Assembly: GCA_903842455.1 (NCBI GenBank)
Contig: CAIMLX010000111.1
Coordinates: 1-34,209, forward strand
DNA: 34,209 nucleotides
Source: an uncultured Hyphomicrobiales bacterium
GTDB taxonomy: Bacteria; Pseudomonadota; Alphaproteobacteria; Rhizobiales; Devosiaceae
Direction of reading: 5' to 3'
Shown one piece after another: positions 1 to 34,209 of the stretch. Each line of letters starts with the position of its first letter. Within the stretch, counting starts at the first letter, position 1. The position numbers and the translations under genes were made by a program. A model generated the notes under the pieces. That model searched no databases, was not told where the DNA came from, and was given only the letters and a program-made list of their open reading frames with translations.

Positions 1-62
1 ATCCATCGAAGAACCCCCTCTCCTCAGTTCCGCTAACTCGCTCCGCTCGCAAGCTCCACTAT

Positions 63-83
63 CCTCCCCCACCAAGGGGGAGG
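63..83. repeat. short perfect inverted repeat upstream of argS
   Basis: Arms of 8 bp (63-70 and 76-83) surround a 5-nt loop (71-75). There is no T-tract, so it is not a classical terminator. C-rich/G-rich palindromes of this kind recur as interspersed repeats in alphaproteobacterial genomes (recollection, not tested here). It lies between an unseen upstream gene and argS, so it may also end the upstream transcript. Confidence 0.5.
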
Positions 84-170
84 AGGCGTTGTGGCTCCCG
101 CTGCGTTCACAAGTTTGACCTCACAGGCCCTTTGCGGTACGGCCTGCGGTCTTCTCCAAAGGCCCGTACC

Positions 171-1916
171 ATGAACGTCTTCGCGCTCTTCCAGACCCGT
201 GTCGCCGACGCCCTCAAGGCGCTCTATCCCTCGCTCGCCGAGGATATCCTGTCGCGCATCGTGGTCGAGCCGCCGCGAGACGCGAGCCATGGCGACCTGT
301 CGACCAACGCCGCCATGGTTGTGGCAAAGCCGCTGGGCAAGAACCCGCGCGAGGTGGCGGCCGCCATCGCCGCCGAGTTCAAGGCCGACACCGGCGTCGC
401 CGCAGTCGAGGTGGCCGGCCCGGGCTTCATCAACTTCCGGCTTAACACGCCCATCTGGCACGCTGTGCTGAAGTCCGTCGCCACGCAGGGCGCCGATTTC
501 GGCAGGGCCGATATCGGCAAGGGCGAGGCGGTGAACATCGAGTACGTCTCGGCCAATCCGACCGGCCCGATGCATGTCGGCCATACCCGCGGCGCCGTGT
601 TCGGCGACGCGCTCGCCTCGCTGATGGCCTATTCGGGCTACGACGTGACGCGCGAGTACTACATCAACGACGCCGGCAGCCAGATCGATACGCTGGCGAA
701 GTCGACGCTGCTCCGCTACCGCGAGGCGCTCGGCGAAACCATCGAGATTCCCTCCGGCTTCTACCCCGGCGACTACCTGATCCCGGTCGGGCAGGCGCTG
801 GCCGCGGAGTTCGGCAGCGAGTTGCTCGAAAAGTCCGAGGCCGCGGCGCTGCCCATCGTCAAGGAGCGGGTGCTGGTCGCCATGATGGACCTGATCCGAG
901 CCGACCTTGCCCGGCTCAACGTCCACCACGACGTGTTCTTCTCCGAGCGGCAACTGCATGGGCAGGGCGGCGACATCGACACCACGCTCGAGTGGCTGCG
1001 CGACGAGGACATGATCTACCAGGGCCGGCTCGAGCCCCCCAAGGGCAAGACGCCCGAGGACTGGGAGGATCGCGAACAGACGCTGTTCCGCGCCACCAAT
1101 TACGGCGACGATGTCGACCGGCCGCTGGTGAAATCGAACCAGCAGTATACCTACTTCGCCGCCGACATCGCCTACCACCGCAACAAGTACCTGCGCGGCT
1201 TCAAGCACATGGTCAACGTGCTGGGGGCCGACCACTCGGGCTACGTCAAGCGGCTGCAGGCGGCGGTGAAGGCGGTGTCGCACGGCGAAGCCGAGATCGA
1301 CGTCCGCATCTGCCAGCTCGTCCGGCTGCTGAAGAACGGCGAGCCGTTCAAGATGTCCAAGCGCTCGGGCGACCTGGTGCTGCTGTCCGACGTGGTCGAG
1401 GAAGTCGGTGCCGACGCCACGCGCTTCATGCTGCTCTACCGGCGCAACGATGCGGCGATGGATTTCGACTTCGCCGTCGTCAAGGAACAGAGCCGCGACA
1501 ACCCGGTGTTCTACGTGCAGTACGCGCACGCCCGCACCTATTCGGTGTTCCGGCAGGCCGCCGAGAAGCTGCCGGGCCTCGACCTCGGCTTCGGCGCCCT
1601 CACCGGCGCCGACCTGTCGCTGCTATCGTCCGATGCCGATCTCGAGCTGATCAAGGCGCTGGCGCAGTGGCCCCGCATCGTCGCGTCAGCCGCCGAGGCG
1701 CACGAGCCGCACCGGATCGCGTTCTACCTCTACGAGCTCGCCAGCGCCTTCCACGGCTTCTGGGCCAAGGGCAATCAGGACGTTGCCTTACGGTTTGTTA
1801 ATGCCGATGATTCAATGCTGACGAAAGCGCGACTCTCCCTCGTCGCGGCTGTCCGTCAGGTGCTCGTCAACGGCTTGAGCCTGCTAGGCGTCTCTGCTCC
1901 CGAAGAGCTTTCATAA
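171..1916 (+). CDS. argS: arginyl-tRNA synthetase
   Basis: Class I aminoacyl-tRNA synthetase that charges tRNA-Arg in the cytoplasm. The 581-residue product has the usual length. It shows the N-terminal Arg-tRNA synthetase additional domain (about 1-90), a HIGH-type signature HVGH at 135-138 inside a typical [15 protein letters not shown] context, the KMSKR loop at 394-398, and a C-terminal DALR anticodon-binding domain (about 455-581). I chose the ATG at 171 because an AAAGG sits 8 nt upstream (158-162) and the protein then begins like the family; an in-frame ATG at 132 would add 13 unconserved residues. It heads a co-directional block with the SPOR, scpA and scpB genes, a neighbourhood known from other Hyphomicrobiales. 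Confidence 0.98.
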
Positions 1917-2010
1917 TTCGGGCGCATTGGTGTGAAAGCTGGCATCAACGCTCGGCGGGGGTCGGAAGCGGGCATCCAAGGGGACGATTAACGGGGGGCG
2001 CTGCTTTCCT

Positions 2011-4506
2011 ATGACAGCGAGACCGCAGCAGATGTCTGATGGGCAGGATAAATCCGACGACCTGATCGCCGAGCTTGCCAAGCTCATGGCCAGCAGCGCA
2101 GGCGGGGCAGAGCCGGAGGCCAAGCCTGGCCCGAAGCTGGTCTCGGCTCCAGAGCCGCAGGCTGCCGAACCGCGCCCGGCCGCGCCGATGATCCGTATTC
2201 CGGGCATGGATGCGCCGGTGGCCGCCGCGCCGCAGCCGGCGCCCGCGCCGGTACTGCCGCCGACACCCGCACCCGCGCCCGCCCCGGCGGCCGCCGCACC
2301 GACTCCTACCTTCCGCATTCCGGGCATGGACCAGCCGGTCGCCACGTCGCGTCCTGCCGCCGCTCCGGCCATGGCCGCCATGCCGGCCGAGGCGAAGCCG
2401 GTCGAAACCCGTGCGCCAACCATCGATTTCGGCACGCTGCCGCCGGCCGCCACCATCCGGCCCGAGCCGATGAGCAACTGGCAGGATCGCGAGATCCCCA
2501 AGTCCGTCTCCGTGCGCCCCGGCCTTTCATCCGATCCGGTGCTGACGCCGCCCGCCCCCAAGGCAGCGGCCCCGGTCCCGACGCCCGTCATCGCGCCGCC
2601 GGCCTCGGCCTTCAATTCCGCTCCGGCGCCAGTCGCAGCACCGATGAAGCTGGACCGGCCGAAGGACGTCCACGCCGACGAGCCAGTGGTTTCGAGCCGT
2701 CCGGCGCCTGATGGCGACAGCTTCGATTTCGATTTCGGCTTTGGCGACGCTCCGCCTGAGGCGGTGCGCGAGACCCGTCCCGCCGCGCCGGCCTCCCGTT
2801 CCGTTGCGCCTGCCGTAACGACCGGCGACCCGATTGCCGACCTCATCGCCGCCGAGCTCGATGCCGGTGCCGAGGATGAGCCAGCCCCGCCGGTTCCGGC
2901 GCGCCCACCCGTGCAGCCTCCGGCCATCCGAAGCTTCCCTCCGGCTGCCGCGCAAGCCCAGCCGCAGGTGCCGTCTCAGCCACTCGTTCAGGCCCAGCCG
3001 CAACAGCAGCGCGCCGTCACCACCAATCCGGTCCGCCCGCCGGTGGCTCCGCCGTCCATCCCGGCTCCGCAGCCGAGGGCCGCAATCGAGCCCGACCGGT
3101 TCGCCACCGCGCCGGTGTTCGGGGTCGGCAACAAGCCGGCCGCCGCTCCGGTCGATCGCGATCCGATGGACGAGATCGAGAGCCTTATCGGCGAGGCGGT
3201 TCGTGTGGAGCTGTCGGCACCCGAGCGGCCCGTCGCCGCCGAGCGCCCGAAGCAGCCCGCCGCGCCGGTCGTGCCGCCGCTGACCACCGGCTTTGCGCCG
3301 CGCCGCGCCGCGATCAAGGATACCGAGCCGCAGATACACTCGGCCGAGGCCGCCATCCTCGCGGCTGCGGCCGCTTCGGGCGCCGATGTCGATCGCTTCG
3401 ACGGCAAGGTCGCTCCGGTTGCTGCGGCCAACCCCTACAAGCGGCCGAAGGCCAAGGTCGAAAAGACCGGCTTCCTGTCGGGCGGCATGCGCCAGTATGT
3501 CGGCATGGCCGTGGCCGGCACGCTGCTGCTCGCCGCCGGTTTCGGCCTCTACTGGGTGCTGGGCATGGGGCGGAGCGCCGATGTCGATGCGCCGGTGCTC
3601 ACCGCCGATTCTACCCCGGTGAAGGAGCCGGCCCCGGTTGTTGCGCCGCGGGAAGACGCCGAAGGTTCGGTGGTCTTCAACAACGTCAACGGCGAGTCCT
3701 CGACCCCTCCGGTCGACGAGCAGATCGTCTCGCGTGACGCCAGCGTCGACACCAGCGTCGCCGATGTGGCCGAAACCGTCGGAGCCGGCGATGGCGGCGC
3801 TGACGGTGCGACTGCCGCGGCAGGCGACGGCGGCGAGAGCGAACTGGCCAACCGCAAGGTGCGGACCGTCACCGTGCGTCCCGACGGCACCATCGTGTCG
3901 GGTGACGACGCGGTGGCCGGCAACTCGGCCCTCCCGGTCGATCGTCCCAACGTGCCCGACATTCCGGGTTCCGATGTTTCGCCATCGCCGCTGCTCGAGG
4001 CTGTGGGTGCCGGCGACGTTCCGGCCGATCCGACCCAGCTGGCTGCCGTTGCTCCTGTCGAGCCGGTCGCGCCGAGCGACCCGGCCAATATCGACCCGTC
4101 TGTCGTCGCGCCGGTGCCAATGGCCCGCCCGACCGATCGCTCGGCGCTCGGCGGCGGGACAAACCAGCGGGTTGCTGCCACTACCTCGGAAGGTCCGGTC
4201 GACCTGACAGGGGGCGACGTCGCCGTGGCCGCGCCAGCCACGCCTACGGTATCGAGCGCCGGTGGCGCCTATGTGCAGCTGTCGTCGCAGCCCACCAGCG
4301 CCGATGCCCAGTCGTCGCTTCGCACCACCCAGAACCGGCTCTCCGGCGTCCTCAATGGCCGCAGCCTCGAGATCCGGCAGGTCGACCTTGGCGCCAAGGG
4401 CGTGTGGTACCGCGTGGTGCTGCCGACCGGCTCGTTCTCCGAGGCGACACAGACCTGTGCCACCCTCAAGGCCAACGGCACGCAGTGCGTCGCGATCAAC
4501 GGTTGA
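2011..4506 (+). CDS. SPOR-domain membrane protein with long Pro/Ala-rich cytoplasmic region
   Basis: Predicted bitopic inner-membrane protein of 831 residues. About 490 N-terminal residues are low-complexity Pro/Ala/Val-rich, followed by one transmembrane helix (about 496-516), a periplasmic acidic linker and a C-terminal SPOR domain (about 753-828). SPOR domains bind denuded septal peptidoglycan, so a role at the division site or in cell-envelope maintenance is likely. The N-terminal part carries two copies of RIPGMD, at 62-67 and 102-107, each followed by a short x-P-V, which look like duplicated short binding motifs. Start chosen at 2011, behind a G-rich stretch; an in-frame ATG at 2032 is the alternative. 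It lies between argS and scpA, as in related genomes. The exact partner is unknown. Confidence 0.9.
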   Translation: MTARPQQMSDGQDKSDDLIAELAKLMASSAGGAEPEAKPGPKLVSAPEPQAAEPRPAAPMIRIPGMDAPVAAAPQPAPAPVLPPTPAPAPAPAAAAPTPTFRIPGMDQPVATSRPAAAPAMAAMPAEAKPVETRAPTIDFGTLPPAATIRPEPMSNWQDREIPKSVSVRPGLSSDPVLTPPAPKAAAPVPTPVIAPPASAFNSAPAPVAAPMKLDRPKDVHADEPVVSSRPAPDGDSFDFDFGFGDAPPEAVRETRPAAPASRSVAPAVTTGDPIADLIAAELDAGAEDEPAPPVPARPPVQPPAIRSFPPAAAQAQPQVPSQPLVQAQPQQQRAVTTNPVRPPVAPPSIPAPQPRAAIEPDRFATAPVFGVGNKPAAAPVDRDPMDEIESLIGEAVRVELSAPERPVAAERPKQPAAPVVPPLTTGFAPRRAAIKDTEPQIHSAEAAILAAAAASGADVDRFDGKVAPVAAANPYKRPKAKVEKTGFLSGGMRQYVGMAVAGTLLLAAGFGLYWVLGMGRSADVDAPVLTADSTPVKEPAPVVAPREDAEGSVVFNNVNGESSTPPVDEQIVSRDASVDTSVADVAETVGAGDGGADGATAAAGDGGESELANRKVRTVTVRPDGTIVSGDDAVAGNSALPVDRPNVPDIPGSDVSPSPLLEAVGAGDVPADPTQLAAVAPVEPVAPSDPANIDPSVVAPVPMARPTDRSALGGGTNQRVAATTSEGPVDLTGGDVAVAAPATPTVSSAGGAYVQLSSQPTSADAQSSLRTTQNRLSGVLNGRSLEIRQVDLGAKGVWYRVVLPTGSFSEATQTCATLKANGTQCVAING

Positions 4507-4560
4507 CGAACCAACCCTTCGCTTGACGGACGTCGCCTCCAGGGGCGACGTTCGGGTCCG

Positions 4561-5349
4561 ATGAGCAAGCTCCCCGATCCGTGGCTGGTTGAGCAGCGCC
4601 CCGCTGATGACGAGGTGCTGTATGTCGATGTGGACGGCTACGAAGGGCCGCTCGACCTGCTGCTCGACCTCGCCCGCCGGCAGAAGGTCGATCTCGGCCG
4701 CATCTCCGTGCTGGCCCTCGCCGAGCAGTACCTGAGCTTCATCGAGACGGTGCGCGAAAAGCGCATCGAGATCGCCGCCGACTACCTGGTGATGGCGGCG
4801 TGGCTCGCCTACCTCAAGAGCCGGCTGATGGTGCCGGCAGCGCCCAGCGACGATGAACCTTCCGGCGAGATGATGGCGGCGCTGCTACAGTTCCGCCTGA
4901 AGCGCCTCGAGGCCATGCGCAAGGCGGCGATGCAGTTGGTCAACCGCCCCCGCCTCGGACATTCGGTCTTCGCCCGCGGCATGCCCGAACCGGTGATGAT
5001 CGAGCGCCGGAACCTGTGGGGAGCGTCGCTCTACGACCTGCTCAAGGCGTATGCCACGCAGCGTGAGAAGGCGGTGCCGCAGGACTACCACCTCTTCGAG
5101 CGCAGTGTCTGGTCGCTGGCGGAGGCGCGGGACATCCTGTCCCGGCTGATTGGCGAAAGCATGGACTGGGTGCCGCTCGAGGCCTACCTCGACCGCTATC
5201 TTGCCGCCCCGGAGCAGCGCAAGACCGCCACCGCCTCGACCTTCGCCAGCAGCCTCGAACTCGCCCGGCAGGGCCGCATCGAGCTGCGCCAGACCCTGGC
5301 ATTCGGCCCGCTGCTCATGCGGCGCAAGGGGCACGAGAACACGCCATGA
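4561..5349 (+). CDS. scpA: segregation and condensation protein A
   Basis: Kleisin subunit of the SMC-ScpAB complex that compacts and segregates the chromosome. The 262-residue product contains the family N-terminal block, with YEGPLDLLLDLARRQKVDL at about 28-46 and AADYLVMAAWLAYLKSRL at about 76-93, followed by a variable middle and a winged-helix C-terminus that would contact the SMC head. Its TGA overlaps the ATG of scpB in an ATGA (5346-5349), so the two subunits are translationally coupled. In many Hyphomicrobiales nagZ sits directly upstream; here only 54 nt separate it from the SPOR gene and no nagZ is present. Confidence 0.95.
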   Translation: MSKLPDPWLVEQRPADDEVLYVDVDGYEGPLDLLLDLARRQKVDLGRISVLALAEQYLSFIETVREKRIEIAADYLVMAAWLAYLKSRLMVPAAPSDDEPSGEMMAALLQFRLKRLEAMRKAAMQLVNRPRLGHSVFARGMPEPVMIERRNLWGASLYDLLKAYATQREKAVPQDYHLFERSVWSLAEARDILSRLIGESMDWVPLEAYLDRYLAAPEQRKTATASTFASSLELARQGRIELRQTLAFGPLLMRRKGHENTP

Positions 5350-6035
5350 CGCTGCCCGATACGCCCGGCCCTTTTTTCGGCACCGATGCAGAGCTTGGCG
5401 ACGAGCGGGCCGAGATCGCTGAGCGCAACCTGCGCATCCTCGAGGCGGTGCTGTTCGCCTCGGCCCAGCCGCTGACGCCCGAGGAGATCGCGCCGCACCT
5501 GGGGCAGGGGGCCGACGTGCCGCTGTTGCTCGAACGGCTGGTGGATCGCTACCGGGGGCGCGGCGTCAACCTGGTGCGGCGGGGCGATGCCTGGGCCTTC
5601 CGCACCGCCGAAGACCTGCAGTTCCTGCTGCGCCGCGAGGAGACCGAAAGCCGGCAGCTCAGCCGCGCTGCGCTCGAAGTGCTCGCCATCATCGCCTACC
5701 ACCAGCCCACCACCCGGGCCGAGGTCGAGGAGGTTCGGGGCGTCGCCTCCGGCGGCGGCACCTTCGATGTGCTGATGCAGACCGGCTGGGTGCGCCTGCG
5801 CGGCCGCCGCCGCACACCCGGCCGTCCGGTAACCTACGGCACGACGGATGCCTTCCTCGATCATTTCGGCCTCGAATCGCTGGCCGACCTGCCGGGGCTC
5901 GAAGACCTGAAGGGGGCGGGGCTGCTGTCGTCGCACCTGCCGCCCGGTTTCCAGGTGCCGCTGCCCTTCGATGGTCCGCTGCGCGAGGACGAGGACCCTC
6001 TCGACGCGGACGATGCGGACGACACGGATTACTGA
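5346..6035 (+). CDS. scpB: segregation and condensation protein B
   Basis: Winged-helix partner of ScpA in the SMC condensin complex. The 229-residue product has the conserved ILEAVLFASAQPLTPEEIA start of the first winged helix (about 29-47) and the second-domain signature LSRAALEVLAIIAYHQPTTR (about 104-123), followed by a glycine-rich RG-R-TPGRPVTYGTT segment typical of the family. The C-terminal tail is acidic, with several Asp-rich repeats. Start at 5346 is fixed by the 4-nt overlap with scpA. Confidence 0.95.
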   Translation: MTLPDTPGPFFGTDAELGDERAEIAERNLRILEAVLFASAQPLTPEEIAPHLGQGADVPLLLERLVDRYRGRGVNLVRRGDAWAFRTAEDLQFLLRREETESRQLSRAALEVLAIIAYHQPTTRAEVEEVRGVASGGGTFDVLMQTGWVRLRGRRRTPGRPVTYGTTDAFLDHFGLESLADLPGLEDLKGAGLLSSHLPPGFQVPLPFDGPLREDEDPLDADDADDTDY

Positions 6036-6063
6036 AGCGGCGCGCTTTCGGCCGCAGATGAGG

Positions 6064-6079
6064 AACACATCCTTGTGTT
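6064..6079. promoter_or_regulatory. small perfect dyad in the scpB-tatA gap
   Basis: AACACA (6064-6069), a 4-nt spacer and TGTGTT (6074-6079) form a perfect 6-bp inverted repeat about 65 nt before tatA. There is no T-tract. A TTGAAC at 6089-6094 could be a -35 element, but I see no good -10, so a tatABC promoter or operator here is only a suggestion. Confidence 0.3.
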
Positions 6080-6143
6080 TGCCTGCGTTTGAACCTATTT
6101 CTGCGTGCTAGTAGCTGCGTTACGCACTTGTCGGAGACTAGCC

Positions 6144-6356
6144 ATGCACGCACCAGGCATTTGGGGCATTCTTATCGTAGCCGTCGTCGTCGTCCTGCTG
6201 TTCGGCCGCGGAAAAATCGCCGGCCTGATGGGCGAAGTCGCTTCCGGGATCAAGTCCTTCCAGAAGGGCATGCGCGACGAGGACAAGCCGGCGCCGCAAA
6301 TCAATACAGCGAGCACGGTCGACCCGGTGGCCCAGCCGGAAAAGAAGGACGCCTGA
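6144..6356 (+). CDS. tatA: Sec-independent protein translocase subunit TatA
   Basis: Pore-forming subunit of the twin-arginine translocase that exports folded proteins across the inner membrane. The 70-residue product has a short periplasmic N-terminus, one transmembrane helix (about 5-20), the FGRGKI hinge (about 20-25), an amphipathic helix with [10 protein letters not shown] and a charged C-terminal tail. I chose the ATG at 6144 because GGAGA lies 6 nt upstream (6133-6137) and because the family begins only a few residues before the helix; an upstream in-frame start at 6105 would add 13 atypical residues. First gene of the tatABC cluster. Confidence 0.95.
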
Positions 6357-6400
6357 TCTTTCGGGCACGACATCCGCTGTATCGGAGCTCGACCTAGACC

Positions 6401-7162
6401 ATGCTCGGCTTCGGCTGGACGGAAATGCTCGTCATCGGGATCGTGGCGCTTGTCGTCATCGGTCCCAAGGAACTGCCGACGGTGATGAACCGCATCGGCA
6501 AGTTTGCCGCCACGATTCGGCGGATGGGGTCGGATTTTCAGCGCGAGCTGAACAAGACCACCGGCATCAACGAGATCGCCAACCTGCGCAACTCGGTGAC
6601 CGCGCCGCTCAAGGCGACCGCTGACGCGATCCGCAAGGAATTCAACACCACGACCGCCACCGGCGAAGTGCAGCCATCAGGCGCCCTCAAGCCCGCCGAT
6701 CCGAAGGCGGAAAGCGTGGTGGACGAGATCAAGGCCGCCGCCGGCATGGCTCCCGCCGCCGCGGCCCTGAAGGGGCCGGCGAACCCGCTGACGCCCGAAG
6801 CCGCAGCGAAGTTCAAGGCAGCCGAAGCCGCCAAGGCGATTGAGCCTGCCACCCCGGCGACCTCCGCCGAGAGCCCGGCGCCTCCCGAAACCAAGCCGGC
6901 CCGCGTCCGCGCCGCGCGGGTTCCGAAGGTCACTGTGCCCGCTACCACCCCCCCGGTCGCCGTCGCCGATATTCCGCCGGCCGCCAAGGCCACGGCCAAG
7001 AAGCCGATCGAGTCTCCCGCCCCCGTCGAGGCGATCGCGCCCAAGCCGCGTGCCCGCAAGGCCGCAGCTGCTCCCTCGGATACTTCGACCAAGCCAGCCG
7101 CCAGCAAGCCCGCCGCAAAGAAGACTGCGACGAAGAAGCCTGCAGCGGACGAGAACCCCTAA
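6401..7162 (+). CDS. tatB: Sec-independent protein translocase subunit TatB, with long Ala/Lys/Pro tail
   Basis: Works with TatC as the receptor for twin-arginine signal peptides. The N-terminal 20 residues form the transmembrane helix, followed by the diagnostic VIGPKELPTVMNRIGKF segment (about 19-35) and an amphipathic helix. After about residue 90 the 253-residue protein becomes a low-complexity Ala/Pro/Lys tail ending in AAKKTATKKPAADE, which resembles histone-H1-like tails and is much longer than the roughly 170-residue E. coli protein. GGAG at 6384-6387 is 13 nt from the ATG, a rather wide spacing. Its TAA is 3 nt before the tatC ATG. Confidence 0.94.
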   Translation: MLGFGWTEMLVIGIVALVVIGPKELPTVMNRIGKFAATIRRMGSDFQRELNKTTGINEIANLRNSVTAPLKATADAIRKEFNTTTATGEVQPSGALKPADPKAESVVDEIKAAAGMAPAAAALKGPANPLTPEAAAKFKAAEAAKAIEPATPATSAESPAPPETKPARVRAARVPKVTVPATTPPVAVADIPPAAKATAKKPIESPAPVEAIAPKPRARKAAAAPSDTSTKPAASKPAAKKTATKKPAADENP

Positions 7163-7165
7163 GCC

Positions 7166-8032
7166 ATGGCCGAACAGCCCAAACTCGCCGCGCCAGCCAC
7201 TGCCAGCAAGGACGAACTCGCCGGCAGCGAAGCGCCGCTGATGGACCACCTGGTCGAACTGCGCAACCGCCTGATCCGCGCGATCATCGTGATCTTCGGG
7301 CTGCTGATCTTCTTCTTCATCTTTTCGCAGCCGATCCTGGGCTTCCTGATCGAGCCCTACCGCAGCGCCTACAACAACTTCGTGGGCCAGCATCCGGACA
7401 AGGTGTTCGAGAGCTTCCGCGTCATCTACACGGCGCCGCAGGAGCTGTTCTTCACCCAACTCAACGTGGCGTTCTTCGCCGCCATCTTCGCGGGTTTTCC
7501 CTATCTTGCCGTCGAGGTTTACGGCTTCGTCGCGCCGGGCCTCTACAAGAAGGAGCGGCACGCCTTCGTCCCGTACCTGATCGCAACGCCGGTGTTCTTC
7601 TTTTCGGGCGGGCTGCTGGTCTATTACGCGGTCCTGCCCATGGCGTTGGGCTTCTTCCTCGGCATGCAGACCGAGGACATCGAGATGCTGGTGAAGGTCA
7701 GCGAATATCTCGGCCTCGCCATGACGCTGATCCTGGCCTTCGGCATCTGTTTCCAGTTGCCCGTCGTGCTCACGCTCCTGGCCCAGATTGACCTGATCTC
7801 GTCCAAGACCCTGGCCAAGGGCCGCCGCTACGCCATTGTCGGCATTCTGATCTTTGCCGCCTTCATCACGCCCCCCGATCCTGTCTCGCAGATCGGTCTC
7901 GCCGTGCCGATGTATCTGCTCTACGAGCTTTCGATCCTGTCGGTGAAGTGGATCGAGAGACGCCGTGCCGCCCGCCTCGCCGCTGAAGGCGTCGCCGCAG
8001 CGGCGGAAGAGGCAGAAGCCAAGGTCGAATAG
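7166..8032 (+). CDS. tatC: Sec-independent protein translocase subunit TatC
   Basis: Multispanning core of the Tat receptor complex. The 288-residue product has the family signature PLMDHLVELRNRL at about 24-36 just before the first of six transmembrane segments, and APQELFFTQLNVAFF at about 92-106, which matches the conserved first-loop/second-helix region that contacts the signal peptide. The C-terminal tail is Ala/Glu-rich and cytoplasmic. No good ribosome binding site is visible, and the 3-nt gap to tatB suggests translational coupling. In many relatives serS and surE follow tatC; here the CckA-like kinase follows after 210 nt. Confidence 0.96.
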   Translation: MAEQPKLAAPATASKDELAGSEAPLMDHLVELRNRLIRAIIVIFGLLIFFFIFSQPILGFLIEPYRSAYNNFVGQHPDKVFESFRVIYTAPQELFFTQLNVAFFAAIFAGFPYLAVEVYGFVAPGLYKKERHAFVPYLIATPVFFFSGGLLVYYAVLPMALGFFLGMQTEDIEMLVKVSEYLGLAMTLILAFGICFQLPVVLTLLAQIDLISSKTLAKGRRYAIVGILIFAAFITPPDPVSQIGLAVPMYLLYELSILSVKWIERRRAARLAAEGVAAAAEEAEAKVE

Positions 8033-8194
8033 GGGCTTCGGCCGGGGCGCGGGTCGTGCACCATGGGCGAACCCGTCCCAATCCCGCCACACCTTCGCCT
8101 CGTGCGTATCTGGATAACGCCATTGGCGCTACCCAAGCGCCAAGCCCTTTTGCTAGACCTGAATGCGCGGCTGATTCGTCGGCCCTATACTTCA

Positions 8195-8216
8195 TGATCC
8201 CAATGTTCCGGGATCA
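8195..8216. promoter_or_regulatory. inverted repeat upstream of the cckA-like gene
   Basis: TGATCCC (8195-8201) and GGGATCA (8210-8216) form a perfect 7-bp inverted repeat with an 8-nt spacer, 26 nt before the kinase start. There is no T-run, which argues against a terminator for tatC. It could be an operator or a 5' UTR hairpin; no known regulator consensus was recognised. Confidence 0.35.
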
Positions 8217-8242
8217 GGTCGCCCCGGGGGCAAGCGCAAGGC

Positions 8243-10807
8243 ATGGCACCATTGCCACTCGACGAGGATAACTATCCCAACCCGCTCCTGAGCCGTCCGC
8301 GCAGCACCGCGGGGCTGTGGCGCGTGGTGGCGCTCGCCGGCTTCTTCATCCTCGTGGCGGTCATGCTGTCGACGCTGGGCGACCGGATTCCGCCCGACCT
8401 TATCCTGGTGTTCCTCGGCTTTCTGGCCGTGGTCGGCGTGTTCTCTATGTTCGCGCTCGCCGCCGGGCTGTTCCGCTTCGGCTCGGTGGGCGATGACCGG
8501 ACGCTGTCGCGCGCCGTGGTCGACAGCCTGCCGTTCGGCGCGCTCGTCACCGACCGCGAAGGCAAGATCAGCTACGTCAACGCCACCTATGGCGAGTTTC
8601 CCGGCGCCCTCAACGACGCGGTCCCGGTTTCGGTGCCCCGGCTATTCGCCGGCGAGCCCGAGGCCAGCGAAGCCATCTATCGCCTCGCCCGCGCGGCGCG
8701 CGACGGCCGCCCGGCCAGCGAGGACATCCGCATCATCGGCGGGCTCGGCGGCTCTGCCGGCGGGTCGAGCAAGCCGTTCTGGTACCGGGTCGGCGTCCGA
8801 GCGCTGCCGGAGATCGATGGCGCCGGCCGGCCCCTCGTCGCGTGGAGCGTCGAGGACATCACGCGGGACCGCGAACGGCAGGACAACGCCTTCGCCGAGT
8901 TGCAGCGGGCCATCGACTACCTCGACCACGCCCCTGCCGGCTTCTTTTCCGCCGATGCCGCCGGGCGCATCCAGTATCTCAACTCCACCCTCGCCGACTG
9001 GCTCGGCTACGATCTCGCCGAGTTCGAGTCCGCCTCGATTCGTCTCGATGACATCATCCGTGGCGATGGCGCCAGCCTGCTGATGCGGGGCAGGGCGGAT
9101 GGCGAGATCCGGACCGAGATCATCGACATCGACCTCGTCCGCCGCAATGGCACCAGCTTCCCGGTGCGCCTGATGCACCGCGCTGCCCGCCTCGCCGACG
9201 ACAAGCTCGGCGAAACCCGCACTCTCGTGCTCGACCGCCGCCAGGGCACCGACAACGAGGAGGCGTTGCGTGCCTCCGAAGTGCGCTTCTCGCGCTTTTT
9301 CAACGACACGCCATTCGCCATCGCCACGCTCGACAAGGCCGGGCGCATCGTTCGCACCAACGCCCCGTTCAGCCGCATCTTCGGCTGGACCGGCTCGGAT
9401 CAGTCGATCGACCAGAAGCCCATGGCCGAGCTCATCGCCGAGCCGAGCCGCGCGTCCTTCGCCAAGGCCGTCGCATCCGCCATCGGCGGCAAGTCCGAGA
9501 TCGATCCGGTCGATGCCGGGCTCGCCGCGGGCGGCGACCACGCGGTCCGTCTCTACATTTCCAGCTCCGAGGAAGTCGCCGGCTCGCCCGAGCACGTCAA
9601 CGTCTATGCCCTCGACATGACCGAGCAGCGCAAGCTCGAGGCACAGTTCGCCCAGGGTCAGAAGATGCAGGCCGTCGGGCAGCTCGCCGGCGGCGTAGCG
9701 CACGATTTCAACAACGTGCTGACTGCCATCATCGGCTTCGCCGACCTGCTGCTGCTCAAGCACAAGCCGGGCGATCCCAGTTTCGCCGACCTGATGTCGA
9801 TCAAGAACAGCGCCAACCGCGCGGCCGGCCTCACCCGGCAGCTGCTGGCGTTCTCGCGCCGCCAGACGCTTCGTCCGCAGGTGCTCGAAGTGCCGGGGCA
9901 CATCGACGACCTGACAGTGCTGCTGAAGCGCCTGATCGGCGAACAGATCACGCTCGGGGTCGAGCATGCCAGCACCGTCTGGCCGGTGAAGGCCGACCTG
10001 GTGCAGCTCGAACAGGTGGTGGTCAACCTCGTCGTCAACGCCCGCGACGCCATGCCGAACGGCGGTGCGATTACCCTGCGCACCCGCAACGTCACCGAGA
10101 CCGAGGCGTCGACCTACACCTATACCGGCATGCCCGCGGCCGAGTATGTGCTGATCGAGGTCGAGGATACCGGCACCGGCATGCCGCCCGAAATCCTCGA
10201 GAAGATCTTCGAACCGTTCTTTTCCACCAAGGAACTCGGCAAGGGCACCGGCCTCGGCCTCTCCACGGTCTACGGCATCGTCAAGCAGTCGTCGGGCTTC
10301 ATCTATCTCGACTCGGTGGTCGGCAAGGGCACGACCTTCCGCATCTTCCTGCCGCGCCACATCCCCACCGAGAACGAGGCGCCGGTCAAGCAGGTGGCCG
10401 CGCCGGTCAAGGACCTCACCGGGCACGAGCGCATCCTGATCGTCGAGGACGAGGACTCGGTCCGCGCTTTCTCCGCCCGGGCGCTGCGCACCACCGGCTA
10501 CGAGGTGTTCGAGGCGGATTCGGGCGACGAGGCACTCGATGTGCTCGACGACATCGACTGGAAGCTCGACCTGATGATTTCCGACGTCGTCATGCCCGAA
10601 ATGGATGGCCCGGCGCTACTGATCAAGGTCCGCGAACGGCTGCCCAACCTCAAGGTCATCTTCGTTTCTGGCTACGCCGAGGAAACCGCCCGCGAGGGCA
10701 TCGCCGACGACCAGAGCGTCGAGTTCCTCCCGAAGCCCTACTCGCTCGACCAGATCAACACCAAGGTGAAGGACGTGCTCGGCAAGATCGACGAACCGGC
10801 CGAGTAG
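8243..10807 (+). CDS. cckA: CckA-like hybrid sensor histidine kinase (cell-cycle phosphorelay)
   Basis: Predicted membrane hybrid kinase of 854 residues. Two transmembrane helices (about 26-46 and 52-76) are followed by three PAS-like regions (about 89-215, 225-335 and 345-465), a HisKA domain with H487 in [13 protein letters not shown], an HATPase domain with N-box N595/N599 and G-rich DTGTGMP, and a C-terminal receiver with acidic pair E735/D736 and phosphoacceptor D781 in [10 protein letters not shown]. This order matches CckA, which in alphaproteobacteria drives CtrA and CpdR phosphorylation through ChpT. The His-box wording is typical of CckA, so I favour it over a generic hybrid kinase. 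The gene is followed after 4 nt by a glycosyltransferase. Confidence 0.88.
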
Positions 10808-10811
10808 CCGC

Positions 10812-12059
10812 GTGCGGGTCTCGATCCACACCTATGGCACCCGCGGCGATGTTCAGCCCTATATCGCGCTGGCGCTGGGCCTGAAGGCCTCCGGGCACGA
10901 GCCGCTTCTTGCCGCACCCGAGCAGTTCGCCGATTTCGTCAGCAGCCATGGCATCGCTTTCTCGCCCCTGCCGGGCGAGATGCTGGCCCTCATCGACGAC
11001 CCGGCCGCGCAGGCGGTGCTCGAAGGGAGCAGCGGCTTTGGCGGCGGCCTCAAGCTGATCGGCCGGATGCGACCCGCGATCGGCCGTCTGCTGGCAGCCG
11101 AATGGACGGCGGCAAGCGACGCGCGCCCTGACGTGCTCGTCCATCATCCCAAGTCGCTGGCCTCGCCCGGTATTGCCGAGAAGCTGGGTATTCGCGCCGT
11201 GCTCGCCTCGCCGCTGCCGGGGTTTACCCCCACGGCTGCATTCCCGAGCCCGATGCTGCCGGTGCGATCGCTGGGGCCGCTCAACCGCATGAGCCATCGC
11301 CTGGCCGTCGAAGGTGGCGAGCGCATCTACCGCAAGGAAATCGGTCACTGGCGCGAAGCCGTGCTCGGCCTGCCGGCCCGGGGGCAGTACGGCGAGCCTG
11401 CTGCTACGCTCTACGCCTATAGTTCCGCCGTGCTGCCCAAGCCAGCGGACTGGGGCGCCGATGTGCACGTCACGGGCTACTGGTTCCTCGATGGCGACAG
11501 GTCGCGCGGCCTCGATCCGGCCTTGGCGGCGTTCCTCGATGGCGGCCCGCCGCCCGTCTACGTGGGCTTCGGGAGCATGCCCTCGGTTGCCGCGGAGCAG
11601 CGCACTCGGATCGTGCTCGCCGCCCTGGAGCAGGCGGGCGTGCGCGGACTGCTGGCGATCGGCGGCGGGGCACTGTTGCGCATGAAGGCTCCCGACAGCG
11701 TGATGATGATCGAGGGGGCGCCGCACGACCTGCTGTTTCCGCGGGTCGCGGCGGTTGTCCATCATGGCGGCGCGGGGAGCACGGCGGCGGGCCTGCGGGC
11801 CGGACGCCCCACCGTGATCTGTCCGTTCTTCGGCGACCAGCCGTTCTGGGGCCGGGTCGTGGCGCAGGCCGGGCTCGGGCCGGAGCCGCTGTCGCGCAAG
11901 CGCCTGTCCGTCGAGTCACTGGCAGCCGCCATCCGCGAAGCCGTCGGGTCGCCGCAAATCGGACGGCGGGCCCGAGAGGTCGGCGAAGCAATCCGGGCGG
12001 AAGACGGCGTGCCCGAGGCGGTAGCGGTCATCGAGTCCGTCTTTGACCGGGGCATATAG
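10812..12059 (+). CDS. UGT-like glycosyltransferase (GT1 family)
   Basis: Predicted nucleotide-sugar-dependent glycosyltransferase of 415 residues with a GT-B fold. The N-terminus IHTYGTRGDVQPYIALA (about 4-20) is the acceptor-domain start seen in sterol- and macrolide-type GT1 enzymes. The C-terminal donor site is clear: VGFGSMP, HHGGAGST at 317-324, and FFGDQPFW at 339-346. The start is a GTG at 10812, only 4 nt after the kinase stop, so translation is probably coupled. No signal peptide; cytoplasmic or peripheral. Possible acceptors include sterol-like lipids, hopanoids, flavonoids or antibiotics; the sequence does not decide among them. Confidence 0.88.
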   Translation: MRVSIHTYGTRGDVQPYIALALGLKASGHEPLLAAPEQFADFVSSHGIAFSPLPGEMLALIDDPAAQAVLEGSSGFGGGLKLIGRMRPAIGRLLAAEWTAASDARPDVLVHHPKSLASPGIAEKLGIRAVLASPLPGFTPTAAFPSPMLPVRSLGPLNRMSHRLAVEGGERIYRKEIGHWREAVLGLPARGQYGEPAATLYAYSSAVLPKPADWGADVHVTGYWFLDGDRSRGLDPALAAFLDGGPPPVYVGFGSMPSVAAEQRTRIVLAALEQAGVRGLLAIGGGALLRMKAPDSVMMIEGAPHDLLFPRVAAVVHHGGAGSTAAGLRAGRPTVICPFFGDQPFWGRVVAQAGLGPEPLSRKRLSVESLAAAIREAVGSPQIGRRAREVGEAIRAEDGVPEAVAVIESVFDRGI

Positions 12060-12082
12060 CGCCGACGACCGGGGAGGCCTAT

Positions 12083-13276
12083 ATGTCCGCCATGGATCAG
12101 ACCCTCACCAAGCTCGACCAGTTCCTCGCCGAACTCGACACCGCCATTGCCGACGGCACTTTCGTGCGCCTGTCGCTGCGCAACCCGTTTGGCGCCGACG
12201 AGACCCTGAAGAGCATCGACATCAAGCCCGTCGCCATTCGCGGCGAACTGAAGCTCGGCTTCACCTTTCACCACCAGAGGCGCGACCTGATCCAGAACCA
12301 TCCGCCCGCGGGTGCCATCGGCCAGTTGCGCAAGCTGCTGACCACCAGCTTCCGCCAGGGCTTCCTCTACGCCACCACCGCCGACCTGCTCTACGACACG
12401 CAGGGCAAGTCACCGAAGCTCACCCGCTCGGCCGCCTCGTCGAAGGGCGCGCCGACGCTGGAGCATGACCGGACCAAGAAGCGGCTGATCCCGGCGGGCG
12501 GCAAGCCCTACCTCGCCGAACTGGGCGTCACCGATGCCGAGGGCAACGTGCTGAAGACCTCGGGCGACAAGTTCCGGCAGATCAACCGCTACGTCGAAAT
12601 CCTCGCCCCGCTGCTCGCGGCCATCCCGGCCGAACGCATGCGCCGCATCCTCGATATGGGCGCCGGCAAGGGCTACCTGACATTCGCGGTCGCCGACTAC
12701 GTCGCCAACACGCTCAAGCGCGAGACCGAAGTGGTGGGCGTCGAGTTCCGCGACGAACTGGTCAAGCTCTGCAACGACATCGCCGGCCGCTCGCAGCTCG
12801 ATCACCTGAGCTTTGCCGCCGGCAGCATCGAGAACTTCGATTCGACCGGCGCCGACGTGCTCATCGCGCTCCACGCCTGCGACACCGCCACCGACGACGC
12901 CATCGCCAAGGGCATCGAAGCCGGGTCCGAACTGATCGTCGTCGCCCCCTGCTGCCACAAGCAGATCCGCCGCGAAATGGAGACGGCTAACCACCAGACC
13001 GACCTCGACTTCGTCCTCCGCCACGGCATCTTCATGGAACGCGAAGCCGAAATGGTCACCGACGCCATGCGCGCCATGATCCTCGAGTACTACGGCTATT
13101 CGACCAAAGTGTTCGAGTTCATCGGCACCGAACACACCCCCAAGAACGTCCTCATCGTCGCCCAGAAGATGAAGCGGGGCAGGGACGAGGGGCAGCTCAA
13201 AAAGTTCAAGGACGCCAAGGCGTATTTCGGCATCCGCAAGCACTACCTCGAGGATGCCGTCGGGCTTGAGGGCTAG
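12083..13276 (+). CDS. class I SAM-dependent methyltransferase (Methyltransf_32-like)
   Basis: 397-residue protein. The N-terminal about 150 residues form a domain that I do not recognise; it includes HHQRRDLIQNHP. It is followed by a Rossmann methyltransferase core with motif I LDMGAGKGYLTFAVADYV starting near D191. A later APCCHKQIRREM segment (P289, C290, C291, H292) resembles the conserved C-C-H of the METTL25/TRM13-like group (Methyltransf_32), some of which act on RNA or protein. The substrate is unknown. GGAGG at 12073-12077 lies 5 nt before the ATG, giving a firm start. The stop overlaps the stop of the convergent inhibitor gene within a CTAG. Confidence 0.85.
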   Translation: MSAMDQTLTKLDQFLAELDTAIADGTFVRLSLRNPFGADETLKSIDIKPVAIRGELKLGFTFHHQRRDLIQNHPPAGAIGQLRKLLTTSFRQGFLYATTADLLYDTQGKSPKLTRSAASSKGAPTLEHDRTKKRLIPAGGKPYLAELGVTDAEGNVLKTSGDKFRQINRYVEILAPLLAAIPAERMRRILDMGAGKGYLTFAVADYVANTLKRETEVVGVEFRDELVKLCNDIAGRSQLDHLSFAAGSIENFDSTGADVLIALHACDTATDDAIAKGIEAGSELIVVAPCCHKQIRREMETANHQTDLDFVLRHGIFMEREAEMVTDAMRAMILEYYGYSTKVFEFIGTEHTPKNVLIVAQKMKRGRDEGQLKKFKDAKAYFGIRKHYLEDAVGLEG

Positions 13277-13578
13277 TCCTTGATGTGGACGGTCATCTCC
13301 ATCACGGATTCCGTCGCGCCGCGATCCCAGGGCTGGGCGAGCGAAAACCGGATCAGGCTGTCACCCGGCCCGGTTCCGCCGACCCGGAATACCGCCTGAA
13401 CCGACCCGCCGATCGCCATGGGATCTGCTCCTTCTGGCGGCAGTGGCTCCAGTTGAGCCCCGCCGGACAACACCTCGCCCTTCCACAGGTAGCCGCCGAT
13501 GCCGTGCCCGGGCAGGCGGAGGATTCGGCTTTCGCCGGGCTGGAGGTCGAGGCTGTCCGGCAGGTCGGTGTCTGGCAT
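13273..13578 (-). CDS. chagasin-like cysteine protease inhibitor (I42 family)
   Basis: Small 101-residue all-beta-looking protein without signal peptide. Three segments fit the chagasin inhibitory loops in order: GIGGYLWKG at about 26-34 (family NPTTGY-W), VGGTGPG at about 66-72 (family GxGG), and AQPWDRG at about 81-87 (family RPW). Chagasins plug the active site of papain-family proteases. The gene directly follows a papain-like protease with a 4-nt gap, so I infer that the two proteins pair. I chose the ATG at 13578; a GTG at 13602 would overlap the protease gene by 20 nt. The first loop lacks the usual Asn-Pro-Thr, so the match is by pattern and not close identity. Confidence 0.75.
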   Translation of the reverse strand: MPDTDLPDSLDLQPGESRILRLPGHGIGGYLWKGEVLSGGAQLEPLPPEGADPMAIGGSVQAVFRVGGTGPGDSLIRFSLAQPWDRGATESVMEMTVHIKD

Positions 13579-13582
13579 GGCG

Positions 13583-14464
13583 CTACGCGATCGGGTTGGC
13601 ACCCTGCGGTATTATCACGGTGCCCGGCACGGTGAACTGGAACTGTGTGTCCATGCCGCACTCGCCGTAGCGGATGCGGAAGAAACCTCGGTCGCCCCAT
13701 GCAGTGCCCCAGCTGTTCTTGGCGATCCAGCAGGCCAGCGCATCGTCGTAACCGACAAGACAGACCGCATGGTAGCCGGAGAGATTGCCGCTGACGTGGC
13801 GATAGACGCCCGAGCCATAGCTGAAGAAGTCCTCGAACACCGCCATTGCGGCAATAACCGGTCCTCCCATCAGCGCGCGTTTGCGCTCGATGCTGATGGC
13901 GACCGAACGATAGGTGTTGAGCCGTACGACCGGCGAAATCATCCGGCACGCCTGATCGCCGGGTTGGTAGGGAAAATCCGATTCCTTGCCGATACCCTTG
14001 TGGATGGCAAACTCCATCGCCTTGCTCGGCTGCCATCCGGTCGCGCATGAATCGGGAGCACCGCAGTAGAACAGGTGGGCCTCCGACAGGTCGACGTCCG
14101 CGTTCGGCTTGTTCGCCTGGATCAGCAGGCGCGACTCTATGGCGCCGCAGGCCGCAAACGATACGCACGAGCCGCAGTTGCCCTGGTTCTTGACCGAGGT
14201 TACCCAGTTCTTGCCGCTGTAGGAGCGCCAGTCGATCCGCGGCGGCGGAGGCGGCGGCGGGGCTGCCGAGAACTGGATCAGCTGGTCTTCCTGGCGCTGC
14301 TGCTGGAGCTCCGTCAGAGCCTCTTCCGGCGTCAGGGCCAGGCCCATGAAGCTGCCCGGGTCCTGGCTCGCCCGGATATGCGAATACGGCGTCTCGCGGG
14401 CCACCCAGTCGGCGCCGGCCTTCCTGATCTGCTGGTTGAGCGCGTCAATTTGGTCGTCTGCCAT
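13583..14464 (-). CDS. papain-like cysteine protease (C1A family)
   Basis: 293-residue protease with all expected active-site residues: oxyanion Q94 and nucleophile C100 in NQGNCGSCVSFAACGAIES, H232 in SGYHAVCLVGYDD, and N250 in WIAKNSWGTAWGDRGFFRIRYG. The usual Trp after the catalytic Cys is Val101. Residues 1-60 are helical and charged, with DWVARETPYSHI, and could be a short propeptide or regulatory segment. A seven-Pro linker (69-75) joins it to the catalytic domain. There is no signal peptide or Tat motif, so it is probably cytoplasmic, which is unusual for a papain homologue. GGAGG lies 5 nt before the ATG. Its probable inhibitor gene follows 4 nt downstream. Confidence 0.92.
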   Translation of the reverse strand: MADDQIDALNQQIRKAGADWVARETPYSHIRASQDPGSFMGLALTPEEALTELQQQRQEDQLIQFSAAPPPPPPPRIDWRSYSGKNWVTSVKNQGNCGSCVSFAACGAIESRLLIQANKPNADVDLSEAHLFYCGAPDSCATGWQPSKAMEFAIHKGIGKESDFPYQPGDQACRMISPVVRLNTYRSVAISIERKRALMGGPVIAAMAVFEDFFSYGSGVYRHVSGNLSGYHAVCLVGYDDALACWIAKNSWGTAWGDRGFFRIRYGECGMDTQFQFTVPGTVIIPQGANPIA

Positions 14465-14687
14465 GGTTCCCTCCGTTCACGACCCGCGAAGGGAATGCCT
14501 CGACAGCGCAGCGCGCCAGTTGGTACTTGCAGCAATGGGAGTGTCGCGGACGGACGACCGCCTACGACACTTTGCGTACGGGGTCGGGGTCCGGAGTTGT
14601 CCAGCCCAAGGCAGACAACTTGCTGATGGTCGCCGGGAAGGCAGGGAAGGCTGAAAGGGCCGGAACGTCCCTAGCCTTCTCGTCGCC

Positions 14688-15479
14688 TCAGGCCAGAAGC
14701 CCCAGTTCTATATCGGTCGCGCCCGGTCCGTACTTGTCCTTGGGCGGCCAGGGGCGAGAGCGCCAGTTCGGCTCGAACACGAAGCTCGACCGCGTCCGGC
14801 CTTCCGGCAGGGCGCCGTTGCCCGATCCCCGGGCATAGTCGTAATACGCTTTCACTACTTCCTCGGCGCTCACCTGCTGGGCCGCAGGGTGAGCCAGACA
14901 GGCGGCGCGCCAGCGTTTCACCCGCCCATATCCTTGGTCCGGGAGCTCGAAGGCTTCAAAATAGTCGAGGAATGAGAAGCGGACGAACATCGGCGTAAAC
15001 ACCGCCTCGGCGAGGCCAAAGCGCTCGAAAAGGAACACCCCATCTGGGTTGTGCCTGGCGAGGAAGGCCTCGAGCCGCCCGTATTGGGTCAGCACCGCCT
15101 GGTGCAAAGCCTCGCGCTTGCCGGCATCCTGGTTCATGACGAGCCGGTAGCCGCTGGTGGTGAAGTCGCCCTCCATCGCGATCATCATGTTCTCGATGGC
15201 CCGCTCAAATGGGGTGGAGCGGGCGATCGGTGTTGCGTAGCTCTCATCGAGATAGCGCAGGATGACGAGGCTCTCCTTGAGCGTGCCGTCCGCTGTCTCG
15301 AGGATCGGCAGCGCCGTGGTGCCGCCTGTCAGCTGCAGCAGCCGCTCGGGCCGCGGCCTGGTGATGTCGACCACCGAGAACGCCACCTGGTCTCGCACGC
15401 CCTTCAGCGTCAGCAGGATTTCGAGCCGCTGCGAGAACGGGCAGACCGGGATGTGGTGGATCGTCGGCTTCTGCACCAT
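14688..15479 (-). CDS. glutathione S-transferase family protein
   Basis: 263-residue protein with a thioredoxin-fold N-terminus, HIPVCPFSQRLEILL, with the likely catalytic C13 in a C-P-F-S motif as in omega/lambda-type GSTs, then a G-site segment TALPILETADGTLKES and a helical C-terminal domain. Omega-like GSTs act as thiol transferases or reductases of glutathione conjugates. The start ATG lies 3 nt after the stop of the aldo/keto reductase gene, so the two are co-transcribed and likely coupled. The C-terminus has an extra Trp/Pro-rich stretch after about residue 220. The substrate is unknown. Confidence 0.88.
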   Translation of the reverse strand: MVQKPTIHHIPVCPFSQRLEILLTLKGVRDQVAFSVVDITRPRPERLLQLTGGTTALPILETADGTLKESLVILRYLDESYATPIARSTPFERAIENMMIAMEGDFTTSGYRLVMNQDAGKREALHQAVLTQYGRLEAFLARHNPDGVFLFERFGLAEAVFTPMFVRFSFLDYFEAFELPDQGYGRVKRWRAACLAHPAAQQVSAEEVVKAYYDYARGSGNGALPEGRTRSSFVFEPNWRSRPWPPKDKYGPGATDIELGLLA

Positions 15480-15482
15480 GGA

Positions 15483-16523
15483 TCAGGCCTCCCGCCCATT
15501 CGGCAGCGGCGTCCCCTTCGCCACCAGCCCCTGATCCGCCAGTGCGTCCCAGAAACCTGATGGGATCGCGGTGTTCCACCAGCCGAGAATTCCCTCGAGC
15601 TCGGCCACCGTCTTCGGCCCGGTCAGCACCGAGCACACCACCGGATGCGCCACGCCGAACTGCAGCGCCGCGGCGCCGAGCGGGATGCCGTGGGCGTCGG
15701 CGACGGCGCGCAGCTTGCTCACCTTCTCGACGATGTGCGGCGGCGCCTTCTGGTAGGCGCCGTTGCTCGGCCCCCAAACGTCCGTCCCGGCCAGCACGCC
15801 CGCCGCGAACGGCCCGGCGGCGATCACCGAGGTGCCGCGTTCGGCAGCCCTTGGGAACAGTTCGTCCAGCGGCGTCTGCTCGATAAGGTTGTAGCGGTTG
15901 GCCAGCAGGAAAACGTCCCAGTCGCCGATGTCGAGGGCCGAGAGCAGCACCGGCACCTCGTTGACGCCGAGCCCGATCGCCTTCACGGCGCCCGACCGGC
16001 GCAGCTCGTCGAGCGCCTTGTAGCCGCCGCTGGCGAGATCTGCCCAGTGCTTCTTGTTGCCCTCTTCGCCGTGCGTCTGCACGCCGATATCGTGCACCAG
16101 CAGCACTTCGATATGCCCCAGCCCCAGCCGCTGCAGGCTGTCCTCGTAGGACCGCATGATGGCGTCGTAGCTGTAGTCGTAGGCGATCTCGAACGGGAAC
16201 GGCCGCGTCCAGGGGTGCTCCACCGTGCGCTCGGCATCGGAGCGCACCGGCTTCAGCATGCGGCCGACCTTGGTAGAGAGCGCCGCGCCGTCGTTGCGGT
16301 AGCGCAGCGCGTCGCCCATCAGGTGCTCGGCGCGGCCGAAGCCGTAATGCGGGGCGGTGTCGTAATAGCCGATGCCGGCATCGAGCGCCGCGCTCACCAG
16401 CGCCCGCGCCCCGTCGTCGGGCACATCGACGCCGTTCATCCCGGCGAGTGTAGCACTGCCGAGCCCCAGTTCGGTGAATTCGAGGCTGGTCCGGCCGACC
16501 TTGCGCGTGTTGAAACTGGCCAT
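15483..16523 (-). CDS. aldo/keto reductase (D-threo-aldose / L-fucose dehydrogenase-like)
   Basis: 346-residue NAD(P)-dependent oxidoreductase with the AKR tetrad D55, Y60, K85 and H144 in YYDTAPHYGFGRAE, STKVGRM and VLLVHDIG contexts. The opening GLGSATLAGM and the active-site wording resemble the sugar dehydrogenases that oxidise L-fucose, D-arabinose or L-galactose to lactones. The start at 16523 is supported by GGAGGA 5 nt upstream; the longer open frame reaching upstream crosses the AraD1-family gene in another frame and is not real. It lies 101 nt downstream of the AraD1-family gene and directly upstream of the GST. A sugar-oxidation role fits the neighbours, but no sugar transporter is present to confirm it. 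Confidence 0.9.
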   Translation of the reverse strand: MASFNTRKVGRTSLEFTELGLGSATLAGMNGVDVPDDGARALVSAALDAGIGYYDTAPHYGFGRAEHLMGDALRYRNDGAALSTKVGRMLKPVRSDAERTVEHPWTRPFPFEIAYDYSYDAIMRSYEDSLQRLGLGHIEVLLVHDIGVQTHGEEGNKKHWADLASGGYKALDELRRSGAVKAIGLGVNEVPVLLSALDIGDWDVFLLANRYNLIEQTPLDELFPRAAERGTSVIAAGPFAAGVLAGTDVWGPSNGAYQKAPPHIVEKVSKLRAVADAHGIPLGAAALQFGVAHPVVCSVLTGPKTVAELEGILGWWNTAIPSGFWDALADQGLVAKGTPLPNGREA

Positions 16524-16624
16524 GTGATCCTCCGTGACGGCGGCGGACACTGCCATGTCAGTTGGATCGCGACAAGCCGCCCGACAGGTGTGGAGGGGCG
16601 TCCGATACGACGCCCCAACGCTTC

Positions 16625-17617
16625 TTAGAGCTGCGTCACCGTCACCGTCTCGGCCGCATCCCAGGCCACGGTGTTGCGGAGCGGCAGGCCGAACTGGCTT
16701 TCCGAAATCTCGAACACGTCGCCGGGCTCGGTCTTGATGCCATCGGCGAAGCTCAACGTCGCGGTGCCGAACATGTGGACGTGCACGTCGCCCGGCTGGC
16801 GGAACAGCGCGTACTTGAAGTGGTGGTATTCGAGGTTGGCGATGGTGTGGCTCATGTATTCCTCGCCCGAGAGGAACGGCTTTTCCCAGATCACCTTGCC
16901 GTCGCGGACGATACGCGAGGTGCCCTCGACCTTGCGCGGCAGTTCGCCCACCCGCAGTTCCGGCCCGAACGAGCAGAAGCGCAGCTTCGAATGCGCGAGG
17001 AACAGGTAGTTCACCCGCTCGGTCACGTGGTCGGAGAACTCGTTGCCGATGGCGAAGCCGACGCGGAACGGCTGGCCGTTCTTGCCGATGACGTAGATGC
17101 CGGCGACCTCCGGCTCCTCGCCTGCGTCCTTGGCAAAGGCCGGGGAGGGGATCGGGGCACCCGGTGCCGCCACGGCAAAGCCATTGCCCTTGTAGAACCA
17201 CTCGGGCTGCACGCCCACTTCGCCGGGCTTCGGCTTGCCGCCTTCGAGGCCCATGCGGAACATCTTCATCGAATCCGTCAGCGGTGCCTCGGCGGCGGCG
17301 GCATCCGACTTGTGCATGGCGTCGCGGGTCGAGGCCGAACCGAGATGCGTCAGCCCGGTGCCGGTGACATGCAGGTGCGCCGCATCGGGGTGGTCGATCG
17401 GGGCGAGCAGCTTGCCGTCGCGGGCCAGTGCCTCGCGGTCCACCGTTGCCCCGAGCCCCTTCGCCGCAACGACATCAGCCAGCGACTTGCCCGAGTCCGC
17501 CGCTTCGATCGCCAGCGCGTAGACGCTCGCAGCGCCGTTCACCACCCGGGTGACGCCGTCCTCGGTGGCGCCCACGGCACGCTGGCCGGCCGCGTCGGTA
17601 AACTGGATCAGGTGCAT
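16625..17617 (-). CDS. araD1: AraD1 (GguC) family FAH-like hydrolase/dehydratase
   Basis: 330-residue protein of the fumarylacetoacetate hydrolase superfamily. The likely metal ligands are E168 and E170 in EEPEVAGIYVIG and D196 in GNEFSDHVTERVNYL. This segment and the overall length match the AraD1/GguC family found beside sugar-acid genes in rhizobia, where members act on 2-keto-3-deoxy sugar acids such as those from L-arabinose. Start at 17617 chosen because GGGAG lies just upstream and the protein then begins MHLIQF; an ATG-like start 24 nt earlier is possible. It leads an operon with the aldo/keto reductase and GST. The substrate is inferred, not shown. Confidence 0.85.
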   Translation of the reverse strand: MHLIQFTDAAGQRAVGATEDGVTRVVNGAASVYALAIEAADSGKSLADVVAAKGLGATVDREALARDGKLLAPIDHPDAAHLHVTGTGLTHLGSASTRDAMHKSDAAAAEAPLTDSMKMFRMGLEGGKPKPGEVGVQPEWFYKGNGFAVAAPGAPIPSPAFAKDAGEEPEVAGIYVIGKNGQPFRVGFAIGNEFSDHVTERVNYLFLAHSKLRFCSFGPELRVGELPRKVEGTSRIVRDGKVIWEKPFLSGEEYMSHTIANLEYHHFKYALFRQPGDVHVHMFGTATLSFADGIKTEPGDVFEISESQFGLPLRNTVAWDAAETVTVTQL

Positions 17618-17706
17618 GGTTTTCTCCCTCGTTTTGACCAAGGGCTATAAAGGAGCCGGGCGGTCATTGCATTCGGATTTTGGATGTAGATCAGGTTTCC
17701 CGTCGC

Positions 17707-18519
17707 CTACAGCGCCAGCAGATGCCGGCGCGCCTCGAACAACATCACCGCGGTCGCGACGGCGAGGTTCAGCGACTCCGCGCTGCCCTGCTGCGGGATG
17801 CGTACGGTATGGTCCGCCGCTGCGGCGAGCGCGTCGGGCAGGCCGGATTGCTCGTTACCCATCAGCAGCACCACCGGCTTTCGCGCATAATCTACCGTCC
17901 GGTAATCCACCGCCCCGGCGAGGTGCGTGGCCACCACCTGTGCGCCCGAACCGGCCTGCCAGACGAGAAACTCCGCCGCGCTGCACCGCGTCAGCGGCAT
18001 CGCCAGCAGCGAGCCCATGGTGGCGCGCACCGCTTCGAGCGCGAACGGATCGGTGCACTCGTCGATCAGGATGACGCCCGAGGCGCCCGCCGCGTCGGCC
18101 GTGCGGATGATGGTGCCGAGGTTGCCCGGATCGCGCACCCGGTCGAGCGCCACCAGCGTCTCGTCTGGCTTCGGCCGCAGGGCTGCCAGCGGGGTGCAGC
18201 GCTGCTCGAACACCCCGACCACTGCCTGCGGATTGTCGCGCCGCGTGATCGCCGCCAGCACCTTTTCGGTCGCTTCCAGCACCTGGCCGCCCCGCGCCAG
18301 GGTATCGGCCACCACGCGCTGCAATGGCGGTTCGCCCCTTGCCTCGCGATCATAGACCAGCGTCCGAACGGGCCAGCCGCGCGCCAGCGCCTCGGCGACG
18401 AATCCCAGCCCTTCGGCCAGGAACGCGCCGCTCGCCTCGCGCTCCTTCTTGCTGGTCAGGCCCCGGATGTCCTTGACGATCGGGTTCGCCAGCGAGGTCA
18501 CTTCCTTGATCTGGGCCAC
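17707..18519 (-). CDS. SpoU/TrmH-family RNA 2'-O-methyltransferase
   Basis: 270-residue SPOUT methyltransferase that would methylate ribose 2'-OH in rRNA or tRNA. An N-terminal substrate-binding domain (about 5-105) precedes the knotted catalytic domain with motif 1 VRDPGNLGTIIRTADAAGA (about 128-146), motif 2 VLLMGNEQSGL (about 217-227) and motif 3 IPQQGSAESLNLAVATAV (about 241-258). The layout resembles RlmB and TsnR-like enzymes, but the exact target cannot be read off. The start is a GTG at 18519 with GGAG about 7 nt upstream. Confidence 0.93.
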   Translation of the reverse strand: MAQIKEVTSLANPIVKDIRGLTSKKEREASGAFLAEGLGFVAEALARGWPVRTLVYDREARGEPPLQRVVADTLARGGQVLEATEKVLAAITRRDNPQAVVGVFEQRCTPLAALRPKPDETLVALDRVRDPGNLGTIIRTADAAGASGVILIDECTDPFALEAVRATMGSLLAMPLTRCSAAEFLVWQAGSGAQVVATHLAGAVDYRTVDYARKPVVLLMGNEQSGLPDALAAAADHTVRIPQQGSAESLNLAVATAVMLFEARRHLLAL

Positions 18520-18599
18520 CAGTCGCTCCGTCCGCTCACCCGCGCGCTATAGCCGAGGCCGGGCCGCCTTGCACCGCCATTCTCAGCCTCAGGTCGGCG

Positions 18600-19295
18600 T
18601 CAGATAGGCGCCTTGGCGAACCCCTTCACCAAAATCGGCCCTGTCGGACGCCCGGTCGGTGATCCCGGCGCCGGTTCGAGCGTGATCTCGTAGAGCTGGC
18701 CGTCCGCCGGCAGCGGCAGGTCCGGCCCGCGGAGCCGCATTTCCGCTGCCGCCCCGAGCGTGCCGAGCGATACCGGTCCGGTATCCGCATCGGGGAGCGT
18801 CCAGACCTGCAGCACGCTGCCCTCGGGCACGGCAAAATCCACCAGCGGCACGATGCGGACACTGTCGTCGCCGAAGGCCTCGATGATGGCGCCCGGGCTC
18901 TGGTCGCCCTCGTTGAGCAATACCGCCACCATGGTCGGCGCAGGGGTGGGGGGCTTCAGCGCCTGTCCGCCGAAATAGCCGATCCCCAGCGCCAGCATCA
19001 CGCTCGCCGCCATCGCCGCCCAGCGTGGCGCAGCGGGGGCGGAGTTGGTGTTGGCGGCCACCGGCGGCAGTTGCGCTGCGGCTCCGAGCCGCCCCTCGAT
19101 CCGTGCCCATAGCTCCGGGCTCGCCTCCGCCGCTGCCGTATCGTCGAGCGCCTGCAGCCTGCCGGCGAAGCCCGCCGCGATCGCGGCCAGTTCCGGGTCG
19201 CGCGCCAACTCGGCCTCGAACGCCTGGCGCTCGGCGCCCTCCAGCAGGCCCAGCGCATAGTCGCCGGCGCGTTCCAGCTTTTCCTCGCGGCTCAT
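18600..19295 (-). CDS. RskA-like anti-sigma factor
   Basis: 231-residue membrane protein. The N-terminal 70 residues (AGDYALGLLEGAERQAFEAEL) match the cytoplasmic anti-sigma fold that binds an ECF sigma factor. One transmembrane helix follows (about 91-113). The periplasmic C-terminal domain (about 118-231), with SVLQVWTLPD, matches the RskA C-terminal domain. In the RskA system regulated proteolysis releases the sigma factor. The ATG overlaps the TGA of the sigma gene as ATGA (19292-19295), which fixes the start and couples the two products. A long open frame upstream of this ATG overlaps the sigma and DUF4394 genes and is not coding. Confidence 0.92.
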   Translation of the reverse strand: MSREEKLERAGDYALGLLEGAERQAFEAELARDPELAAIAAGFAGRLQALDDTAAAEASPELWARIEGRLGAAAQLPPVAANTNSAPAAPRWAAMAASVMLALGIGYFGGQALKPPTPAPTMVAVLLNEGDQSPGAIIEAFGDDSVRIVPLVDFAVPEGSVLQVWTLPDADTGPVSLGTLGAAAEMRLRGPDLPLPADGQLYEITLEPAPGSPTGRPTGPILVKGFAKAPI

Positions 19296-19876
19296 GCCAG
19301 GCACTCCTGCAGCGCCACGACGCCGCGACGGATCCAGGCCTTCACCGTGCCGAGCGGCGCGTTCAGCGATGCCGCCACCTCGCCATGGTTCAGCCCGGTG
19401 ACATAGCAGAGCAGGATGGCGCGGCGCTTCTGCCGGTCCAGCCGTCCAAGGCAGTGGCGCAGCGCGTCGCGTTCGGCGAGGAGATCGAAAGCGCCCTCCG
19501 CATCCGCCACCCGGTCGCCCATGTCGGCCAGCGTCTCGCCGTCGTGATACTCCACCCGCGCGCCGTCGCGCAGCAGGTTCAGCGCCCGGTTGCGAACGAT
19601 CGTCGTCAGCCAGGCGCGGGCCGATCCCCGCTCCCGTTCGAACTGCCGCGCCCGCTGCCAGGCCGAAACGAAAGCGTCCTGCACCACTTCCTCGGCCAGG
19701 TCGCGCCGCCGCACGATCCGCTGCGCTATGGCGATCAGCCGTCCGCCTTCGGCGGCAAACAGGTCGCCGAGCGCCGCCTTGTCGCCGCGGGCGACGCGGG
19801 CCATCAGGCCGTTCCCATCGATAGTGGCGTGGTCCAAGTGACTGTTCCGGAAGCAGTTCGTGCCGTCGATACACAC
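19292..19876 (-). CDS. ECF RNA polymerase sigma factor
   Basis: Sigma-70 family extracytoplasmic-function factor, 194 residues in the longest form. Region 2 covers about 25-103, with RDLAEEVVQDAFVSAWQRAR and RAWLTTIVRNRALNLLR. Region 4 covers about 140-190, with RRAILLCYVTGLNHGEVAASL and GTVKAWIRRG, the DNA-binding helix-turn-helix. Pairing with an RskA-like anti-sigma suggests the SigK/ECF19-like group. The start is uncertain: GTG 19876, TTG 19837 and ATG 19804 are all in frame without a strong ribosome binding site; TTG 19837 gives the most typical N-terminus. The gene is divergent from the secreted DUF4394 gene, a plausible target. Confidence 0.93.
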   Translation of the reverse strand: MCIDGTNCFRNSHLDHATIDGNGLMARVARGDKAALGDLFAAEGGRLIAIAQRIVRRRDLAEEVVQDAFVSAWQRARQFERERGSARAWLTTIVRNRALNLLRDGARVEYHDGETLADMGDRVADAEGAFDLLAERDALRHCLGRLDRQKRRAILLCYVTGLNHGEVAASLNAPLGTVKAWIRRGVVALQECLA

Positions 19877-20000
19877 CAGCCCGGCTTCGGCGATGCAGGC
19901 AACTCAATTTTCTTTTTGGCGCAGTGCATCCGGAGCAGGGGCCCCGCGGGTAAGGCCTCTTGTAACGGCGCAAGAAGCGCACCCCACAGAGGAGTTTCCC

Positions 20001-20777
20001 ATGCACACCCCCCTTCGCCTCACGCTGCTCACCAGCACCGCCTTCGCCCTTTTGACCGGCGCCGCCGTCGCTGCCCCCGCCATCGGCCTTACCGGCGACA
20101 AGACCCTCGTAATGTTCGATACCGAGACCCTCGCCGTCAGCGGCACCATGGACGTGACCGGCGTCGACCGCCTGCACGGCATCGACATCCGCCCGGCTGA
20201 CGGCATGCTCTATGGCGTCACCGGTGATGGCAAGGTCGTCACCATCGACACCGCTTCGGGCGCCGCCACCGAAAAGAGCACGCTCTCCGAGACCCTCGCC
20301 GACGGCGTGTCGGCCAGCGTCGATTTCAACCCGGTCGCCGACCGCCTGCGCATCGTCGGCTCCGACGGCACCAACCACCGCGTCAACGTCGATGATGGCG
20401 CCGTCACCGTCGATGGCACGCTCGCGTACGAGGCGGCCGACATGCATGCGGGCGAAACCCCGAACATCGTCGCCGTGGCCTACACCAACTCGGTCGGCAA
20501 GCCCGAGGCGACGGCCATGTACGATATCGACGCCACCATTGCCGGCCTTATCCAGCAGATCCCGCCGAACGACGGCGTGCTGAAGGCCATCGGTAAGCTC
20601 GGCGCTACCGGTGCCGACAACTGGGCCTTCGACATTTCGGCCACCGCCGACCTGGAGAACACCGCCTGGCTCGTCACCGGCAAGACGCTGCACACCGTCG
20701 ACCTGGCAACTGGCGCCGCCACCGTCGTCGGCGACATCGACAGCGAAGCCCTGCGCGACATCGCCATCCTGCCGTAA
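20001..20777 (+). CDS. exported DUF4394 protein
   Basis: 258-residue protein with a clear signal peptide (Arg near the start, hydrophobic core LTLLTSTAFALLTGAAVA, likely cleavage near residue 24-25). The mature part is a repeat-like beta protein with motifs HGIDIRPADGMLYGVTGDG, SVDFNPVADRLRIVGSDG and DIDSEALRDIAILP, which match the DUF4394 family of predicted beta-propeller-like exported proteins. The molecular role is unknown. AGAGGAG lies 6 nt before the ATG. It is divergent from the ECF sigma/anti-sigma operon and followed by a strong terminator, so it is a single-gene unit and a candidate member of that sigma regulon. Confidence 0.85.
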   Translation: MHTPLRLTLLTSTAFALLTGAAVAAPAIGLTGDKTLVMFDTETLAVSGTMDVTGVDRLHGIDIRPADGMLYGVTGDGKVVTIDTASGAATEKSTLSETLADGVSASVDFNPVADRLRIVGSDGTNHRVNVDDGAVTVDGTLAYEAADMHAGETPNIVAVAYTNSVGKPEATAMYDIDATIAGLIQQIPPNDGVLKAIGKLGATGADNWAFDISATADLENTAWLVTGKTLHTVDLATGAATVVGDIDSEALRDIAILP

Positions 20778-20785
20778 AAACGCCT

Positions 20786-20823
20786 GCCGGCCGCGGGGGA
20801 TTTCTCCGCGGCCGGCCCCTTTT
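20786..20823 (+). terminator. rho-independent terminator of the DUF4394 gene
   Basis: A perfect 11-bp GC-rich stem (20786-20796 paired with 20806-20816) with a 9-nt loop is followed by CCC and a TTTT run (20820-20823). It begins 9 nt after the stop codon. Confidence 0.8.
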
Positions 20824-20892
20824 CGCCACATCCGGGGCAGTTTGCGGGCCCCCGGCTATGGCACAGCGGGGCGAACGTCCCTATGTTCAAGC

Positions 20893-21141
20893 ATGGACCA
20901 GAACAAGACAGCCCTTGAACGCGCCTTCGAACTTGCCCGCTCCGGGCGCTTCCAGACCGTGACCGAACTGAAAAAAGTCGTCTCCCGCGAAGGCTACCAG
21001 GCCTCCCAGCTGGAAGGCTCCCAGCTCAGCCGCCAGCTGATGGCCCTCATCCGCGAGGCCAACCTTCCCGTCCCCGATCAGGCGGCAGGCGAGTCGGCAT
21101 CTACCCCGCCCGATCAGAACGCCAGCGAGCCGAACGGCTAA
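20893..21141 (+). CDS. small helical protein of unknown function upstream of recA
   Basis: 82-residue protein. I do not recognise a named family. Residues 1-55 are predicted largely helical and charged (MDQNKTALERAFELARSG, TVTELKKVVSREGY, SQLSRQLMALIREAN), and the last 25 are Pro/Ser/Asn-rich and probably disordered. The block FQTVTELKKVVSREGY has the look of a small DNA-binding or adaptor helix pair, but that is only an impression. It is coded in the same direction as recA with 237 nt between, including the SOS box, so it is probably a separate unit. No strong ribosome binding site is visible before the ATG. Confidence 0.65.
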   Translation: MDQNKTALERAFELARSGRFQTVTELKKVVSREGYQASQLEGSQLSRQLMALIREANLPVPDQAAGESASTPPDQNASEPNG

Positions 21142-21182
21142 GCGCCGCCTCCGCGCTCCGCGACCTCCCCCGGCATCTTTTT

Positions 21183-21197
21183 GTTCTCCACTCGTTC
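21183..21197 (+). promoter_or_regulatory. perfect alphaproteobacterial LexA (SOS) box
   Basis: GTTC (21183-21186), 7 nt, GTTC (21194-21197) exactly matches the GTTC-N7-GTTC LexA operator known in alphaproteobacteria. It lies about 180 nt before the recA start, close after the small upstream gene. Confidence 0.7.
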
Positions 21198-21250
21198 CGC
21201 GCACACGGCTGTTCCCGCGGCGCTTCCGATTCGTCGGAAAAATCACGCTC

Positions 21251-21265
21251 GAACGCAGGAAGTAC
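21251..21265 (+). promoter_or_regulatory. near-match LexA box
   Basis: GAAC-N7-GTAC differs by one base from GAAC-N7-GAAC, the reverse complement of the alphaproteobacterial SOS box. The same variant recurs at 21302-21316. Confidence 0.35.
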
Positions 21266-21278
21266 CGCGATTTCTCTC

Positions 21279-21284
21279 TTGACG
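21279..21284 (+). promoter_or_regulatory. candidate -35 element of recA
   Basis: TTGACG matches five of six consensus -35 bases, 95 nt before the recA ATG. The -10 is not clear; at 17-nt spacing it falls on GAACAG at 21302-21307, which overlaps the second near-match LexA box, as expected for a repressible promoter. Confidence 0.4.
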
Positions 21285-21301
21285 GCGCGGAAACAAAATG
21301 A

Positions 21302-21316
21302 GAACAGATTAGGTAC
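21302..21316 (+). promoter_or_regulatory. near-match LexA box overlapping the recA promoter
   Basis: GAAC-N7-GTAC, the same one-base variant as at 21251-21265. It sits just downstream of the TTGACG at 21279-21284, the position where a LexA operator would block RNA polymerase. Confidence 0.45.
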
Positions 21317-21378
21317 ATTGTATGGACATCGGTTCGGTTTGCACGGGGCATGCCGAAGTGGAATAAGGGATACCGGAT

Positions 21379-22455
21379 ATGGCTGCTGCTGCGCCGCTGC
21401 GTGTAATTGAGGGATCGATGGACAAGGACAAAGCTCTCGCTGCGGCGCTGAGCCAGATCGAGCGGAATTTCGGCAAGGGCTCGATCATGAAGTTCGGCGA
21501 GGGCGCCATCGCCCAGGTCGAAGCGATCTCCACCGGCTCCCTCGGCCTCGATATCGCGCTGGGCATCGGCGGCCTGCCGCGTGGCCGCATCATCGAGATC
21601 TTCGGGCCGGAAAGCTCGGGCAAGACCACGCTGGCGCTGCATGTGCTGGCGGAAGCCCAGAAGAACGGTGGCATTGCCGCATTCATCGATGCCGAGCATG
21701 CACTCGATCCGATCTACGCCCGCAAGCTCGGAGTGAAGGTCGACGAACTGCTGATCTCGCAGCCCGACACCGGCGAGCAGGCGCTCGAGATTGCCGACAC
21801 GCTGGTGCGCTCCGGTGCCATCGACGTGCTGGTGATCGATTCGGTTGCCGCGCTCACCCCCAAGGCTGAACTCGAAGGCGAGATGGGCGACTCCATGCCC
21901 GGCCTGCAGGCCCGCCTGATGAGCCAGGCCATGCGCAAGCTCACCGGCTCGATCTCCAAGTCGAAGGCCATGGTGATCTTCATCAACCAGATCCGCATGA
22001 AGATCGGCGTGATGTACGGCTCGCCCGAGACCACCACCGGTGGCAACGCGCTGAAGTTCTACGCCTCGGTTCGCCTCGACATCCGTCGCATCGGCTCGAT
22101 CAAGGAGCGTGAGGAAGTCATCGGCAACCAGACCCGCGTCAAGGTGGTCAAGAACAAGCTCGCCCCGCCGTTCCGCCAGGTCGAGTTCGACATCATGTAT
22201 GGCGAAGGCATCTCCAAGACCGGCGAACTGCTCGACCTGGGCGTCAAGTCCGGCATCGTCGAGAAGTCCGGCGCCTGGTTCTCCTTCGACAGCCAGCGCC
22301 TGGGGCAGGGCCGCGAGAACTCGCGCCAGTTCCTCAAGGACAACCCGCACATCGCCGATATCATCGAGAAGGGGGTTCGTGAGAGCTCCGGCCTGCTGTC
22401 GGAAGCGCTGTTGGCCGGCCCCGACGGGGATGATGGCGACGACGGCGAGCCGTGA
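21379..22455 (+). CDS. recA: recombinase A
   Basis: ATP-dependent strand-exchange protein that carries out homologous repair and activates LexA self-cleavage. The 358-residue product shows the Walker A motif GPESSGKTT (about 75-83), Walker [10 protein letters not shown] (about 151-159), the [14 protein letters not shown] signature (about 224-237) and an acidic C-terminal tail ending in Asp/Gly/Glu residues. An AAGGGA lies about 7 nt before the ATG at 21379; a second in-frame ATG at 21418 would remove 13 N-terminal residues and is less likely. Upstream DNA carries one exact and two near LexA boxes; a bidirectional terminator follows. Confidence 0.99.
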
Positions 22456-22483
22456 GATCCAACGTTCATCTGCACTAAAAAGA

Positions 22484-22500
22484 GGGCGCCTTTGGCGCCC
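22484..22500. terminator. bidirectional rho-independent terminator between recA and the convergent fusion gene
   Basis: A 7-bp stem GGGCGCC / GGCGCCC (22484-22490 and 22494-22500) with a TTT loop is flanked by AAAAAGA on the left and TTTC on the right. The left A-run reads as TCTTTTT on the minus strand, so the hairpin can end both recA and the gene that converges on it. Confidence 0.85.
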
Positions 22501-22609
22501 TTTCGCATTCAGGATCGGGTCAGTTTCGGTTCAGTCGGATGAACAAGGGCGCCGTTCATTTCCGTTCAGAAACGCCATCGGGCCGTTCATCATCGTGGCA
22601 ATCGCGGGG

Positions 22610-25600
22610 CTATTTCCCGGCTACGGTCGCTATCGCCGCCGCATAGGTGATGCCGCCGCCGAACGCCACGAGCCCGAGCCGCTGTCCGGGCGTCGTGGTC
22701 TGCAGCGCATCCATCAGCGCCATCGGGATGGTCGATGAGCTGGTATTGCCCATGGTCCGGATGATCGAGTGCGCCGGCCGGCCGGAGCGGCGCGCAATGG
22801 CGTCGATGATCCGCTGGTTGGCCTGGTGCGGCACCATCAGGTCGATGTCATCCATCGAAATTCCCTCGGCGGCGCAGGCACTTGTCAGCGTTGCCGTCAT
22901 GGCGCGAACGGCGTCGGCAAACACCTCGCGGCCGTTCATCTTGATGTAGCCCTCGCCCGCCCGCGGCACGCTCAGCAGCTCGCCCGGCTCCGGCGCCCCC
23001 GCAATCGTCGGCTGCGCATAGGTGAAGAGCGGCGCCCGATCGCCATTGGCTGCCTGCACCAGCGAGGCGGTCGCGGCGTCGGCAAACAGCACGGCGGTGT
23101 TGAAATCGTTCTGGTCGAGCAGCGGGCTCAACACCTCGGACGTCAGCACCAGCACCCGGGCCTGCGGGTGGTTGGTGACATAATCGCGCGCGTTGGCAAG
23201 GGCATAGAGATAGCCCGAGCAGGCGGCGTTGATGTCGTAGGTCGGCAGGCTGGCCCGGGTGCCGTTGGTCATCGCATCGGCAACCCGCGAGGCAAGCGAC
23301 GGCGTGATCACGTCCGGCGTGCCGGTCGCTGCAATCACCAGGTCGATGTCATCGATCGAAAGCTGCTGCTCGTCCAATAGCTTGCGGGTCGCCGCTGCCG
23401 CCAGCGAGAACACCGTCTCGCCCGGCACCACCCAGCGCCGGCTCTCGATGCCCGTCAGCTTGACGATGTCCGCCGCATCGCGCGTCTGCCAGTTGCCCTT
23501 GAGGTCGGCATTGTTGATCTTCCGCCCTCCGGACACCCCGGTAATGCCCGCGACCCCCACCGCCACCGCGGCGCGCCCGCCGATAGCCGGAGCCGCAAGT
23601 ACCTGGCGGCGCTTCAGAATCGCTCTGTCGATGCGCTCGGCCGTCACCGTCGTCTGGCGCTTCAGCGATGCGGGATCAGCCTCGACATAGATCAGTGGCG
23701 CACCGACCGGGACCTTGTCGCGCGGCGCGACCGCGATCGACAGCACCTTGCCGGTCACCGTCGCCTGTACGTCCACCGCGGCCTTCGTCGCCTCGACCAC
23801 GGCCACGAGGTCGCCGGTCTTGATCAGGTCGCCGGGCTTCACCAGCAGTTCGACGATCTCCACCTCGTCATCGGCCGGCCCGGAGCCGATCGCCGCAATC
23901 GCCGTCGGCCCATCCGTAGTCGTCTCGACTTCCCACGCCAGGTCAAAGCCCAGCAGGTCCGCCGCCGCTTCCATGATGCGGCGATAGGAGGGCAGGGTCT
24001 CGATCTGCCGCTCGAAATGGAACGGTACATGGATGTCGTCGCGGGTGATGCGTCGCGCCGCCACCGGTACGCCGGCCTTCTCCATCACCGTCGCCAGCAC
24101 CTCGGCACCGAAGCCAGCGGTGTGGTTATCCTCATGCACGACCAGCAGTTTTCCGGTCCGACGCACTGAGCGGAGCACCGCGTCCTCGTCCCAGGGCGAG
24201 ATCGAGCGGAGGTCGATGACGTCCAGCGACGCACCGGCTTTCGTCAGGGTCTCGTTGGCCAGCAGGCTCTGGGTCAGCGGGTTGCCCCAGGTCACCAGCG
24301 TCAGCTCGTTGCCGCCAACCGCAGTGCGGGCGCGGCCGGGCGCCACGAACTGCTCCGCTGTATCGTCGGAGGTCCGCCGGTCGCCGATATTGAGCAAGCT
24401 CTTGGGGTAGAGGAACACCGTCGGCCGCTGCGACTGGAAGGCGGCGTTCAGCAGCCCCGCCGCGTCGCCGGCTGAAGACGGCATCACCACGTCGATCCCC
24501 GGCACATGCGCCAGGATGGATTCGAAGGTCTGGGCGTGGAACGGCCCCAGCCCGGCCTTGTAGCCGCCGCAGCTGATCATCAGGATCACCGGCGTCTGCC
24601 ACGCGCCATCGGTGCGCCAGTACATCGAGCCCAGCTCGGAGACGATCTGGTTGAAGGCGAGCGGCAGGAAATCGGCGAACTGCAGGAAGGCGACCGGCCG
24701 CTGTCCCGCCAGGGCGCGGCCGATCGAGGTGCCGACGATCGTCGATTCCGATAGCGCCGCGTTGCGCACCCGCCCGGGGAAAGCCGTGGACAGTCCGCGG
24801 GTTACGCCGAACACGTCGCCCTTGGGGTCCTCGATGTCCTGGCCCAGCAGGGTCACGTCGCGGTTGGTGTTCAACTGGTCGCGGAGCACCCGGTTGAGCG
24901 CCTCGCGCATGGTCAGGCTCGGTGCCGCCGGATCACCCCGGTACTCGCGCCGGGTGGCAAACCCGGCAGGATAGGGGGCCTTGGCGGTGCCCGCGGTCGT
25001 GGGAGCCGGCTCGCCGCGGGCCTCGTTCGCGGCGTCGGCGACCTCGGCGATCAGTGCCGTCTCGAGTTGCGTCAGCGCCGTGTCGCCCATTTGCGAGTCG
25101 CGCAGCGCCTGGCGGATGGCCTCCAGCGGGTCGCGCCCGTTGCCCTTCCGGATGTCGTCGGCGGTACGGTAGAGCGACTGGTCATCGGCGTTCGTGTGGT
25201 CGCTGAGCCGCTCGAGGTCCATGAGCAGCAGCGTCGGCGACCGGCCGGCCCGCGTCTCGGTCACGGCGGCCTCGAAGGCTGCGCGGGTGGCGCTGAGGTC
25301 AACGCCATCGACGCGGCGGATGGGCAGACCGAACAGGCTGTCGGCGGGTCCGCCGGGCAGGTCGAAAAAGGTCTGGCCCGGGGTGTGGGTGGAGATCGAC
25401 CAGCGGTTGTTCTGCACCACGAACACCACCGGCGCAGCAGTCCTGACGGCTTCCGCCACCGCCTCGAGGAACTCGCCCTGCTGGGTGGTGCCATCGCCGA
25501 CGCAGCAGATCACCACCGGCGCATCGGGGTGGAATTTCACCGCCTGGGCGTTGCCCACCGCGTGCAGCGCATTGTTGCCCACCGGGCCGACCATCGAGGC

Positions 25601-25927
25601 GACATTCAGGTTCCGCGCCGAAAAATGCGCGCTCATCTGCCGGCCCGCAGAGTGCGACGGCCCGGTCGCCAGCAGGCCGCGGAAGAACTCGACCACCGGC
25701 AGGCCGCGTGCCAGCAGCAGCGCCTTGTCGCGGTAATGCAGGTGCAGCCAGTCCTGCGCGCCGAGGTAATCGGCAACCAGCGCGGTCGATTCGTGGCCGG
25801 CGCCGGAGACATGGAAGTGCGCCAGCCCCTGCTTCACCAGGTCCCGCTCGACGCGATCGATCTCACGGGCGAGAAACATCGCACGGTGGAGCCGCAGCAT
25901 GGTCGGGATGTCTGAGGTCATCAGCAT
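22610..25927 (-). CDS. four-domain fusion: 2-oxoacid dehydrogenase E1-alpha, E1-beta, lipoyl domain and FabH-like ketosynthase III
   Basis: A single 1105-residue open frame. Residues about 5-305 are E1-alpha with the thiamine diphosphate motif VGDGTTQQGEF to QNN (G144-G146, N173-N174) and an HTNADDQSLYR loop. Residues about 335-660 are E1-beta, with ESTIVGTSIGRAL and GPFHAQTFE (H464). Residues about 685-750 are a lipoyl domain with the modifiable K715 in VEATKAAVD. Residues about 785-1105 are a ketosynthase III with the full triad C903 (DINAACSGYLYAL), H1034 (VPHQANQR) and N1061 (MGNTSSSTIP). No E2 acyltransferase or E3-binding domain is present. Inferred role: decarboxylate a 2-oxoacid, load the acyl on the lipoyl arm and condense it, perhaps with malonyl-ACP. 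The start could be ATG 25927 or 25921; neither has a clear ribosome binding site. Confidence 0.93.
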   Translation of the reverse strand: MLMTSDIPTMLRLHRAMFLAREIDRVERDLVKQGLAHFHVSGAGHESTALVADYLGAQDWLHLHYRDKALLLARGLPVVEFFRGLLATGPSHSAGRQMSAHFSARNLNVASMVGPVGNNALHAVGNAQAVKFHPDAPVVICCVGDGTTQQGEFLEAVAEAVRTAAPVVFVVQNNRWSISTHTPGQTFFDLPGGPADSLFGLPIRRVDGVDLSATRAAFEAAVTETRAGRSPTLLLMDLERLSDHTNADDQSLYRTADDIRKGNGRDPLEAIRQALRDSQMGDTALTQLETALIAEVADAANEARGEPAPTTAGTAKAPYPAGFATRREYRGDPAAPSLTMREALNRVLRDQLNTNRDVTLLGQDIEDPKGDVFGVTRGLSTAFPGRVRNAALSESTIVGTSIGRALAGQRPVAFLQFADFLPLAFNQIVSELGSMYWRTDGAWQTPVILMISCGGYKAGLGPFHAQTFESILAHVPGIDVVMPSSAGDAAGLLNAAFQSQRPTVFLYPKSLLNIGDRRTSDDTAEQFVAPGRARTAVGGNELTLVTWGNPLTQSLLANETLTKAGASLDVIDLRSISPWDEDAVLRSVRRTGKLLVVHEDNHTAGFGAEVLATVMEKAGVPVAARRITRDDIHVPFHFERQIETLPSYRRIMEAAADLLGFDLAWEVETTTDGPTAIAAIGSGPADDEVEIVELLVKPGDLIKTGDLVAVVEATKAAVDVQATVTGKVLSIAVAPRDKVPVGAPLIYVEADPASLKRQTTVTAERIDRAILKRRQVLAAPAIGGRAAVAVGVAGITGVSGGRKINNADLKGNWQTRDAADIVKLTGIESRRWVVPGETVFSLAAAATRKLLDEQQLSIDDIDLVIAATGTPDVITPSLASRVADAMTNGTRASLPTYDINAACSGYLYALANARDYVTNHPQARVLVLTSEVLSPLLDQNDFNTAVLFADAATASLVQAANGDRAPLFTYAQPTIAGAPEPGELLSVPRAGEGYIKMNGREVFADAVRAMTATLTSACAAEGISMDDIDLMVPHQANQRIIDAIARRSGRPAHSIIRTMGNTSSSTIPMALMDALQTTTPGQRLGLVAFGGGITYAAAIATVAGK

Positions 25928-25973
25928 AGCGGCCGCACGCTAAACCCGTACTTGGCGAAAAACCAGAACTAGT

Positions 25974-25991
25974 ATCGGCAACTGCGCCGAT
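25974..25991 (-). other. hairpin downstream of the M23 peptidase gene
   Basis: ATCGGC / GCCGAT arms of 6 bp (25974-25979 and 25986-25991) with a 6-nt loop. Reading on the minus strand, a run of five T follows only about 11 nt after the stem, so it is a poor terminator at best for the peptidase gene. Confidence 0.3.
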
Positions 25992-26034
25992 GCATGGCTG
26001 ATTTGCCACAGTGGTGGCTGCCGTCGGCCCGACC

Positions 26035-27234
26035 TCAGGCTCCGACGAATCCGGCAAGCCGGCGTCCCGCCGCGAGGTACTTGTTTGGATCGAGGGCCCG
26101 ATCCTTGCTGCGCACCTCGAAGTGCAGGTGGGGACCGGTGGATCGACCCGTGGAGCCAACCTTGGCGATCGGCGTGCCGGCGTTCACCACTTGGCCCTCC
26201 TTGACGAGGAAGGCGCTGAGATGGCCGTACCGGGTGATCAGCCCGCCGGCATGTGTCACCTCGACGAGCTTGCCATAGCCCGACTTCTGCCCGACGAACG
26301 TCACCTTGCCGTAGCCTGCGCTCAGCACCGGCGTGCCCTTGGGTGCCGGAAAGTCGATGCCTGAATGGTAGGCGCGTCCGCCGGTGAAGGGGTCGGTCCG
26401 GTTGCCGAAGCCGGAGCTGATGCGGGTGGGGGATTCCATCGGCCGACGGATGGGCGCTAGTCCGGCAGCCGTCTTGGCCGCCTGAAACCGCGCCAGCGCC
26501 AGGTAGACGCCGTTGGCGTCGTCGACGATGGATACATCATCCGAACCGCCGACCGCGGGGATGAAAGGGCCGCCGGTGCCCTCATCGATGCCTTCCGGCA
26601 TCTTCGGCCGAATGCCGAGGCCGTGCAGTTCGACGAGGATCGTCTCTGTCGATTCGGTGGCGGACTCGGCCAGGCCGGCCAGCGCGAGGCGACTCTCGTC
26701 CATCATCCGGGTCATGTCGGCGGTCACCGCCGATATCTGGTCGGCCTGGGGGCGTCCCGTCAGCGGCGCCGTTGTCAAGGCAACCGCGCTGGTCTCCGCC
26801 TCGCCCGCTTCGGGCAACGCGGCGGTGTCGATGCCCAGTTCTGCGGCCTTGTCGGCAAGCTGCTTCACCAACTGGTGCTGCTCGAGCAGCAGTTCCTGCT
26901 GCTGGCTCAGTTCCTGCAACTGGAGGTTGATATCGCCGGCCTGGGCGAACTGCCGCGAGTGCAGGCGATCGACCTCGATGCGAAGCTGCGCGATCCGGTC
27001 CTCATAGGCGCCGACCACCGCGTCGGCCTGGCCGTTCATCAGGCCGGAAATGTCGGGCGCCATCAGGAAGGCGACCAGCGTCAAGGCGTTGGTCGCCAGC
27101 AGGCCGGTGAACAGGCTGTAGAACAGGGCGGGGCGGATACCAGCGCCCGCCCGCCGCGGGGCGACAGGCGCCGGCCTGCCGGCACGACTGAACACCTTGG
27201 CAGGTGGTCTCTTGGCACTCGCCTGAAAACGCAC
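26035..27234 (-). CDS. membrane-anchored M23 (LytM) family peptidase
   Basis: Predicted inner-membrane protein of 399 residues with one N-terminal transmembrane helix (about 36-59), a Gln/Leu-rich coiled coil (about 75-132), a linker, and a C-terminal LytM domain. The zinc ligands are intact: H290 and D294 in YHSGIDF and H371 in GPHLHFEV, with H369 and H338 (RYGH) as catalytic histidines. It should therefore be an active peptidoglycan endopeptidase in the periplasm, not an EnvC-like degenerate activator. I chose GTG 27234 because GGAG lies 8 nt upstream; GTG 27258 would add eight residues. Similar coiled-coil/LytM proteins act in cell elongation or division. Confidence 0.9.
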   Translation of the reverse strand: MRFQASAKRPPAKVFSRAGRPAPVAPRRAGAGIRPALFYSLFTGLLATNALTLVAFLMAPDISGLMNGQADAVVGAYEDRIAQLRIEVDRLHSRQFAQAGDINLQLQELSQQQELLLEQHQLVKQLADKAAELGIDTAALPEAGEAETSAVALTTAPLTGRPQADQISAVTADMTRMMDESRLALAGLAESATESTETILVELHGLGIRPKMPEGIDEGTGGPFIPAVGGSDDVSIVDDANGVYLALARFQAAKTAAGLAPIRRPMESPTRISSGFGNRTDPFTGGRAYHSGIDFPAPKGTPVLSAGYGKVTFVGQKSGYGKLVEVTHAGGLITRYGHLSAFLVKEGQVVNAGTPIAKVGSTGRSTGPHLHFEVRSKDRALDPNKYLAAGRRLAGFVGA

Positions 27235-27339
27235 GACCGCAACTCCGGTACGCCACACTGAACTCGCGCCGATGATGATCCGTTAAGGTTAACAAGCCGC
27301 AAAGTCGTGGAAACCGGGGCCTGAGGGTGTGTGGGGAGG

Positions 27340-27813
27340 TCAGGTCGCGATGGCGCGCACCGCTTCGAGCACCTTGGCCGCGTGCCCCTTGATCCGCGTT
27401 GCGTGGATCACGCCAGCGACCCTGCCGTCCGCGTCCACCACCACGGTGGCACGCTTCACGCCCATGTACTCGACGCCCCACAGTTTCTTCAGCTGCCAGA
27501 GCCCGTAGGCGTCGATCACCCCGTGGTCGGGGTCCGAGGCGAGGGGCACGCCGAGATTGTACTTGTCGCGAAAGCTGCAGTGCTGGTCGACGGAGTCGGG
27601 GGAGATGCCGACCACCACGGTCTTCAACTCCTTGAAGTCGGGCATCAGGTCGGTGAACTCGATGTTCTCGAGCGTGCACCCCTCGGTGTCGTCCTGCGGG
27701 TAGAAATAGAGAACCACCGGGCGGCCGCGGTGCCGGCTCAGGCGAAAGGTCTCGCGGTCGTCGGTGGTCAGTTCGAAGTCTGGCGCGAGCGCGCCAAGGG
27801 CAGGAACGGGCAT
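27340..27813 (-). CDS. bcp: Bcp/PrxQ-type thiol peroxidase
   Basis: 157-residue peroxiredoxin that would reduce hydrogen peroxide and organic peroxides in the cytoplasm. The peroxidatic site is YPQDDTEGCTLENIEF with C46. The resolving Cys five residues later, found in E. coli Bcp, is absent (Ile51). C79 in DQHCSFRDKY is the only other Cys and could be the resolving residue, as in another PrxQ subgroup; otherwise the enzyme is of the 1-Cys type. It lies upstream of the M23 gene on the same strand, and divergent from the AsmA-like gene across 113 nt. Confidence 0.94.
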   Translation of the reverse strand: MPVPALGALAPDFELTTDDRETFRLSRHRGRPVVLYFYPQDDTEGCTLENIEFTDLMPDFKELKTVVVGISPDSVDQHCSFRDKYNLGVPLASDPDHGVIDAYGLWQLKKLWGVEYMGVKRATVVVDADGRVAGVIHATRIKGHAAKVLEAVRAIAT

Positions 27814-27926
27814 GGCGTATCCACGGACAATAGGAAGCAGACGGCGGTTTCGAGGGGTGTTAGTGCCACATTCCAGCCGGTATCATCGGGCAGGTGAAGC
27901 GCCGCTCGGGATGATTCTAGAATAGG

Positions 27927-30900
27927 GTGGCAAACCGGGTCGTCTCAAGTCGGAAAGCAGTGAAACCTACACCAGCTCCTGGCCACAAGCTCCGCAAGCG
28001 CTCGGCATGGCGCGCCCTGGGTAGGATAACCGCAGCAGCGGTGGCGGCACCCGTCGTGCTGCTGGCGCTGCTGTATGCGGTGCTGATCGTCACCCCCATC
28101 CCGCTGCCCTTTGTTTCCTCCCAGGTGCGGAACGTCGTCCTCAGCATGATGCCGGAGGGCAGCAAGCTCGAGCTCGGCGACATGGCCCTGGCGCTCGAGG
28201 GATATGTCTGGCCCGTCATCCGGTTCTCGCCAGTTACCTTCACCGACGTGAAGACCGGCGGCACTGTCAGCATGGACGCGCTCGAAGTGGGCTTCTCGCC
28301 GATCCGCGCGGTGGTGGGGCAGCCAGGCGCCACCATCACCATTGTCGGCCCGCACCTTCAGGTGAACCAGGATCTGTTCGGACCGCGGCTGGCCAAGTTC
28401 GAGCTTGTGGACGAGGCGGACGGCAGCCGCACCGTGAGGGTCATCGAGGGCGAAGACCAGTTCCCCGAACTCGACATCTCGGCCAACGGCATGGACGTTC
28501 GCGGGGTGGTTCCAGACCCCAAGCTCGGCATCCGTTCCGACAATGACTGGCTGGTCTACAACATGGAGGCCGCCGGCAACGGCATAGCCGGCATCATCGC
28601 GCAGGCCAAAGCGGGCAGCTTCTCCAAGCTCGTCGTGCGCGGCGGCACGCTCGACATGAATGACGCGCTCTACGGCGTCTTCCGAACCTTCAAGGACATC
28701 AATCTCGAGATTGCGCCGAGCCCCGATGCGCGCGCCGCCTCCGGCAAGTTCTCGGTCGATTTCGGCGGCACGGTCATGAACGGCAGCGTCGACTGGGTCA
28801 GCAAGGACAGCGATCCGGTCGCGCGTATCCAGGCCTCGATCACCAATTTCGATCCGGGCGCCTTCTCGCCGATGGTCGGCGACAAGTCGGCGCCGGCTAC
28901 GGCGGTCGGCACCATGGCGGTCTCGATGGATATCGGGTTCGACACAGCCGCCAAAAAGGTGACGGACGGTCTGTTCCACATGGACCTGACGGGCATGGAC
29001 GTGAAGCTGCCCGACAACACCTACATCCCCATAGCGACGTCGATCGCTGCGGTGACGTGGGATCCGGTGGCCGGGCAGTTCACCATGGACGAGACCACCG
29101 TCAGCATCGGCACCAACACCGCCGTCGTCAGCGGCACCTTCGTGCTCGGCCTCGACCCGCAATATGGCCCGACTGTCAGCATCGCGGTGACCGGCCATGA
29201 CATTTCGCTGACGTCCGACCTGGGGCCGCCGGAACAGCCGTTCGACGAGATGAGTCTCGTCGCCTGGTCGGCGCCGCTCTACGGGGCGATGGGTATCGAC
29301 GATTTCCAGATCAAGAAGGACGATGGGAGCATCATCGCCGCCAAGGGCCGCATCGACATGCTGCTCGATGGCATCGGCTTCAAGATGGACATCGTCGGTG
29401 ACGGGATCAGCGCGGACGACCTGAAGCGGGTCTGGCCACCGATCATGGCGACAGATGCCCGGGACTGGTTCGTCAAGAACGTCAGCTCCGGCAAGCTGCG
29501 GAAGTCGGTGATGCGGTACAACATTCCGGTCGGCGCGATCAACGCGACCGGGGGGGAGAGCCAGCCTCTGCCGCCCGGATCGATGTCCATCGACATCGTC
29601 GGCGAAGGGGTCACCGTCAAGCTCACCGACACGATGCAGCCCGTGACCCTCGATGGCGAGACACGCCTGACGCTGCGCGACGATGACGTCACCATGTCGG
29701 CGACGGGGGCCTCCATTCCGACGCCCAAGGGGGCGATCGGACTTGCCAACGTGGCGTTCGTCATCAACTCCGATCCAGCCGCGCCCGAAGACGTGATCTA
29801 TGAGATCTCCGGCGACCTCGCGAGCGGCATCCCGGCCATGCTCGACCTGGCCAAAACGCAGCAACCGGACATGCTGAAGGCCGAGACGCTGCCGATCGAC
29901 ATCAACGGGCTGACGGGCACCGTCTCGCTTTCCCTCGTGGCGACGATCGTCAACGACAAGGTGACGGGCGCCAACAAGCGGCTCGACTACGCGATCAACG
30001 GCATCGTGCAGGATTTCGGCTCCACCGTGCCGCTGCAGGGGCGGACGATCGGCGATGGCCAACTGAGCTTCGTGGCCTCGCAGGCGGGCTACAAGGTGAC
30101 CGGGCAGGCTGCGATCGACGGTATCTCCGCAGATGTGGCGATCGACGGCAAGCTCGAAAAAGACGCTCCGCCGCCCAACATGCTGATCAGCGCCACCTTC
30201 GACAACGACGATCTCAAGAAGGTCGGGTTCGACGCTTCGGAGTTCTTTTCTGGTTCGGTCAAGGTCGTGGCGCGTCCGATGCCGGACGGCACCATCCAGG
30301 TCGCGGCCGATCTCGACAATGCGTCGATCACCATCAAGGACCTCGGAATCAGCAAGGCAAAGGGTGTCTCGGGCTCGGCCAAGGCAGCCATCAAGCTTGA
30401 TGGCGAGACCGCCGAGGTGAGCCAGATCGAAGTCGGCTTCGGGACGCTATCACTGCGTGGCAACGTCACCGCCGACCTCAAGAAGGGACTGCAGCAGGCC
30501 CAGTTCACGCATTTCGCGATTTCCGACGGCGACAGCGCGCAGTTCAACCTCAAGCCGATCGATGGCGGTTACCAGCTGACGCTGCGCGGCGACCAGCTCG
30601 ACCTCAAGCCCATGCTGCAGCGGTTCTTCAGCCTGTCCGGCGAGTCCACCGGAGGGCCGACGGCCACTGCAGTGAACACCACCATTGTCGCCGATGTCGA
30701 GCTGAAGCGCGCGCTGGGATTCTACAAGACGACGGCCTTCAACCTGAACCTCGACCTGTCGCTGCGGGGGGCGGACCTTCGGCGGGTGAACCTCCAGGCA
30801 AACCTCGGCGGCGATCGCAGCGTCTCTGTCACCACGAACCCGACCCCTGACGGCAAGGTGATGTCCGTTGCGTTCAATGACCTGGGCGCGCTGCTGCGGT

Positions 30901-31445
30901 TGATGAACATCTACCCCAACGTCGAGGGCGGAGAGGGCAGCCTGGTGGTCGAGACGGTCGATGCGCAGAAGCTCGACAGCGGTCAGTTCGTGCTCAGGAA
31001 CTTTGCCTTCGTCAATGAGCAGAACGTCAGCCGGATCATGGGCAACCACCGTGATTCCGAGCAGATGGTGGCGCGGTCGGGCAAGCTGGAATTCCGCTCC
31101 GGCGAGGTCGATTTCATCCGGCGCAAGGATCGGGTCGAGATCACCGACGGGGTGCTGGCCGGCGACACCGTCGGCGGCACGGCCCGGGGCTTCATCTACA
31201 CGGACCGGCGGCAATACGACCTTACCGGCACGTATGTCCCCCTGTTTGGCCTCAACAACGCCTTCTCCAAGCTGCTGGGGCCTCTCGCGGGACGGGACGG
31301 CGAGGGGTTGTTCGGGGTGACCTTCGCAATCAAGGGGCCGCTCGACAAGCCGGATTTCAAGATCAACCCGATGTCCGCCCTCGTGCCGGGCGCCTTCCGG
31401 CGCATGTTCGAGTACCGCTCCAAGGAAATCCCGCGCGTCGAGTAG
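27927..31445 (+). CDS. DUF3971 / AsmA-like large envelope protein
   Basis: 1172-residue protein with a basic N-terminus, one transmembrane helix (about 34-55) and a very long periplasmic beta-rich region. The DUF3971-type central region and the C-terminal AsmA-like block (YDLTGTYVPLFGLNNAFSKL, then GPLDKPDFKINPMSALVPGAFRRMFE) match the YhdP/AsmA-like superfamily, members of which form lipid-conducting bridges between inner and outer membranes. A role in phospholipid transport is inferred from the family. The start is GTG 27927; no ATG lies nearby, and an in-frame TAG stops any upstream extension. A perfect 10-bp palindrome, ATTCTAGAAT (27914-27923), ends 3 nt before it. Confidence 0.88.
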   Translation: MANRVVSSRKAVKPTPAPGHKLRKRSAWRALGRITAAAVAAPVVLLALLYAVLIVTPIPLPFVSSQVRNVVLSMMPEGSKLELGDMALALEGYVWPVIRFSPVTFTDVKTGGTVSMDALEVGFSPIRAVVGQPGATITIVGPHLQVNQDLFGPRLAKFELVDEADGSRTVRVIEGEDQFPELDISANGMDVRGVVPDPKLGIRSDNDWLVYNMEAAGNGIAGIIAQAKAGSFSKLVVRGGTLDMNDALYGVFRTFKDINLEIAPSPDARAASGKFSVDFGGTVMNGSVDWVSKDSDPVARIQASITNFDPGAFSPMVGDKSAPATAVGTMAVSMDIGFDTAAKKVTDGLFHMDLTGMDVKLPDNTYIPIATSIAAVTWDPVAGQFTMDETTVSIGTNTAVVSGTFVLGLDPQYGPTVSIAVTGHDISLTSDLGPPEQPFDEMSLVAWSAPLYGAMGIDDFQIKKDDGSIIAAKGRIDMLLDGIGFKMDIVGDGISADDLKRVWPPIMATDARDWFVKNVSSGKLRKSVMRYNIPVGAINATGGESQPLPPGSMSIDIVGEGVTVKLTDTMQPVTLDGETRLTLRDDDVTMSATGASIPTPKGAIGLANVAFVINSDPAAPEDVIYEISGDLASGIPAMLDLAKTQQPDMLKAETLPIDINGLTGTVSLSLVATIVNDKVTGANKRLDYAINGIVQDFGSTVPLQGRTIGDGQLSFVASQAGYKVTGQAAIDGISADVAIDGKLEKDAPPPNMLISATFDNDDLKKVGFDASEFFSGSVKVVARPMPDGTIQVAADLDNASITIKDLGISKAKGVSGSAKAAIKLDGETAEVSQIEVGFGTLSLRGNVTADLKKGLQQAQFTHFAISDGDSAQFNLKPIDGGYQLTLRGDQLDLKPMLQRFFSLSGESTGGPTATAVNTTIVADVELKRALGFYKTTAFNLNLDLSLRGADLRRVNLQANLGGDRSVSVTTNPTPDGKVMSVAFNDLGALLRLMNIYPNVEGGEGSLVVETVDAQKLDSGQFVLRNFAFVNEQNVSRIMGNHRDSEQMVARSGKLEFRSGEVDFIRRKDRVEITDGVLAGDTVGGTARGFIYTDRRQYDLTGTYVPLFGLNNAFSKLLGPLAGRDGEGLFGVTFAIKGPLDKPDFKINPMSALVPGAFRRMFEYRSKEIPRVE

Positions 31446-31451
31446 CGGGAC

Positions 31452-31465
31452 TTGACCCCGATCAA
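31452..31465 (+). promoter_or_regulatory. FNR/FixK-type box upstream of the universal stress gene
   Basis: TTGACCCCGATCAA fits TTGAY-C-NN-G-RTCAA, the binding site of FnrL/FnrN/FixK regulators, at every fixed base. Its centre is 62 nt before the ATG. A TAGACA at 31487-31492 is placed so that the box would be centred near -41.5, the class II activator position. The site also overlaps a 7-bp hairpin (ACCCCGA / TCGGGGT), so a structural role as the end of the upstream transcript is an alternative. Confidence 0.6.
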
Positions 31466-31520
31466 GGTCGGGGTTGGCATCGGTGGTAGACACGCCTCAT
31501 AGTCACGGTGGAGGTTCGCC

Positions 31521-31970
31521 ATGTATGCACGAATTCTGATAGCGACCGACGGTTCGGATCTGGCTGACCGCGCACTCGATCATGGCTGCCGGCTCGCCAG
31601 GATGGCCGGATCGGAGGTGACAATCGTCACCGTGACCGAACCCGTCACCATTGTTGGCGGTGGCTATGCAACCGTCGTCGGTGGGGTGGTCGACCCGATC
31701 CCCGAGCTGATCGAGGCACAGCAGAAGTCGGCCGAGGAGCTCCTGCAGCGGGCCGCAAAACGTGCCGCCAACCAGGGCGTTACTGTGAAGACCATGCTCG
31801 TCGACAACAGCTTTGCGGCCGACGGTATCGTCGCCACTGCGAACGAGATCGGTGCCGAACTGATCATCATGGGCTCGCATGGCCGCCGCGGTCTCAACCG
31901 CCTCCTGCTCGGCAGCCAGACCAACAACGTCCTCGCCCACACCAAGCTACCGGTGCTGGTTACCCGCTGA
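31521..31970 (+). CDS. universal stress protein (UspA family, ATP-binding type)
   Basis: 149-residue single-domain Usp. The start IATDGSDLADRALDHG and the C-terminal nucleotide-binding motif G118-x2-G121-x9-G131-S132 (family G-2x-G-9x-G-S/T) show the ATP-binding class. GGTGGAGG lies 6 nt before the ATG. The 75-nt gap upstream holds a near-ideal FNR/FixK box, which suggests induction under low oxygen, a usual control for Usp genes in alphaproteobacteria. Cytoplasmic; molecular role in energy-stress survival. Confidence 0.95.
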   Translation: MYARILIATDGSDLADRALDHGCRLARMAGSEVTIVTVTEPVTIVGGGYATVVGGVVDPIPELIEAQQKSAEELLQRAAKRAANQGVTVKTMLVDNSFAADGIVATANEIGAELIIMGSHGRRGLNRLLLGSQTNNVLAHTKLPVLVTR

Positions 31971-31991
31971 CGGTATGAAATAGTCATACCG
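31971..31991. promoter_or_regulatory. candidate ParD operator (8-bp perfect palindrome)
   Basis: CGGTATGA (31971-31978) and TCATACCG (31984-31991) are perfect inverted arms with a 5-nt spacer. The site begins at the base after the usp stop and ends 34 nt before the parD ATG. Ribbon-helix-helix antitoxins such as ParD bind short palindromes of this type near their own promoter; there is no T-tract, which argues against a terminator. Confidence 0.6.
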
Positions 31992-32025
31992 CGTGCTAGG
32001 CTGGCCTCCTCACCGGAGGTCAGTC

Positions 32026-32307
32026 ATGGCAAAAGTGGTCAAGCGCACATTCAGCCTTACCGAAGAGCAGGCCGCCTTCATCGACGCGAAGGTCGGGGCA
32101 GGCGGCTACGTTTCGGGCAGCGAGGTGGTCCGCGAGGGGCTTCGCGGGTTGCAGAGTCGCGAGGCCTCACTCGAGCGTTGGCTTGTCGAGGAAGTCGTCC
32201 CTACCTACGATCGGGTAGTTGCCGGTACCGAACCCATGTTCTCGTCAGATGAGGTTCGCGCGGGTGTTCGCGAGCGGTTGGAAGTGTTCTCGAAAGCTGC
32301 GGAGTGA
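32026..32307 (+). CDS. parD: ParD-type antitoxin (ribbon-helix-helix)
   Basis: 93-residue antitoxin. The N-terminal ribbon-helix-helix (KRTFSLTEEQAAFIDAKV and YVSGSEVVREGLRGL, about 5-45) would dimerise and bind DNA; the C-terminal half wraps the toxin. Start at 32026 chosen for GGAGG 6 nt upstream (32015-32019); a start at 31993 would add 11 atypical residues and sit almost on the operator. Its TGA overlaps the GTG of parE (GTGA at 32304-32307). A palindromic candidate operator lies just upstream. Confidence 0.92.
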   Translation: MAKVVKRTFSLTEEQAAFIDAKVGAGGYVSGSEVVREGLRGLQSREASLERWLVEEVVPTYDRVVAGTEPMFSSDEVRAGVRERLEVFSKAAE

Positions 32308-32615
32308 AGGTTCGGCGGATCGCCTACACCGCTGCAGCGCGCGCTGATGTCGACCGCATTCAGACGTGGCTCAGCGAGAAGGCTTCGCCAGTTTCCGCAT
32401 ATGCCGTCACCACCAGAATACTGGACTTCATCGATGGATTGGCGATTGGGTCCATGCGTGGCCAGGCGCGCGAAGACTTGCGGCCTGGATTGCGCGTAGT
32501 TCCGTTCGAGCGGGCCGTCATCGCCTTCGCGGTTCATGCAGATACCGTCTCCATCCTCCGCATCTTCTACGGTGGGGAGGATTGGGAGACGGCGTTCGCT
32601 ATGGAATCGGACTGA
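32304..32615 (+). CDS. parE: ParE-type toxin (RelE/ParE superfamily)
   Basis: 103-residue toxin with the ParE pattern: an N-terminal helix pair (YTAAARADVDRIQTWL), then beta strands with DLRPGLRVVPFERAVIAFAVHADTVSILRIFYGGEDWE. ParE proteins poison DNA gyrase, while RelE-like relatives cleave mRNA; pairing with ParD favours the former. GTG start overlaps the parD stop by 4 nt, so translation is coupled. Its TGA is immediately followed by TCA, the end of tyrS on the other strand, so the two stops form the palindrome TGATCA. Confidence 0.92.
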   Translation: MKVRRIAYTAAARADVDRIQTWLSEKASPVSAYAVTTRILDFIDGLAIGSMRGQAREDLRPGLRVVPFERAVIAFAVHADTVSILRIFYGGEDWETAFAMESD

Positions 32616-33872
32616 TCACACCGGCTTGAGCAGTGCGTGCTTCTTCTTGCCGACCGAGAGCTTGATCACGCCTTCAGGGAGCAGCGCTGCCGTGCCGAGG
32701 GTCAGGCGGTCGTCAGACACGACGTCGTCATTTACCCGGACAGCGCCCGACTGGACATGGCGACGCGCCTCGCCATTAGAGCCGGCGAGGCCGGCCTGCA
32801 CGAGGGCGTTCAACAGCCCGATGCCTGCCGCCAACTCGCCCTTCGACACTTCGGTGGTCGGCAGCGAGAGGTCCAGCGAACCGCCCTCGAAGGTTGCCGA
32901 CGCCGTCGTTGCGGCCTGCGCCGCCGCTTCGCGTCCATGGACGATCGCCGTCACTTCCGTCGCCAGGATTTTCTTGGCCTCGTTGATTTCCGAGCCGCCG
33001 AGTGCCCCGATCTTCGCGATCTCGTCGAGCGACAGGCGGGTGAAGATCTTCAGCCACTTGACCACGTCAGCGTCTTCGGTGTTCCGGAAATACTGCCAGA
33101 AGTCGTAGGGGCTGAAGAGCTCGCCGTTAAGCCAGACGGCGCCGGAGGCCGACTTGCCCATCTTCTCGCCGGAGGACTTGGTCAGCAGCGGTGTCGTCAG
33201 CGCGTAGAGCTGCGGGCCACCCATCTTGTGGCTCAGTTCGACGCCGTTGATGATGTTGCCCCACTGGTCGGAGCCGCCCATCTGCAGCACCGTGCCGTAG
33301 CGCCGGTTGAGCTCGGTGAAGTCGTAGCCCTGCATGATCATGTAGTTGAATTCGAGGAAGCTCAGCGACTGCTCGCGGTCGAGCCTCAGCTTCACCGAAT
33401 CGAAGCTCAGCATGCGGTTGACCGAGAAGTAGCGGCCGACGTCGCGCAGGAACTCGACGTAGTTCAGCTTCAGCAGCCAATCGGCATTGTTGACCATGAT
33501 GGCGTCGGTCGGGCCGTCGCCGTAGCGCAGGATGCGGCTGTAGACCTGCTTGATGCTCTCGATATTGGTGGCGATCTGCTCGACCGTGAGGAGCTTGCGC
33601 TGGTCGTCGCGGAAGCTGGGGTCGCCCACCATCGAGGTGCCTCCGCCCATCAGGCTGATCGGGCGATGGCCGGTTTCCTGCAGCCAGTAGAGCAGGGTAA
33701 CGGTGATCAGGTTGCCGATATGGATCGAGGTCGCCGTGGCGTCGTAGCCGACATAGGCGGTGATCGTCTCCTTAGCCGCCAGGGCGTCCAGGCCCTCCGG
33801 ATCGGAGATCTGGTGGATGAAACCGCGCTGCTCGAGGACGTTGAGAAAATCGGACTTGTACTTGGCTGCCAT
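32616..33872 (-). CDS. tyrS: tyrosyl-tRNA synthetase
   Basis: Class I synthetase that charges tRNA-Tyr. The 418-residue product has the HIGH-type motif HIGN at 51-54, YMIMQGYDF and [12 protein letters not shown] in the tyrosine pocket, the KMSKS-type motif KMGKS at 237-241 and a C-terminal S4 RNA-binding domain (about 350-418). The start ATG at 33872 has AAGGGG about 8 nt upstream. The 103 nt upstream, before the alpha/beta hydrolase stop, hold two long inverted repeats. It runs tail to tail with parE with no spacer. Confidence 0.98.
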
Positions 33873-33901
33873 CGGCTTGCCCCTTCAGATCGACCGGCTC
33901 G

Positions 33902-33928
33902 TCATGCGGGCCGTGCCGACCCGCATGA
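33902..33928. repeat. inverted repeat in the hydrolase-tyrS gap
   Basis: Perfect 9-bp arms TCATGCGGG (33902-33910) and CCCGCATGA (33920-33928) with a 9-nt loop. It directly abuts a second, longer inverted repeat at 33929-33964. It may fold in the tyrS leader transcript. Confidence 0.6.
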
Positions 33929-33964
33929 GGACCTCATCCCGAGCCATTGGGAAGGATGAGGTCC
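33929..33964. repeat. REP-like palindromic element with 11-bp arms
   Basis: GGACCTCATCC (33929-33939) and GGATGAGGTCC (33954-33964) are perfect 11-bp arms around a 14-nt spacer. CCTCATCC...GGATGAGG arms are familiar from interspersed palindromic repeats of many alphaproteobacteria (recollection). There is no T-tract. It lies 11 nt after the hydrolase stop and may also act as a 3' end. Confidence 0.6.
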
Positions 33965-33975
33965 GGGACGTCTGG

Positions 33976-34209
33976 CTATCGCCCCTTGCCCGCCGCGATT
34001 TCCGCGCGGCGCCGGTCAAGATAGTCGGCGCAGCGCTCGGTCAGCTCGTCGATCTTGCCTTCGTAGAAGTGGTTGGCGCCCTCGAGAATCTGCTGCTCGA
34101 TGGTGATGCCCTTCTGCGTCTTCAGCTTGTCGACCAGCTTCTGTACCGATTGCGGCGGCGCGACCCGGTCCTTGTCGCCGTGGATAATCAGGCCGGACGA
34201 CGGGCAGGG
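33976..34209 (-). CDS. alpha/beta hydrolase, C-terminal part (5' end beyond the window)
   Basis: The visible 77 residues are the C-terminal end of an alpha/beta hydrolase: LIIHGDKDRVAPPQS carries the catalytic Asp (in HGDKD), and EGANHFYEGK carries the catalytic His. The nucleophile Ser region lies outside the window. The HGDKDRVAPP wording resembles dienelactone-hydrolase-like or serine-aminopeptidase-like esterases of rhizobia. The gene is read towards tyrS, 103 nt upstream of it. The substrate is unknown. The reading frame is open to the end of the window. Confidence 0.88.
   Translation of the reverse strand, partial: PCPSSGLIIHGDKDRVAPPQSVQKLVDKLKTQKGITIEQQILEGANHFYEGKIDELTERCADYLDRRRAEIAAGKGR

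Follow-up and report, generated by a model that had tools for sequence, protein, structure and literature searches.

One reading frame for E1, lipoyl and KASIII domains

Positions 22610-25927 on the minus strand of the window (the whole stretch of DNA that was analysed, 34,209 nucleotides) form a single frame of 1105 amino acids that begins with ATG and contains no internal stops. Pfam scans of the encoded protein (P0001) bear out the anatomy proposed in a preliminary description that named no strand, namely E1, lipoyl and KASIII in one frame, with all of the families present: E1_dh at residues 15-310 (1.4e-41), Transket_pyr at 338-513 (2e-24) and Transketolase_C at 531-639 (3.7e-25) in the E1 part, Biotin_lipoyl at 687-747 (3.7e-11), and ACP_syn_III at 897-967 (3.9e-19) and ACP_syn_III_C at 1018-1100 (9.6e-23) in the KASIII part. 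The residues singled out in that description (G144-D145-G146, N174, K715, C903, H1034 and N1061) all lie where it had placed them. The features are as follows.

22610-25927, minus strand: fusion gene E1-alpha / E1-beta / lipoyl / KASIII, from translation and Pfam, alike in 50 of 56 loci
24998-25885, minus strand: E1-alpha, ThDP pyrophosphate-binding domain, residues 15-310 (PF00676; GDG at 144-146, N174)
24389-24916, minus strand: E1-beta pyrimidine-binding domain, residues 338-513 (PF02779)
24011-24337, minus strand: E1-beta C-terminal domain, residues 531-639 (PF02780)
23657-23890, minus strand: lipoyl domain, residues 680-757 (PF00364 at residues 687-747)
23783-23785, minus strand: K715, predicted lipoylated lysine in E-A-T-K-A (K in 80/80 fusions)
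23552-23656, minus strand: linker between lipoyl domain and KASIII, residues 758-792 (alignment of fusions; stretches of low pLDDT)
22622-23551, minus strand: KASIII domain, residues 793-1102 (PF08545, PF08541; FabH structure matches)
23219-23221, minus strand: C903, KASIII nucleophile (C in 80/80 fusions)
22826-22828, minus strand: H1034, KASIII catalytic His (H in 80/80 fusions)
22745-22747, minus strand: N1061, KASIII catalytic Asn (N in 80/80 fusions)
23468-23470, minus strand: D820 at the position of FabH Trp32 (CoA-adenine clamp), lost (W in 26/26 non-fused KASIII and 0/79 fusions)
23102-23104, minus strand: F942 at the position of FabH Arg151 (CoA-adenine clamp), lost (R in 26/26 non-fused KASIII and 0/79 fusions)

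The absence of an E2 acyltransferase and of an E3-binding domain, also remarked on beforehand, holds in the Pfam scans: neither 2-oxoacid_dh (E2, PF00198) nor the E3-binding (peripheral-subunit-binding) domain was matched in P0001, alignment A1, of 22 members, yields a list of 16 families in which neither type occurs, and in both cases no E2 or ACP domain lies between the lipoyl domain and the ketosynthase. A PADLOC search gave no match. The linker spans 38-67 residues between fixed points across the fusions, and parts of it have pLDDT values below 50 in an AlphaFold model of P0001, a model of moderate quality (mean pLDDT 78.9, pTM 0.64, 22 sequences) that served for the fold search only; in that search the KASIII part, with its thiolase-type fold, matched FabH structures.

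Among the 80 fusions aligned, G144 and N174 are invariant, as are E394 and H464 of E1-beta, while G146 is kept in 79 and D145 in 78 (E in the other two). In the PDB, the lipoyl domain is matched best by a lipoyl-bearing PDH E2 chain (1.6e-17). K715 is predicted to be lipoylated from its surroundings: it is accompanied by E712 and mostly by A716, as in lipoyl and not biotin sites, and is preceded by T, D, E, N or S and followed by A or S, with Met at neither position. Biotinylation motifs are Met-Lys-Met-like; a biotin carboxyl carrier was rejected, as no such site occurs in any of the 80 fusions.

Branched-chain type E1 structures are among the top PDB matches of P0001, and its E1-alpha part scores higher against the T. 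thermophilus branched-chain E1 (137.6 bits) than against human BCKDH (92.5) or a bacterial PDH (90.4). A GRxM loop (GRQM in P0001), as in both branched-chain chains compared, is present in 75/80 fusions; the PDH-like E1-alpha of the same genome has GKGGSMH at this loop. Because of the E1-alpha resemblance and the loop we lean to branched-chain acids, and a branched-chain 2-oxoacid is the most likely substrate as judged from sequence, although this is not decisive. In the alignment, pocket position H64 (H in 80/80 fusions) matches neither PDH nor BCKDH, its equivalent being G in this genome's PDH, Q in human BCKDH and Y in Thermus, and to that extent it counts against the branched-chain reading. 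Bulk synthesis of branched-chain fatty acids also fits badly, because the fatty acids of Devosia and of the Rhizobium tropici group are mostly straight-chain; the enzyme may make a minor lipid or act on a different 2-oxoacid.

Recurrence and descent of the fusion

An uninterrupted frame of identical architecture was found in 50 of the 56 loci retrieved by similarity; among these 50, L011 is truncated at its start by a contig edge, with 26 residues missing. Four of the other six (L059, L061, L062 and L063) run off the ends of their contigs; L042, from a MAG (G007, to which L076 also belongs), has a frame break within its KASIII part; and L064 was rejected as a false positive, consisting of two separate genes for a KASIII and a Biotin_lipoyl-family carrier. 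All six Pfam families are present in 21 of the 22 members of A1, the exception being the truncated L059. In a simple estimate comparing the window gene with nine relatives, dN/dS is 0.03-0.24 in all four domains, each of which is under purifying selection. Given these values and the 50 uninterrupted loci, the fusion is far beyond chance, and an assembly or frameshift artefact was rejected. The preliminary description had allowed that relatives might encode the two parts separately; among the relatives examined, which include one frame-broken MAG copy and a few divided by contig ends, in none are an E1 of the fusion clade and its KASIII encoded by separate, intact genes, and the architecture recurs uninterrupted.

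The fusion is found in many genera scattered over several phyla. It is likely present in Hydrogenedentota as well, as indicated by contig-end fragments (L062, L063 and a second piece from G405) rather than by a single contig. A separate-gene version in that phylum was considered at three loci (L205, L206 and L208) and rejected: there the gene that follows an E1 of ~40% identity codes for an ordinary lipoyl-E2 protein and not for a KASIII.

In the phylogeny, the E1 parts of the fusions form one clade, the sister of which is a one-chain E1-lipoyl-E2 protein from Planctomycetota (L133-L137). Its domain order is the same up to the lipoyl domain, and the E3-binding domain is absent in the four scanned of the five, but its C-terminal domain is a 2-oxoacid_dh acyltransferase whereas that of the fusion is a KASIII. 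From this sister relationship it follows that the KASIII occupies the place of E2, and during evolution it would have replaced the acyltransferase at that position. No Verrucomicrobiota genome was found to carry the KASIII fusion together with the E2 fusion; we give this mutual exclusion no weight because only two candidates were scored per genome and, by our estimate, an overlap of ~2 genomes would be expected.

Catalytic and CoA-binding positions of the KASIII part

The Cys/His/Asn triad is invariant in 80/80 fusions and Arg249, which we take to be the ACP-docking residue of FabH, is kept in all fusions compared. The His/Asn pair is needed for malonyl decarboxylation. The presence of the triad and Arg249 in every fusion compared favours a KASIII that still condenses over a dead one. 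The fusion thus shares with FabH its fold, triad and Arg249, but it is joined to its presumed acyl donor, falls below the fabH cut-off (214.8 bits against 292.1 for NCBIfam TIGR00747; for PRK09352, 242.4 against 249) and is without the Trp32/Arg151 clamp.

The 26 non-fused KASIII share 33 invariant columns; the 79 fusions have uniformly lost four of these, among them Trp32 and Arg151. These two residues of FabH sandwich the adenine of CoA, according to PMC4606726. BioZ, which uses CoA, keeps Trp32, Arg36 and Arg151 in 3/3 cases; among CoA-using KASIII, the comparison covered FabH and BioZ and not, for example, PqsD. Arg36, a residue in contact with pantetheine, is retained by 28 of the 79 fusions and lost in 51. 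We also note that the separate KASIII adjoining the Xenococcus fusion likewise lacks the CoA-adenine clamp, so that clamp loss alone does not prove use of the lipoyl arm. The earlier proposal of a CoA bypass is independently strengthened on the side of the ketosynthase, which has lost the clamp in all 79 fusions and retained the triad and Arg249, whereas the transfer from lipoyl arm to KASIII is still one that we infer.

Proposed reaction, alternatives and known systems

Taken with the domain order, these comparisons suggest that the acyl group is most likely handed to the ketosynthase by the lipoyl arm and not by CoA. We consider it probable that the protein is self-contained, probably works as a homodimer and initiates an acyl chain from a 2-oxoacid with no need of acyl-CoA, its KASIII condensing with a malonyl carrier. 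With ThDP, the E1 part would decarboxylate the 2-oxoacid, most likely of branched-chain type, and reductively acylate lipoyl-K715; the acylated arm would swing to the KASIII part, where C903 would take the acyl group for condensation with the malonyl carrier (probably malonyl-ACP) to yield 3-oxoacyl-ACP. Lipoylation, the handover to C903, the substrate, the acceptor and the homodimer are the inferred parts of this scheme. A separate lipoamide dehydrogenase would reoxidise the arm, as the preliminary description had supposed, and two E3 loci above the TIGR01350 cut-off are indeed present elsewhere in the genome, as is a gene for lipoyl synthase (LipA). On balance we also favour the wider reading, namely that lipoamide and not CoA is the ketosynthase donor in a one-chain enzyme of several phyla, with KASIII in place of E2, providing CoA-free 3-oxoacyl-ACP starters as part of acyl-chain initiation.

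The handover could be as proposed and the acceptor a different one: with a 3-oxoacyl chain, an amine or an alcohol in place of malonyl-ACP, the product would be a ketone, an ester or a signal lipid and not a fatty-acid starter. KASIII relatives use varied acceptors, and when the neighbours of 33 fusion loci were clustered (a 34th, L184, was lost at frame selection), none was common to different lineages, fatty-acid genes included. Recurrent neighbours are lineage-local and no conserved fatty-acid operon surrounds the gene at the loci examined; four Rhizobium loci have the same kind of upstream gene, in the one scanned an ornithine-lipid hydroxylase (OlsE) of lipid modification, and the Xenococcus copy lies together with the KASIII and an uncharacterised gene. 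With Arg249 and the His/Asn pair invariant, we nevertheless regard another acceptor as unlikely. It is improbable that the KASIII is a plain acyltransferase in lieu of E2, passing the lipoyl-bound acyl group to ACP without condensation, as the full triad in 80/80 fusions argues against this and acyltransferase-type KASIII often have an altered one; in its favour, the KASIII holds the E2cat position of the sister protein, and related E1 proteins adjoin lipoyl-E2-ACP-KS modules, where loading of ACP presumably falls to E2.

Mere co-localisation would have the E1-lipoyl part serve an E2 in trans and the KASIII use acyl-CoA from that complex. E2 proteins are probably available in the cell, given the E1/lipoyl loci on two other contigs (C213 has a pair of PDH-like E1 frames with lipoyl matches, and on C141 a further one-chain E1 adjoins a lipoyl-bearing frame), and fused enzymes often channel; yet the CoA-adenine clamp, kept in 26/26 comparison KASIII including CoA-using BioZ, is lost in all of the 79 fusions, and the fused lipoyl domain has no E2 after it, which makes this quite improbable. 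Finally, the E1 might use 2-oxoadipate or 2-oxoglutarate, in which case the 3-oxoacyl-ACP formed would be dicarboxylic, such as the 3-oxopimeloyl-ACP that leads to biotin, and the enzyme a CoA-free analogue of BioZ. The invariant H64 is unusual, and a search of the genome with P0001 showed one other KASIII, FabH-like and on C84, hence no stand-alone BioZ within reach of that search. We hold this to be very improbable, however: reading of the window frames and neighbours, by eye rather than by family search, brought no biotin genes to notice, and Rhizobium may not need such an enzyme, as other Rhizobium plasmids carry KASIII matches of ~36% identity, one of which, in R. etli, belongs to a biotin operon.

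The preliminary description knew of no such system, and a targeted search, with subscription journals and preprints outside its scope, likewise returned no published description of the fusion. Its E1-alpha and E1-beta folds, ThDP motif and lipoyl domain with a modifiable lysine are shared with 2-oxoacid dehydrogenase complexes (T. thermophilus E1b, 1um9; human BCKDH, 1dtw), but it is one chain, with a ketosynthase instead of the E2 acyltransferase and peripheral-subunit-binding domain. BioZ (3-oxopimeloyl-ACP synthase) is also a KASIII that makes an unusual starter, although it stands alone and keeps the clamp; the title of a PDB entry describes it bound to glutaryl-CoA. In the textbook account of bacterial fatty-acid initiation, free acyl-CoA made by one complex is used by another, and in Bacillus and Streptomyces type branched-chain synthesis the Bkd complex is followed by FabH as a separate protein. 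That route has the same overall outcome as proposed for the fusion, 2-oxoacid to 3-oxoacyl-ACP, but requires several proteins and free acyl-CoA. If our proposal is correct, the carrier would instead be a protein-tethered lipoyl arm, and one chain of ~1100 residues would hold the entire route. Lipoamide would then have the additional role of donating acyl groups directly for the making of carbon-carbon bonds, the E1 and not a CoA pool would determine the starter, and a single gene would serve as a ready part for producing branched or unusual starters. A comparable arrangement exists where E1 proteins adjoin lipoyl-E2-ACP-KS modules in PKS/NRPS genes (L124, L191-L193): there too a 2-oxoacid-derived acyl group presumably passes from a lipoyl domain to a condensing system on site, but through two proteins, with E2 and ACP between the lipoyl domain and a ketosynthase of the ketoacyl-synt (FabF/PKS) type.

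Domain content and conservation of the fusion protein

22610-25927, minus strand: fusion gene (E1-alpha/E1-beta/lipoyl/KASIII), from translation

Translation of this gene gives a single frame, P0001, with six Pfam families in sequence (E1_dh, Transket_pyr, Transketolase_C, Biotin_lipoyl, ACP_syn_III and ACP_syn_III_C), confirming that the continuous E1-alpha/E1-beta/lipoyl/KASIII protein of the preliminary description is real; the residues named there are found at their positions. All six families are present in 21 of 22 aligned fusion members. The E2 acyltransferase and E3-binding domains were described as missing, and indeed neither has a match in a Pfam search of P0001. None of the NCBIfam models listed for P0001 (25 of 35 matching) reached its cut-off: the top one among them, PRK09352, scored 242.4 bits (cut-off 249), fabH 214.8 (292.1) and PDH E1-alpha 183.5 (411.35).

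K715, C903, H1034, N1061, G144, N174, E394 and H464 do not vary among 80 complete, distinct fusions (the window's among them); position 145 is Asp in 78 and Glu in two, and G146 is Gly in 79. K715 follows T, D, E, N or S and precedes A or S, and judged by sequence its surroundings are lipoyl-like rather than biotin-like. The E1-lipoyl linker is almost constant (30-32 residues between fixed points) and the lipoyl-KASIII linker variable (38-67 residues). For the window gene against nine relatives, a simple dN/dS estimate ranges from 0.03 to 0.24 across the four domains.

The nearest named relatives of the host are Devosia, with a Devosia equisanguinis MAG at 96%. When its genome (4.56 Mb, 280 contigs) was searched with P0001, we found a PDH-like pair of E1-alpha and E1-beta accompanied by a lipoyl match on contig C213, a further one-chain E1 adjoining a lipoyl-bearing frame on C141, and one FabH-like KASIII on C84; the fusion is thus an additional enzyme and not the cell's sole E1 or KASIII. 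The genome also encodes lipoyl synthase and has two lipoamide dehydrogenase (E3) loci above the family cut-off.

Coenzyme A site, substrate and proposed reaction

In FabH, Trp32 and Arg151 are described as holding the CoA adenine in a sandwich and Arg36 as touching the pantetheine (PMC4606726). We set 79 distinct fusions against 26 KASIII that are not fused. The latter comprise 20 FabH-like loci, taken from the same genomes or related ones, a FabH chain of T. thermophilus, three BioZ encoded in biotin operons, and one KASIII each from Streptomyces and Sphingomonas; the CoA-using types covered are FabH and BioZ. Trp32 and Arg151 are present in all 26 but in none of the fusions, whereas Arg36, also universal in the 26, is kept in 28 of the 79. 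The 26 share 33 invariant columns. Among the fusions, 21 of these persist in 95% or more of the sequences, and four have disappeared from all 79: Trp32, Arg151, an Ala and a Gly. BioZ, whose PDB entry contains glutaryl-CoA according to its title, retains Trp32, Arg36 and Arg151, so divergence alone does not remove these residues. Arg249, which we take to be the ACP-docking residue of FabH, is retained in 79 of 79 fusions. Loss of the clamp together with retention of Arg249 would be expected if the donor were no longer CoA and the acceptor still ACP; we infer, short of proof, that this is the case, the KASIII beside the Xenococcus fusion, outside the 26, lacking the clamp as well.

The E1-alpha part best matches the T. 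thermophilus branched-chain E1 (137.6 bits), with human BCKDH (92.5 bits) and bacterial PDH (90.4 bits) about equal. A GRxM loop, present in the T. thermophilus and human branched-chain chains compared, occurs in 75 of 80 fusions (GRQM in 56, other GRxM in 19); two others have GRQL and in three the pattern was not found. The genome's own PDH-like E1-alpha reads GKGGSMH at this loop. Residue 64 is His in all 80 fusions, where the genome's own PDH-like E1 has Gly, human BCKDH has Gln and Thermus has Tyr. Branched-chain 2-oxoacids would be a first guess at the substrate, one that carries real doubt.

In the proposed reaction, the E1 part would decarboxylate a 2-oxoacid and reductively acylate lipoyl-K715, the acyl group would pass to C903 and condense there with malonyl-ACP, and a separate E3 would reoxidise the lipoyl arm. 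We regard this scheme as moderately probable. The CoA-independent starter enzyme suggested in the preliminary description is supported in part: its main sequence-level predictions hold, and the unusual H64, the partly retained Arg36 and the lack of a shared operon context leave room for rival readings. Targeted literature searches (titles and abstract starts) found no description of such an E1-lipoyl-KASIII enzyme; both halves are enzymes already known, and what would be new is their direct lipoyl-to-ketosynthase coupling.

Origin and distribution

In a tree of 87 E1 parts (Rhizobium thinned to six), a split with a support of 1.0 sets all 57 fusion sequences, including the incomplete copies L042, L059 and L121, apart from the rest. 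The nearest group consists of five one-chain proteins from planctomycetes, L133-L137 (uniting split 0.982); they are sister to the fusions if the root lies outside both, where midpoint rooting and rooting on other E1 proteins place it. The four scanned (L133-L135 and L137) have an E1-lipoyl-2-oxoacid_dh architecture. The tree and this architecture together indicate that KASIII holds the place of the E2 catalytic domain in a shared frame. Support is also 1.0 for the split between the KASIII parts of the fusions and 21 FabH sequences. The verrucomicrobial L123 likewise carries E1-alpha, E1-beta, lipoyl and E2 catalytic domains on one chain; no E3-binding domain was found in the five scanned proteins of this type (L133-L135, L137 and L123), and those whose sequence was read have HxxxNG as E2 motif, the usual motif being HxxxDG.

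Devosia and Rhizobium copies cluster together (support 1.0). Taken together, the copies from Alphaproteobacteria form no clade, and transfer of the fusion between phyla is therefore likely.

The survey of genomes proposed in the preliminary description, a scan of GTDB species genomes, found the whole fusion uninterrupted at 50 of 56 loci. Carriers include Devosia, Rhizobium (many under the names tropici, rhizogenes, lusitanum or similar), Tabrizicola/Rhodobacter, Xenococcus, Verrucomicrobia and Pirellulaceae. The sampling counts make the fusion rare yet scattered over at least four phyla:

Genomes with the fusion, by sample
Own family: 13 of 136, all within the window's genus
Window's genus: 13 of 19, window and one frame-broken copy included
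Own class: 1 of 337, the window alone
Verrucomicrobiota: 27 of 288 in full, seed counted; two more as contig pieces
Planctomycetota: 3 of 246, seed counted
Cyanobacteriota: 1 of 244, seed alone
Rhizobiaceae: 1 of 199, seed alone
Hydrogenedentota: 0 of 68 on a single contig; fragments at contig ends in G405 and G406

One Devosia MAG copy (L042/L076) has a frame break within the KASIII part, the remainder being open. The L016 contig, deposited under the name Rhizobium cauense HU25, bears a Devosia-type copy (79% identity) that clusters with Devosia copies in the E1-part tree, reflecting transfer, misnaming or contamination.

Gene surroundings and related arrangements

An M23 peptidase gene lies 107 bases upstream of the fusion gene on the same strand, with a peroxiredoxin gene beyond, and recA lies downstream on the opposite strand; the fusion gene looks like a lone gene in the window. 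No neighbour genes common to different lineages were found among 33 fusion loci, and lineage-local neighbours hint at lipids. In Rhizobium lusitanum (L019) an OlsE ornithine-lipid hydroxylase gene (559.8 bits, cut-off 475) lies 220 bases upstream of the fusion, and related genes occupy the same place in three other Rhizobium loci (L026, L039 and L041); all four lie 220-296 bases upstream on the fusion's strand, the OlsE assignment coming from a profile scan of the L019 gene. Judging from sequence, the Tabrizicola copy has an enoyl-ACP-reductase-like gene at its side, and one planctomycete copy a FabF-like gene. One neighbour of the fusion in a Xenococcus MAG (L128:319-7657) is a Glu-dehydrogenase-family gene that could provide a 2-oxoacid; another is a KASIII, excluded from the 26 compared, that also lacks the Trp32/Arg151 clamp; with an additional 409-aa gene without Pfam match, this locus is possibly a biosynthetic cluster.

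Elsewhere in the window, 13583-14464 (minus strand) encodes a papain-family cysteine protease (Peptidase_C1, 4.4e-46) in a bacterial genome, and 27927-31445 (plus strand) a 1172-aa protein without Pfam match; the latter has related frames close to the fusion at L012, L014 and L018, three loci of Devosia type.

In L124:1-6266 and in L191, L192 and L193 (Streptomyces plasmids), a one-chain E1-alpha/beta gene directly precedes a PKS/NRPS gene that starts lipoyl-E2cat-ACP-KS, which looks like a 2-oxoacid dehydrogenase serving as a loading module.
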